Shown here piece by piece: positions 1 through 49,286 of a DNA stretch of 49,286 nt (positions are counted from its first letter, which is position 1; each line of letters opens with the position of its first letter). The notes under the pieces are model-generated. The model did no database searches and had not been told where the DNA came from. It saw nothing but the letters and a program-made list of their open reading frames with translations. The stretch is from Gloeobacterales cyanobacterium ES-bin-313 (GTDB taxonomy: Bacteria; Cyanobacteriota; Cyanobacteriia; Gloeobacterales; Gloeobacteraceae), in the NCBI GenBank assembly GCA_014379585.1, contig JACMLN010000015.1, positions 1-49,286 of the forward strand. The letters are read 5' to 3'. Both the position numbers and the translations under genes were made by a program.

Positions 1-28
1 GAGCGATCAACAATGGGCCTGTTTGCAG

Positions 29-80
29 TCCCAGGGGACTAACACCCCAGGGGTGCTTCTTTCAGGGCGCTTCGTGTCGC
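29..80 (+). repeat. Dispersed repeat family 1, copy A
   Basis: A 52-base GC-rich stretch that matches 42525-42576 at 40 of 52 positions with no gaps, in the same orientation. It starts with CCCAGGGG and ends with CTTCGTGTCGC. It lies at the 5' edge of the broken IS5 remnant and overlaps its first residues. The second copy is in a gene-free stretch and has a perfect palindrome (GGGGGCTAGCCCCC) where this one is imperfect. Confidence 0.6.
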
Positions 81-419
81 CCCTTATTCCACCCGGAAAA
101 GCGCAAAACGGTGGACGAGGTAGGCAAAGAAGAGCTGATATGCGCGAAATTCTCAATGCCATTTTCTTCTGGGCAGATAATGGCTGTCAAGAGTGTCTTG
201 GGCTGGGAGCTGGAGATTCGTGAGAAGAAAGATAAAGGTTTTGTTGTAGAGTGGAACCCCCCACAAGGGGGGGCAGGACGTTGGATTGTGGAACGCACAT
301 TTGCCTGGTTAAATAACTGCCGACGATTGAGCAAGGACTACGAGAAGTGGCCTGAGAATCATGAAGGTGTCTTCTACGTCGCCATGATCCACCTCATGCT
401 ACGGAGGTTAGATAAGTGA
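71..419 (+). pseudogene. IS5-family transposase remnant (internal deletion and frameshift)
   Basis: Two pieces of an IS5-type DDE transposase lie next to each other in different frames. The first, in the frame of position 71 up to about 195, reads like the family's N-terminal region (PLIPPGK, then ADMREILNAIFFWADNGCQ). The second, in the frame of position 111 from about 195 to the stop at 419, reads like the C-terminal region with the conserved RWIVERTFAWL and RRLSKDYE motif that carries the last catalytic Glu. The central part with the two catalytic Asp residues is missing, so the copy cannot transpose by itself. About 115 codons remain of the roughly 250-270 usual for the family. I could not find convincing terminal inverted repeats in the window. 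Confidence 0.75.
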
Positions 420-644
420 TTTAGATTCTCTTCACAGATAGTCTCTTATAGTCGTTTGAGGAGAGGATTTTAGCCTCTGCCGCCTAGCCTCGGCCAGAGT
501 GTGGGAAGTCTGCGCGATACGATGGAGCATGTCTTGAAACTAGCTTCTTAACTGATATGACGCTTGCTACATGCCTTTAGGTAGATTTTAATATTGCATT
601 AAGCAATTAGCGTTGATAGGTTAATACTTTGCTGGGAAAATTCA
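420..644. other. Gene-free stretch upstream of the collagen-like lipoprotein
   Basis: About 225 bases, AT-rich towards the right. It presumably holds the lipoprotein promoter. I see no convincing -35/-10 pair and no gene. Confidence 0.4.
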
Positions 645-923
645 ATGAGAAATTCGATGAAAAATTTAATACCCTTAGCATTATTGCTGCTCAGTCTTGC
701 TGGCTGTACAGGCCCAGCGGGACCTGCAGGGAATCAAGGCAATCAGGGTAATCCTGGCTCTACAGGAACAATGGGAACGACCGGAGCAACAGGTAATAAA
801 GGTAATCAGGGTAATACTGGTTCAACAGGGGCAGCAGGTAATAAAGGTAATACGGGGGCAACGGGGGCAACGGGGGCAACTGGCGCTCCTGCTGCCACGC
901 CTGATGAGCCATCTAGTCCTTGA
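645..923 (+). CDS. Collagen-like (Gly-X-Y repeat) lipoprotein
   Basis: A 92-residue protein with a lipoprotein signal: positive N terminus, hydrophobic stretch [11 protein letters not shown], then the lipobox LAGC with Cys21 as the acylation site. Right after the Cys it has 20 or more unbroken Gly-X-Y triplets ([15 protein letters not shown]), then a short Pro/Ser tail. The middle is a higher-order repeat, because [12 protein letters not shown] recurs in slightly changed form. Gly-X-Y repeats form collagen triple helices, so a trimeric surface or periplasmic rod anchored to a membrane is likely. ATG 645 and ATG 657 are both possible starts; the second has GAGA upstream. Prolines are few, so the helix may be weak. 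No partner gene is close by. Function is unknown. Confidence 0.75.
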
Positions 924-1364
924 CTTGTCCCTTAGCGCTGGGTAACCACAGGGAGAAAACACCCCAATCCATAGGACTAGTTACACGTCAGGGTGCTCCC
1001 TGTCGCATTGTCCAAAATGTGCGGAGTGAGTTTTGCTTGAGTAAGCCTTCCCAAAAGTGTCCCAAAACTTGCCCAGAAGTGACGCACATCTAGCCCGAAA
1101 TTGATGTGTAGGTGCAACTTTAGTGACGCAAACCTTTCCCGAAAGGAAGTTTCCAACGTTCCTCTCTCCTTGCACTGTTCATTTTTGGGTTAATTTTCGC
1201 CATTTAGGTTTTGCTCTTGTCTGAAGAAGCCATGGTAGAGCATGTTTTTTGTCTCCAAAGCGAATGTGGTTGCAAAGTGTTGAAGGTTGAGTCTGTTTAG
1301 TGGATGGCAGTAATGGAGAGGCCGATCTCATTCAATGCCCCAAAGAGATCGGCCATCCCGGTTT
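924..1364. other. Gene-free stretch with one strong hairpin
   Basis: No supported gene. The only clear structure is a perfect 10-bp inverted repeat, GGCCGATCTC at 1320-1329 and GAGATCGGCC at 1345-1354, with a 15-base loop. A T-run follows on the plus side (1361-1365). It lies beyond the 3' end of the minus-strand efflux operon, but the T-run is on the side that would serve plus-strand transcription. Confidence 0.5.
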
Positions 1365-1365
1365 T
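1320..1365 (+). terminator. Candidate hairpin terminator
   Basis: Perfect 10-bp stem (1320-1329 with 1345-1354) followed by ATCCCGGTTTTT. The T-run is 6 bases away from the stem, which is farther than usual. It may end plus-strand transcripts entering the efflux operon antisense, or block leftward transcripts by the hairpin alone. Confidence 0.35.
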
Positions 1366-1589
1366 TAATCCTCCCCACTGAGCATCAATGTAAGTTGTTG
1401 GGCGACAATTGAGGTGTCCTCTTGGGTGTCCTCTTGAGGCAAACAACTGCTATCTACGTCCATATCAATGACCGTTGGAGGGCAAACCCAGGATTGGGCA
1501 TTGATGACAAAGTCTGATATGACATTCGCAAAAGAAGAGACAACGATTACAGATGAGGCATAACTTAGAATTGTTCTGAAGCGACCCAA
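1365..1589 (-). CDS. Small hypothetical protein downstream of the TolC-like gene (doubtful)
   Basis: A 74-residue reading frame beginning with TTG, 23 bases after the TolC-like stop and in the same direction. The N-terminal third is hydrophobic (ILSYASSVIVVSSFANVI) and the C-terminal half is acidic, with a small internal repeat (QEDTQEDT) that comes from a tandem copy in the DNA. There is no good ribosome-binding site and no family I recognise. It could be a small secreted last gene of the operon or simply a chance frame. Confidence 0.22.
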   Translation of the reverse strand: MGRFRTILSYASSVIVVSSFANVISDFVINAQSWVCPPTVIDMDVDSSCLPQEDTQEDTSIVAQQLTLMLSGED

Positions 1590-1612
1590 AGGATTAGGCG
1601 ACTTTAAATCGA

Positions 1613-2965
1613 TCAGGGCACTTCAGCATCGGTGAGTTGTTCTAACTGAGCTAACGCCACATTTTGGTCATAGACAGCCTTAAGATTCTCTAGTCGTGCC
1701 CTCAATAAGGTCACCGATGAATCGAGTAGTTCGACCTGGATGCTCCTACCGACAGCGAAGCGTTCTTGGGCTAGGCGGTTTTCTTCACTCGCCTGTGTGA
1801 CTGCTGCGCGGGTCAACACGACAACTCCTGACGCTTGTTGCAGATCGAGCCAAGCCCGCGTTACCATTCGGGACAGATCCTGTTCCTTTGCATCGAGTTG
1901 GATTCGCGCTTTGCGCAAACCGGCAGCAGCTTTTGCCACTTCTGCTCCGCGACCGCCGAAGTCCAGTATCGGTAGGGTAGCAGCTACCACCAGTGATCCA
2001 CCGTTGCCAAATCCATCGGTAGCAGGAGTGCGCAGTTCTCCCTGCCCATAGAGGTTGATCTGCGGCAAAAAAACAGCCTGGGCTATATGCAGATCTGCTT
2101 GCGCTGACTGAATCCGAAGGCGCAAGGCAGCTAGTTCAGGGTTCTTCTGATCGATCTTGCTCAGAAACTGAGCCAAATCGGCTGTAGACGTGCGCATTTG
2201 CAGGTCATCGCTCAGTGTGAAATCAGAAGCTGGACTCACTCCCATCGCCCGTTTGAGGTCGGCGAAAGCGCCACCTTTCAGGGTCTGGGCTGCGAGGAGG
2301 GTTTGCTTCGATGTAGCTAGTTCTGTTTCATCCCTCAGCACATAGACGCGAGGGACTTTGCCCACGGCTAGGCGCTCGCGGGTATTGGAGAGAGTCGCTT
2401 CGCGCTGGGCAACATAGTCGCGGTATACCTGCTCTTGGGTCTGAGCAAGTACCGCTTGATAGTAAGCCTGACGCACGGCAAACAATGAAGCCCGTCGGCT
2501 CGTGCTGAGGTCAAAACGGGTTGCGTCGCGCTGGGCATCAGCTCGTGCTTCTTGAGCCTCTAACCGACCACCAGTGAAAAGCGGCAGACTTAAGCCCAGA
2601 TTAAATTCGCCCGCTGAGCTGCGCGGGATATTTCCCAGTCCCGTCGAAAGGGTGTAGAAGAAGTTGTCGTTTGCAAGGGTGTAAGCGGCTCCTACACCAA
2701 TAAGTGGCAATCGAGCCGAGCGAGCGATCTGCACCTCAGCTTCAGCGATGGTTGTGTCCTCGCGGGCGAGCTGTACTTCTGGATTGTTTTGCGAGGAGAG
2801 GCGTACCGCTTCGGAGAGGCTAAGCACGCCTTTGAGCACCAATCGCTCGCCATTGGGTAGCCCGTAGCCATGGATCTGAAGGGTGTCCTGAGCGATAGCA
2901 GCAGGCACAGTGAGCAAAAGGGCAAGGAGTATATTCCCCACCACAACAATCCGAGTGTGGTTCAT
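1613..2965 (-). CDS. TolC-like outer membrane efflux channel
   Basis: About 450 residues from the ATG at 2965; a longer TTG-started version reaching 3046 is open but would bury the signal peptide. The start gives a classic signal peptide (LLALLLTVPAAIAQ). The mature protein has the two similar halves of the outer membrane efflux family: long alpha-helical hairpins rich in Ala, Gln and Arg, and beta segments such as FNLGLSLPLFTGGRLEAQ and VAATLPILDFGGRGAE, which form the barrel. Trimers form the outer-membrane tunnel of RND pumps. It is the last large gene of the merR-MFP-RND-YtkA operon, so it should be the exit duct for that pump. The start codon choice is the main uncertainty. Confidence 0.88.
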   Translation of the reverse strand: MNHTRIVVVGNILLALLLTVPAAIAQDTLQIHGYGLPNGERLVLKGVLSLSEAVRLSSQNNPEVQLAREDTTIAEAEVQIARSARLPLIGVGAAYTLANDNFFYTLSTGLGNIPRSSAGEFNLGLSLPLFTGGRLEAQEARADAQRDATRFDLSTSRRASLFAVRQAYYQAVLAQTQEQVYRDYVAQREATLSNTRERLAVGKVPRVYVLRDETELATSKQTLLAAQTLKGGAFADLKRAMGVSPASDFTLSDDLQMRTSTADLAQFLSKIDQKNPELAALRLRIQSAQADLHIAQAVFLPQINLYGQGELRTPATDGFGNGGSLVVAATLPILDFGGRGAEVAKAAAGLRKARIQLDAKEQDLSRMVTRAWLDLQQASGVVVLTRAAVTQASEENRLAQERFAVGRSIQVELLDSSVTLLRARLENLKAVYDQNVALAQLEQLTDAEVP

Positions 2966-3071
2966 CGGCTGATGCTTCGCTTGATTTGCCGCAACAAGGC
3001 GGGGCGGGGCGAGCGAGTAACTTCGTAAGTGATCAAAATTGCGCAACTCACTATCGCTCTTGATCGCTGGA

Positions 3072-3488
3072 TCATTTCACTACCACAGCAAAGACGGCGC
3101 TAGCTGAAGGTTGCTTGGCACTCACCTTCATCTGCCAGTTACCACCGAAGGGCAAAATTGTCTTCAAGTTGTAGGTACCGGGGGCTTTGGTTGGGCTTAT
3201 TGCGGTTTTTGCTGAGCCAGAACCCATACCACCCATGCCCATTGCCTCCATTTCCTTTGCGGTCATGGTCGTTTCTACCTTGATGTCCTTGATTGCTAGG
3301 GGCTTGCCTGTTTTCGCATCTGTGACCTTGAGCGTAAGGGTATTTTTACCCTGCTTAAGGGGGCTTACTGGCACATCAAGGACGAGGTGCGCAGAACCTG
3401 TTTGGCCATTGCTCTTAATTTCTATCGCCAGTGCGCTTAAAGGAGCGACGGTGGCAAGAACGAGGAGAACAGCAACGAGATATTTCAT
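3072..3488 (-). CDS. Secreted YtkA/FixH-like small protein, probably metal-related
   Basis: 138 residues. The start is the ATG at 3488, preceded by AAGGAA at good spacing, and it opens a signal peptide (MKYLVAVLLVLATVAPLSALA). The mature part is a single Ig-like beta domain of the YtkA/FixH type (KNTLTLKVTDAKTGKPL, then GTYNLKTILPFGGNW). It contains a methionine cluster, MEAMGMGGMGSG, like those that hold Cu(I) or Ag(I) in periplasmic chaperones. The same domain type is fused to the C terminus of the membrane fusion protein in the same operon, so the two may be products of duplication. It lies 32 bases after the pump gene and about 100 before tolC. An export-side metal chaperone is inferred, not shown. 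Confidence 0.7.
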   Translation of the reverse strand: MKYLVAVLLVLATVAPLSALAIEIKSNGQTGSAHLVLDVPVSPLKQGKNTLTLKVTDAKTGKPLAIKDIKVETTMTAKEMEAMGMGGMGSGSAKTAISPTKAPGTYNLKTILPFGGNWQMKVSAKQPSASAVFAVVVK

Positions 3489-3520
3489 CGGATATATTCC
3501 TTGGTTGAAGAGGGAAAACA

Positions 3521-6500
3521 TTATTCTTGCTGACTATTGGGAACAGGCTCAGTCTCAAGGACATCGCCTTTCGTGCGCCCACGCTTCCATAACTGTCCCG
3601 CCCAGTTAGTGCCGTCATCCACCAGAGAGTGCATGACTGGAATGACGATCAAAGTGAGGAGCGTCGAGATGCTCAACCCACCGAGAATAACCGTAGCAAT
3701 GGGCGAGTAAGCATCCATACCTGTATCTGGAAAGAACGCAAGGCGAATGATCACCACGAGAGTGACGATCACCGTCATCAAGATGGGCTTAAGACGGATC
3801 GGCCCCGCTTCACGGATCGCCTGATCGCGAGGCATTCCTTCTCGGCGCTTGGTCAAGATCAAGTCAATCAGTAAAATCGCACCCGCCACATCGATACCCG
3901 AGAGAATGATGATGCCCAAGATGGACACAGTCGAGAAGGTTTGACCCGCTAGCATCAAGGCACCGAAGACCCCCGCCAATTCCAGCGGAACAGAGAGCAT
4001 CATATTGAGGGGTTGGATGAAGGAACCGAACTGCACCACCAAGATCAAGTAGATGAGCACCAAGGAGAGGACAAGTCCCTTCAAGAGTCGATCAAACTCG
4101 ATCATCATGTCGGTCATATCGCCCATGGAGTCAAGGCCGTAGCCCGGTGGAAAGTTCAGCTGTGTTCCTGCATTCATCGCTGCACTCATGGAAAGATCCA
4201 TGGAAGCAGGACCGTGCTTGCGGTAGAAACCGTTGACGTAGACCACCCGCTTTCCATTTACATGCTCGATGAGACTGGGGCCTGTGCGCCTTTCGAGACT
4301 CACAACTGAGGAGAGCGGTACTTGCTTGCCGTCTTTGGTGGTGAGATAAGCACCTGCTAGGTCTTGGGAACTGCCCCGGTCGCGCTGGTCGTAGCGCAGA
4401 AAGATGGAGTTGACCCGCAAGTTAGGACGGTTGTAGTACTGCATGGTGTAGCCACCTTGCAGGGCGTAGCGTGCTTGTTCACTCACCTCGGCAACGCTTA
4501 GACCTAGTTCTTCAGCACGTCGTCTATCTACCGCAAGCCGATATTCTGGCTGGGTCATGGTCGAGGAAGTCTGGGGTTGAACAAAATTTGGAGCTTTCTG
4601 GGCAATGGCTAATACCTGATTTGCCAGTCGATGCAGAATATCTAGATCTTCACCGTAGACCGCGAGCTGAACAGGAGCGGCTGAAGTGGCCATCACGTCC
4701 ACACCCATGGACTGCATGGCGATTCTGCGCACACCCGGAATCGTTCTCATCGCCTCGTTATGCGCTACATCAATGACTTGCCAGATGTCGCGATTGCGTT
4801 CGCCCCGGTCTTTAAGCGTGACCACGAGGGAAGCGCTATTCACCCCACCCATGCTGTAGCCACTGAAGTAGGTACTATTTGGAGTCAATTCGAAGCCCGC
4901 CTCGGTAGACACTTTGAGCACTTCTGGCTGCTTCAGCAAAATGCGCTCAAATTCCTGGGTGATCCGGTCGGTGCGCTCAAAAGAAGTCCCTGGTTCCGCT
5001 TCAATAGAAGCCATGAACTGCCCAGAGTCCGCTAGAGGCATCATTTCTTGACCAATGAGTGGGTAGAGCGACACACCCAAGAAAATAAAAGCCCCACCGA
5101 TGGCCATGGTCATCGCCCGATTGCGTAATGCCACATTCAGCACCGCGCTGTAGCGTTCCTCTAACCAAGTGAGGCTGTTGCGCACTGGGGTAAGGCGCTT
5201 TTGAAGCCAAGTTTCGCTATGCACTTGATTGGGCTTGAGAAAGTAGGCTGCCATTAGCGGAGTCAACGTCAGGGAGACGACGAGGGAAGCCAGCAACGCA
5301 TAGATGATCGGCCAGACAATGCCGACGAACATCAATCCCGTCAGTCCGCCTGAGAAGGTCATCGGAGCGAGCGCTGCGATCATCACGAAGGTCGCCGCTG
5401 CAATGGCTAGAAATACTTCCTGGGTTCCTTCAATGGCAGCACGCATCGGTGACAGACCACTTTTGAGTTTGCGCTCAGTCGCCTCAATCACAACAATCGA
5501 ATCGTCCACAAGCCGCCCGATGGCGAGCAAGATGCCAATCAGTGTCGAAGAGTTGAGGGACATGCCCATCGGCACAAAGGGCAGAACCGAGATCGCCAGA
5601 GAGGTCGGGATCGAGACAAGAACCATCGCTGTCGCCCGGAAATCCTCTAAGAAAATCAAGATCACCAGACCCGCTAGCACCACACTGATCAACAACTCAA
5701 TCACCGTATTGGAACGAATGGTCTCGACGAGGTGGGAGTTGTCGTAGGCTTCTTTAAATTCGATGCCTGGATATTCTGTTTGGATGCGCTTTAATTCTGA
5801 GCGCACCCGCTCGATCACTTGGGGTGAACTGGCATCTGGCCGCTGAATAACATTGATCCCAAGGGCCGCTGCGCCGTTGTAGCGGTAACTGCTGCGGCGC
5901 TCCTCGTTGGTGTCTTTCACCGTAGCGATGTCGCGAACATAGACGACTTGATCGCCCTTGCTCATCACCGGGTAGCTCTCGATGGCTTGGGCATTAAGTG
6001 CTCGCTCGTCGGTTCTGACCAAGACTTCGCTATCGCCACGGGTGAGTACGCCTGCACCCTTACTTACGTTGTTACGGTCAATGGCATCGCGCACTTGCAA
6101 AATCGATAAACCGTGGGCAGCAAGTTTGGAGCGATCCACGACGATCTGAATTTGCCTGCGGTAGCCGCCGAAAACAGAAACCGCCTGAACATCCCCCACC
6201 TGTTTAAGCCGATCCACCAGAGTGTTGTCGGCAAAATCTCTCAGCTTGATGGAATCCCAGCTGTCGCCTTTAAGCGCTAGGGTGAGTACTGGTCGATTCA
6301 GGGGGTCGATAGGCAGCACCCAGTAAGAGCGCGTGTCTACCCCGTCGATGGGCAGGTCTCCTTCCGCCGATTTCATCACGCCCTGCACTGCTTGCACCGC
6401 GCGCTGCATGTCCTCACCCCAGCCAAACTGCACGGTGACAAGGGAAGTGTCCTGTTGTGAGGAAGAGCGTACGAACCGCACTCCATCGAGTACCGTCATG

Positions 6501-6721
6501 CGTTGCTCAATGGGCTTACTGAAGTAAGTTTCTACTTCTTGGGGTGAAGATCCTGGAGCCATAGTGACTACTGCTACCAGCGGACTCTGGATATAGGGCA
6601 TCATCCGAATCGGAATACGCGCAACCAAGGCAAGCACAGCAAGGGCCAGAATGCCTATGTAGAGAGCCGCCACCAGGACAGGGTTGCGGGTAGACCAAGC
6701 TGGAATCGAACTGATTTTCAT
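3521..6721 (-). CDS. RND-family efflux pump, inner membrane transporter
   Basis: 1066 residues, the usual size for the family. It has an N-terminal transmembrane helix, two large periplasmic porter domains and two groups of transmembrane helices. The first group starts near residue 340 (VLAGLVILIFLEDFRA) and contains the proton-relay motif GRLVDDSIVVIEATER, with paired Asp residues. The second ends with SISTLLTLIVIPVMHS. The paired Asp is typical of the hydrophobe/amphiphile branch more than of classic CusA/CzcA, yet the partner protein is methionine-rich and the regulator is a metal-type MerR, so the substrate is open. The ATG overlaps the stop of the fusion-protein gene (ATGA), which implies coupled translation. 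It uses proton influx to push substrate out through the TolC-like channel. Confidence 0.92.
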   Translation of the reverse strand: MKISSIPAWSTRNPVLVAALYIGILALAVLALVARIPIRMMPYIQSPLVAVVTMAPGSSPQEVETYFSKPIEQRMTVLDGVRFVRSSSQQDTSLVTVQFGWGEDMQRAVQAVQGVMKSAEGDLPIDGVDTRSYWVLPIDPLNRPVLTLALKGDSWDSIKLRDFADNTLVDRLKQVGDVQAVSVFGGYRRQIQIVVDRSKLAAHGLSILQVRDAIDRNNVSKGAGVLTRGDSEVLVRTDERALNAQAIESYPVMSKGDQVVYVRDIATVKDTNEERRSSYRYNGAAALGINVIQRPDASSPQVIERVRSELKRIQTEYPGIEFKEAYDNSHLVETIRSNTVIELLISVVLAGLVILIFLEDFRATAMVLVSIPTSLAISVLPFVPMGMSLNSSTLIGILLAIGRLVDDSIVVIEATERKLKSGLSPMRAAIEGTQEVFLAIAAATFVMIAALAPMTFSGGLTGLMFVGIVWPIIYALLASLVVSLTLTPLMAAYFLKPNQVHSETWLQKRLTPVRNSLTWLEERYSAVLNVALRNRAMTMAIGGAFIFLGVSLYPLIGQEMMPLADSGQFMASIEAEPGTSFERTDRITQEFERILLKQPEVLKVSTEAGFELTPNSTYFSGYSMGGVNSASLVVTLKDRGERNRDIWQVIDVAHNEAMRTIPGVRRIAMQSMGVDVMATSAAPVQLAVYGEDLDILHRLANQVLAIAQKAPNFVQPQTSSTMTQPEYRLAVDRRRAEELGLSVAEVSEQARYALQGGYTMQYYNRPNLRVNSIFLRYDQRDRGSSQDLAGAYLTTKDGKQVPLSSVVSLERRTGPSLIEHVNGKRVVYVNGFYRKHGPASMDLSMSAAMNAGTQLNFPPGYGLDSMGDMTDMMIEFDRLLKGLVLSLVLIYLILVVQFGSFIQPLNMMLSVPLELAGVFGALMLAGQTFSTVSILGIIILSGIDVAGAILLIDLILTKRREGMPRDQAIREAGPIRLKPILMTVIVTLVVIIRLAFFPDTGMDAYSPIATVILGGLSISTLLTLIVIPVMHSLVDDGTNWAGQLWKRGRTKGDVLETEPVPNSQQE

Positions 6722-8574
6722 TGCTTTCCCTGGCTCTGGCGGTTATCGAGTGGGAAGGAGTTGACACCCTGATGGGTTGGATCTTTAACCTTCGCTGTCA
6801 CTTCCCATGTTCCTTCCATGCCCAGATAGGTATTGACAATGAAACTGCCTGGTTGCTTGTCCGGTTTGACCTCCACATCGGCAGCCATCGGGGACATGTT
6901 CTGCATGGGCATGGCGATGTTGACTTCGATGTTTTCCACTTTCAGTGGCTGACCAGTTTTGGAATCCTTCACTTGTAAAATAAGTCGGTTGTCCCCCATG
7001 GAGGGTTTGGTTGGGCTAATGAGCTGGACTTGCACATTGCCACCCATCGCACCACTATCGAGCGTGGCAATTGGTTGTCCCGAATTGTCTACTGCTGTAA
7101 CTCTCGTGCTGATCGTTAATCGGTCTTGGCCTGAAGTGATCACGGCATCGCCCGCATTGAGGCCACTGGTGATTTCAACCCGTTCACTATCGGTCAAACC
7201 GACAGTGATTGGCTTGCGTTGTGCGAACTTGCCCGCGACTACCCAGACGACGGGTTTGCCCTCGAATTGCGCGAGCGCACTTTTGGAAATGCTCAAGGCG
7301 TTGGCCTTTTGGCCTGTAACCAAGCTCATCTCCAGAAATTGGCCAGCCCGCAACCCATTACCTGGGTTATTCACAAGTGCTTCGACTGTGACTGTGCGGG
7401 TTTCGTCCCCAGCTTTCGGGAAAATGCTGGTCACTCGCCCGCCGATTGATTTGTTGATCCTGCCAGTGCGGACTTCCACAACCGAGCCAAGCTGAACACC
7501 GATCAGATCCTCCTGGGCGACGTTGGCTTGCAGACGGACTTTGCTGTAGTCAGCAACTTTGAGAACACCTGTACCGGGCTGAACGAAGACTCCAGGGTCA
7601 ACAAGGCGCTCCTCGACAACTCCAGCAATTGGAGCGTCCAGAACTGTGTAGCTTTGCATTATCCGAGCGTTCCGAGCTTTGGCTTGGGACTGTAGAACCA
7701 TCGCCCGCGATCTAGCGACCTCTGCCTTCAGTCGTTGCAGCTTTACCTGCACGGCACGGAGAGTAGCCCGTGCCGCCATCGCTTCACTGTTTTCTTTGTC
7801 AAATTCCTCTTGAGAGATGACACCTTTAGCTAAGAGCGTTTGGGCACGGGGCAATTCATCTTCCCAGTAAGCATATTGGGCGGCCATCTGTGCCACTTCT
7901 TCGTGATGCTCATCAAGTTCGACTTGCGATGCCTGCAATCCCGCTTTGGTGGCCTCGACATCTGCATTTGCCATCTCGACATCGCCTGAGCGTTCTTCTG
8001 CACTAAGTCGCGCCAAGGTTTGGCCGACCCGAACTTGATCCCCTGGGTAGACCGAGTAGTCCGTGAGCCGCCCTTCTATGCGGGGATAAACAGTTGCTTC
8101 TTGATAGGGTCTGACTGAGCCTGTATAGCGGATACTCGCCTTAAAAATGGCTGAGCGTACTCGCTCCACACGCACAGGAACAGGGTTGGCAGCACCGTCA
8201 ACCTGCATCATCTCTTCCATGGACATTCCTTCCATACCCTGCATCCCGTCCATGACTGATGTGGGTTTGAAGAGATTTGTCAAGATGAGGATACTACCAG
8301 CAAGTGTACCGAATACGCCTAAGGCTAGGGCAGTTTTTGAACCAAAAAATAAGCCTTTCTCTTTAATTTGACTATTTCCACGACGGGAAAAGAGTACAGC
8401 CACCAACAGCAATAAGCCGATGACGAAAACGAATAAGCCCAACAACACTGGTGTGGAGATTAAACGGTTGGCGGTTTCGGGCCTGGCAATTCCCATTCCC
8501 TGAGCAAACGCGGCTTGGCCTAAAAACAGCGGTAGCAAGATGCCAAGAATATTCGTTGGCCATCGATGTCTCAT
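6718..8574 (-). CDS. HlyD/CusB-like membrane fusion protein with C-terminal YtkA-like domain
   Basis: 618 residues, far longer than the usual 350-450. The start is ATG 8574, with GGGAGG upstream and one base after the merR stop. Order: an N-terminal hydrophobic segment or signal (LLPLFLGQAAFA), two further transmembrane helices at about 40-65 and 80-100, a Met-rich patch (MDGMQGMEGMSMEEMM) like CusB metal-binding ends, lipoyl/barrel-sandwich halves (YPGDQVRVGQTLARL and VLDAPIAGVVEERLVDPG), a long coiled-coil hairpin between them, beta-barrel and membrane-proximal domains, and a C-terminal Ig-like YtkA domain of about 95 residues. It should bridge the RND pump and TolC. The added membrane helices and the YtkA tail are unusual. 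Confidence 0.88.
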   Translation of the reverse strand: MRHRWPTNILGILLPLFLGQAAFAQGMGIARPETANRLISTPVLLGLFVFVIGLLLLVAVLFSRRGNSQIKEKGLFFGSKTALALGVFGTLAGSILILTNLFKPTSVMDGMQGMEGMSMEEMMQVDGAANPVPVRVERVRSAIFKASIRYTGSVRPYQEATVYPRIEGRLTDYSVYPGDQVRVGQTLARLSAEERSGDVEMANADVEATKAGLQASQVELDEHHEEVAQMAAQYAYWEDELPRAQTLLAKGVISQEEFDKENSEAMAARATLRAVQVKLQRLKAEVARSRAMVLQSQAKARNARIMQSYTVLDAPIAGVVEERLVDPGVFVQPGTGVLKVADYSKVRLQANVAQEDLIGVQLGSVVEVRTGRINKSIGGRVTSIFPKAGDETRTVTVEALVNNPGNGLRAGQFLEMSLVTGQKANALSISKSALAQFEGKPVVWVVAGKFAQRKPITVGLTDSERVEITSGLNAGDAVITSGQDRLTISTRVTAVDNSGQPIATLDSGAMGGNVQVQLISPTKPSMGDNRLILQVKDSKTGQPLKVENIEVNIAMPMQNMSPMAADVEVKPDKQPGSFIVNTYLGMEGTWEVTAKVKDPTHQGVNSFPLDNRQSQGKQ

Positions 8575-8575
8575 A

Positions 8576-9070
8576 TCAAGCACCACCTCCCAAGGATTTG
8601 TGGTTAATGGGGTGATTGCTTACTACTCCCTCAATGAGACTACATAAAGCTTCGCCGCCCGGCGCGTCCTCCGGTGTGTCCTTCCAAAGCTGTTGATAGG
8701 CAGTGAGTTCGCCCTTTAGCGATTGCAGTCGAGCGATTTGCACTTCCAAATGGGTGATCTTTTGATCTAACAATTCGCGCACTTTCGAACAAGCTGGATT
8801 CCCCTGCTGACGTACTCCCAATACTTGCTGGATTTCGTGGAGACTAAACTCAAGGCACTGGGCTTTTTTGATAAACTGCAGACGTTTTACCGCTTCTTGT
8901 CCATAGTGACGATAACCACTTTCGCTGCGGTAATCCGGCTCGATTAGTCCCAAAGATTCGTAGTAGCGGATAGTGCCCACAGCCACCCCTACCTGTTCTG
9001 CCACTTCCCCAATCTTAAGTGACTTGCTGCGGGCTTCTTCATTGAGTTTGCTATCTGCGGTACCAACCAT
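8576..9070 (-). CDS. MerR-family metal-responsive regulator
   Basis: 164 residues. A winged helix-turn-helix (about 20-85) carries the family signature KIGEVAEQVGVAVGTIRYYE and GYRHYG, followed by a long dimerisation helix. Cys is present just before that helix (GNPACSKVRELL) and again near the C terminus (ALCSLIEG); this spacing matches the ZntR/PbrR/CadR type rather than the two-Cys loop of CueR. It should bind a promoter with an over-long spacer and twist it when metal is bound. Such a promoter lies directly upstream (9102-9133), so the regulator heads and controls its own operon. The first 16 residues are extra, and a start further in is possible. Confidence 0.9.
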   Translation of the reverse strand: MVGTADSKLNEEARSKSLKIGEVAEQVGVAVGTIRYYESLGLIEPDYRSESGYRHYGQEAVKRLQFIKKAQCLEFSLHEIQQVLGVRQQGNPACSKVRELLDQKITHLEVQIARLQSLKGELTAYQQLWKDTPEDAPGGEALCSLIEGVVSNHPINHKSLGGGA

Positions 9071-9101
9071 GATCCATCAGCCCTTGCGTATCTTTAACCG
9101 C

Positions 9102-9133
9102 ATCATAAACCCTATAGTAGGCTGTAGAGTCAA
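9102..9133 (-). promoter_or_regulatory. MerR-type promoter/operator of the efflux operon
   Basis: Reading the minus strand, a -35 box TTGACT (9128-9133) and a -10 box TATGAT (9102-9107) are separated by 20 bases (9108-9127). The spacer holds the imperfect dyad CTACAGCCTACTATAGGG. The consensus spacer is 17; 19-20 with a central dyad is the hallmark of MerR-activated promoters. It is about 30 bases upstream of the merR start and oriented into it. Confidence 0.85.
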
Positions 9134-9552
9134 GAGGCAATTCCCTGCGTGTCACCCTTACAGGGGTCGTCTCAGAAAACGGATTACAGAGTACGTTAAG
9201 CCTCGAAGAAGCTTCGTACATTCTGGCTAGAAAATTTGCCCTCAAGGCCGAAAAGCTAGCCATAATTTAGCTGCACGGAAGACAGCTAATAGGGAAGTCT
9301 AGGCTAGATAAGGCTTTGGGGCGATTGCGCTTCAGCATAACTAGCTGAAAGATATAGATTTTTAGAAAAATCAGTCGGACAATCTGACAAGAGGATGGGG
9401 AGTCTAGTCGGCGGTGTGCCTTGACTTGGTGAAAGCGTTTTGGAACTTACCTTGTGAGTAGTTCTAACCGCTGACTTTGACCATGACCATGAAGCAGGAA
9501 TGCCCCATACTCTGCAAAGGAATGGTTTGCTTCAAAGTTTTGACTTTAGGAT
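9134..9552. other. Gene-free stretch, possible IS end
   Basis: About 420 bases without a supported gene. At 9167-9186 the sequence GGTCGTCTCAGAAAACGG resembles terminal repeats of some IS5-type elements, and the short minus-strand frame after it looks like the nonsense peptide often read from such ends. No matching second end was found, so only a relic can be suggested. Confidence 0.3.
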
Positions 9553-9708
9553 TTAAACAGCACTCCGACCAGTAACTAAGTTGTAGACTAGCCCAATCAG
9601 AGCAAAGACCAAAAGAATATGAATTAGGCTGCCTCCAACGTGGATTGAGAATCCTAGTAGCCAAAGAAGAAAGGAAATAACAACACCAGTCCAAATTAAG
9701 TTAACCAT
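9553..9708 (-). CDS. Small two-helix membrane protein, lmo0937 family
   Basis: A 51-residue protein from ATG 9708 to TAA 9553. It begins MVNLIWTGVVISFLLWLLGF and ends NLVTGRSAV, with the central GGSLIHILLVFALIGLVY. Two hydrophobic helices joined by a short Gly-rich turn are the signature of the lmo0937-type family of very small membrane proteins, which often lie beside general-stress genes in bacteria. Its neighbours on the right are a YflT-like stress protein and a BON protein, which fits. The molecular role of the family is unknown. A longer frame on the same strand (9464-9694) is a shadow. Confidence 0.75.
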   Translation of the reverse strand: MVNLIWTGVVISFLLWLLGFSIHVGGSLIHILLVFALIGLVYNLVTGRSAV

Positions 9709-10289
9709 GATTAAGAATCCGCCAGTTCAGTTACTCCTATTGTCGCCAATGTAGAAGAGACTGGCTGATTTTGTAAGATCGCGTAATGTTGAAGTTGGAT
9801 ATCCAGACTGCCATTTTTAAGATCGGAATAACCAGTGCAGTTTTGCCCAATAGTCGTCTAAGTAACTTCAGAATTTTAAAGTATTCGACATCTTTTCTGA
9901 TTGAGAGGAGAACTGCATATTGAAAACTAAAAAGAATCTGAATAACCTACTCCCTATTAAATAAAATTTCTGGCAAAGTTTTTGGCTAAAAATACTTTTA
10001 ACCAAAAGCACAATATCTAAACAGGGGTTCTAGCGCCCGTCAGCTGCCGAAACGATAATTAGCACGTTACTACGTTGCTAAACATGCAACACCCTTCTTA
10101 AGGCAGACCAATAAAAATCTTGTCTGGCATCTATTTAACATCAACTAACGCTTCTATTTGTGATCAATTATTACGAAATTATCCATTGCTAGTCGTCCTA
10201 ACGATGACTTTGTCTAGGTCGCAAGGATGATGTCTTTAATCTGTTGAATATTTATTGTTGTTCAGGAACATTGTTTTGGAGTAACAAAT
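9709..10289. other. Gene-free stretch between divergent stress genes
   Basis: About 580 AT-rich bases between the small membrane protein (minus) and the YflT-like gene (plus). It must contain both promoters, but I could not fix either with confidence. No RNA gene, repeat or open frame of note was seen. Confidence 0.4.
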
Positions 10290-10844
10290 ATGGTAACCGA
10301 TCTAATGCATCGCGCTGTCGGTTCATTTGCGAATCGCACTGAGGCAGAAAACGCTCTGACTGTGCTTCGCGACTCTGGCTTCAGCATGGGCAAAGTTTCC
10401 ATAGCTGTCAAGAATGAAGAAACTGCACCCGACAAAATTGCTGGGGTTGAAGTCACCGACACAATTGGAAACCACGGCAAAGAAGGTGCAGCCACAGGGG
10501 CGACAACGGGTGCTGCTCTAGGTGGAGTGACTGGTTTACTTGTTGGACTTGGGGCACTCGCCATTCCAGGTCTAGGGCCAGTGATGTTAGCGGGTGCTAT
10601 CGGCACAGCCGCCGCGACTGCCGCTGCTGGTGGTGCTATTGGGGCTGCCACAGGGGGTCTCGTTGGAACCCTTGTCGGTCTTGGAATTCCTGAAGGTCAA
10701 GCGCAACGCTACAGCGAAGTAGTCCGCGAAGGCGGTTACTTGGTTATGGTCGATGGCTCTGAGCAGGAAATTCAAAAAGCCCAAGCCATTCTCAATACCA
10801 CTGGTATTCGGGATTGGGGCGTTTTCCAAAATCCAACCCTCTAA
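10290..10844 (+). CDS. YflT-like general stress protein with glycine-zipper membrane segment
   Basis: 184 residues, ATG with GGAG 8 bases upstream. Residues 5-45 form a heat-induced stress protein YflT domain (RAVGSFANRTEAENALTVLR). Residues 65-130 are an almost pure Gly/Ala/Leu stretch (GLLVGLGALAIPGLGPVMLA) with several GxxxG/AxxxG steps, like glycine zippers that insert in membranes. The end (YSEVVREGGYLVMVDGSEQEIQKA) repeats the ferredoxin-like half. This arrangement is common in cyanobacterial and Deinococcus stress loci. The next gene starts 20 bases later, so the two should be co-transcribed. Exact function is unknown. Confidence 0.75.
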   Translation: MVTDLMHRAVGSFANRTEAENALTVLRDSGFSMGKVSIAVKNEETAPDKIAGVEVTDTIGNHGKEGAATGATTGAALGGVTGLLVGLGALAIPGLGPVMLAGAIGTAAATAAAGGAIGAATGGLVGTLVGLGIPEGQAQRYSEVVREGGYLVMVDGSEQEIQKAQAILNTTGIRDWGVFQNPTL

Positions 10845-10864
10845 CGAAATAATCGGAGATGACC

Positions 10865-11266
10865 ATGCGTAGCAAAACAGCCTTTCTGGTTCTATGTCTT
10901 TTAAGTGTTGCTGTCCTACCTGCCCATGCTGAGGGGGCAATGACTGGAAATAGCACACCCACCGAAAATCAAAAAGATGCCACGAGCGACATGCGTCGCA
11001 AGCAACTTGAAAGCGACATGCGTGCCCGGATGCAGCGCGCCAAAGTCACCAAGAAAATGACCAATGGCGACGTAGAAAGTCTGGTTCGTGACCAGCTTGA
11101 ATACAACATGCCGAAGCGTTCCTTGAATGTCAAAGCCAATAACGGCACTGTCATTCTCGAAGGGAAAGTGGCAAGCAAAGCAGAAGCGAATCAAGCAATC
11201 CAAATTACAAAGAGCGTTCCTGGTGTCAAGCGTGTCACCTCAAAGCTCGTCATGGAAAACATGTAA
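10865..11266 (+). CDS. Secreted BON-domain protein
   Basis: 133 residues. GGAG at 10855-10858 favours the ATG at 10865 over the one at 10859. A signal peptide (TAFLVLCLLSVAVLPAHAEG) is followed by a charged linker and then one BON domain of about 65 residues (LEYNMPKRSLNVKANNGTVILEG, then AIQITKSVPGVKRVTSKL). BON domains bind phospholipids or peptidoglycan and give envelope stability under osmotic stress (OsmY type). It probably sits in the periplasm and is the second gene of the unit with the YflT-like gene. Confidence 0.85.
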   Translation: MRSKTAFLVLCLLSVAVLPAHAEGAMTGNSTPTENQKDATSDMRRKQLESDMRARMQRAKVTKKMTNGDVESLVRDQLEYNMPKRSLNVKANNGTVILEGKVASKAEANQAIQITKSVPGVKRVTSKLVMENM

Positions 11267-11773
11267 TGTCTGGCGCGGCAAAAGACTCTTTTCAGAACTT
11301 TTGCCGCATGCTTGCACTCAGAATGCAACACCCGAGTAGTGCTGTTTGGCTGCACCAGTCTTGCAGTTACAGCATCCTCGAAAGCTACCAAGTGGCTGAG
11401 CCATCAGGTCTTATTCGCCGAAATCTATAGGTCTAATCTACCTAGATAGACTCGATTGATAGACCATGATCTATCAGCCACAGGTATTTCTTGAACGCTA
11501 AACAAATCAAATCGTATATGATTATGAGTCAATTTCTAATTTTGCCATTCCTTGTTTTACCCAAGGAAGTAGATATAAGAGCTGGAGTTCTACCTAAGGG
11601 ATAGTGAACATAGAGAAAGATGATTGTAACGTGAGCAGGTACGGCAATCACTAACAAATAAGTAGCAAAAGACACCGTCAAATTGTTGAATTATTTAATA
11701 TTTGACACTCCATGTGTCGGAACTCCTTCAACCCTACAATCCTATTTCCCGCATATCAAACGGAGCGCACCCA
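11267..11773. other. Gene-free stretch with a hairpin after the BON gene
   Basis: About 500 bases. A perfect 10-bp stem, GCGGCAAAAG (11275-11284) with CTTTTGCCGC (11298-11307), lies right after the BON stop but has no T-run behind it, so it may be a processing or stability hairpin. The rest is AT-rich and should hold the promoter of the next gene. Confidence 0.5.
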
Positions 11774-12526
11774 ATGACTATATCAGTTGAAAAAAGCCAC
11801 ACTATCCGAGATGGGGAGCCATCGCCGATGCCGCGAAACATTAGCGATGGTGAGCGCATTGCCTCAATTATCGGCGGCACAATGCTTACTTTGTTAGGGC
11901 TGTCACGTAAGGGTGATGCGGGTGCAGTCATAGCGCTGATTGGAGGTGGCTTGGCCTTCCGGGGTATTAGCGGATTCAGTCCAGTCTATAAAGCACTCGG
12001 AATGAGTACCGCTGACTCAGATAGCTCTGACGTTGCAGAGACTCAATCCCGTATGGTTGGGGTTAAACGCAGCGTCACTATCAACCGTAGCCCCCAGGAA
12101 CTTTATGCCTTTTGGCGCAACTTCGAAAACTTGCCTGGATTCATGAAGCACCTCCACTCTGTGAAAGTCTTCGATGAAAAGCATTCCCACTGGGTAGCAA
12201 GCGCCCCAATGAATAATACTGTCGAGTGGAACGCTGAGATCACGGATGAGCAGGAAGATAAGCATATTGCTTGGCGCTCAACGGGGGATACCAGTGTTCC
12301 AAACACTGGTTCGGTGCAATTTACTCCTGCTCCAGAAGGCCGGGGCACACAAGTCCTGGTACAGATTCGCTACGAACCCCAGGCTGGTTTACTTGGCAAG
12401 GCATATTTAAGCCTTTTCGGTGAGGAGCCTTCCCAGCAAATTGCTGAGGACTTACGCCGCTTCAAAGCATTGATGGAGACAGGAGAAATTGCCACCACGA
12501 CAGGGCAGCCCAAGGGTCGCACCTGA
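11774..12526 (+). CDS. SRPBCC-domain protein with N-terminal DUF2892-like membrane segment
   Basis: 250 residues from ATG 11774, which has GGAG at proper spacing; an upstream in-frame ATG (11702) is less likely. Residues 20-75 resemble the DUF2892 membrane domain ([18 protein letters not shown], then [17 protein letters not shown]). Residues 95-235 form an SRPBCC/polyketide-cyclase fold ([34 protein letters not shown]). Such proteins are widespread in bacterial stress islands. A paralogous SRPBCC domain occurs at 28642-29685. The alcohol dehydrogenase follows after 37 bases, so they form a likely pair. Ligand and reaction are unknown. Confidence 0.78.
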
Positions 12527-12563
12527 CCTCATTGATTTTACTAACACAAAGGAACCCAAAGAC

Positions 12564-13736
12564 ATGAGAGCTGTCTGCTGGAATGGTAGTACGGATGTGC
12601 GCGTTGAAAGCGTCCCTGATCCGAAGATCCTTAATCCCCGCGATGCCATTGTGAAGATCACTTCCACAGCTATTTGTGGCTCAGATATACATCTCTACGA
12701 CGGCTTCATTCCGACCATGGAGAAGGGCGATATTCTGGGTCACGAGTTTATGGGCGAAGTTGTCGAAGTAGGCCGCGAAGTACATAATCTCAAGGCGGGT
12801 GACCGCGTTGTCGTGCCATTTACAATTGCCTGCGGTAGCTGCTTTTTCTGCAATCGCAAGTCTTGGTCACTTTGTGATAACTCAAACCCGAACGCCCCAA
12901 TCCCCGAAGCGCTCTACGGTTCGACCACTGGGTCTGGGCTATTTGGCTATAGCCATATGTTCGGTGGATACGCTGGAGGGCAGGCTGAGTATGCCCGCGT
13001 GCCCTTCGCAGATGTTGGCCCGATCAAAGTTCCTGAGGGTTTAGAGGATGAGAAAGTCCTTTTCCTCTCAGATATTTTGCCTACTGGCTATATGGCAGCG
13101 GAGAACTGCAACATCCAGCCAGGCGATACCGTAGCTGTCTGGGGATGTGGCCCAGTGGGTCAGTTTGCCATCAAGAGCGCATTTATGCTCGGAGCAGAGC
13201 GGGTGATCGCCATTGACCGTTTCCCCTATCGTCTCCAGATGGCGAAGGAATATGGCAAAGCGGAAGTGCTGAACTACGCAGAAGTGGAAATCGGTGAAGC
13301 ACTGCGGGAGATGACAGGTGGTATGGGACCAGATGCTTGTATCGATGCAGTCGGCATGGAGGCCCATGGCTACGGACTCGACTCTGTGTATGACTATGCA
13401 AAACAGTTCGTTCGGCTTGAGACAGACCGTCCCACGGCACTGCGTCAAGCGATCGTTGCCTGTCGAAAGGGTGGTACCGTCTCGATTCCTGGTGTTTACG
13501 GTGGCTTCATCGATAAGTTCCCCATCGGAGCAGCGTTCTCGAAGGGTCTGACCTTAAAGATGGGTCAAACCAATGTACACACCTACCTACAGCCGCTCCT
13601 AGAGCGCATTGAACGTGGCGAGATCGACCCATCGGGAATAATCACCCATCGGATGTCCCTGAACGATGCTCCGCGTGGATACGAAGTCTTCAAGCAAAAG
13701 CAAGAAGATTGTATGAAGGTTGTCCTTAAGCCCTAG
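12564..13736 (+). CDS. Zinc-dependent alcohol dehydrogenase, formaldehyde-dehydrogenase-like
   Basis: 390 residues; ATG 12564 with AAAGGA upstream. It is a medium-chain dehydrogenase. The catalytic zinc ligands are in [10 protein letters not shown] and [12 protein letters not shown]. The structural zinc loop is complete ([15 protein letters not shown], four Cys). The Rossmann fold has [14 protein letters not shown]. The insertion around residues 110-140 and overall length fit the glutathione-independent formaldehyde dehydrogenase-like group, which uses tightly bound NAD. It should oxidise small alcohols or aldehydes with NAD in the cytoplasm. It follows the SRPBCC gene and is closed by a strong terminator at 13766-13796. 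Confidence 0.88.
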
Positions 13737-13765
13737 AGACTTTCCATGCAACCTCAAGAGACTGA

Positions 13766-13796
13766 GAGGGGGAAGTATTTACTTCCCCCTCTTTTT
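13766..13796 (+). terminator. Intrinsic terminator after the alcohol dehydrogenase
   Basis: Perfect 11-bp stem: GAGGGGGAAGT at 13766-13776 pairs with ACTTCCCCCTC at 13781-13791, with the 4-base loop ATTT, followed by TTTTT. It separates two convergent genes. Confidence 0.92.
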
Positions 13797-14811
13797 ATGG
13801 ATCATTTCTTTTCGCTGAATATTTGACTACCAAAAGAGCAACAGCACCGAAGGCAGCAGCAGTGAGCAATGTAGAGGCGGCGGGTACTCGGTCGAGCCAT
13901 TCGAAGAAACTTGGAACAACAAGATTACTCTGATCTCCGCTCACGCGCTCGTCGGGTACAGTACTAAATAGGTTATCAGGCGTATCTACTGGGCGCGGTA
14001 CGTCGGTGCGTTGACCCTTAAAGCCGATGGCGAGTAGCAAAGCGTCCATAGCAGCAGGCGACAGGCGTTGTAGAAATTCGAGTACGCGCCCAACGTCCCC
14101 AACGATCATGTCGCGTACAGGATGTTCGGCGGCATAAAGAATCGCATCAGCCACAATCCGAGGGTGATAGAAAGGTGGGACTGCGGTAGGTTGTACCCCA
14201 AGTCGTGAACGCACCTTTGTATAAAAGGGCGTATTGATCACTCCTGGCATGATGTTGGTGATACTTACTGGCACCTTTTCGTGGGCAAGTTCTACCCGCA
14301 GAGCGTCAAGAAACCCTTCGACACCGTGTTTAGAGGCAGAGTATGAACTTTGGAGTGGGAGTGAGCGACGGGCTTCTACGGAGGTGACATGCACCAAAGC
14401 TCCGCGTCCCTCACGCTTCAAATGAGGTAGTGCAACCATCGCACCGTAGACTTGACCCAGTAGGTTGACTTCGATCACGCGTTTGAACTCTTCAGGTGTG
14501 GTCTGCTCAAACGGCCCGATGACCGCCGTCCCTGCAACATGCGCCCAAGTATCAATGCGACCAAAGTGTTGGATTGCCAAGTCTGCTACGCCCTTCACCT
14601 GTTCAAAGTCAGCAGCATCGGACACACAGTAGATCGCTTCACCCCCAAACTGCTGGATTTCTGTTATGAGCGAGGAGAGGGCTGATTCGGTGCGAGCTGC
14701 AGCTACAACCTTTGCGCCCCTGCGAGCGAAACGAAGAGCAGTCTCACGACCGATGCCGGACGATGCCCCAAATACTACGACTACTTGTTCTTCGACAGTT
14801 TTCAAGCGCAT
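13795..14811 (-). CDS. Short-chain dehydrogenase/reductase with C-terminal membrane anchor
   Basis: 338 residues from ATG 14811, with AGGG upstream. Residues 8-200 are a classical SDR: cofactor motif GASSGIG near 15-21, then the Ser-Tyr-Lys set in HVTSVEARRSL and SSYSASKHGVEG. The C-terminal 130 residues go beyond the 250 usual for the family and end in a single transmembrane helix (AASTLLTAAAFGAVALLVVKYSAK). This longer form is found in stress islands of many bacteria. Substrate is unknown. It converges on the alcohol dehydrogenase and shares its terminator. Confidence 0.82.
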   Translation of the reverse strand: MRLKTVEEQVVVVFGASSGIGRETALRFARRGAKVVAAARTESALSSLITEIQQFGGEAIYCVSDAADFEQVKGVADLAIQHFGRIDTWAHVAGTAVIGPFEQTTPEEFKRVIEVNLLGQVYGAMVALPHLKREGRGALVHVTSVEARRSLPLQSSYSASKHGVEGFLDALRVELAHEKVPVSITNIMPGVINTPFYTKVRSRLGVQPTAVPPFYHPRIVADAILYAAEHPVRDMIVGDVGRVLEFLQRLSPAAMDALLLAIGFKGQRTDVPRPVDTPDNLFSTVPDERVSGDQSNLVVPSFFEWLDRVPAASTLLTAAAFGAVALLVVKYSAKRNDP

Positions 14812-15003
14812 GGTACGCCCTGTATACACTGACTCTACGCTAGTGGCGAACAACTATGACGCCCTCAGCCCTGTGGTTAAATTTTGAGCGATATTCAATA
14901 GCGCGTCTCTCCTTTTATTTGTGAGTATTTTTCTAACTTGAGATAGAAGTTTTAAAACGAATTGGGCACTAAGTTAGAGTCAGAAATCGCTGAGAGATTA
15001 CCC

Positions 15004-15549
15004 ATGACCAACACAATCAACATTCAAGAACACACAGGAGAGATCGTCGATCAAATTCTCGAAGGGGAATTGCCCGAAAATATTCGCAGTGAAGGGGTTC
15101 AAAGTGCAACCGAGGCATTTGATAGCCTTGAAACTGATGTCAAACTTGCTGTTTTGTATTATCTTTACGAAGCAATGGGAGAATCGGTGACCCCTGCCGC
15201 TCCAGGGGCGGCTGGCGTTGAACTTTCACAAAGCTTTTTTGATGAATTTAATGCTCTCCCTTTTGGAGACGCGCAACTCGATGCGATGCGTTCCTTATTG
15301 CGCGGCGATGATAACAGCCTTTGCCGTCACTATGGCATTCTCGGTGAGAATAATAAGTTAGTGATTTGGTATTTTCTTGCCGAGCGTATGGGCAAAGATG
15401 TGGTTGGCATACCCCAGGATTATGCCCTGAGCGAAGCTGGAAACTCTAGCCTAGAATCTGTAAAGCAACTCGACTTCGAACAGCAAATTACATTTTTGCG
15501 GGATGTTGCATCCGCCATGGGTAAAGAAACCCTTCAACGAGCTACCTAA
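15004..15549 (+). CDS. Helical carotenoid protein (OCP N-terminal domain homologue)
   Basis: 181 residues, all-helical. It matches the N-terminal half of the orange carotenoid protein, not the whole protein. Family landmarks are present: VTPAAPGAAG, NNKLVIWYFLAERM (equivalent of the carotenoid-contacting Trp110), the Tyr in YYLYEAMG (equivalent of Tyr44), and LDFEQQITFLR (equivalent of Arg155). HCPs bind a ketocarotenoid such as canthaxanthin or echinenone and quench singlet oxygen or, in some clades, phycobilisomes. The start at 15004 has GAGAG upstream. A CTDH gene follows after 53 bases, giving a split OCP. The ketolase that could make the pigment is at 31714. Confidence 0.9.
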   Translation: MTNTINIQEHTGEIVDQILEGELPENIRSEGVQSATEAFDSLETDVKLAVLYYLYEAMGESVTPAAPGAAGVELSQSFFDEFNALPFGDAQLDAMRSLLRGDDNSLCRHYGILGENNKLVIWYFLAERMGKDVVGIPQDYALSEAGNSSLESVKQLDFEQQITFLRDVASAMGKETLQRAT

Positions 15550-15560
15550 GCGTTTTCTAC

Positions 15561-15590
15561 AAAGCTGGGAGTATCTATCCCAGCTTTCTT
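15561..15590 (+). terminator. Hairpin between HCP and CTDH genes (terminator or attenuator)
   Basis: Perfect 10-bp stem AAAGCTGGGA (15561-15570) with TCCCAGCTTT (15578-15587), 7-base loop, followed by TTTCTT. It lies between the two halves of the split OCP system, only 16 bases before the CTDH start, so read-through would set the ratio of the two proteins. Confidence 0.75.
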
Positions 15591-15602
15591 CATGGAGTCG
15601 TC

Positions 15603-15986
15603 ATGCAAACGCCACTAAAGCTTGAACTTCCAAAAATAGTAGAAAGCTACTTTGAAGCCTTGAACGCTCAGAGATTTCAGCAAGCTGCTGACTTATTTAT
15701 TGAGTCCGGTGCTCTTGTTTCCCCGTTGGGAAAACAAATTCGAGGCCGCACTGAGATTGCCAGGTATTTGAGTGAGCAGTGTAACGGGATGACAAGCTAC
15801 CCTGAAGTTGTCCAACCCTCAGTCAAGGAAGCAGTAGTCATCAGTGGCCAAGTTCACTGTCTCGCCTTCAAAGTCAATATTCAATGGTCGTTCTATTTCC
15901 GTCATGAGGCTCTCGCTGTTGTCAAAGTTCAATTGCTGACAAAGCTAAGTCAACTGAGCCATCTGCAAAATAGCAACTATGCTTAG
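15603..15986 (+). CDS. CTDH: OCP C-terminal domain homologue (NTF2-like carotenoid carrier)
   Basis: 127 residues, ATG with GGAG 5 bases upstream. The fold is that of the OCP C-terminal domain. Motifs: IVESYFEALNAQRF (Tyr equivalent to OCP Tyr201), SGALVSPLGKQIRGRTEIARYL, and VNIQWSFYF (Trp equivalent to OCP Trp288). Both residues hydrogen-bond the keto group of the carotenoid. Known CTDHs dimerise around a carotenoid, can take it from membranes and pass it to HCP. Two Cys (in EQCNG and VHCLAF) could affect dimerisation. The hairpin upstream suggests its level is set apart from that of HCP. Confidence 0.88.
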   Translation: MQTPLKLELPKIVESYFEALNAQRFQQAADLFIESGALVSPLGKQIRGRTEIARYLSEQCNGMTSYPEVVQPSVKEAVVISGQVHCLAFKVNIQWSFYFRHEALAVVKVQLLTKLSQLSHLQNSNYA

Positions 15987-16071
15987 ATGTAATTCATTTG
16001 CAGAGAGAGCAAAAATGAGCTAAAGCGAAGTGTTCTATTGCATACCTACTTTTTGGTGATCAACGAAGGAG

Positions 16072-16180
16072 GTAAATAGATGTAATCTCTTAAAAGTTGC
16101 TTCAACAACCAGGCTTGCAGCAATCGGGCTAGGTGCCGCAGAAACCTTCCCACTACTTGCTCAAAGCAAATCTGCACCAG
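16072..16180 (+). pseudogene. Eroded Tat signal peptide upstream of the aldo/keto reductase
   Basis: Behind a very good Shine-Dalgarno (AAGGAGG at 16066-16072) a frame from about 16072 reads NRCNLLKVASTT, then LAAIGLGAAETFPLLAQS, and stops shortly before the reductase. This is a twin-arginine signal in which the RR pair has become RC (a CGT to TGT change would explain it), the start codon is gone, and the frame is shifted by one relative to the reductase. Confidence 0.6.
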
Positions 16181-16216
16181 ATTTTATCTACCCTAATTCA
16201 AACTAAAAGTGGTGAA

Positions 16217-17113
16217 ATGATCTATCGTACTTTAGGCAAGACTAAAGAGCGTGTCTCTGTTATTGGTTTGGGCGGTTTTCACATTGGCCAGCTGAAAACA
16301 GAACAAGAGAGCATCCAACTCATTCGGCGTGCAATAGATCGCGGCATTAACTTCATGGATAACTCTTGGGACTATCACAATGGTCGTAGCCACCGTTGGA
16401 TGGGTGCCGCCCTCAAGGACGGCTATCGGCAAAAGGTTTTCTTGATGACGAAGATCGATGGTCGTACAAAAGCAGCGGCGAAGCAGCAGATTGATGATTC
16501 TCTAAAGGATTTGCAAGTCGACCATATTGATCTTCTCCAGCACCACGAAATTCTGCGATTTGAAGACCCTGATCGCATCTTTGCTGCGGGTGGTGCGATG
16601 GAAGCTCTGCTCGAAGCCCAAAAAGCGGGCAAGATTCGCTATATCGGCTTTACTGGTCATAAGCACCCCCAAATCCATCTCAGCATGTTAGAAGCTGCTG
16701 AAAAGAACAATGTCCATTTCGATACCGTTCAAATGCCTCTGAATGTAATGGATGCCCACTTCAGAAGTTTCGAAAACCTCGTCTTACCGGAACTCGTCAA
16801 AAATCAAATCGGTGTGCTGGGAATGAAGTCGCTTGGTGAATCCTATATTCTCAGGAGCAATACTGTAAGCGCAATCGAATGCTTGCACTATGCGATGAAT
16901 TTGCCAACTTCTGTTGTGATTACAGGCATCGACAGCATGGAGATTTTAGACCAAGCATTTGAGGCAGTGCGCACATTTGAACCGATGAACCATGATCAAG
17001 TTTCAGCACTACTCGCTCGAACCCGAGCCGCTGCTGCTGAAGGCCACTATGAACGCTATAAGACAACACCAGAGAATGATAGTACTGCCGTGAACCCAGC
17101 CTTTCTGGGTTAG
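16217..17113 (+). CDS. Aldo/keto reductase
   Basis: 298 residues from the ATG at 16217 (GGTGA just upstream). TIM-barrel AKR features: VIGLGGFHIGQ at the start, the catalytic Asp and Tyr region NFMDNSWDYHNG, Lys in FLMTKIDG, and His in DLLQHHEI. It reduces carbonyls with NADPH. The DNA upstream encodes a decayed, out-of-frame Tat signal (16072-16180), so the ancestor was probably exported and the present product, if made, is cytosolic. The original strong ribosome-binding site now lies 140 bases too far upstream, so translation may be weak. Confidence 0.8.
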   Translation: MIYRTLGKTKERVSVIGLGGFHIGQLKTEQESIQLIRRAIDRGINFMDNSWDYHNGRSHRWMGAALKDGYRQKVFLMTKIDGRTKAAAKQQIDDSLKDLQVDHIDLLQHHEILRFEDPDRIFAAGGAMEALLEAQKAGKIRYIGFTGHKHPQIHLSMLEAAEKNNVHFDTVQMPLNVMDAHFRSFENLVLPELVKNQIGVLGMKSLGESYILRSNTVSAIECLHYAMNLPTSVVITGIDSMEILDQAFEAVRTFEPMNHDQVSALLARTRAAAAEGHYERYKTTPENDSTAVNPAFLG

Positions 17114-17335
17114 AAGCTAAGTTCTATCTCGCGACTGATGGTACAGAACAAGTACTGGTGCAAAGTAGGGCAATGTTTGCCTTAGTTTATATGATTCAAA
17201 GAGGTTTGGCTTTACTCTACTGCACCAAATCTCTAGGGATTCTGAATACCCATAAAGCAAGATTCCCTGAACTACTCGCATCTATCCCTCAATTTGTAGG
17301 CGGGAAATTTCCGAATAACACATCTAGGAAGTACT

Positions 17336-19783
17336 ATGCATCACTCTGAAAACTATAGTAGAGCTAGAGAAGGTTCTGATCTATCTCAGAATGAAATACC
17401 TGCTGACATTTCTACTCATCTTCCTGAGTCACTTTCTCTAAAAAGTTGCATGGTACCTGATAAGCAACAGATTAGAAATGGAAGTACTCATTATGCACTT
17501 TTTGGAAATCGAATAGACCTAGTATGTTTATCCCACCTGCGCTGGAACTTCGTTTATCAAAGACCTCAACACTTAATGAGCCGCTTTGCGGGACACCAGC
17601 GTGTCTTTTTTGTGGAAGAGCCAATCTTTGACGCTATGGCAACAAGTAGAATTGATGTCAATAGAGATGCCTGCGGAGTTTGGATTGCTGTTCCCCATCT
17701 CGTTGTAGGCTTACCGGAAGTAGAAGTCATTGACACTTTACGAAAGCTCCTAGAGCAATTATTCAACGACTATCGTATTAGTGAGTACCTACTTTGGTAT
17801 TACACGCCGATGGCACTTGAATTTAGTCGAGATCTCAGGCCACTTGCCGTCATCTACGACTGCATGGATGAGCTATCTGCTTTTCGCAATGCCCCAACAC
17901 AGCTTATCGAGCGCGAGGCAGAGTTATTATCCAGAGCTAATGTTGTCTTCACTGGTGGTCAGAGCCTTTACGAAGCGAAGCGCCACCTGCATAAAAATAT
18001 TTATGCTTTTCCAAGTGGAGTGGATGTTAACCACTTCACTCTTGCACGCGAAAATCAAGCAGAACCCGTGGATCAAGCCGCTATTCCGCAGCCTCGCATC
18101 GGCTTTGCTGGGGTCATTGACGAGCGCATGGATCTTGAACTCTTGGCTAGTATCGCTGATGCCCGTCCAGACTGGCATTTGGTGATGATCGGGCCAACCG
18201 CAAAGATAGATCCAGATCAGCTTCCCAATCGACCAAATATTCACTGGCTCGGTTTCAAGCCCTATGCTGATTTGCCTGCTTACTTCGCCGCTTGGCAAGT
18301 CGCAGTTATGCCTTTTGCGATCAACGAATCAACTCGATTCATCAGCCCTACCAAGACTCCCGAATATTTGGCAGCGGGCCTCACAGTTGTTTCCACGTCG
18401 ATCCGCGATATCGTGCGCCCCTACGGTGAGCAGGGATTGGTGCGCATCGCCGACAGTCTCGAAACATTCGTACATGCAATTGAGGTAGCCTTGGCCCCAA
18501 CTGATGCAAATTGGCTAGGCCGAGTAGACGCATTTTTGGAGAAGACTTCCTGGGAGCGAACCTGGGAGGGAATGGTTCAGCGCATTAAGGCAGTACTTGC
18601 CCCGCGTCCGGTTATGCCAATTAAGCGAGACACCCACCCACCGCTGTTCGATTACTTGATTGTTGGAGCAGGCTTCGCTGGCAGTGTGCTCGCAGAGCGG
18701 TTGGCGAGTGGTTCCAATAAGAAAGTACTAATCGTAGATCGGCGCTCACATATCGGGGGCAACGCCTACGATCACTACGACGATGCTGGATTGCTTGTGC
18801 ATCGCTACGGTCCGCATATTTTCCATACAAATTCACGTAAGGTCTTTGAATATCTCTCTCGCTTCACTGAGTGGCGGGCCTACGAGCACCGAGTACTTGC
18901 AAGTGTTGATGGCCAACTCGTCCCTCTGCCCATCAACCTTGACACCATCAACACACTTTATGGACTGAAACTTACTTCCCAGGAATTGGAGGCATTCTTC
19001 GCTTCAGTCGCAGAACCCCGCGAGCGGCTGCTTACCTCTGAGGATGTTGTGGTGAGTAAAGTTGGGCGAGAGTTGTACGAAAAGTTCTTTCGCAACTACA
19101 CCCGCAAGCAGTGGGGTCTCGACCCCTCTGAACTAGATGCCTCAGTGATCGCCCGTGTGCCTGTCCGCACGAACCGTGATTGCCGTTACTTCAGCGATAC
19201 TTACCAGGCCATGCCACTACATGGCTATACTCGGCTATTCGAAAAGCTGCTGCATCACCCGAATATTAAGGTGATGCTCAACACTGACTACCACGAAATC
19301 AAGGACGAGATTTCCTACGGCGAGATGATCTATACAGGTCCGGTGGACGAGTTTTTTGACCTGCGCTATGGCAAGCTCCCCTACCGTTCACTGAGTTTCA
19401 AGCACAAGACCTTTCCTACGAGCGTCTACCAACCAGGGGCAGTGGTCAATTATCCAAATGAGCATCTATATACACGGGTGACTGAGTTTAAATATTTGAC
19501 CGGACAACACCATTCTCAAACCAGTGTGGTCTACGAGTTTCCGCAAGCGGAGGGAGATCCCTACTATCCAGTGCCCCGCCCCGAGAACAATGAGATTTAT
19601 AAAAAGTATCAAATCTTGGCGGAGTCAACTCTAGGGGTTCACTTTGTTGGCCGACTAGCCACCTACAAGTATTACAACATGGATCAGGTGGTCGCCCAAG
19701 CACTCACTCTCTATGACCGGATGAGTCCAGCACTACAGGAAGTAGCTCATGTCAATGGAAACTCCCACTTCATCCACCGTTGA
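17336..19783 (+). CDS. Fusion: glycosyltransferase + UDP-galactopyranose mutase
   Basis: 815 residues with two enzymes in one chain. Residues 60-425 form a GT-B glycosyltransferase: LSHLRWNFVYQRPQHLMSRF opens the domain, and FISPTKTPEYLAAG holds the nucleotide-sugar Glu. Residues 437-800 are UDP-galactopyranose mutase (Glf): FAD motif GAGFAG at 444-449, IGGNAYDH at 473-480, GPHIFHT, and FVGRLATYKYYNMDQ near the end. Glf turns UDP-galactopyranose into UDP-galactofuranose using reduced FAD, so the fusion could make the sugar and transfer it. The first 55 residues are low in similarity. It is the first gene of a six-gene run and overlaps the next by 35 bases. Confidence 0.85.
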   Translation: MHHSENYSRAREGSDLSQNEIPADISTHLPESLSLKSCMVPDKQQIRNGSTHYALFGNRIDLVCLSHLRWNFVYQRPQHLMSRFAGHQRVFFVEEPIFDAMATSRIDVNRDACGVWIAVPHLVVGLPEVEVIDTLRKLLEQLFNDYRISEYLLWYYTPMALEFSRDLRPLAVIYDCMDELSAFRNAPTQLIEREAELLSRANVVFTGGQSLYEAKRHLHKNIYAFPSGVDVNHFTLARENQAEPVDQAAIPQPRIGFAGVIDERMDLELLASIADARPDWHLVMIGPTAKIDPDQLPNRPNIHWLGFKPYADLPAYFAAWQVAVMPFAINESTRFISPTKTPEYLAAGLTVVSTSIRDIVRPYGEQGLVRIADSLETFVHAIEVALAPTDANWLGRVDAFLEKTSWERTWEGMVQRIKAVLAPRPVMPIKRDTHPPLFDYLIVGAGFAGSVLAERLASGSNKKVLIVDRRSHIGGNAYDHYDDAGLLVHRYGPHIFHTNSRKVFEYLSRFTEWRAYEHRVLASVDGQLVPLPINLDTINTLYGLKLTSQELEAFFASVAEPRERLLTSEDVVVSKVGRELYEKFFRNYTRKQWGLDPSELDASVIARVPVRTNRDCRYFSDTYQAMPLHGYTRLFEKLLHHPNIKVMLNTDYHEIKDEISYGEMIYTGPVDEFFDLRYGKLPYRSLSFKHKTFPTSVYQPGAVVNYPNEHLYTRVTEFKYLTGQHHSQTSVVYEFPQAEGDPYYPVPRPENNEIYKKYQILAESTLGVHFVGRLATYKYYNMDQVVAQALTLYDRMSPALQEVAHVNGNSHFIHR

Positions 19784-21902
19784 GTTGTGGGCTGGAGTGG
19801 AATGTACCGTTAACCGAGTTGGTGAACGGTATTTTGACCAGCTAGAGCGCAGTGGCCATGATTGGCGAGTGGATGACCTAGACAGACTTGCAGAACTCGG
19901 GGTGCGCTCAGTGCGCTACCCAATACTTTGGGAGCGCACTGCGGCAGGCGATTGGTCTTGGGCAGACGAACGCCTTGGGCAGCTACATTTCTTGCACTTG
20001 AGGCCGATTGTCGGACTGCTGCATCACGGCAGCGGCCCACCGACGACGAGCCTCACCGATCCAGACTTTACGCATAAGTTCTCAGCTTTTGCTGGGTCGG
20101 TGGCGGCACGATATCCCTGGGTAGATGCCTATACGCCCATTAATGAACCGCTTACGACTGCCAGATTTAGTGGACTTTACGGTCACTGGTATCCCCACGG
20201 ACGCGATGGACGTACTTTTGTGCGGATTCTCTTAAATCAGTGTCGAGGGACAGCATTGGCCATGGCTGCAATCCGTGCCCATAATCCATCTGCTCAGTTA
20301 GTACAGACGGAAGATCTAGGCAAGGTGTACTCTACGGAGGTTCTGAGCTATCAAGCAGACTTTGAAAATTTACGCCGCTGGCTCAGCATCGACCTGCTCT
20401 GTGGAAGAGTGGATAGTCGACATCCTCTGTGGAAGTACTTGCTCCAGGAAGGGGCAAGCGAAGCTGAACTGGAGGAGTTCTGCCTTAGACCCTGCCCGCC
20501 CGACATTCTCGGTTTCAACTATTACTTGACGAGTGAACGCTTTCTTGATGATCGCTTAGATCTCTATCCAGCTGCACTAAAAGGAGGCAATGGCCGCCAT
20601 GCCTATGTGGACATCGAAGCGGTCCGAGGGCGCGAAGCTGGCATTGCGGGAGCTGAGGTTCTACTGCGAGAAGCATGGGAGCGTTACGGGCTTCCGCTTG
20701 CGCTCACTGAGGTGCATCTAGGGTGTACCCGCGAGGAGCAGTTGCGTTGGTTCGTCGAAGTCTATGAAGCAGCGCTTGCCATTAGACGAAGCGGAGTAGA
20801 CATTCGCGCCGTTACTGCTTGGGCAGTCTTTGGTACCTTTGGTTGGCGGACGTTGGTGAGTGGGGATGACGATCATTACGAGCCAGGAGTTTTCGATCTG
20901 CGTGCGCCTCAGCCAAGGCCAACGATCCTTGCTCGACTCATTCGTACCTTGAGTGCCAATGCACCTTTTGAGCACCCAGTTCTTGCCGCCCCTGGCTGGT
21001 GGCATCGCCCTGAACGCCTTTACATTCCTATTGAGCAGGTGTCTTCTAAGCCCGTGTCTAGTAGCTACCCAGTAATCCTTATCGTCGGGGCAACTGGCAC
21101 CCTGGGTCAGGCATTCGCCCGCATCTGTGAGGAGCGCGGTTTAGTCTACTGCTTAGTGGGTCGCTCGCAGATGGATATTGCTGAGCCTACGTCTGTCCAC
21201 CGTACCCTGAATCAGTTGAAGCCTTGGGCGGTGATCAACGCTGCTGGCTATGTCCGTGTAGATGAGGCGGAGCAAGAATCAGAGCGCTGTTTCCGGGAAA
21301 ATACTACAGGCCCAGCAGTCCTTGCTGCAGCTTGCGCTGAGCGTGGCATTGCCTTGATCGCCTTCTCATCGGATCTAGTCTTCGATGGGAAAAAAAGCTC
21401 ACCCTACTTAGAAACCGATTTAGTCCGTCCATTGAACATTTATGGCAAGAGTAAAGCTGCTGCTGAGACACTGGTGCTTGAAGCATTTCCTGATGCTTTG
21501 GTTGTGCGCACCAGTGCTTTTTTTGGACCTTGGGACACCTGCAATTTCCTCACACTCTGCTTCAAAACCTTAGCTGCGGATCAAGTCGTATTTGCCTCTG
21601 GCGATGTTTTTATATCGCCCACCTATGTACCAGATCTCGTCCACGCTTGTCTCGACCTGCTCATTGACGGTGAGCGAGGCATCTGGCATTTGGCTAATCA
21701 AGGATCACTCAGTTGGGCAGCCTTTGCCCGACAAGCTGCCCAGTTAGCCAACATTTCCATGGGTCGAATTGAGGAGTACGCGTCAGATTATGCCCATAGC
21801 GCCCTTCGTCCCCATTACAGTGTGCTGGGGTCTGAACGGGGTCTGCCTTTGCCCCCACTTGAACAAGCCCTCAGTCACTACGTGCGAGTAGGGCTGTACT
21901 AG
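19749..21902 (+). CDS. Fusion: GH1-like glycosidase + RmlD-like sugar reductase
   Basis: 717 residues. Residues 10-420 are a family-1-like TIM barrel: PINEP with Glu133 in the acid/base place, and LALTEVHL with Glu321 in the nucleophile place. Residues 440-710 are an extended SDR of the dTDP-4-dehydrorhamnose reductase type: GATGTLGQ (447-454), VINAAGYVRVDEAE, and YGKSK with Tyr565 and Lys569. The start (ATG 19749, AGGAAG upstream) lies inside the previous gene, so translation is coupled. A glycosidase-like barrel with a nucleotide-sugar reductase in one chain suggests synthesis or editing of a deoxysugar product; the real substrate is not known. Confidence 0.82.
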   Translation: MSMETPTSSTVELWAGVECTVNRVGERYFDQLERSGHDWRVDDLDRLAELGVRSVRYPILWERTAAGDWSWADERLGQLHFLHLRPIVGLLHHGSGPPTTSLTDPDFTHKFSAFAGSVAARYPWVDAYTPINEPLTTARFSGLYGHWYPHGRDGRTFVRILLNQCRGTALAMAAIRAHNPSAQLVQTEDLGKVYSTEVLSYQADFENLRRWLSIDLLCGRVDSRHPLWKYLLQEGASEAELEEFCLRPCPPDILGFNYYLTSERFLDDRLDLYPAALKGGNGRHAYVDIEAVRGREAGIAGAEVLLREAWERYGLPLALTEVHLGCTREEQLRWFVEVYEAALAIRRSGVDIRAVTAWAVFGTFGWRTLVSGDDDHYEPGVFDLRAPQPRPTILARLIRTLSANAPFEHPVLAAPGWWHRPERLYIPIEQVSSKPVSSSYPVILIVGATGTLGQAFARICEERGLVYCLVGRSQMDIAEPTSVHRTLNQLKPWAVINAAGYVRVDEAEQESERCFRENTTGPAVLAAACAERGIALIAFSSDLVFDGKKSSPYLETDLVRPLNIYGKSKAAAETLVLEAFPDALVVRTSAFFGPWDTCNFLTLCFKTLAADQVVFASGDVFISPTYVPDLVHACLDLLIDGERGIWHLANQGSLSWAAFARQAAQLANISMGRIEEYASDYAHSALRPHYSVLGSERGLPLPPLEQALSHYVRVGLY

Positions 21903-22066
21903 TTTTGCATCTCTACACAGGGGTAGAGTCACACAAGTAAGGCGGGATGCATAATCTGTGAAGTCTGCGTCATCGACTTTCGATCAGCTAGGGCAAAGGT
22001 GCGTATTTAAACTACGCCCTCAAAAACTAGCATAAAAGAATATGCTTATCGTTGGAGAATTTCGTT

Positions 22067-22939
22067 ATGGAAACCGAAGAGTTTCGTCCGACATCATCTG
22101 AGATCCCAGCCCAACAGTTGCCCTATCCAGCAAGTCAAGAGGACATGCTGCCTACTCCAGATAGTGACTTGGCCAATTACAAAGCGGCGGGCAAACTCGA
22201 AGGCAAAACGGCGCTGGTGACTGGTGGCGATTCGGGAATTGGCCGCGCTGTCGCCTTGGCCTTTGCGATGGAAGGGGCAAATGTTGCCATTTTCTATAAC
22301 GAGAATGACGAAGATGCCAAAGTTACAGCTAGCTTAGTCGAAGCTCAAGATCAGCAGTGCCTCGTTATCAAGGGCGATGTACGCGACCCAGTATCATGTC
22401 GTAGTGCTATCGAGCAGACAGTCGTCAAACTTGGAAGCCTCAATATCCTGGTCAACAATGCTGCCTACCAGAAGGCTCAGGAGAACTTCGAAGATATTAC
22501 AGAAGAGCAGTTTCGCCGCACCCTTGAGACCAATATCTTTGGCTACTTCCATATGGCCCAGGCAGCTTTACCCTACTTGAAGGCTGAGGATGCAATTATC
22601 AACACGGGAAGCATCGTCGGCTTAGTCGGCAATGAGATGTTAATTGACTACTGTGCAAGTAAAGGAGCAATTCATGCCTTCACCAAGGCTCTCGCCCTCA
22701 ACCTTGCCAAACGTAAGATTCGGGTAAATGCCGTTGCTCCTGGCCCAGTCTGGACACCGAACATTCCGGGAACAATGCCCAGTAAAGAAGTTGAGAACTT
22801 TGGTCACGAGGTAGCCATGGAACGCCCCGGACAACCAGAAGAACTGGCGCCAGTCTATGTATTCCTTGCCTCAAAAGATGCGAGCTTCGTTACAGGCAGC
22901 ATCTTTGAAGTGACAGGTGGCAAACTCTCCAGTGGCTAG
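22067..22939 (+). CDS. SDR oxidoreductase (glucose/general-stress type)
   Basis: 290 residues; ATG 22067 has GGAGA upstream, and a TTG at 22052 would put that site inside the gene. An N-terminal extension rich in Pro and Gln (QQLPYPASQEDMLP) is typical of the YdaD/YhdF/YghA group. The core is classical SDR: VTGGDSGIGRA, NNAAYQKA, NTGSIVG, and DYCASKGAIHAF with Tyr and Lys. The end (VTGSIFEVTGGKLSSG) is the family's usual tetramer tail. It reduces or oxidises a small alcohol or sugar with NAD(P). It lies 164 bases after the GH1-RmlD fusion and 42 before the GMC gene. Confidence 0.85.
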   Translation: METEEFRPTSSEIPAQQLPYPASQEDMLPTPDSDLANYKAAGKLEGKTALVTGGDSGIGRAVALAFAMEGANVAIFYNENDEDAKVTASLVEAQDQQCLVIKGDVRDPVSCRSAIEQTVVKLGSLNILVNNAAYQKAQENFEDITEEQFRRTLETNIFGYFHMAQAALPYLKAEDAIINTGSIVGLVGNEMLIDYCASKGAIHAFTKALALNLAKRKIRVNAVAPGPVWTPNIPGTMPSKEVENFGHEVAMERPGQPEELAPVYVFLASKDASFVTGSIFEVTGGKLSSG

Positions 22940-22981
22940 GGGGATGGCCAATGAGTCATCTGTCTACCAACTAGAGCCATT

Positions 22982-25186
22982 ATGGAACCAGATTTCTATC
23001 CTCTCGAAAGTGTACGTAGCCTGCTCGATACACCCTTGGTCACCACAAAAACTAGTGAGGTGCTAAGGCATAGGCTCGAAGCCAGCCCAGAAGTCAACCT
23101 GTTCGATTCCCATCAATTGGCTATCCTGCGTGGGATCACTTCACGATTCTTTCCCCAATTGCAGAGGCGACAAGACATCGATCCAGCAAAGGATCTAGAA
23201 GTACGGCTCCTCAGTGGTGTTGCAGACGGCTGGCGCTACGACGACATGCCTCCAGATCTTGAAGCACACCACATAGGGTTGGCTGGGATCGACGAAAGTG
23301 CTCGCTTGCTATTTGGTAGTGGGTTCTGTTCCCTTGACGGTGCCTCTCAAGACGCGCTGCTGTACAAGGTACAGGCCGCAAAAGCACCCGGCTCAACCTG
23401 GGAAAAACTACCTGCTCGGCGCTACTTTGAGGAATTGCTTACCGAACTTACGGAATATTTCTACAGTCATCCCGATATCCAGTCAGAAATTGGCTACGCA
23501 GGAATGGCAGATGCACGCGGTTGGCAACAAATTGGCCTTAATGAACGCGAACCTTGGGAGCCTGTTCCTGGAGTTCAACCGACCATTCCGCAAGCAAAGC
23601 GCGAAAGTCTAACTCCAAAACTGCCAATTCCAAGCTCCAGTGCGCATCGCGAGGAACTTGTCGATGTCGTCGTAGTTGGTACAGGTGCTGGTGGAGCGCC
23701 ACTTCTTGCCCGACTCGCTCAAGCTGGATTCAAAGTAGTTGCTCTCGAAGCAGGAAACCATTGGAATCCAGCCACGGATTTCGCAACCGACGAGCGCGAA
23801 CAAAATAAGCTGTTTTGGGCGGACGAGCGTCTTAGTGCAGGTGCAGATCCCCTTGGCTTCGGGCGCAACAATTCAGGCATCGGTGTCGGTGGCTCAACTT
23901 TGCACTACACCGCCTATGTGCCGAGGCCACAACCCGACGACTTCCAGCTATTTACTGACTTTGGCGTTGGCGAAGACTGGCCGATTGGCTATGCAGATCT
24001 CGAACCCTACTTCGACGAAGTTGAGCACTTTTTGGGGGTCTCCGGTTCCTCGCCCTACCCCTGGGGACCAGCACGTACCCCCTATCCACTCGCCCCACTC
24101 CCGCTCAATGCCGCTGCCCAACTGATGGAACGCGGCTGTGATCTTCTTGGCATACGTACTGCACCTGCCGCCAACGCCGCCCTCTCCGCTCCCTACTTTC
24201 AGCCTGGAATTGGTTGGCGCAATCCCTGTACCAACCGTGGATTCTGTCAGGCAGGATGCACGACGGGTGGTAAGGCCAGTATGGATGTAACATTTATTCC
24301 CTTAGCCTTAGCCCACGGAGCGGAAATTAGAAGCGGCGCTTTTGTTACCCGCATTGAGACAGACAAGGAAGGACACATAACGGGTGTCGTCTATATCCGA
24401 GATGGCAAAGAGGAACGCCAACGCTGTCGAGCCTTATTTCTAGCGGCAGGAGCCATCGAGACACCACGTCTGCTACTGCTCAATGGGCTTGCAAACCAGA
24501 GTGGGGAGGTAGGCCGCAACTTTATGGCTCATCCAGGTTTGCAGATCTGGGGCACATTTTCGGAAGCGACTCGGCCATTCAAGGGCATCCCGGGTGGCCT
24601 GATTTCAGAGGACACCCACCGTCCAAAGGACGCTAATTTTGCGGGCGGCTACTTGTTGCAAAGTATCGGGGTAATGCCTGTCACCTACGCAAGCCAGGTT
24701 GCGCGCGGTTGCGGGCTCTGGGGTGAAAATCTTCAATCTCACATGAATGGCTACAACCATACTGCTGGGATCAATATCTTGGGCGAATGCCTACCCTACT
24801 CTCACAACTACCTCGAACTGTCCGATGAACTCGACCAGCGGGGATTCCCCAAACCGCGCATCCACTTTTCCAACGGTGAAAATGAGCAGCGCATGAGAAA
24901 CCACGCGCAATCCCTCATGCGCCGCATCTGGGAAGCAGCAGGGGCAAAAGAAATCTGGGCTTTCGAGCGCAATGCCCATACCATCGGCACCTGTCGGATG
25001 GGTACCGCTCCTAGTCGCGCCGTCGTCGATTCTGAGAGTCGCGCCTTCGACGTTCCTAACCTCTATATCATTGACAATTCGGTGTTCCCGAGCGCACTGA
25101 GCGTCAATCCAGCACTCATACTGATGGCACTCTCACTGAGAACTGCTGATCGTTTCATCGAGCGTACAAAGCGCGGGGAGTCCTAA
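22982..25186 (+). CDS. Fusion: gluconate dehydrogenase subunit-3-like + GMC oxidoreductase
   Basis: 734 residues. Residues 25-180 look like gluconate 2-dehydrogenase subunit 3 (small subunit; FDSHQLAILRGITSRFFPQ), which is normally a separate exported protein. Residues 226-730 are a GMC flavoprotein: FAD motif VVVGTGAGGAP at 231-240, GVGGSTLHYTAY, HTIGTCRMG near the catalytic His, and NPALILMALSLRTAD at the end. The CTNRGFCQAGCTTGGKAS Cys patch is shared with membrane-linked sugar dehydrogenases. No Tat or Sec signal is seen, so the fusion is probably cytosolic, unlike its relatives. It should oxidise a sugar or polyol. The next gene starts at the very next base. Confidence 0.85.
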   Translation: MEPDFYPLESVRSLLDTPLVTTKTSEVLRHRLEASPEVNLFDSHQLAILRGITSRFFPQLQRRQDIDPAKDLEVRLLSGVADGWRYDDMPPDLEAHHIGLAGIDESARLLFGSGFCSLDGASQDALLYKVQAAKAPGSTWEKLPARRYFEELLTELTEYFYSHPDIQSEIGYAGMADARGWQQIGLNEREPWEPVPGVQPTIPQAKRESLTPKLPIPSSSAHREELVDVVVVGTGAGGAPLLARLAQAGFKVVALEAGNHWNPATDFATDEREQNKLFWADERLSAGADPLGFGRNNSGIGVGGSTLHYTAYVPRPQPDDFQLFTDFGVGEDWPIGYADLEPYFDEVEHFLGVSGSSPYPWGPARTPYPLAPLPLNAAAQLMERGCDLLGIRTAPAANAALSAPYFQPGIGWRNPCTNRGFCQAGCTTGGKASMDVTFIPLALAHGAEIRSGAFVTRIETDKEGHITGVVYIRDGKEERQRCRALFLAAGAIETPRLLLLNGLANQSGEVGRNFMAHPGLQIWGTFSEATRPFKGIPGGLISEDTHRPKDANFAGGYLLQSIGVMPVTYASQVARGCGLWGENLQSHMNGYNHTAGINILGECLPYSHNYLELSDELDQRGFPKPRIHFSNGENEQRMRNHAQSLMRRIWEAAGAKEIWAFERNAHTIGTCRMGTAPSRAVVDSESRAFDVPNLYIIDNSVFPSALSVNPALILMALSLRTADRFIERTKRGES

Positions 25187-26524
25187 ATGACAAAAGGTTT
25201 TCTTGACCTCATCCAGAGTCGCTATGGCGATGGTGACTATCCAGGGGATCAGTACGGTGGAGCGGATGGAGCGGATGGTCGTGGGTTACCGACCGATAGC
25301 CCACGCAACTTTATGTTTGCAACGGGCATCGAGTGCTCCTATCCAACTATCGAGCATGGGCGCGTGCGGCGCGACTTGCTTGCCGAGTGCGGACATTATA
25401 AGCACTGGAAAAAAGACCTGCATCTGGTCAAAGAACTCGGACTGAATGTACTGCGCTATGGCCTACCCTACCACCTCATCCACCTCGAGCCGGGGCACTA
25501 TGATTGGAGTTTCGCAGATACAGTCATGCATGAAATGCAGACGCTGCAAATCACCCCGATCCTCGACCTCCTCCACTTTGGGGTACCCGACTGGCTCGGC
25601 AACTTCCAAAATCCCGAACTGCCCTTGCACTTTGCTGACTACTGTGGTGCTGTGGCCGAGCGCTATCCGTGGGTACGCTACTACACTCCTGTCAATGAAA
25701 TCTATGTAAGTGCCCGTATCAGTGGCCGAGATGGTCTTTGGAACGAACAGCTCAAAACTGATCAGGGTTTTGTCACTGCTCTCAAGCACTTAGTAGCGGC
25801 AAGCATCCTTGGCACCCAACGCATCGCCCAACAGCGTCCCGACTTAATCGTTATTCAGAGCGAGAGTGCTGAATATACCCATGAGGCCAGCGCCGAACCC
25901 TCTAAAGAAGTCACACTCACCAATAAGTTGCGCTTTGCGGCTCTCGATTTGCTCTATGCCCATCCGATGGATTCGGATGTCTGCATGTACTTGTCAGACA
26001 ACGGTTTGACCCGCGCTGAGTACGATTGGTTCATGCTCGGCGAGCCACCAGGCTATCAGGTGATGGGTATTGACTACTACGGACGCAACGAACATATCTT
26101 GCTTCCGGATGGTAGTAAATGCCAGGGGGAGGATGTGATGGGTTGGTATCAAATTACTCGCGAGTACTATGAACGCTACCGCAAGCCAGTCATGCACACC
26201 GAAACCAACGTCTTTGATGCTGAGAAAGCAACCTGCTGGCTTTGGAAGCAGTGGATGAATATTCTTCGGACGCGCCGTGACGGTATTCCGGTGCTCGGGT
26301 TTACTTGGTATAGCTTGATTGACCAGATCGATTGGGATATCTCCCTTGCTGAATTGCACGGTACCATCAATGCCTGCGGTCTATATGACTTGAAGCGGCA
26401 TCCACGGCCAGTCGCAAAAGCATATCGGCAATTGCTCGAAGAATTTGGCCAGATCAACGTTGTACCCCACGGCGAGCTCTTTGAGGTGACGAACCGTGAA
26501 GCTAGCCTCAAAGTGAAGGTATGA
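25187..26524 (+). CDS. GH1-like glycosidase
   Basis: 445 residues, ATG immediately after the GMC stop (TAAATG). It is a family-1-like barrel: YTPVNEIYVSARISGRDG with Glu171 at the acid/base place, and KPVMHTETNVF with Glu339 at the nucleophile place. The closing part (WYSLIDQIDWDISL, NACGLYDL) is like beta-glucosidases. Residues 15-35 are a Gly/Asp-rich linker with a small repeat (GADGADG). The barrel resembles the N-terminal half of the GH1-RmlD fusion two genes upstream, so the cluster holds two divergent copies. Substrate unknown. Stop and next start are 4 bases apart. Confidence 0.8.
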   Translation: MTKGFLDLIQSRYGDGDYPGDQYGGADGADGRGLPTDSPRNFMFATGIECSYPTIEHGRVRRDLLAECGHYKHWKKDLHLVKELGLNVLRYGLPYHLIHLEPGHYDWSFADTVMHEMQTLQITPILDLLHFGVPDWLGNFQNPELPLHFADYCGAVAERYPWVRYYTPVNEIYVSARISGRDGLWNEQLKTDQGFVTALKHLVAASILGTQRIAQQRPDLIVIQSESAEYTHEASAEPSKEVTLTNKLRFAALDLLYAHPMDSDVCMYLSDNGLTRAEYDWFMLGEPPGYQVMGIDYYGRNEHILLPDGSKCQGEDVMGWYQITREYYERYRKPVMHTETNVFDAEKATCWLWKQWMNILRTRRDGIPVLGFTWYSLIDQIDWDISLAELHGTINACGLYDLKRHPRPVAKAYRQLLEEFGQINVVPHGELFEVTNREASLKVKV

Positions 26525-26528
26525 GCCT

Positions 26529-27290
26529 ATGTCAGTAGAGGATGAAGCGACGATCAACTTACTGGATTGTGGTGCTGGTGAGTCAACTTTGATATTTTTA
26601 CACTACTTTGGCGGTTCCTCACGAACTTGGCTTGAGGTGATTGAGCATCTCAAGGACAATTCGCGCTGCATCGCGCCTGATCTGAGAGGATTTGGAGAAT
26701 CACAACCAACAGCAGGCCAGTATGCCATGGCCGATTATGCCGACGACTTAGAAGGAATGATCCAGGCACTCGGTTTAACTCGGTACATTCTGATCGGGCA
26801 CTCCATGGGTGGCAAAATTGCCCTTGCTTTTGCGGTAAGACAACCGACCGGACTTCAGTCACTCGTGTTGATTGCTCCCTCTCCACCAACGCCTGAACCG
26901 ATGTCAGAGACGGAGCGTTCTCGACTCCTTAGCACCCATGGCGAACGAACATCTGCTGAGGAGACCGCCCACAAAATCGCTGTCAGACCGCTTTCAAGTT
27001 CTCAGTTCAATCAAGTTATTGATGACAACCTCCGCAGCTCTGAAGCAGCTTGGCGAGCTTGGTTAAAGCATGGTAGCCGTGAGGATCTCTCCAGTTCTGT
27101 CGCGAAAATCAATGTTCCCACCCTTGTAATCATCGGCGGTGCCGATCCAGTCCTTTCGCCTCACTTGATCGAACAGCAAGTTGTAAACCAAATTGTCGGA
27201 GCGCACTTAGAAATAGTTTCCGGTGCTGGACATCTGCTTCCCTTTGAAGCTCCTAAAACAATAGCGGAACATGTTCGCTTAGTTTTATAA
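26529..27290 (+). CDS. Alpha/beta hydrolase
   Basis: 253 residues. Fold landmarks: LIFLHYFGGSSRTW (oxyanion loop), the nucleophile elbow GHSMGGK (Ser near residue 93), the acid in GGADPVLSPH and the catalytic His in GAGHLLPFE. All three members of the triad are present. It begins 4 bases after the GH1-like gene and is the last gene of the plus-strand run. It may remove an ester group from the product of the cluster, but this is inference from position only. Confidence 0.85.
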   Translation: MSVEDEATINLLDCGAGESTLIFLHYFGGSSRTWLEVIEHLKDNSRCIAPDLRGFGESQPTAGQYAMADYADDLEGMIQALGLTRYILIGHSMGGKIALAFAVRQPTGLQSLVLIAPSPPTPEPMSETERSRLLSTHGERTSAEETAHKIAVRPLSSSQFNQVIDDNLRSSEAAWRAWLKHGSREDLSSSVAKINVPTLVIIGGADPVLSPHLIEQQVVNQIVGAHLEIVSGAGHLLPFEAPKTIAEHVRLVL

Positions 27291-28097
27291 GGATGTTTCT
27301 CAATCACTAAAACATGGCTTCAATGCAATACAACCATATAGACTATGGATGATAGAATATCAGCGTTTGGGAACTTGAGATTCTCTCAGCAGAAGCACAC
27401 TTATAATGTTACTCAGCAACATCTAGGAATTGGTCATTTTGTCAATTCGAGACATTCCAATTCTAAAAAACTGTGTACTATCCTAATAACCCTTCCATTG
27501 CCTCTTGTTTCGATTCATGCAAACAGATAGTAAACACTTGCACATGCTAGTTCCCTATCCTCATCGAATGATCCCTACTATTTCATTGTGTTGGCAGAGG
27601 TATACCTTACCAAGACATTTAGTAATTAGGGTGACTCAATTAAATATCAGATCATGAAATACCTAAAACCCCTGCAGTGAGACAGTTCCCTTAGGCTGCC
27701 GATGTCATGTTTTATTATGGCAACTTACTTAGATGGGTTCGATTGGTATTCGATATGAAGCTCAGACAATCAGGTTACAGGTAGCTGATAGAGGAATGAG
27801 AGCCTTTGTGAGCGAACCCCTGCGGCAACACCTTTTGACCAGACAATAACCTTCTCGTATTGCCATTCCTTTAGTTTGACACTACAAGAGGTTCATTACT
27901 TCGTACACTGTGAAACCAACAGCATAAATTGCTTTTGATTGCATTCTCGAGTCAATTGAGATCACTTTTTTTGCATAATCGACTTCCAGCTAATTCGAGC
28001 CTTCGATAGTTCGCAAGCAAACCATGGTTACGAACTAAGACAATTTCACTGAGTCTGCGGTAGCGCAAGCAATCTTACTTTGAGAAGTAGTCATTCA
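27291..28097. other. Gene-free stretch, 800 bases
   Basis: AT-rich sequence between the six-gene run and a pseudogene. Short open frames are present (for example 27345-27530), but none has a credible start, a family motif or typical composition. I see no tRNA, repeat or clear terminator. Confidence 0.4.
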
Positions 28098-28640
28098 TGA
28101 AGAAGAAAGTTATTTTCGGCTTAATCGCGCTCGGTGGAGTAGGTTTCATCCTAGGAATTAATTCGCGGGTACAGGCATCGAGCCACCGCGAAGCCCCGTT
28201 CATTACTACCTAGCCGAAACTGGATGGTACAGATTTTTACATGTTCAACAGCTATGAAACGGGACGGTCTGGCTGTGGTTGGTCTTTTGTGGCCTGCCGC
28301 AGTCGGGGCAACCCCCTTCACGCCGACAAGTGATGCTCAGGTATTAGAGCGCCTGCGCACCCGTCCTGTGGATCCGACCTATCAAGAACTCCAAGCACTG
28401 CGCAGCGAGCTAGAACGCACTCCCCGCAACTTAGAGGTCGCTCATCGAGCAGAGCCGCATCGACGCCGATCCGCGCTACAACGTCTACGCCCAGGCAGCC
28501 CTGACACCTTGGTGGAATGCCCCTCACCCCCACCGTTGGTGTTGATCTTGCGGGCAACCCTGCGCCAGAGCAGTCACGATTTTGATGGGGCACTGGCCGA
28601 CTGAATAGGATTGTGACTAAAATTCCTATCTGGTTTCTGC
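28098..28640 (+). pseudogene. Collapsed DUF4331 protein + TPR protein pseudogene
   Basis: From ATG 28098 the frame reads a signal peptide (VIFGLIALGGVGFILGIN) and the start of a DUF4331 protein (SSHREAPFIT, then DGTDFYMFNSYETGR), with a TAG (28212-28214) where CAG is expected. At about 28255 it turns into the start of another secreted protein (LAVVGLLWPAAVGATPFTPT) that usually lies next to DUF4331 genes and has TPR-like helices. That part carries two frameshifts (near 28445 and 28530), seen because RIDADPRYNVYAQAAL reads in the second frame, and a third near 28603 that ends the frame early. A deletion joined two neighbouring genes, removing most of the first. Confidence 0.75.
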
Positions 28641-28641
28641 T

Positions 28642-29685
28642 TCAAATTTGAGGGCCTGAAGTAGAACTTGGTATTACTTGGGGTGGAATTTCAGAACTCT
28701 CGGAAGGTATACTGTCGTTTACAGAAGGGCCGCTAATCACCCTCTCAACATAGTCTTGGCGTTCTGGTAAGTTCTTGTGATCGATTTGACCCATACTTTG
28801 AAATTCTAAGGGCAGCTTCGCTGATTGAGCAGCGCTAAAACCATCGGTATAGTCAAGTACTCGATCAAAGCCTAAATGTCTTAGTAAGACAGCGGCTTGA
28901 GCACTCAAACCATCACTGTGCTCAGAATAAACGATAAGCGCCCGTTCAGCGGGAGCAGTCATCGAGCTAGTGAGCTGAAGAATACTTTTTTCAAGTACTT
29001 CTAGAGGAGCAGAATTTGCTCCTTGTAGATGACTTCGACTATAAGCATCTGCGGATCTTACATCAAGGAGAGTAAATGCAACTTCGCCCCACTGCAAACG
29101 GTTTTTTAATTCGACGGTCGTAATGACATTGCTCCCAGGAGTACGGCTCATTTCATATCCTGCTGGCTCCGCTCCACTAACGAGTGGAACAGTTCCGACA
29201 GAAGCCTCTCCTTTTGGTTTACGAGATTCTGCCTCTGCCAAGGCTTTGAAATTGGTGAGATCTTCTTGCAAGCCTTCATCGAAGCGCTGTTTGTACCAAA
29301 GTCCTTCTGCCAAGTCTCCAAGTGCGCCGAGAGGTGGATTGTAACCAATCTGAATCGTAAGTTGAGTCTGCTCAGAGTCTCCTTCAAATATTAAAGAACC
29401 ACTATTTTCAAGTCCATCGGTTGAACCCCAAGTGATTAGCTGATTCGGTATGAGTGAAGTGATCTCAGCAGTCCATTCTTCCTCGATGCCAAACACTTTT
29501 GTCTTCCAATGTTGTCTATTAGGTTGAGCCGGATCAATCTGGACTTCAAGAATATGGTGAAGATAGTCAGGAAGCCGCTCGAAATGTAACCATAAAGAAT
29601 AGGTTAGCTCTAATGGAGCAGCAATATGAATACTCGCTCTATGGTTGCCGTGTGCTGATTCTGTGTCGTTAATTCCAATAGCCAT
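28642..29685 (-). CDS. SRPBCC + inactive rhodanese fusion protein
   Basis: 347 residues; ATG 29685 has GGAGG six bases upstream, better than the ATG at 29691. Residues 10-150 form an SRPBCC/START-like domain (IHIAAPLELTYSLWLHFERL, ending LTNFKALAEAE), related to the protein at 11774. Residues 185-295 are a rhodanese domain (VAFTLLDVRSADAYSRSHLQGA). The active-site loop reads VYSEHSDGLSAQ, where a Cys is normal; here it is Ser, so sulfur transfer is unlikely and the domain may only bind. The C-terminal 45 residues are Pro/Ser rich. Stands alone on the minus strand. Confidence 0.78.
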   Translation of the reverse strand: MAIGINDTESAHGNHRASIHIAAPLELTYSLWLHFERLPDYLHHILEVQIDPAQPNRQHWKTKVFGIEEEWTAEITSLIPNQLITWGSTDGLENSGSLIFEGDSEQTQLTIQIGYNPPLGALGDLAEGLWYKQRFDEGLQEDLTNFKALAEAESRKPKGEASVGTVPLVSGAEPAGYEMSRTPGSNVITTVELKNRLQWGEVAFTLLDVRSADAYSRSHLQGANSAPLEVLEKSILQLTSSMTAPAERALIVYSEHSDGLSAQAAVLLRHLGFDRVLDYTDGFSAAQSAKLPLEFQSMGQIDHKNLPERQDYVERVISGPSVNDSIPSESSEIPPQVIPSSTSGPQI

Positions 29686-29873
29686 GTACATCCTCCAATG
29701 TTTAAAGTAGTATTGAATTAGCAGAGATGAGTGCGGTACAAATGCTGTGCTGAAAGTGCATCGAGAGAACTTTTTAATGACACCTTTATCAGTAAGAACT
29801 AGGTGCCGCGTTTATTACCGAAATAATGATACCTTCAAGACACTTATCAAAGTTCTGAAATAGAAACTGATGA

Positions 29874-30338
29874 CTATCGGAAAGCCGAACTCTTGACCTT
29901 ATCTGGAGGATATTTCTCTGCCAAGTTACGCTGTTCTTCAAGCTTAATGCTCCAGTTGATGACCTTGTGGGCGTAATGTTCAGCAGATTCAACACTGGGC
30001 ATGCAAATAACTGCTTCGTTAAATGCTTTGCCGCTTGCATCCACAAGGAAAGCTCTAAAACCTCCTTTTGATTCTCGTATATTGATAGCCCAACCGTTAT
30101 ACATTTCAGAACGAACAGTCAGCATTACATCCAATAGATAATGCTGTACTTCAAGTTTAATACACCAGCTGATTATTTTGCGTGTGTATTGTTCAGCAGA
30201 CGCAGCACAGGTCATATTGATTTTTGCTTCATCAGACATTTTGCCATTGGCATCAATCAAAGTGGCAGAAAATCCTTCACTTAATTCCCTTATATTGATA
30301 GTCCAGCCCTTGTATGTTTCGGTTTCCATAGTGAACAT
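29874..30338 (-). CDS. Unknown protein made of two tandem 57-residue repeats
   Basis: 154 residues from ATG 30338; ATG 30329 is an alternative. Two copies of one unit follow each other. Copy 1 begins ETYKGWTINIRELSEGFSAT and ends ISWCIKLE. Copy 2 begins EMYNGWAINIRESKGGFRAF and ends INWSIKLE. Each unit predicts a three-stranded beta hairpin set (GWxINIRE, GF.A.LID/VDA.GK) and one helix (SAEQY/HYA.K.I.W.IKLE). I do not recognise the family. The fold is like a small ferredoxin-type sandwich, similar in feel to DUF1816-type or stress-response domains. No close neighbour on the same strand; function unknown. Confidence 0.7.
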   Translation of the reverse strand: MFTMETETYKGWTINIRELSEGFSATLIDANGKMSDEAKINMTCAASAEQYTRKIISWCIKLEVQHYLLDVMLTVRSEMYNGWAINIRESKGGFRAFLVDASGKAFNEAVICMPSVESAEHYAHKVINWSIKLEEQRNLAEKYPPDKVKSSAFR

Positions 30339-30962
30339 GGCCCCTAACCGACAGAGTTTTTTGGCCTTTACTATCGCACATGCAGTACATAGTTCCCAAG
30401 AAGTATTGGTAGAAGAACTGAGTGTGAAGTAAGTTTTGATTTCCTTGAAGCATACAGGCAATGACATAAACAGATTGTATTCATTTAACAATTTCAAAAA
30501 GTATAAATTGTTGCCCAGCAACAGATGTGAGATATGTTTGCAAACTTACCTTATTCTACACTTATTATATGTATCTGTAAAGTGCAAAATGCTCACTGGA
30601 AGAGCGTTACAGGCAGTTCAGGTTAAAGATTTTTAGCACTAAATTCTACTACTTAATTGCATAGAAAGTATAGCAAAGTATAATAAAAAAATTAAGGATT
30701 AGACTCAAGTTCTCAAGAAAACAGAATTAACAAACATATCAAGAGATAGACATAGCCTAGCTTTAGCTTCGCCCAATAGTATAATTTAAAATAGTGATAT
30801 AGGTGATGCAATACTGAATTTACAAGATTGTTACTCTGCAACATATTGACTAGTTTTAGAATTAGAGCATCAGTAAAATCTATACTCTAGGAGGGAGAAC
30901 GTCCCTTGCTATATAAAGTAATGTAATGAAGGATAAGCACTTTTCACATTCGAGGTTCCTTC
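30339..30962. other. Gene-free AT-rich stretch upstream of HLIP 1
   Basis: About 620 bases, strongly AT-rich. The last 45 before the HLIP start resemble the leaders of the other two HLIP copies (TTTTCACATTCGAGGTTCCTTC). I see no gene. Confidence 0.45.
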
Positions 30963-31112
30963 ATGTCTTCTAATAAGAACACTGAGATAAATGGTCAAGA
31001 CCGTAATGCCTTTATTTTTGGTCTTTCACCGCAAGCAGAGATATGGAATGGTCGATTGGCAATGATCGTGGCTACCTATGTTCTACTCCACAACGTGCTG
31101 CGGATAATCTAG
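30963..31112 (+). CDS. High-light-inducible protein (HLIP) 1
   Basis: 49 residues. A polar N terminus is followed by the chlorophyll-binding helix: FIFGLSPQAEIWNGRLAMIV has the family pattern ExxNGRxAM, in which the Glu and Asn coordinate chlorophyll a and the Arg pairs with Glu. One membrane helix only. HLIPs pair up around chlorophyll and carotenoid, dissipate excess energy and help photosystem II assembly. Copy 2 is at 43334 and a broken copy 3 at 44133. Gloeobacter-type cells lack thylakoids, so it acts in the cytoplasmic membrane. Confidence 0.92.
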   Translation: MSSNKNTEINGQDRNAFIFGLSPQAEIWNGRLAMIVATYVLLHNVLRII

Positions 31113-31553
31113 TTCTAAAACGAAGAAACCCCTTAGTTGCGAGCCAGTAACCTACTGGCTACGTGATTCTAAGCCCGACGATAATCTTTGAGAAAGCACC
31201 GAACAGTTTGCAGCTCGGCACTGATAAGAAAGATCAATAAGTGATCGCACTATATCGAATCAAACCAAGTTGCGAATAAATTGGAAAGTTGCCCTATTCT
31301 TTTGTGGATAGTAGCTACATACTTAATATCGGTACTTTAGTAGAGCACTCAGACCAGTTCTACTCAATATCCTTTCAAACTAATACTAGTAATTGCTAAT
31401 ATTGGCTTGAAAGAGAAATTTGATAGGCTTACTAAACTCTTCGGAATGTAGTAGCTAATGCACCCTTATATTCTGTCATCAATGACCCTGCCTACCACTG
31501 GCAAATCCCCATGTACTCTCTTGATAACCAGTCTAACGTACACAGGAGCCGAC
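31113..31553. other. Gene-free stretch with a hairpin after HLIP 1
   Basis: About 440 bases. AGCCAGTA (31142-31149) and TACTGGCT (31153-31160) form a perfect 8-bp stem with a 3-base loop, 30 bases after the HLIP stop and without a T-run. No gene found. The ribosome-binding site of the next gene (AGGAG) is at the right end. Confidence 0.45.
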
Positions 31554-31742
31554 ATGAAATCACCCATTAAAGTGCAGATACCGGAACGCCTACTCATCTC
31601 TTCCGAGCAATTCTTTCTTAATATAACTGAACCCCTCGATCCACTCATAAGCCTCTCATTAACTGGCCTTATGAAACAACTTGTCAATATTGCTTATCTC
31701 ATGGGTCATGTAGATGGTAAGCAAACAGAACCTAGTGACTAG
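31554..31742 (+). CDS. Small unknown protein, copy A (KQLVNxAYLMGHxDG family)
   Basis: 62 residues; ATG 31554 has AGGAG six bases upstream. It ends inside the crtW gene, overlapping its start by 29 bases. The C-terminal half (LISLSLTGLMKQLVNIAYLM) is hydrophobic or amphipathic, followed by GHVDGK. It matches the minus-strand gene at 45161-45343 at 29 of 47 aligned residues, including KQLVN, AYLMGH and DG. I know no family name. Position suggests a helper of CrtW or of light/carotenoid proteins, and the overlap suggests the two are made together. Confidence 0.72.
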   Translation: MKSPIKVQIPERLLISSEQFFLNITEPLDPLISLSLTGLMKQLVNIAYLMGHVDGKQTEPSD

Positions 31743-32487
31743 AGTCTTTAATACAGCTCTTGCGCTAAGCAGCTCCTTATTGCTGATGTTACTCTGGTTG
31801 CTCAGCTTGGAATATTACCTGACGTTGAAGCTTTCTAATTGCCCGTATATTGTGATTGCTTTTGCAATTCTCTTGCGAACTTTCCTACATACGGGCTTAT
31901 TCGTGATTACTCATGATGCAATTCATGGGAGCGCTGCTCCTCAAAACAGACAAATAAATAACTGGCTAGGTACCCTGGCAATCGGTCTGTACGCTTTTTT
32001 GCCTTACGAGAAGCTAAGAAACCAACACTTCCTTCATCATAGATATCCAACGAGTTCGCGAGATCCTGATTATCATGAAGGATACAAGTCCAACTTTTTC
32101 ACCTGGTATCTATGCTTTATGCAGGCATACCTGAAAGGCAAGCAGGTACTTATTATTCTTGCTGGAGTTAGTGTAGTAAGTTTTATGGCTCTCAAATTGC
32201 TGGGTGTGCAACCGATCAATCTTTTACTCTTTTGGCTCATCCCGCTTGTTCTTAGCTCAATACAGCTATTTTACTTTGGCACTTACTTACCCCACAGATA
32301 TGCTGCTACTAGAGATAGAACGAAGCATTGTGCAACGAGTACTCAGCTATCAATGTTCTGGTCTCTAATCACTTGTTATCACTTCGGTTACCACTTGGAG
32401 CATCATTCATACCCCTCATTACCTTGGCACGCTTTACCAGGTTGCCGTAGAACCTTGTTTAAGCAGCATCTTGAAGTTGCCAGATAA
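31714..32487 (+). CDS. crtW: Beta-carotene ketolase, CrtW type
   Basis: 257 residues. It is a membrane-bound di-iron enzyme of the fatty-acid-desaturase/hydroxylase fold with all His boxes: HDAIHG, HFLHH, and YHFGYHLEHHSYPSLPWHALP, plus FGTYLPHR, which are signatures of CrtW. It adds keto groups at C4 and C4' of beta-carotene, giving echinenone and canthaxanthin. Those are the pigments needed by HCP/CTDH (15004-15986) and used as antenna by xanthorhodopsin-type pumps. The start at ATG 31714 overlaps the upstream small gene; GTG 31735 is the alternative. Confidence 0.92.
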   Translation: MVSKQNLVTRVFNTALALSSSLLLMLLWLLSLEYYLTLKLSNCPYIVIAFAILLRTFLHTGLFVITHDAIHGSAAPQNRQINNWLGTLAIGLYAFLPYEKLRNQHFLHHRYPTSSRDPDYHEGYKSNFFTWYLCFMQAYLKGKQVLIILAGVSVVSFMALKLLGVQPINLLLFWLIPLVLSSIQLFYFGTYLPHRYAATRDRTKHCATSTQLSMFWSLITCYHFGYHLEHHSYPSLPWHALPGCRRTLFKQHLEVAR

Positions 32488-32700
32488 CATGTTGAACTTT
32501 GTAACTTTGTTAAAAGAATATAGCTTTCGCCTAAAAATATAGTACAGTTTTAATAACTAGTTATCCCTACTTTGCGCCTTTTTAGGAAAGAAAATAAGGA
32601 GAATAACTAGTTTCAACTACGACAACTCAATACCCAAGTCTATTGGCATTCATAAATGCGTAGCACCTGCTGCGCATTGCCCTTCTAGAAGCACCCAGAT

Positions 32701-33201
32701 ATGGATACAGCTACCTTCAACATCCTCAACCCAGACCAATCTCCAAGTGCCCGCATTCTCGTTGTGAAGTATGAGGCACTTAATGACGACGACCTTGTTA
32801 GAATGCTCGAACGCTTTGGCCACAAGGTGGTGGGGATGACAGACACTGGCGAAACTGCCATCATTCAGGCTCTTACTCTGCAACCGGACTTGGTGATAAT
32901 GGATATCCGGTTGGAGGGGGCAATGAACGGTATTCGTGCCGCAGTGGAGATTCGCAAAAGCAGCGACCTGCCAGTGGTGTTCTTGACTCCCTTCTCAGAC
33001 CAACTCCTACTGAACGAAGCACAAAAAGCGATGCCCTACGGCTACTTGTCCAAACCCTACAACGAATGCGAACTGCGCGCAGTCGTACAGATGGCTCTCT
33101 ATAAGCATCACTTTGACTGTGCTACCCGCGAAAACCAGGCGTGGCTACACTCCATTTTGCAGTCAGTAAGCGACGGTGTTGTCGTCTGTAATACTAGGTA
33201 A
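32701..33201 (+). pseudogene. Truncated response regulator (receiver + start of PAS)
   Basis: 166 residues. A receiver domain with phosphoacceptor Asp68 (LVIMDIRLEG), Thr96 (VFLTPFSD) and Lys118 (YLSKPY) is followed by a linker and the first residues of a PAS domain (SILQSVSDGVVVCNT), where the frame stops. Receivers of this type normally go on to PAS and kinase domains. The acidic pocket normally reading VEDE here reads VKYE, so Mg2+ binding is doubtful. I think it is the 5' remnant of a hybrid sensor gene rather than a working single-domain regulator. Confidence 0.65.
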
Positions 33202-33241
33202 AGGTCTCCCCATTGCGTCACTGTCTTACTACACGTCTCAC

Positions 33242-35533
33242 TCAGGGGAATGCCTTCGCTTCAAGACTGTGTGTTGGTAGCTGACAGTGATCCAGGCTTA
33301 AGTCGAGGGGCAGCATGATTGTGAAAGTGGTTATGCGGTTCTCGCTTTTCACCAAGATCTGCCCGCATAGGCGCTTGGTGAGGCACTGTACCAGGGCCAG
33401 ACCTAGACCAGTTCCCCCTTGACTCCTGAGGTCGTTGTTGGGGAGGCGATAGAACTTCTCGAAGACGCGGAGCAGTTCTGCCTGGGGAATCTCGGCACCT
33501 GTATTGATCACGCTCAGTTCCAGTTGATCACCCGTCTGGCTTAAAGCAATCGTGATCTGTTCACCCGCTGGGGTGTACTTACAAGCATTGTTCAGCAGTT
33601 CAGCGACAATGCGTTCAAGGCTCGCGATCTCTGTGCAGATGACACTCAGCGTTGGCGACACCTGAATCACAAGGGATTGTTCGCATTCGTTGGCTCGATT
33701 CAAGAAAGGTGCAACCACAGGAGGTAGCCATTCTCCCAGCGCTACATGTTCTAGCTTGAGTGGGCAACCAGATGTGTCGAAGCGCTGCAGGTCGAGAAGT
33801 TCGTTGATCAGGGACTTCTCTCTGCCGCACTCACTTTCGAGAATGGCAAGGTACTTTTTGCGCCGCGCTTCATCAGTAGTCTGCTTCAGCATGTGGATGG
33901 CGAGCCGCATGTTAGAGACGGGGGTACGCAGTTCGTGGCTGACAGTGCTCAAGAAGTCGTCTTTGAGGTGAACCAGATTTTCGAGTTCGACAACCTGAGC
34001 CAAGCTTGCCTGGTAGAGGACTGCCTGTAGGAGAGGCATACTCAGCTGGGTCGCAACTTGGTAAAGCAGGTTGACGTCGGATTCCTTCCAGCGTCGCGGA
34101 CCTGTGTTCTGGTAGACGGCCAGCAACCCCCACAGTTTGTCGCTCTCAATAAAAAGAGGCATGATCATGTAGGCACGGGCCTGGTAGCCTTCAAGCAAGC
34201 GAATGTGACACTCTGCAAAATCCGCTTGGTAGATATCCTCAACGGTTCGAAAATTAGCCGGGTGAGAGAACACATTGCCCGCGCTGTTTTGGAGGTAGGT
34301 GTCCGTGACGGACGGACGATTAGTACCCAGAATGTTCTCGCTGTAGTGCGCGACGTTGCGCTGCAACACCTCGTCGCAATCATGCAAGTCAATCAGTGAT
34401 TTCCATTCGGAGGTAACCGCCTCAGCCACGAACGTACCGCTCCAGTCGTCGTTGAAGCGGTAGACCACTACGCGATCTGCTTGGAGCGTTCTTCTGAGTT
34501 CGTGGACAGTGGCATTGAGTATTGCTGGCAAACCAACTGCTTGGCGCATAGCTTCGACAACGATCAGTAATTGGTCGCGCTCCTCACGAGCCTGATGCTC
34601 CTTAGCGAGCAAGGCCCATTCGGCCTGACGGATGGCGATAGTGAGATGGGTGGCGATGTGGTGGAGAAGATCGACTTCCCCTGGCCGCCAGACTCGCGAG
34701 CCCGAACACTGGTGAGCCATGAGTAAACCCCAGACTTGTCCATTGTGAAAGATGGGCACTACCAAGCTCGCTCTCACCTTGAAGCGTTCAAGCAGTGCGA
34801 TGTGGCACGGGGTCAGTCCGGCAGTGTAGATGTCGTCAATAGTAAAAATCTGATCGCGCGTGTAGTGTGAACCGCGACTTTTACGAAAGCAGGTATCGAC
34901 GATATCGGCTCCCATGGTCTGGGGCCAATCTGCTCCTAACGACTCGGCCACGGTCTTACCAAAAAACTGCGCATCGAACTGGTAGATGATGACTCGGTCA
35001 ACTTCTAAAAAATTGTAAATCTCGCTCGTGCTAGTCTGGAAGATAGTTTCTAGGTCGAGTGATTGGCGGATACGGTTGATGAGTAAAAGCATCATCCGGT
35101 GCTCTTGCCGACTCTGTCTTGTTTGCTGAGCCTGCTCAAGCGTTAATTGCCTAAGGGTGTTTACAGCTGCTGCTGCTGCTACCTCGACTGCGCTAGGTAG
35201 AGCCTGGCTTCGCTCGACGTCCAGGCAATAGGTTGCTCCAAGATGCATCAGAGCCATCGTCCGCTCAGTAGTGAGTATCCTTGCCACTACCACTGTAGGA
35301 AGGGGGAAATTCTGTTTTTTGACCAGTAGCAATGCAACCTCGGGTAAGACCTCAGGGATTTCATCAGTCACTACAACTGCCTCCCAGGGAGTGCGCAAAG
35401 CCTCTTGGAGCTGGGTAAGTGTCGATACTATCGTGACTGAGGCTAGGAGGAAGGCTATCTGAGTATTGGGAGTAGCAACGAGCAATATTCTTTTTGAGTT
35501 AAGTTCTATACATTGTAGGGGATGGTAATTCAA
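33242..35533 (-). CDS. Hybrid-type sensor histidine kinase with two GAF domains
   Basis: 763 residues; TTG start with AGAGGA upstream. Residues 13-120 look like a receiver fold that lost its Asp. GAF 1 (about 158-305) and GAF 2 (about 333-505) each hold a Cys-His pair in DIYxA...CHIxLLE (Cys243-His244 and Cys442-His443), which resembles the bilin-binding site of cyanobacteriochromes. The kinase core has the phosphorylated His533 in STVSHELRTP, then NNACKYTPAG, and GGTGLGLALVQ. No output receiver is encoded next to it. Sensing light is possible but not shown, since many non-bilin GAFs carry similar motifs. Confidence 0.85.
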   Translation of the reverse strand: MNYHPLQCIELNSKRILLVATPNTQIAFLLASVTIVSTLTQLQEALRTPWEAVVVTDEIPEVLPEVALLLVKKQNFPLPTVVVARILTTERTMALMHLGATYCLDVERSQALPSAVEVAAAAAVNTLRQLTLEQAQQTRQSRQEHRMMLLLINRIRQSLDLETIFQTSTSEIYNFLEVDRVIIYQFDAQFFGKTVAESLGADWPQTMGADIVDTCFRKSRGSHYTRDQIFTIDDIYTAGLTPCHIALLERFKVRASLVVPIFHNGQVWGLLMAHQCSGSRVWRPGEVDLLHHIATHLTIAIRQAEWALLAKEHQAREERDQLLIVVEAMRQAVGLPAILNATVHELRRTLQADRVVVYRFNDDWSGTFVAEAVTSEWKSLIDLHDCDEVLQRNVAHYSENILGTNRPSVTDTYLQNSAGNVFSHPANFRTVEDIYQADFAECHIRLLEGYQARAYMIMPLFIESDKLWGLLAVYQNTGPRRWKESDVNLLYQVATQLSMPLLQAVLYQASLAQVVELENLVHLKDDFLSTVSHELRTPVSNMRLAIHMLKQTTDEARRKKYLAILESECGREKSLINELLDLQRFDTSGCPLKLEHVALGEWLPPVVAPFLNRANECEQSLVIQVSPTLSVICTEIASLERIVAELLNNACKYTPAGEQITIALSQTGDQLELSVINTGAEIPQAELLRVFEKFYRLPNNDLRSQGGTGLGLALVQCLTKRLCGQILVKSENRITTFTIMLPLDLSLDHCQLPTHSLEAKAFP

Positions 35534-35649
35534 GTCTTCCTCTTTTTCTGCAATTGGTTGTTCATCTGCACCTGCATCAGTCGCTGCTTCTCCCTTTATG
35601 GATTGAGCACCTATATCTTTAACGATTTATAGGTTTACATTCGCTCTCC

Positions 35650-35814
35650 TTATCTCCTACTCACACTACCACCTCTAGTCCCGAAGCGATGAAGAGGCAC
35701 AAATAAGACTTTGAGTTCATCACTATCCGCAAGCTGTGCGGCAAACATCTTGACGAACGAGGATTTTCCAGAACCAGGGCCACCACTGATCACTCGGATC
35801 GCATCCTCTGATTC
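35650..35814 (-). pseudogene. P-loop NTPase fragment (NACHT-like)
   Basis: A minus-strand frame of about 55 codons ending at 35650. It has an intact Walker A (GGPGSGKSSFVK) and following strand (LKVLFVPLHRF) in the style of NACHT/STAND NTPases, then breaks into unrelated sequence (GTRGGSVSRR, stop). Upstream of about 35814 the similarity also ends. Only the nucleotide-binding loop of a large gene is left. Confidence 0.6.
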
Positions 35815-36421
35815 CCCTGCTTTGTGGGACTACTGTAGATACTAACCCGGAACTAGAATGACTCTTCTACCAATTTCACCCTCGCACTGATCAATGGCCT
35901 AGCTGGGATTGCCGTGGGGTAGAAATGGGTGAGGTGTGGGTAAGGTTTTGGGACACTTGGCATCCATGGACGGGATCAGCCATCCACTACCTACTCACTA
36001 TCCCTAAAAGTTCCCCTCTCCTGCAAAGCAGGACGACGGACGGGCAGAACGTCCCGCTTTACAAACTTTTTTGGTGAGGTAGGGATAGGGCTTCCGGCAC
36101 CGTGCGCCGCTTCTTCTGAATACCCCGGTCTGTCAGACAGGCAGTTGGAGTAAGGTGTAGATGAGGCTCAGACATTGGTAGACTCGCAATGCGTCACCCA
36201 TGTTTATAGCTGTAAGATAGATGGGACAAGGGTTTCAGACCTCTAAAGCTCGGCTTATTGCGCCAGAACATGGGAAAGCTATGTAGTTGACATCTCACAC
36301 CAAGCATTCTTTTTGCATCACAACTTTGTAGCGCAACGCATCAGGTCTGGGATGCACGCTACAATTCGGCCTCATTAAGCCACTCAAGCATTGATGAATA
36401 TAGCAAGGAACTGGAATAGAG
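35815..36421. other. Gene-free stretch containing a dispersed repeat
   Basis: About 600 bases. The 84-base repeat at 35977-36060 (copy in opposite orientation at 45801-45884) is its main content. The rest shows no gene; the promoter of the histidine kinase at 36422 should be at the right end. Confidence 0.5.
35977..36060 (+). repeat. Dispersed repeat family 2, copy A
   Basis: 84 bases whose reverse complement matches 45801-45884 over the same length with no net gap. Shared core: AGTTCCCC, CTCCTGC, AGGAC, ACGGACGGGCAGA, TCCCGC. It contains the hairpin CCTGCAAAGCAGG. Both copies are intergenic. Confidence 0.8.
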
Positions 36422-37555
36422 ATGAACACTCAAAAACTCCAAGAGGTGGCTTCACTCATCACCCGCGAGCGCGATACGCTGCTCACGCGGTGGAGGGAGC
36501 AAGTTAAGCAACTCCCCTCCGCGAAGCATCTTGATACTCCAGCGCTTAACGATCACATTCCCGTTCTCCTTGATGAATTAGCTACCGCATTTCGATCAGC
36601 GTCTGACGAAACGATACCGGAAGCACTTCTTGAAGGCAGTCCGCCGGAGCACGGTCGGCATCGATACCAAGACGGCTTTGACATTGTCGAAGTCGTCGCA
36701 GAATACAACATCCTGCGTGGCTGCATCCACGATCTCATCGAAAGCAGTGGTCTTAACTTGAACGGCAAGGTATTCCACATCTTGAACTGCGTCCTTGACG
36801 AGGCAATCGGATTGGCCGTCCAAACCTTTGCCACCGAGCAATCTCTCCAAGTCCAGAAGCGTCGCGAAGAGTATCTAGCGCTCGTGGCGCACGATCTGCG
36901 CACACCGCTGCATGCTATTTCCCTAGCCGCAGGCATCTTGGAACATAAGCTTTACGGCGGGAGCAGCAGTCCTGAAACTGCGAAAATGCTAAAAATACTA
37001 CAACGCAACGTGGAGAACCTCAACTCACTGGTTGAAAATGTGCTTAAAGAAAACGCAAACCTTCAGACAGAAGTTGGCGTCAAATTAGAGTGTCGCGTTT
37101 TCGATTTATGGCCCCTCGTGGAGGCACTGATTCACGATCTGTATCCTGTGACTGTTACTGGCAGCACTAAACTCATCAACAATATTCCCGACGAATTAAC
37201 CGTGTATGCGGATGCCAGTTTGCTGAGGCGTATCTTTCAAAATTTGGTTGCGAATGCGATCACTTATACCATTCGCGGCAACGTGGTCATTGGGGCACGC
37301 GAAACTGAAGCACAGGGCGCTATCGAGTGCTGGGTCACCGATAACGGAGCCGGAATTCCCGAAGATCGACTACAGAAAGTATTCGACCAATATGAATCCG
37401 ATCCTCAGAAAAAAGACGGGATCGGCCTAGGCCTCGCCATCGTGAAGACATTTGTGGAAGCCCATGGCGGGCAGGTAAACGTCGAAAGCAAGGTAGGTGT
37501 TGGCTCAAAATTCCGGTTCACGCTTCCGGGCCGAGCAAAAGTTAGCAAGATGTGA
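36422..37555 (+). CDS. Histidine kinase with N-terminal RsbRD-like domain
   Basis: 377 residues. Residues 10-145 are a helical RsbRD/RsbR N-terminal-like sensor domain (LITRERDTLLTRWREQV, then GFDIVEVVAEYNILR). The kinase core follows: phosphorylated His in LVAHDLRTPLHAIS near 160, N box NLVANAITYT, G boxes VTDNGAGIPEDR and GIGLGLAIVKTF. No transmembrane segment, so it is a cytosolic sensor. The ATG at 36422 has GGAAT/AGAG upstream. It has no regulator next to it and stands apart from the minus-strand GGDEF-EAL gene that converges on it. Confidence 0.85.
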   Translation: MNTQKLQEVASLITRERDTLLTRWREQVKQLPSAKHLDTPALNDHIPVLLDELATAFRSASDETIPEALLEGSPPEHGRHRYQDGFDIVEVVAEYNILRGCIHDLIESSGLNLNGKVFHILNCVLDEAIGLAVQTFATEQSLQVQKRREEYLALVAHDLRTPLHAISLAAGILEHKLYGGSSSPETAKMLKILQRNVENLNSLVENVLKENANLQTEVGVKLECRVFDLWPLVEALIHDLYPVTVTGSTKLINNIPDELTVYADASLLRRIFQNLVANAITYTIRGNVVIGARETEAQGAIECWVTDNGAGIPEDRLQKVFDQYESDPQKKDGIGLGLAIVKTFVEAHGGQVNVESKVGVGSKFRFTLPGRAKVSKM

Positions 37556-37745
37556 CCATCCGTTACAAGTTAAGGTCACGGCGCGTTTTGGAGGGTCCCC
37601 CTTCAGGTGAAACAGTCTTCTGGTCATCTTGAGTGGCTTTACTTGTCAGACGGTGATTGCCCACGAGATGCGCAACGAGGTTAGGCAGCAGAGGCTGAAA
37701 CCCCCTCCTCAAGAACCTTTAAGTACGCCGGCAAGTGCAAACGCT

Positions 37746-40700
37746 CTACACGGAGGCTAGAGTGCAGCCGACTAGGGTTCTGGGGTAGGCAATCCCATAA
37801 CCCTGGGCGTAGTCGATGCCTAGGACGCGCACGGCATCGAGGATGGAATTGTTTTCTACGTACTCGGCGATCGTGCGCACACCCATCAGCCTGGATACAT
37901 TGACAATCGATTCAACGATGGCATGGTCCACGGGATCTTGAAGAATGTCTTTAATAAAACTGCCGTCAATCTTCAGGTAGTCTACGGGCAGATTCTTTAG
38001 ATAACTGAACGAAGATGTGCCGCTGCCAAAGTCGTCGAGGGCAAAGTGGCACCCCAGTTCTCTGAGTGCTCCGATCAGTGCTCCCACCTTACTCAAATTG
38101 GCGATGGCGATGGTTTCAGTGATCTCGAAACAGATCAGTTGGGGGGGGATCCGATGGATCCGAAACTGTTCGTAGAGGAAATGGATGAACTGCTCATCGT
38201 TGATACTGATGCCTGAGAGATTGACAAAGTACAGGTATTCAGTTCCCTCGCTTTGCATGTGATTCCAGTTGCGTCGATAGTGTTCGGCCTGGGAAGAGAA
38301 CAGGCGTTCAATCACCCAGCGATCGATGAGACCCATCAGACAGTACCGTTCAGCTGCAGGGATAAAGGCCAGAGGTAGGACAAGCTTGCCGTCTTCGTCC
38401 TGCATGCGCAGCAACACTTCGTAGTGTTCCCCCATTTGAGCAGTATTCGAGGTCGAAATAATTGTCTGGTAGTAGAGACAGAAACGATCTTGTTGGAGGG
38501 CACGGTGGATGCGCTCCACCCACTGCATCTGCTCCCGCCGATGTCGCAGCTCTTCGTCATGTACTTGATAGAAACATACCCGATTGCGGCCAGTGTTTTT
38601 AGCTTCCTGGCAAGCGACATCTGCGGCGATCATCAAGTTTTCGGCTACCTGGGACTCTTCTTCGATCACCACCGCGCCGATGCTGATGCCGATGGTGAAG
38701 CTATTATCGCGCCAGACGAAGCGGAACTGTTGCAGGCACTCGATCAATCCATCGACAATCCTCTGGGCCTCTTCGCCCGAACATTTCCACAGCAACAGCC
38801 CGAACTCGTCGCCACCTAGGCGTGCCAGGGTATCGCTGGAGCGCACATTCATCTTCAGCAGGTGGCTCACCTGCTTCAAGAGTTCGTCTCCAGCCGCATG
38901 ACCGCAGGTATCATTGACGATTTTGAACTGGTCGAGATCCATGTAGCACAGGGTATGCAGACTACCGTAGCGTTCAGGGGCCTGCAGTACTTGATTGAGC
39001 TTATGCTCGAAGGCCCGTCGGTTGAGCAGACTGGTCAACCAGTCGTGGGTCGCCTCGAAGCTCATCTGTTTGCGATGGGTTACTTCCTGGGCGAGCAACT
39101 GTGCCTGGGCGAGGGCGATCCCTACCTGGGTGGCCACGGCCTCCAGCAATTGGATCTCCTCTTCGCTCCAGTGGCGCGTAGCGCTGCACTGGTGTAGGTT
39201 GATGACTCCATTGGGTTTACCCTGGTAAGAAGTGCGAATAGCCAGAATTGAGCGAATACTGTTGGCATGAACCCAGGGGAGCATCCCTTTGAGCAGTGGC
39301 TCGGTGCAGGCGTCCACCGAGGCAATCGCGCGATCTTCCGCCAGCAACTGCTCCATGTAGCGATTCCCGCCAACCAGCACTTCTAGGTGCGCAGCGGTAT
39401 TAATACCGGGTCTCAGGAACTCAGCGACGAAGGGAACCACAGGTAGCGGTGCTTCGATGTAGGTGAGGATGACACATCGATCTACAGAAAATGCCTGAGC
39501 AATCTTGGTTGCAGTGGTCTGGAAAATTTGTTGGGCATCTAGGCTCTTGCGCACTTGTTCAGTAATTTGCTTGAGCAGCAGGGTTTGCTGTAACTGGTTT
39601 TGCAGAGCGATGCGACTTTGAAGCAGTGCCTCTTCGGCCAGTCTGTGCTCGGTAATGTCGTGCATGACGACCACCGCTCCGAGTTTGTTGCCCTGACTAT
39701 CGAAGATTGGCTCTCCATCGGCGAGTATCCTGCGCGCCATGCCACCAAGTGGGGCAATCACCATCTCGGCGCTGCGCACATGCTCCCCCTGGAGAGCCCG
39801 AAACAGTGGGATCTCTTCGGTGCGCAGGGGGGTCATCCCATCGGCTTGGTAAAGTTTGTAGTGGTTAGCCCAGTGCTCAGGACTGAGCGCTTCCTGGGCT
39901 CTGCCATGGAAATTCTGACTGGCGGAGTTAAACAGAGAGAGCGTTCCTTTGGCGTCGCAAGCAGCGATGCCGTCTCCGATATTTTCCAGCATGGTTCGTA
40001 GAAATTCGCGCTCTTTGTATAGGGCGCGCTCAGCATTTTTGCCCTCAATGAACTGTCCGATCTGACCTGCCAAGCCGTCGAGCACCAGCAGCATTTCTTG
40101 GTCTTGATGCTTGCGGCTGGAACTGATTAGCACTATTGCCCCAAGAATCTGGCCACTACTGCGGAGGGCAAAACCGACTGTGCAGGGCAAATTCTCTCGG
40201 GCATCGGCATGCGAGTAGCTTGTCTCTTCGCTCAGAGCGCCTAGCCACTCCGACTGGCCCGTGACCCAGACGCGGTGGAGCAGATCCAGTTTTTGGACAA
40301 CGCCCACCCTATGGTCAGCACCCGCTAGTGTCTCGCTATGCCAGCAGTGCATCAGTCGCAGTCCATCCGCTGGCTCCCTGGCCAACCACAATTCCCCTGT
40401 TTCCCAGTCCAATCCCTGGCAGAGGATCTGCAGAAGTTGGAGGGCGGCTTCGTCGAGGGTCGAAGCATTTACAAGGCAGTGGGTGAGGGCGTTGTCGATA
40501 TTTAAGACCCGTTCTTTTTCCTGGCGGCTTTCATCTATACGGTTGAGGGAGCGGGAATTCCACCAGATTAAGGCAATAAACAGAGCCATAGTCAAAACAG
40601 CGTTCATCGACAACACCACAGAATTGTCGTAGAACCCGCTCTGCACCGCCTTCAGGCACAATCCGTTGATGGCCAGCGGAACGATCACTGATGCAGGCAG

Positions 40701-41408
40701 CAATCGGCGGGCGACCATACCGCCTGCGGCCCTAGATAGGAGAGTGGAGATAAAGATCCTGTCGGGTTGGGCGGTCAAGATCCCGCCACAGAGCACCACG
40801 AACGCGGCTGCGGTATGCAATGCCATCGGTGTCGGGATGACGATATTTGTAAATGCCTCGACGCTATAGAGGTACCCGACCAGCGTCACCAGGGCACATA
40901 CACTCGGCACAAGCAGGATTAAGGGAGCGGGATTTTGTCTATTCCCGCGGCGCACATCCAGCAATAATAGAGCAATGCCGGTCAGCACGAAGCAAACCGT
41001 TGTAATAAGAGCCATCCTTCCAGGAGAGGATGTACCTATAGCACCTAGAGGCTCTTTGAAAAGCAGTTGATCGATGCCGAGGTTCCAGGCGAAAAGGTAT
41101 TCGCCGAGGGTAAGAGCGCCAATCAATAGCACAACGACGCCACAAGCGAAGCGCACTACCCTGGTGAATGTTTTGGCGTATTCTGGCACCTGCATCTGTG
41201 ATAAAAACAAGCACAAGCCGCTGAGCATAAGCCCCACAGCGGTATTGGCTTTCATCTCCACAAGACCAGGTAGCACCCCTTTAAGTGCGTGATTGTCGAA
41301 CTGCCACCCAACCAAAACTAGGCACCCCACTACTAGGACAAAAAAGCCACAAACCTGGGCTAAATGCCTAAGTGAGTCAGTGAGTTCGCAGCGACGAGAG
41401 TAGTTCAC
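37746..41408 (-). CDS. Membrane GGDEF-EAL protein with GAF and PAS domains
   Basis: 1220 residues; GTG start. Residues 1-300 hold about eight transmembrane helices forming a sensor domain that I cannot name. Then GAF (about 310-455), PAS (460-590, DGIAACDAKGTLSLFNSASQ), GAF (610-770), GGDEF (785-940) and EAL (955-1210). The cyclase site is intact (LGGDEF) and has an RxxD inhibitory site five residues before (RSSDTLAR). The EAL side has YEVLLR, FEITET, DDFGSG and LKIDGS, so phosphodiesterase activity is possible. It should make and/or break cyclic di-GMP from the cytoplasmic membrane. Confidence 0.9.
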   Translation of the reverse strand: MNYSRRCELTDSLRHLAQVCGFFVLVVGCLVLVGWQFDNHALKGVLPGLVEMKANTAVGLMLSGLCLFLSQMQVPEYAKTFTRVVRFACGVVVLLIGALTLGEYLFAWNLGIDQLLFKEPLGAIGTSSPGRMALITTVCFVLTGIALLLLDVRRGNRQNPAPLILLVPSVCALVTLVGYLYSVEAFTNIVIPTPMALHTAAAFVVLCGGILTAQPDRIFISTLLSRAAGGMVARRLLPASVIVPLAINGLCLKAVQSGFYDNSVVLSMNAVLTMALFIALIWWNSRSLNRIDESRQEKERVLNIDNALTHCLVNASTLDEAALQLLQILCQGLDWETGELWLAREPADGLRLMHCWHSETLAGADHRVGVVQKLDLLHRVWVTGQSEWLGALSEETSYSHADARENLPCTVGFALRSSGQILGAIVLISSSRKHQDQEMLLVLDGLAGQIGQFIEGKNAERALYKEREFLRTMLENIGDGIAACDAKGTLSLFNSASQNFHGRAQEALSPEHWANHYKLYQADGMTPLRTEEIPLFRALQGEHVRSAEMVIAPLGGMARRILADGEPIFDSQGNKLGAVVVMHDITEHRLAEEALLQSRIALQNQLQQTLLLKQITEQVRKSLDAQQIFQTTATKIAQAFSVDRCVILTYIEAPLPVVPFVAEFLRPGINTAAHLEVLVGGNRYMEQLLAEDRAIASVDACTEPLLKGMLPWVHANSIRSILAIRTSYQGKPNGVINLHQCSATRHWSEEEIQLLEAVATQVGIALAQAQLLAQEVTHRKQMSFEATHDWLTSLLNRRAFEHKLNQVLQAPERYGSLHTLCYMDLDQFKIVNDTCGHAAGDELLKQVSHLLKMNVRSSDTLARLGGDEFGLLLWKCSGEEAQRIVDGLIECLQQFRFVWRDNSFTIGISIGAVVIEEESQVAENLMIAADVACQEAKNTGRNRVCFYQVHDEELRHRREQMQWVERIHRALQQDRFCLYYQTIISTSNTAQMGEHYEVLLRMQDEDGKLVLPLAFIPAAERYCLMGLIDRWVIERLFSSQAEHYRRNWNHMQSEGTEYLYFVNLSGISINDEQFIHFLYEQFRIHRIPPQLICFEITETIAIANLSKVGALIGALRELGCHFALDDFGSGTSSFSYLKNLPVDYLKIDGSFIKDILQDPVDHAIVESIVNVSRLMGVRTIAEYVENNSILDAVRVLGIDYAQGYGIAYPRTLVGCTLASV

Positions 41409-41701
41409 AGGAATAATATGGCAGGTTAACTCCTAGGTTTCCCACATCCACAGAGGAGCAGTAGAGGTTCTGGTGAAGATTTGATATGTAGCGCCTCTGC
41501 GGAACGTGTTTCGAGCTTGTACTAGTAAAGACAGTCGCAAGCAGGATGCCGTGTTCGCTCATGACTTTGAGTGAATAATCCTTACTGTAGGGATGAAGCG
41601 TAAGCATCTGCCGAAATGAGTTCCAAATGTTTCTATTAATGCAATTGAAGCAAACATTACGCGTTGATCTTGTCTGCTGCGCTGGAAGATGCCAATCAAA
41701 C
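41409..41701. other. Gene-free stretch upstream of the GGDEF-EAL gene
   Basis: About 290 bases holding the promoter of the minus-strand GGDEF-EAL gene. No motif could be fixed; a minus-strand frame at 41377-41607 has no family support. Confidence 0.35.
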
Positions 41702-42130
41702 TTATTTTGATAGTAGTAATACTATGTGATCCCTGGCTGCAGCTTCCGTTCCACGACCCCTATTTGGGGGAAGTAGTTTTCCGTTTGGGCGTTCATTGAC
41801 GAAGCGTTTCAGCTCTCGTGGCGTGAAGTTCAAGGTCGTCATGAGTAGAAGCTGCTGTTGATGCTCTGGGCTACCTTTTGGGTAGGTAGCAATTACGTCT
41901 TTGTAACGCTGCATCCTCTTTGCCCCAACTTCGTCATCGCGTGCTGCTAGTCGATCTACCACAAGCTACTCTAGCAAATCAATTTCAGTAAATCTTGCCC
42001 GCAATGCTTGAGTGAGTTGATCTTTCTCCCTTGCCGATTCCTGTTCAATCAAACTTGGAGAACTAGCTGCCAAAGGAATTTCATCACTACAAATCGATGC
42101 CTGGAGCCCGCTGTCCCGATCATGGTTGAA
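41702..42130 (-). pseudogene. Unknown gene broken by an in-frame TAG
   Basis: On the minus strand one frame is open from about 42130 to 41972 (ending RARFTEIDLLE), meets TAG (about 41969-41971) and continues in the same frame as VVDRLAARDDEV to the stop at 41702. The second half alone could start at GTG 41962 (86 residues; TLNFTPRELKRFVNERPNG). Both parts have protein-like composition and charge pattern, so they look like one gene cut by a nonsense mutation, with its start also missing. Family not recognised. The shorter half might still be made as a separate protein. Confidence 0.45.
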
Positions 42131-42176
42131 GTAATGCTTGTGCCCTAATCAAAATGTATCAGTGGGAGCGAGAGCC

Positions 42177-42401
42177 CTAAACTGGACAGCCGTCGCGCAG
42201 AGCGTTCAGGTCGATATCCACTGGCATTTCTGGCGAAGGTTTTGGATCTGCAAAGGTAAAAGCGTAGGCAGTCTCGTGGTGAACCCGAAGATATTCAAGG
42301 CGCTCTACATCGCTGTCTAGCGTTCCTGCTTCATCGGCCTGGTAACCCAGGGCCTCCACAGGTGACACGCAGTTAACCCCCTGGGGCTTCGACACCGCCA
42401 T
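42177..42401 (-). CDS. Small hypothetical protein (doubtful)
   Basis: 74 residues with an acidic, protein-like C-terminal part (RLEYLRVHHETAYAFTFADP). It sits upstream of the broken unknown gene in the same direction. No family is recognised, the ribosome-binding site is poor, and it may be part of the same decayed locus. Confidence 0.28.
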   Translation of the reverse strand: MAVSKPQGVNCVSPVEALGYQADEAGTLDSDVERLEYLRVHHETAYAFTFADPKPSPEMPVDIDLNALRDGCPV

Positions 42402-42524
42402 TCCAGCGGCTAACTCTATTCCTAGTCTGTGCGCTTGTCAGAAGCCGAAGCTCTTTCGTTTGAGTCACGCTAAAGTATACCATAGTTCCATCGGTGTTTA
42501 CTCTGTGAGGTCGCTTCCACCTAC

Positions 42525-42576
42525 CCCCAGGGGGCTAGCCCCCCAAGAGGGTTTCCTTCGGGGCACTTCGCGTCGC
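42525..42576 (+). repeat. Dispersed repeat family 1, copy B
   Basis: 52 bases matching 29-80 at 40 of 52 positions. It contains the 14-base palindrome GGGGGCTAGCCCCC and ends CTTCGCGTCGC. It lies in a gene-free stretch between the hypothetical gene and the ferritin-like gene. Confidence 0.6.
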
Positions 42577-42698
42577 AGCACAAGGCTGGGAGTACTCCCG
42601 CTTCCCTTAAATAGAATCAATCCTTCGCCTCACGTATTGCACTTGGTGGCCGAAATAAATCGCCTCGCCCATTTTCCAAGATGCAGAGTTGTTCCAAT

Positions 42699-43118
42699 TT
42701 ACGCCGCAATACTCACTTGCTCCTCAACTGCAGCAGGCTTGCTTAAGCGAGGAGGCACGACCTGGCTACCCCCCAACAACCCCTCTAACACGACTTTGAA
42801 AACTGCTTGGGCTTTGCGCTCCTTGAACATTTCAATTTGAGCTTGGGCTGACGATGCACGGCTCATCTTACGGACAAGGGCTTCTCTTAGATAGGCTGCG
42901 TGTCGCCCTTCGTCTAGGGCAATACCGACTAAGCCACTACGCAGGGGGTCTGAAGGCGGTAAAGCTCTGGCCATGCGTGCAAAGTCGTGTTGGGCATCAG
43001 CCTCAAGGACATGGGTGGTTGCCATCATCATCTGAAGGCTGCTCATACAGGTTTCTGACAAGCGTAACCAAATCTGATTTAAGCGCCAACCCAAAGCACT
43101 CTGAGGAGAACTTGCCAC
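42699..43118 (-). CDS. Ferritin-like helical protein
   Basis: 139 residues from a GTG; the frame stays open about 23 codons further without a good start. It has helices with carboxylate/His motifs at the spacing of di-iron ferritin-like proteins: ATTHVLEADAQHDFARM and GIALDEGRHAAYLREALVR (ExxH-type pairs). Only one half of a typical four-helix set is obvious, so it may dimerise or be partial. It could store or oxidise iron or act on peroxide. It lies 215 bases from HLIP 2 and is divergent from it. Confidence 0.5.
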   Translation of the reverse strand: MASSPQSALGWRLNQIWLRLSETCMSSLQMMMATTHVLEADAQHDFARMARALPPSDPLRSGLVGIALDEGRHAAYLREALVRKMSRASSAQAQIEMFKERKAQAVFKVVLEGLLGGSQVVPPRLSKPAAVEEQVSIAA

Positions 43119-43333
43119 AGGTGCCCGTCTTGCAGAAGAAGCCTCGGTGGTTGGCCGTGAAGCTCAGGAAGTAAGTGCTGTTGAAAATACCTTGAGAACT
43201 TTTGGAGCAGAGAGTTTCAGACTTCGCTACTTGAACTTGTTCGCAGAGCATGAAAAGCAGTGCTGACAGTTGCCCATCTTGTGAAGTATGCTGAGAGAGT
43301 GTTCAAGAATCTTTACATTTGAGGTTTCGTTAG

Positions 43334-43483
43334 ATGGCTTCCAACAAGAATGTTGAGATTAACGGTGAAGACCGTAACGCCTTCGTCTTTGGTCTGTCCC
43401 CCCAGGCTGAACTTTGGAATGGGCGATTGGCAATGCTAGTAGCAACTTACGTTCTTCTCAAAGACGTGCTGCACCTGTTCTAA
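43334..43483 (+). CDS. High-light-inducible protein (HLIP) 2
   Basis: 49 residues, same length as HLIP 1 and very similar: FVFGLSPQAELWNGRLAMLV, ending VLLKDVLHLF. The chlorophyll-binding ExxNGR motif is intact. The leader from about 43285 to the start (TGCTGAGAGAGTGTTC, then GAGGTTTCGTTAG) is repeated in front of the broken copy at 44133, so the unit was duplicated with its control region. Confidence 0.92.
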   Translation: MASNKNVEINGEDRNAFVFGLSPQAELWNGRLAMLVATYVLLKDVLHLF

Positions 43484-43819
43484 ATTTCCAATCTAAAGTA
43501 GGTCGGCTTAACTAAACATTAGACTTGCAAACTCTAAAGTAATTGCTCAGAGGCTACTTTAGAATAACTGCATGTTTGGTTTTTTAGGCCAACCTACTTA
43601 GTTTTCAAGATGAGCCATAACGACCGCATCTTGAAAGCGCGTAAGAGACAGTGTTGTGTCAATAAGCTCAGCCACAAAAGACTTTTACGAAGTCAATAGC
43701 TTCTTGTTTCTTAGGCGAGGCGGCATGAACATTTGCACTCAGCCTAATGTTCAATAGTGATTCGGCTGATTTTGCCATCAAGATAAATGAATTGAGTACT
43801 ACTTGGGAGAGAGGTAATA
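43484..43819. other. Gene-free stretch with an imperfect inverted repeat
   Basis: About 335 bases between HLIP 2 and the DUF1816 gene. AAGTAGGTCGGC near 43496 and GCCAACCTACTT near 43590 could form a long imperfect hairpin. No gene seen. Confidence 0.4.
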
Positions 43820-44062
43820 GTGGAACAGCACGCTGTCGGTGCGTTGTGCATGGAAGAAGGAAGATGGTGGTTAGAGATCATCACAAATGAACCGTATTTA
43901 TACCTATTCGGCCCATTCGATACGACTGATGAAGCCGACAATAAAAGTGACGAATACTTTCAAGACCTTGAAGCTGAAGGTTGGAAGATTGTTTCAAGCA
44001 AGATGACCCAATTAGGGGATGCCAGGAAGAGGCTATCTGCACCAGCACATTTAAGGCAATAG
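43820..44062 (+). CDS. DUF1816 protein
   Basis: 80 residues; GTG start with a purine-rich GGGAGAGAGG upstream, or an ATG ten codons in. The core (WWLEIITNEPYLYLFGPFDT) is the signature of DUF1816, a small cyanobacterial family of unknown function often found next to phycobilisome or high-light genes. It is followed by an acidic helix (DEADNKSDEYFQDLEAEGW). Here it sits between HLIP 2 and the HLIP pseudogene, which agrees with a light-stress role. Confidence 0.82.
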   Translation: MEQHAVGALCMEEGRWWLEIITNEPYLYLFGPFDTTDEADNKSDEYFQDLEAEGWKIVSSKMTQLGDARKRLSAPAHLRQ

Positions 44063-44132
44063 TGACAATTGCTCTTGCGGCGAAGTATGTTGGGAGAGGG
44101 TTCAAAAAGCTTTTCATTCGAGGTTTTCTTAG

Positions 44133-44282
44133 ATGAATTCCAACAAGAATGTCAAGATTAGCGCCGAAGACCCAAATGCTTTCGTCTTCGCTTTCCCCCC
44201 CAAACTAAACTTTAGAATGGACGGCTGGTGATCATGGTCGCTACCTAAGTCATTCTCAAAGACATGCTGCACCTGTTCTTAG
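44133..44282 (+). pseudogene. HLIP 3, decayed copy
   Basis: 150 bases, exactly the length of the intact HLIP genes, and still similar in DNA including the leader. The first 19 codons are intact in sense (NSNKNVKISAEDPNAFVFAF). A run of seven C then shifts the frame, and a TGA (44229-44231) stops it after 32 residues. The chlorophyll motif is out of frame. Compensating indels kept total length, so the loss appears recent. Confidence 0.85.
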
Positions 44283-44486
44283 GGACTTCATTATCGGTTG
44301 ACTGATGTAATTGTGAAGTGCACTTTCAGAAACTTCGCTTCTTCAGCTTGCTGAAGAAGCGAACTTGGAGCTGCTTGAGACACTGTAAGCGTCAAATGCA
44401 AACCGTGGCATTTTAAAATATGCCTTGGAAACGCTTTTTGTTGAGGAGTGGTTCAAGCCCATATTTACCACAAGAGGACGACTTAA

Positions 44487-45067
44487 ATGCTCGTAGTCTC
44501 TTTCACTCCTGACTTTGCATCTTTCGGTGCAATCTTTGCCCAAACTGATGTTACAAAGCCTTAGAAACATTAGGATCGTTGACCTCTGGCCAATTCAACT
44601 TGGTCTACAACGCATTCTCGTTCGCAATTGCAGCCATGTTTGCAGCGGCTCTGTTCTTCTTCAACGCCCAGAATCAAGTTGATCAACCTTATCGACTAGC
44701 CCTACTTGTTTCAGCGATCGTTGTCAGTATTGCTGGGTACCACTACTTTCGAATCTTCAATAGTTGGGATGCCGCCTACATCTTGAAGGATGGCACCTAT
44801 TCCCCAACTGGCGCACCATTTAATGATGCCTACCGCTATCTGGATTGGCTATTGACTGTGCCGTTGTTACTGGTTGAGGCTGTTGCCGTGTTGGCCTTGC
44901 CTTCGAAAGAGTCAAAGCCCTTACTGGATGTACTGGCGAAACCTGTGTTTGGTCTTCTTATCTTCGCGATTGCCCTTGTGAAAACAAAGGTTGATCTTGA
45001 AGGCAATGTCCCCCATGCCGCGAACGGTAAAACAGCAAACATGCTGGAAGGCACTCTTGCCTCCTAG
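44487..45067 (+). pseudogene. Gloeobacter-type rhodopsin with helices D-F deleted and a 5' frameshift
   Basis: From ATG 44487 the frame gives a rhodopsin-like leader (MLVVSFTPDFASFGAIFAQ) and stops at 44562. One G missing near 44558 explains this, because the next frame continues ALETLGSLTSGQFN. From TTG 44579 a 162-residue frame runs to 45067. Helices A-C are complete: His55 in GYHYFRIF, Asp89 in DWLLTVPLL (proton acceptor, GR Asp121) and Glu100 (donor, GR Glu132). After KESKPLL it jumps straight to helix G, DVLAKPVFG, with the retinal Lys121 (GR Lys257). Compared with Gloeobacter rhodopsin as I remember it, about 104 residues (149-252) are missing in frame. A direct repeat TACTGG borders the join. 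It was a light-driven proton pump. Confidence 0.88.
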
Positions 45068-45097
45068 CACAAAGCAGTAACCTAGGCGAATACTCTC

Positions 45098-45136
45098 AAA
45101 GTGGTTATGAAAGATCTTCTTTCTTAACCGCTTTTT
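45098..45136 (+). terminator. Intrinsic terminator after the rhodopsin gene
   Basis: AAAGTGGTTATGAAAGA pairs, with single mismatches, with TTTCTTAACCGCTTT and is followed by TTTTT. It also separates the convergent small minus-strand gene at 45161. Confidence 0.82.
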
Positions 45137-45160
45137 GGGAGGCATCTCAGCAAGGATCTG

Positions 45161-45343
45161 CTACTTTGTCCACCTGTGTCCGTCTTCGTGACCCATTAGG
45201 TAGGCAACGTTGACGAGTTGTTTAATGAGTGCGGTAAGTTTGAGGCCGATGATTGGATCAAATTCTGCAGTGACATCGAGCATGAGGTGTTCGGAAGAAT
45301 TGAGCAGTTCTTCTGGAGCGCGTTGGATTTGTAATTGGTTCAT
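45161..45343 (-). CDS. Small unknown protein, copy B (KQLVNxAYLMGHxDG family)
   Basis: 60 residues from ATG 45343, with AGGTGA seven bases upstream. It pairs with the protein at 31554 over its whole length (29 of 47 identical), sharing PExLL, SSE, FDP/LDP, LTxL and KQLVNxAYLMGHxDG. The C-terminal half is one amphipathic or hydrophobic helix. It converges on the rhodopsin gene across a shared terminator. The other copy overlaps crtW. Both places are linked to carotenoid and retinal proteins, so a shared role is suggested; no function is known. Confidence 0.72.
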   Translation of the reverse strand: MNQLQIQRAPEELLNSSEHLMLDVTAEFDPIIGLKLTALIKQLVNVAYLMGHEDGHRWTK

Positions 45344-45352
45344 GGCGATCAC

Positions 45353-46076
45353 CTGTTAGTTATCTTGATAGAGCGGCGTGCTTACATGGCAGGAGAGGCC
45401 GATTGCTGAAGACATGGACTCAGAGCTGTTCAAACAGACTCATTGTTTGAGAGTTAGACAAGAAAAGCGGCTGATACGAAGCAAGGGTTGCGAACTTCTG
45501 CCCACACAGAGAGCAAAGCTTGACAATTTAGATCTTGCGGATGAGTGACAGCACAAGCTTAACATTTTGTTACTTTATGATACTGCGTAGACCTAGGCAA
45601 TGGCTACCCCTTCTTCTCGCGCTCGACGCAATGGAGGTCTAAAGCATTGCTTCATCTACCTTTCAGGTAAAAACATTTGTGTCACGTAGTGAGTCTCAGC
45701 CTACCCCTTGCTCCCACTGCCTGTCTGCTTGAAGAACCACAGTTTTGAGAAGAAACCGCGCACTGTGGTGGAAATATACTGATTTCGTGTCAACACTAGT
45801 CACGCGGGATGGTCTGCCCGTCCGTTGTCCTACTGCGCAGGAGTGGGGAACTTCTAGGGAGGGGAAGTAGGGGGTAGATGGGTGAACAGAGAGATTGTCT
45901 GCTTGGCCACGATCAGCGAAATCGTTTCGGAATGTAAAAAAGGCTGGCACAGATTTGCCGCATACCACATACTGTTCAGAAATTTGATCCCCAGCACTTT
46001 CAATTGGTCATCCCAACATGTCAACTGATCTAAACAATCAGAGCATTCAAAGTCCTCTACCCAAATTCCCATAGAA
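45353..46076. other. Gene-free stretch with dispersed repeat
   Basis: About 720 bases. It holds repeat family 2 copy B (45801-45884). Short frames here have no family support. No RNA gene seen. Confidence 0.45.
45801..45884 (-). repeat. Dispersed repeat family 2, copy B
   Basis: Inverted relative to copy A (35977-36060), same 84-base length. Core reads, on the minus strand, AGTTCCCCACTCCTGC and ACGGACGGGCAGA. Intergenic. Confidence 0.8.
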
Positions 46077-46235
46077 TCATTTGCTCCAAGCATCGAGAAG
46101 CAGATAGCGCAAGTCTGTGCCCAACTGCGAGCCTTCGCGCTCGAACAGCCAAGTCCCAGGTATGCGCCGATCACTTGGCAAGAGCGTCACAGCAAACTTG
46201 GCTCTGTCTCGAAGCGGCAAAAGCAAACGCCCCAA
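46077..46235 (-). CDS. Short hypothetical frame after the terminal oxidase gene (doubtful)
   Basis: 52 residues with TTG start, on the same strand as the oxidase and 45 bases after it. The composition is protein-like (LPLRDRAKFAVTLL, then TWLFEREGSQLGTDLRYL), but no family is recognised. It might be the end of a lost gene. Low confidence. Confidence 0.25.
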   Translation of the reverse strand: MGRLLLPLRDRAKFAVTLLPSDRRIPGTWLFEREGSQLGTDLRYLLLDAWSK

Positions 46236-46280
46236 CCTGTATTAACCAATTCCGATTATTGATGTCTCAAGCAACTGCAA

Positions 46281-46997
46281 TCACAGAGTCGGCAGCACCG
46301 GGAACACACTTGGGAGCACAGCGACAACGGCGGGTTCAGTGTTAGCGGTGGGCAGCATGCTATGGGGACTTTTGAAGTTCTCCTGGGCGTCTACCGACTG
46401 GCAGGCCACCATTGTCTTGACATGCTCACCCTCATCGTCGCGGATCGCAACGAAGACGTCGTAGAGGTTCTCAATCACAGGGCGGCGCCCCTCGGGCTTC
46501 CGGCTAGTCTGGAACTCGTCGAACATGTACAGGTCGCCGTTGCTGTAGTAGTTGAGTGCCACCGCTGGGGCGGACAGACTCTTGAGTTGCTCACCGTCGG
46601 ACTTGAGAAAGCCGTCGTAGGTATGGAAGGCATGCTCTTCGACCTGTTCCATAAAGGCGTAGGCCGAGCGTGGGGAGGCCAAGTACAGCACCACCACCAC
46701 CCAGTAGTAAATGAGCGCCGAGGTGCGGGCGAACAACCGGTCCCCCCAGTGGGCATTGCCCCCTAGCGACTCCATAATGAGCAGGTGGTGCAGTTCGTTC
46801 CAGGTCTCGGCGAAGTGGACTTTCAGCCAGTCGGCCTTGCGCCACAGACCCAGAGTCTCGTAGAGGTGTAGCACCGACAGGAACGAGAAGTACGGCACCC
46901 GGGCGACGGTTTCAAGCACGTAGAATCGGGGGTAGGTACGATTCTTGTAAAGAACGTCGATGAAAAAAACTAGAGTTTTCACAAGGAAGCGGATCAT
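46281..46997 (-). CDS. Plastoquinol terminal oxidase (alternative-oxidase family, PTOX-like)
   Basis: 238 residues. Di-iron ligands of the alternative oxidase family are all present: Glu29 in LETVARVPY, Glu68 and His71 in NELHHL, Glu119/120 in VEEHAFHTY, Glu189 and His192 in RDDEGEHVKTM. It is a monotopic membrane protein that oxidises plastoquinol and reduces oxygen to water without pumping protons, relieving over-reduction in the light. The tail (VVAVLPSVFPVLPTL) is not conserved. Start is ATG 46997 with GGGAG upstream. It fits the photoprotective surroundings. Confidence 0.92.
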   Translation of the reverse strand: MIRFLVKTLVFFIDVLYKNRTYPRFYVLETVARVPYFSFLSVLHLYETLGLWRKADWLKVHFAETWNELHHLLIMESLGGNAHWGDRLFARTSALIYYWVVVVLYLASPRSAYAFMEQVEEHAFHTYDGFLKSDGEQLKSLSAPAVALNYYSNGDLYMFDEFQTSRKPEGRRPVIENLYDVFVAIRDDEGEHVKTMVACQSVDAQENFKSPHSMLPTANTEPAVVAVLPSVFPVLPTL

Positions 46998-47180
46998 ACA
47001 AACTCCCTCACAGGATGTGGCTCGGACTATCTTTTGGTATCCGGCAGATTCGATCTTACCCAGCGGTGGCAGCGGCCCCGCTTTTCTTAAGGATTTCTCT
47101 TACAGCATCATCCCAGCACCGCTGTGAAAGCTAATCTGACACTTCGATCAAAAACTTGTAAACTTATGTAAAGAGCAACG

Positions 47181-47540
47181 ATGGGGGATCTTGAGATGCC
47201 GAAGATAGTCTTTGAGGACAAAATTTACACTTGCGAGATGGGTGCAAACCTGCGCCAATTTTTGCTTTCCCAAGGTGCATCACCTTATAACGGCCCTGCC
47301 AAAGCGATCAACTGCCTAGGCCTAGGCACCTGTGGCACCTGTTCTGTGGGGATTCGTGGGGAAGTTTCTCAACTCAGTGGGATGGAAAAATTTCGCCTCA
47401 GCCTCCCACCCCATAAAGGGAGCGAGGGAGGCCGCCGTCTTGCCTGTCAAGTGCAAGTTCTTGGTGACGTTGAAGTCATTAAATACGAAGGCTTTTGGGG
47501 GCAAGGAGAAACACAAAATCCTCAAACAACCGCTCAGTAA
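47181..47540 (+). CDS. 2Fe-2S ferredoxin-like protein
   Basis: 119 residues from ATG 47181; ATG 47196 (MPKIVFEDK) is as likely, because family members begin at that point. Cluster ligands follow the plant-type ferredoxin order: Cys45, Cys51, Cys54 (CLGLGTCGTC) and Cys89 (RRLACQVQ). The loop between the third and fourth Cys is 34 residues with a LPPHKG turn, typical of the slr0148/thylakoid ferredoxin-like group rather than PetF. It should carry single electrons at low potential. Divergent from the terminal oxidase, 183 bases apart. Confidence 0.85.
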   Translation: MGDLEMPKIVFEDKIYTCEMGANLRQFLLSQGASPYNGPAKAINCLGLGTCGTCSVGIRGEVSQLSGMEKFRLSLPPHKGSEGGRRLACQVQVLGDVEVIKYEGFWGQGETQNPQTTAQ

Positions 47541-47918
47541 TCGTCGGTTGTGACACTCCTTCAAGTAGCCTAAGAGGGTGCGTTCAGAAACGCGAAGCAG
47601 GTGGGTGATTTCCCAATGAGACGATTCTGAAACCTGATCAGCCTTGTGAGCTTGAGCTGTCTCATACCAATTACGGACGATCTGTTGTGCATCGCTTTTG
47701 CCATTACTGCTACTTGGCAACTCGACTTCTGCAACAGGAGTTGAAGGTCGAGGCCGAGGTGTCCCTCTGGGCTTCACAGGATTTACCGGAGGAGACTCAC
47801 TGGAAATCACTTTCGTTAAAGTTGGAATCGAAGTGCGTTCTTGGGGCTTTTCAGCCAACAACGCACGCTTGGATCTGGGCGAGTCTCTCCAGATGTACTT
47901 GAACTGGTTCAAAGTCAA
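47541..47918 (-). CDS. Hypothetical protein, possible helix-turn-helix, probably 3'-truncated
   Basis: A minus-strand frame starts with TTG near 47918. It has a Pro/Arg-rich linker (NPVKPRGTPRPRPSTP), then a helical part (DAQQIVRNWYETAQAH, SSHWEITHLLRVSERTLLGYL) that looks like a helix-turn-helix. It stays open to 47322, but beyond 47540 it would be antisense to the ferredoxin and is likely not its own sequence. The gene seems cut, with the real start also unsure. Family unknown. Confidence 0.4.
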
Positions 47919-48044
47919 AATCCTGAGCGAAACTCATCGTAAATAGCCTGATAAACTGTATTATTTGAACTCTATGTATACGGTAAGCAACCACTTCAAG
48001 AATATCATTAATTTCGGTTATTACAGCTTCTGATTCAGCTATAG

Positions 48045-48253
48045 TTACCAGATAGTTTGTACATGAGTATAGTCTAAAATCTTGGCATCACGGCTGAGTA
48101 TAGGAATTCCATATCTTCTGGCAATGGCAACTAGAATCTGATCTGCTGGATCTTTGTGAAAGTCTCCCGGTAGTTTCGTGCTAGCAATGGCATCAAGGGG
48201 ATTTAGAGGTTCGACAACATAGTGATCCTGCTTTACACGTGCATTCAGGCAGT
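48045..48253 (-). pseudogene. PIN-domain toxin, C-terminal fragment
   Basis: About 68 codons ending at TAA 48045-48047. It reads PLDAIASTKLPGDFHKDPAD, then QILVAIARRYGIPILSRDAK and ends YTHVQTIW, which is the C-terminal half of a VapC-type PIN nuclease, with two of its acidic residues. The N-terminal half with the first catalytic Asp is missing, so it cannot be an active toxin. It follows a small gene at 48245 with a few bases overlap. Confidence 0.7.
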
Positions 48254-48532
48254 CATTGTCTGACCCGTTGCCAAAGCTGCATCAGCAGTGTCCCGTGAAT
48301 GAACCACTGCTTCGCCCTTAGGCAGATTCATAGAAAGACCGACAGTTGCAAGCGTCCGCCGAACATAAAACAGGTGCCGCTCTTCAACTTCCTCATCAGC
48401 ACGATACACAGGCAAAGCGACGATTACCCCATTGCGATCAAATACGATGCTGTCCTCTCGGAACTTTTCAACGAACCCGAGAGCACAGAGCGCGTTACTC
48501 AAATCTTCAAACACAACCTTTTTGCTTGCCAT
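48245..48532 (-). CDS. Small protein, possible toxin-antitoxin or HicA-like member
   Basis: 95 residues from ATG 48532. The core (ALGFVEKFREDSIVFDRNGV, then YRADEEVEERHLFYVRRTLA) resembles small HicA-like/hypothetical proteins where a helix is followed by a beta hairpin and a VRRxL helix. It overlaps the PIN fragment by a few bases in the same direction. Since the PIN domain is broken, this could be an independent gene. Function uncertain. Confidence 0.5.
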   Translation of the reverse strand: MASKKVVFEDLSNALCALGFVEKFREDSIVFDRNGVIVALPVYRADEEVEERHLFYVRRTLATVGLSMNLPKGEAVVHSRDTADAALATGQTMTA

Positions 48533-48625
48533 GGTTAGCTGCTACCGATAATTTGCTCGATCAGCACGTTTTTCCGTGTTCTTAATTCCCTTATCGTAAC
48601 CTCCTCTAAAATATTCGCTACTGGG

Positions 48626-49150
48626 ATGCGAACCGTAGAGGTTTTTTGGCCGGGTTTCGGCGGATTCTCCCGGAAATGCTCCTGCACATTCATCCAAAAG
48701 CGGATGCAGGAAGCATTGGAATCTTTTGACCAGACTCTACCCACTAATAGTTGGGTACACATCGTCGAACGCAAGGGTAAAACCCGCATTCACCTTTCAC
48801 CTTTGCCTGCCCAGTCAGAACCTATCAGCCTGACACGTATCAAATTGGAACTGGTACGTCGGTGGCCGATGACTAGCTTGCTGGACATTCTCAAAGAAGC
48901 AGACCTCTCAATTGGTTTTAGCGACTGTTTCAAGAGTGCAGCTAGCCGCGAGAACTTGGAACATACCCAATTGCAACGGCGGCTACTACTGTGCCTGTTT
49001 GGGCTGGGCACGAACACGGGTCTCAAACGGATTATTGCCGGGGATCATGGGGTCAGCATCGATGAGTTGCGTTACGCCCAACGCCGCTACATCAATAAGG
49101 AAGCTTTGCGTGCAGCGATCGCCCAGGTTGGGGAGGATGTCAACCCTACG
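48626..49150 (+). pseudogene. Tn3-family transposase fragment
   Basis: The frame contains a piece of the large Tn3 transposase: RIKLELVRRWPMTSLLDILK, then LCLFGLGTNTGLKRI and IDELRYAQRRYINKEALRAA. This is the part preceding the last catalytic Glu. About 150-170 codons of the usual 950-1000 are left. From about 49150 the frame runs into the antisense of a GNAT gene, which shows the right border of the fragment. The left border is near 48640. No terminal repeats were seen. Confidence 0.75.
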
Positions 49151-49174
49151 AGTCGCGCTGTACAGGCTGGATAC

Positions 49175-49286
49175 CTACGTTCTGAGGTTCGGACGCAGGT
49201 ACCCCCGCAGCGTTGCAACGCGGTGAAAACCAAGGCGCTCGTACACCGATAGCCCGTCCGGACTGGCCTGCAGGGTCGCGCTGCGC
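49175..49286 (-). CDS. GNAT acetyltransferase, C-terminal end (cut by window edge)
   Basis: 37 codons on the minus strand, open at the window edge and stopping at 49175-49177. It reads ATLQASPDGLSVYERLGFHR, then GYLRPN, the well-known end of GNAT-fold acetyltransferases (YERLGF and its following strand). Its beginning lies outside the window. The Tn3 fragment abuts its 3' end. Confidence 0.75.
   Translation of the reverse strand, partial: RSATLQASPDGLSVYERLGFHRVATLRGYLRPNLRT

Follow-up and report, generated by a model that had tools for sequence, protein, structure and literature searches.

A predicted helical-hairpin protein whose gene is paired with an HLIP gene in Gloeobacteraceae

Two small genes in the window

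The window, by which we mean the whole stretch of 49,286 nucleotides analysed here, contains two related small genes, copy A and copy B. HLIP genes are present in the neighbourhoods of both, and the earlier note on this DNA had not weighed them. The features that concern us are the following.

30963-31112, plus strand: HLIP1, 49 residues, with the chlorophyll-binding-type motif AEIWNGRLAM; its PF00504 match (E 0.0068) lies below the cut-off
31544-31548, plus strand: AGGAG, the likely ribosome-binding site of copy A, read directly from the sequence
31554-31742, plus strand: copy A, predicted helical-hairpin protein of 62 residues
31714-32487, plus strand: crtW-like beta-carotene ketolase (NCBIfam NF045690, E 1.3e-80, 270 bits against a curated cut-off of 350; Pfam FA_desaturase)
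43334-43483, plus strand: HLIP2, 49 residues, 90% identical to the HLIP beside the G. violaceus rhodopsin
44133-44278, plus strand: decayed third HLIP, a tandem duplicate of HLIP2 (two partial matches with internal stops; 76.6% DNA identity over 218 bp)
44487-45067, plus strand: rhodopsin pseudogene (PF01036)
45161-45343, minus strand: copy B, paralogue of copy A, 60 residues, convergent with the rhodopsin pseudogene

The open reading frame of copy A runs from an ATG at 31554 to a stop at 31742. The frame stays open further upstream and would give 94 residues if begun at 31458; the start at 31554 was preferred because of the homologues and the AGGAG, which ends 5 nt before it. With crtW taken from the ATG at 31714 the two genes overlap by 29 bp. 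This crtW start is supported by a second crtW-like gene of the same genome (G000:C194:403-1119, locus L120; 67% identical over 215 aligned residues), which begins in the same register. No family member was seen alongside the second gene.

Between copy A and its G. violaceus relative the differences at first, second and third codon positions number 8, 6 and 33 over a 47-codon core, all five differences between the G. morelensis and G. violaceus relatives are synonymous, and other close pairs follow the same trend. Judged by its codon pattern, copy A is a real gene under purifying selection. A six-frame scan found a single relative in the window, copy B, with 63% identity over 46 residues (BLASTP E 2.6e-17, phmmer E 9e-17; next matches in the window at E >2). 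Neither protein contains a cysteine. The genome is not limited to this pair, as contig C40 carries a third family copy. The earlier note's description of a 62-residue frame overlapping crtW by 29 bases, without a known family and with one relative in the window, was borne out by the translation, the library searches and the six-frame scan.

Neither copy has a Pfam or NCBIfam match. When Pfam, NCBIfam and PHROGs were scanned with A, B and the 19 rows of profile A1, no meaningful E-value was obtained, the best Pfam value being 0.0076 for one of the 19 rows. Profile A1 was built from Gloeobacterales copies; it matches A and B at E 2e-26 and 1e-25, values that are not independent because both copies are among its rows. 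Both carry the conserved family core P..L....E...L..T...D....L....Y.MG..D. A PDB sequence search with the family profile returned nothing at E up to 10, and in the titles and abstract openings of the open-licence literature no publication on the family was found. By these searches the family is undescribed in Pfam, NCBIfam and PHROGs.

Distribution of the family and its rbfA-linked copies

Genomes are cited by label where one is needed: G000 is the window's genome, G002 Aphanocapsa lilacina HA4352-LM1, G003 G. morelensis, G005 Gloeobacterales ES-bin-141 and G340 Synechococcus sp. M44_DOE_062. We take G001 to be G. kilaueensis, G004 G. violaceus PCC 7421, G006 Anthocerotibacter, and G185 and G434 Synechococcus JA-2-3B'a and JA-3-3Ab, whose order is presumably Thermostichales. 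The third order discussed (family f29) is presumably Pseudanabaenales.

The family comprises 39 copies. Eight of nine Gloeobacterales genomes carry it with two to five copies each (27 in total), and single copies occur in seven of nine Thermostichales and in 5 of the 38 genomes of the third order. It was found in 20 of 388 genomes of the class sample and was absent from the other 368. Strong E-values in the phylum sample (386 genomes) were confined to G000 and two Thermostichales; 16 more genomes gave matches of E 0.01-0.1 that look like chance. A less sensitive, pattern-based search across 84,980 species genomes yielded six loci, all in MAGs (Synechococcus sp. M44_DOE_062, an uncultured cyanobacterium, Gloeobacterales ES-bin-141 and Aphanocapsa lilacina). 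No relatives were found in the viral_contigs and phages sets. The plasmids set held one, annotated as hypothetical, on pGMOR1 of Gloeobacter morelensis; it lies amid consecutive small hypothetical genes that overlap in part (L158, 85342-91491). Taken together, the distribution suggests that the family was probably present near the cyanobacterial root and is of early origin, and gene transfer may be another account of it.

The most widespread arrangement is a head-to-head position with rbfA, which was found within 510 bp for 17 of the 39 copies. Among family carriers this applies to 6/6 Gloeobacteraceae, 6/7 Thermostichales and 5/5 third-order genomes. The remaining Thermostichales copy has rbfA at 1.6 kb with another ORF between, which brings the head-to-head arrangement to 18 of 20 carrier genomes; one Anthocerotibacter-type copy lies 4.4 kb from rbfA. 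In G434 a 409-codon ORF (L105, 3542-4771, minus strand), TnpB-like by eye only, separates rbfA from the small gene; the conserved core of that gene is also more diverged there. The head-to-head copies carry a CxxC-type cysteine motif at the C-terminus. No rbfA was found in the window, and A and B are not of the rbfA-linked type. Other paralogues adjoin glutathione peroxidase (L061, with the same type in L065), MsrB (L077), an AAA ATPase, a DICT-HD sensor with a pentapeptide-repeat protein, or photolyase-like genes. Neither the rbfA-linked nor the other paralogue contexts show a carotenoid connection. Homologues without a link to carotenoid or light genes, which the earlier note had named as speaking against its own reading, are largely what was found, as the widespread copies adjoin rbfA.

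These contexts are the basis of the main rival to the reading we prefer, namely that the protein is a general stress or ribosome-related factor working with RbfA-type functions in translation or in cold or redox stress. HLIP, glutathione peroxidase and MsrB as neighbours would then reflect nothing beyond shared stress regulation. Across three orders rbfA alone persists as a neighbour, and the cysteine motif of the rbfA-linked copies and the stress-type neighbours of the paralogues fit such a role. However, genes lying head-to-head need not share a function, and the clade of copy A, which has lost rbfA linkage and cysteine motif alike, has an HLIP gene as its partner instead. We regard this rival as a serious, tentative possibility.

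The HLIP gene of the A clade and the HLR1-like sites

Copies A and B and the relatives from G. morelensis (G003a), G. violaceus (G004a) and ES-bin-141 (G005a) form one clade with support 98/93; the exact position of B inside it is unsure because of its long branch. At the four loci of this clade other than that of B, an HLIP gene lies directly upstream on the same strand, intact in G000, G003 and G004 and decayed in G005. In the window HLIP1 ends 441 bp before copy A. Copy B lies 1.7 kb from HLIP2 on the opposite strand, with the decayed HLIP between them.

A strict HLIP motif was used to scan 598 kb of fetched neighbourhoods, a figure that counts overlaps twice and includes one 18.8-kb stretch with no family copy. 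The only intact matches were the four HLIPs of A-clade loci; more divergent HLIPs would escape this motif. Among nine genomes, HLIPs of this type (at least 79% identity) occur in G000, G003 and G004 only, each of which also has an A-clade member; beyond them no HLIP exceeds 65% identity. The chance of finding an HLIP on the same strand within 500 bp upstream was estimated at about 0.0002-0.0004 per genome. Comparison with the relatives' loci revealed no other shared gene of at least 80 residues within 6 kb of A, save one histidine-kinase-type cluster in common with an unrelated copy. Since the flanks of A otherwise differ from those of its relatives, the HLIP-A pair has persisted in changing surroundings. 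The decay of the HLIP in G005a beside an intact small gene indicates that the small protein is independent of that HLIP there. On gene order, the tie between the A clade and a light-stress HLIP gene is well supported, and it may go back to a single ancestral event kept within one bacterial family.

For the HLR1 box, to which RpaB binds, PMC13421787 gives KTTACAWW-N2-KTTACAWW. Allowing up to two mismatches, the window contains five HLR1-like sites, where shuffling led to an expectation of 0.56 (whole window) or 0.9 (local), and 0 of 200 local shuffles reached five. Three of them are the following:

30910-30927, minus strand: HLR1-like site upstream of HLIP1, two mismatches to the 18-base consensus (local-shuffle chance 0.0185)
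45559-45576, plus strand: HLR1-like site upstream of copy B, two mismatches (local-shuffle chance 0.003)
47155-47172: best HLR1-like site in the window, one mismatch, between the alternative oxidase and ferredoxin-like genes

The HLIP1 site has one mismatch if the first consensus base is dropped. The sites at 35002, in a kinase gene, and at 44550, in the rhodopsin pseudogene, fall inside coding or pseudogene sequence and are probably due to chance. Because of its position within the disrupted N-terminal coding portion, the latter was ruled out as a rhodopsin promoter element and is not counted as support. The HLIP1 site is not preserved ahead of the relatives' HLIPs, where the best candidate has three mismatches to the shorter pattern. 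Around the 47155-47172 site, the alternative oxidase gene (46281-46997, minus strand) and the ferredoxin-like gene (47181-47540, plus strand) diverge. Elsewhere in the window, an ORF at 42699-43118 (minus strand) that may be a fragment gave a weak Phenol_Hydrox match (E 0.00018, below the Pfam cut-off), which we assume to denote a ferritin-like type of fold.

No terminator-like site was seen in 30700-32700. Together with the HLR1-like site before HLIP1, this suggests that HLIP1, copy A and crtW are a high-light unit.

Interpretation and comparison with known systems

AlphaFold2 predicts for copy A a helical hairpin with helices at residues 11-24 and 30-57 (mean pLDDT 83.9, pTM 0.62). For the L081 member, next kin of the Synechococcus-type copies, the prediction shows this layout too, with less confidence (pLDDT 73.3). 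Structure searches with the model returned only chance-level helical matches (best Foldseek E 1.9; best Z 5.1 with an rmsd of 7.8). The mean Kyte-Doolittle value of helix 2 is 1.3-1.4 over 19 residues, near HLIP values, and because of this moderate hydrophobicity a membrane-surface position of the protein is possible.

In the reading we prefer, the family would have begun as an early cyanobacterial gene head-to-head with rbfA, encoding a hairpin of two helices that ended in a cysteine motif. After duplication in the Gloeobacteraceae, one branch (A, B and the three relatives) would have shed the cysteine motif and become paired with an HLIP gene. In the present genome HLIP1, A and crtW, which run in the same direction, would then probably be transcribed as one unit induced by high light, with A and crtW translationally coupled. 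The A protein would probably join the HLIP in protecting against light, serving as a small helical adaptor, soluble or at the membrane surface and perhaps dimeric. Several observations weigh against this scheme: the gap between HLIP1 and A is long for an operon, so that a separate promoter for A is conceivable; B is placed on the strand opposite to HLIP2; G005a persists beside a decayed HLIP; and the HLIP1 regulatory site is not kept at the relatives while two of the five sites in the window fall in coding or pseudogene sequence. That copy A is an HLIP-associated helical-hairpin adaptor in a high-light HLIP-A(-crtW) unit is in our judgement an evenly balanced proposition. The wider scenario, in which a root-level family was lost from most of the phylum and its Gloeobacteraceae branch became a dedicated HLIP partner, forming a photoprotective module of HLIP and hairpin adaptor to which a ketolase gene was added here, we consider rather unlikely.

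An NblA-like adaptor for phycobilisome degradation, standing in for NblA in Gloeobacterales, was weighed as well. NblA (PF04485) is present in 277 of 388 class genomes and in none of the nine Gloeobacterales, the order in which the family expanded, and the proteins are similar in size. However, hhalign of the family profile against 12 NblA sequences gave a probability of 0.2%, compared with 99.4% for two branches of the family with each other, and homology was rejected. No Pfam NblA match occurs in A, B or the family. The PDB search with the A model gave matches too weak (best E 1.9) to speak for or against the NblA fold. Because seven of seven Thermostichales and four of five third-order carriers of the family also possess NblA, the ancestral gene was no NblA replacement. 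No phycobilisome gene was recognised among the family neighbours. This role is very unlikely.

The crtW and rhodopsin neighbours had led the earlier note to an accessory factor for carotenoid or retinal proteins. The position of copy B beside a rhodopsin, 94 bp away, was correct, but that rhodopsin is broken: its N-terminal part, beginning at ATG 44487, is out of frame and meets an early stop, 104 codons are absent relative to G. violaceus, and a 162-codon frame remains. No other rhodopsin was found in this genome assembly. As read from this assembly, the window rhodopsin is a pseudogene with no intact seven-helix frame; an assembly error may lie behind the break. All nine Gloeobacterales genomes have crtW (the G008 match being weak) and three have rhodopsin, and among them crtW adjoins a family copy in this window only. 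Neither gene was found in any other fetched family neighbourhood, nor was an OCP-type gene recognised in these neighbourhoods. In G. violaceus crtW (1.83 Mb) and rhodopsin (0.19 Mb) lie far from the four family copies (3.40, 3.47, 4.23 and 4.24 Mb). Thus, in spite of the overlap of A with crtW and the closeness of B to the rhodopsin remnant, a factor helping CrtW or rhodopsin to bind or handle carotenoid or retinal is not supported and very improbable.

About 0.4 kb upstream of the G. violaceus rhodopsin lies the HLIP gene (G004:C1:190726-190872) to which HLIP2 was compared above. An HLIP thus precedes rhodopsin in both the window and G. violaceus, as a conserved HLIP-rhodopsin pair. With HLIP-A at one place and HLIP-rhodopsin at another, the HLIP is the apparent common element, and from gene order the crtW and rhodopsin neighbours appear to be better explained through it. 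Of the proposed link of A and B to light and carotenoids, the part that stands is the light-stress HLIP gene; the part concerning carotenoid and retinal proteins falls away.

How Gloeobacter and its kin, which photosynthesise without thylakoids, guard against strong light is little understood. Here a small unannotated protein linked to an HLIP supplies a definite target for deletion in an organism that can be cultured. The family, so far limited to early-branching orders and head-to-head with rbfA, is moreover a candidate relic of an early cyanobacterial gene set. The function hinted at by two carotenoid-type neighbours was removed by the comparison of nine genomes.

Four known systems invite comparison. 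RbfA (PF02033) is the genomic partner of the ancestral copies and no homologue of the family, being a protein of 124-160 residues with its own Pfam domain. FRP, one of the OCP/FRP accessory proteins, is itself helical and assists a carotenoid protein. NblA, which is mainly helical with a two-helix fold that copy A may resemble, is also cyanobacterial and of about 60 residues, yet has no profile similarity to the family. The HLIPs (small CAB-like, PF00504-like) are likewise small, are gene neighbours of the A clade and are probably regulated by light stress. Pfam and a motif scan that does find HLIP1 and HLIP2 detected neither PF00504 nor ExxNxRxAM in A or B, and a two-helix hairpin is predicted for A, whereas an HLIP has a single membrane helix. 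The HLIP gene stands to copy A as a partner gene and not as a homologue.

Follow-up and report, generated by a model that had tools for sequence, protein, structure and literature searches.

The open reading frame at positions 44579-45067 (forward strand) of the window, by which we mean the whole 49,286-nucleotide stretch of Gloeobacterales cyanobacterium ES-bin-313 that was analysed, raises the question of whether a rhodopsin cut down to four helices is a short protein in use or the remains of a lost gene. Taken together, the evidence argues strongly that this locus is a fresh pseudogene, an orthologue of Gloeobacter rhodopsin (GR) that lost its activity recently. Compared with intact orthologues it carries two independent disabling lesions, a frameshift in the leader and an internal deletion of 104 codons.

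Identity and retained parts of the reading frame

The frame begins with TTG, is open for 162 codons and joins helices A-C to the inner part of helix G and the C-terminus. It matched the Bac_rhodopsin family (PF01036, profile positions 7-92, E 6.9e-16), and the genome (4.26 Mb, 198 contigs) contains no other rhodopsin match. Its best solved-structure match, far beyond chance, was GR (Gll0198; PDB 6nwd), to which it aligned in two separate stretches, residues 1-120 with GR 33-152 and residues 108-161 with GR 244-297. Over the 162 retained codons the remnant is 78% identical to GR (L007/L042 in genome G001), and over the same codons it is ~64-74% identical to xanthorhodopsin-type rhodopsins from Phormidesmis, Leptolyngbya, Chamaesiphon and others (L010-L022). 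As judged from sequence similarity, the frame is by descent an orthologue of the GR/xanthorhodopsin-type proton pump.

Alignment placed His55, Asp89, Glu100 and Lys121 exactly where the original prediction had them. Asp89 and Glu100 correspond to GR Asp121 and Glu132, the acceptor Asp and donor Glu of helix C, and the Schiff-base lysine is retained as Lys121 within DVLAKPVFG, equivalent to GR Lys257 (residue numbering of GR Lys257, Asp121 and Glu132 from PMC4210194). Four hydrophobic peaks were observed in the 162-residue frame, at residues 12-30, 42-60, 91-109 and 116-134. The predicted in-frame A-B-C-G arrangement was borne out, without a change of frame at the join; helices A-C are kept as proposed, but of helix G the outer part (GR ...GVQVGYTIA) has been lost. 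Functional type 1 rhodopsins have seven transmembrane helices that enclose retinal, with helices D-F forming walls of the retinal pocket; the present frame codes for no more than A, B, C and inner G.

The 312-nt deletion and its breakpoints

Alignment to the GR gene of G001 showed that precisely 104 codons (312 nt) are missing, equivalent to GR residues 149-252; the flanks meet at 44926|44927 on the forward strand. That the loss is in frame is put down to chance, at a probability of one in three. GR and eight other homologues served as proxies for the ancestral sequence. Against them, the two breakpoints have 0-1 nt of homology in register, and no common word longer than 8 nt occurs within 40 nt on either side of them in these nine homologues. 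This absence of homology argues against slippage or recombination at the TACTGG repeats, the origin that had first been suggested for the deletion. That mechanism was rejected, as the first TACTGG copy straddles the join and so arose through the deletion.

The same result bears on the reading that the GR gene is whole in the organism and has been misrepresented, at one or both lesions, in the draft contig. Both lesions are witnessed by one draft assembly only (198 contigs), and a loss of a multiple of three in an otherwise perfect frame, with none of 70 invariant codons changed, is a possible appearance of an error in a live gene. However, the breakpoints offer no repeat that could have been collapsed during assembly, the missing 312 nt, encoding helices D-F, were found on no other contig of the assembly, and two separate lesions would both need to be errors. 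Furthermore, the adjoining hli-type gene has also decayed, by point substitutions, and long open reading frames elsewhere in the window (300-1220 codons) remain open. We consider an error of assembly or sequencing unlikely.

The inherited start and the leader frameshift

The start of the gene had been placed at 44579. Translation and alignment locate the inherited ATG at 44487 instead, out of frame with the remnant: the leader (44487-44564, forward strand) reads MLVVSFTPDFASFGAIFAQTDVTKP, 25 codons followed by TAG, and aligns with the GR leader MLMTVFSSAPELALLGSTFAQVD. The segment directly upstream of this ATG is also conserved relative to the GR locus. The frame of helix A continues after the frameshift as ALETLGSLTSGQFNL. 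Frame comparison and alignment placed the frameshift site within 44555-44570 (forward strand), near 44559-44565 with the exact base uncertain, as a net +2 nt relative to GR or -1 nt relative to homologues with one more residue there. In close full-length relatives, the leader runs into helix A in one uninterrupted frame. Because of the frameshift, the 162-codon frame has no inherited start and opens on a chance TTG, where most homologues have a leucine codon; its next in-frame ATG, at 44636, falls within helix A. The view that the rest of the gene is well kept, with no stop, therefore holds downstream of 44579 and fails upstream, where the leader ends in TAG and no translatable frame extends from the inherited start. 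Programmed -1 frameshifting in the leader was rejected, as a script check found no slippery heptamer (X-XXY-YYZ) in the leader frame.

A use for a residual four-helix product, the second possibility raised in the original prediction, would call for reinitiation at TTG 44579 once the short leader has been translated, yielding an A-B-C-G protein with a role, for instance as a membrane or retinal-binding remnant. Coupled reinitiation is conceivable, given an AGGA just upstream of the TTG and the position of the TTG 14 nt past the leader stop, but this start is not an inherited one. The frame is open, with four hydrophobic segments, and keeps all residues invariant among homologues, as would also be expected under selection; recency, however, accounts for this conservation, and no selection beyond that expected from a recent loss was seen. 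The architecture itself was found nowhere else, neither at 30 related loci nor in 386 cyanobacterial genomes. The walls that helices D-F would provide to the retinal pocket are absent, and an argument from established rhodopsin structure predicts that the shortened helix G, coming directly behind helix C, would enter the membrane upside down, with lysines on either side of it. A used product of this kind is very improbable, and its most specific form, a selected, membrane-inserted remnant with helix G inverted that is made by TTG reinitiation, is slightly more so.

Constraint and age of the remnant

The dN/dS of the remaining helices against GR, a calculation proposed with the original prediction, was ~0.12 (NG86) or 0.23 (YN00), indicating that constraint acted on the gene during most of the time since it separated from GR. 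None of the 70 codons invariant among homologues has changed in the remnant, which bounds any neutral phase at less than ~0.02 substitutions per site (95%) and makes any decay recent; the lack of stops gives a much weaker bound (<0.19). Polarised amino-acid changes numbered 10 on the remnant branch against 5 on the GR branch, and such small numbers do not distinguish the two. The conservation of the remnant fits recency and does not separate a fresh pseudogene from a selected remnant. It is the lost start and the dead neighbouring gene that favour the pseudogene over a selected remnant.

The dead hli-type gene and the surrounding region

Between a DUF1816 gene (43820-44059) and the rhodopsin remnant lies a small gene at 44133-44281 (forward strand), which we take to be of the hli (high-light-inducible) type on the basis of its NGRLAM motif. 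Pfam gives this assignment weak backing, through a below-cut-off chlorophyll a/b-binding match of the copy at 30963. Sequence comparison and protein search identified an intact copy at 43334-43483 (forward strand), and a second intact copy is present in the window at 30963-31112. The copy next to the rhodopsin is dead: one nucleotide is deleted, TAG replaces a Trp codon and TAA a Tyr codon, and the original stop has been lost. Independently, a protein search recovers it in two fragments, 44133-44207 and 44177-44278, and the second of these is interrupted by one TAG and one TAA. Decay by substitutions together with an indel is unlike sequencing error.

G001 has an intact counterpart of this gene ~0.3 kb upstream of GR, encoding a 49-residue protein with the NGRLAM motif (L042 10726-10872, minus strand). 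The GR and remnant loci share the conserved upstream segment, the upstream hli-type gene, and the acceptor, donor and retinal-attachment residues. They differ in that the remnant has the leader frameshift, lacks helices D, E, F and outer G, and adjoins a dead hli-type copy. The GR gene has been described as "localized alone" (PMC4210194), and in light of this its hli-type neighbour may be worth attention.

Other features of the window were also recorded. A ~196-bp stretch without a recognised gene occurs at 45690-45885 and 35976-36170 and matches 11 places in the genome at 71-85% identity, some of them partial; it is possibly a small mobile element. An alternative oxidase family protein (46284-46997, minus strand; PF01786, E 4e-34) is encoded ~1.2 kb downstream of the remnant. 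Positions 31714-32484 encode a beta-carotene ketolase resembling CrtW (NF045690, E 1.3e-80, short of that model's cut-off); co-expression of GR with canthaxanthin, a ketocarotenoid, has been reported (PMC9151804). No Rfam elements were found in the window.

Distribution among relatives

All related loci (30 of 30) read through the deleted region to helix G, with 247-270 residues between the start of the match and the stop codon. The search for the same deletion in other genomes, suggested at the outset, returned none: it was not found among related loci on the contigs of other genomes, and the only join-spanning hit in one piece among 386 cyanobacterial genomes was that of the window itself. 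Unlike the remnant, the xanthorhodopsin-type rhodopsins L010-L022 are all full length, extending through helix G. The viral contigs searched contained no relative of the remnant, and no direct precedent was seen among the papers listed for truncated or pseudogenised cyanobacterial rhodopsins.

Within the same family, G001, the nearest GR-bearing genome, has both GR and its hli-type partner intact; we infer that it is Gloeobacter violaceus from its 298-residue rhodopsin, which reads as GR. G002 carries a different rhodopsin (L068, G002:C383:2849-3493), an open frame 31% identical to GR. In G003, G004 and G005, neither a rhodopsin nor a rhodopsin remnant was detectable, so its lack is common in the family. 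Two RPE65-type oxygenase matches are present in each of the six Gloeobacteraceae genomes (6 of 6), with or without rhodopsin. Retinal-making genes were therefore rejected as evidence of use, being uninformative on this point.

Probable recent loss of a rhodopsin in Gloeobacteraceae

The reading as a fresh deletion allele gained from the second disabling lesion, in the leader, and from the decayed neighbouring gene. In the proposed course of inactivation, a small indel in the leader cuts the frame of the inherited ATG short at 25 codons, a deletion without microhomology removed helices D-F and outer helix G, and the segment, in which the hli-type neighbour decayed too, has probably lost its selective value. 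The lesions, the decay of the neighbour, the lack of helices D-F elsewhere in the genome and the intact gene pair of G001 are direct observations, whereas loss of function, the order of the lesions and relaxed selection as their cause are what we infer from them. Ordinary bacterial indel pseudogenes likewise combine a frameshift with an internal deletion, a decayed neighbour and a recent age. The sole departure here is the coincidental length of the large deletion, a multiple of three, through which the remnant comes to resemble a designed short protein.

A working four-helix rhodopsin, if true, would overturn the requirements for a retinal protein, and the evidence points against it. An in-frame deletion can disguise a dead gene as a new short protein, and annotations of short rhodopsins should be checked for upstream lesions. 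As a pseudogene, the locus provides a snapshot of rhodopsin loss in the Gloeobacteraceae, a family in which rhodopsin is intact in one genome, freshly broken here, and undetectable in three that have kept their carotenoid-cleaving oxygenases.
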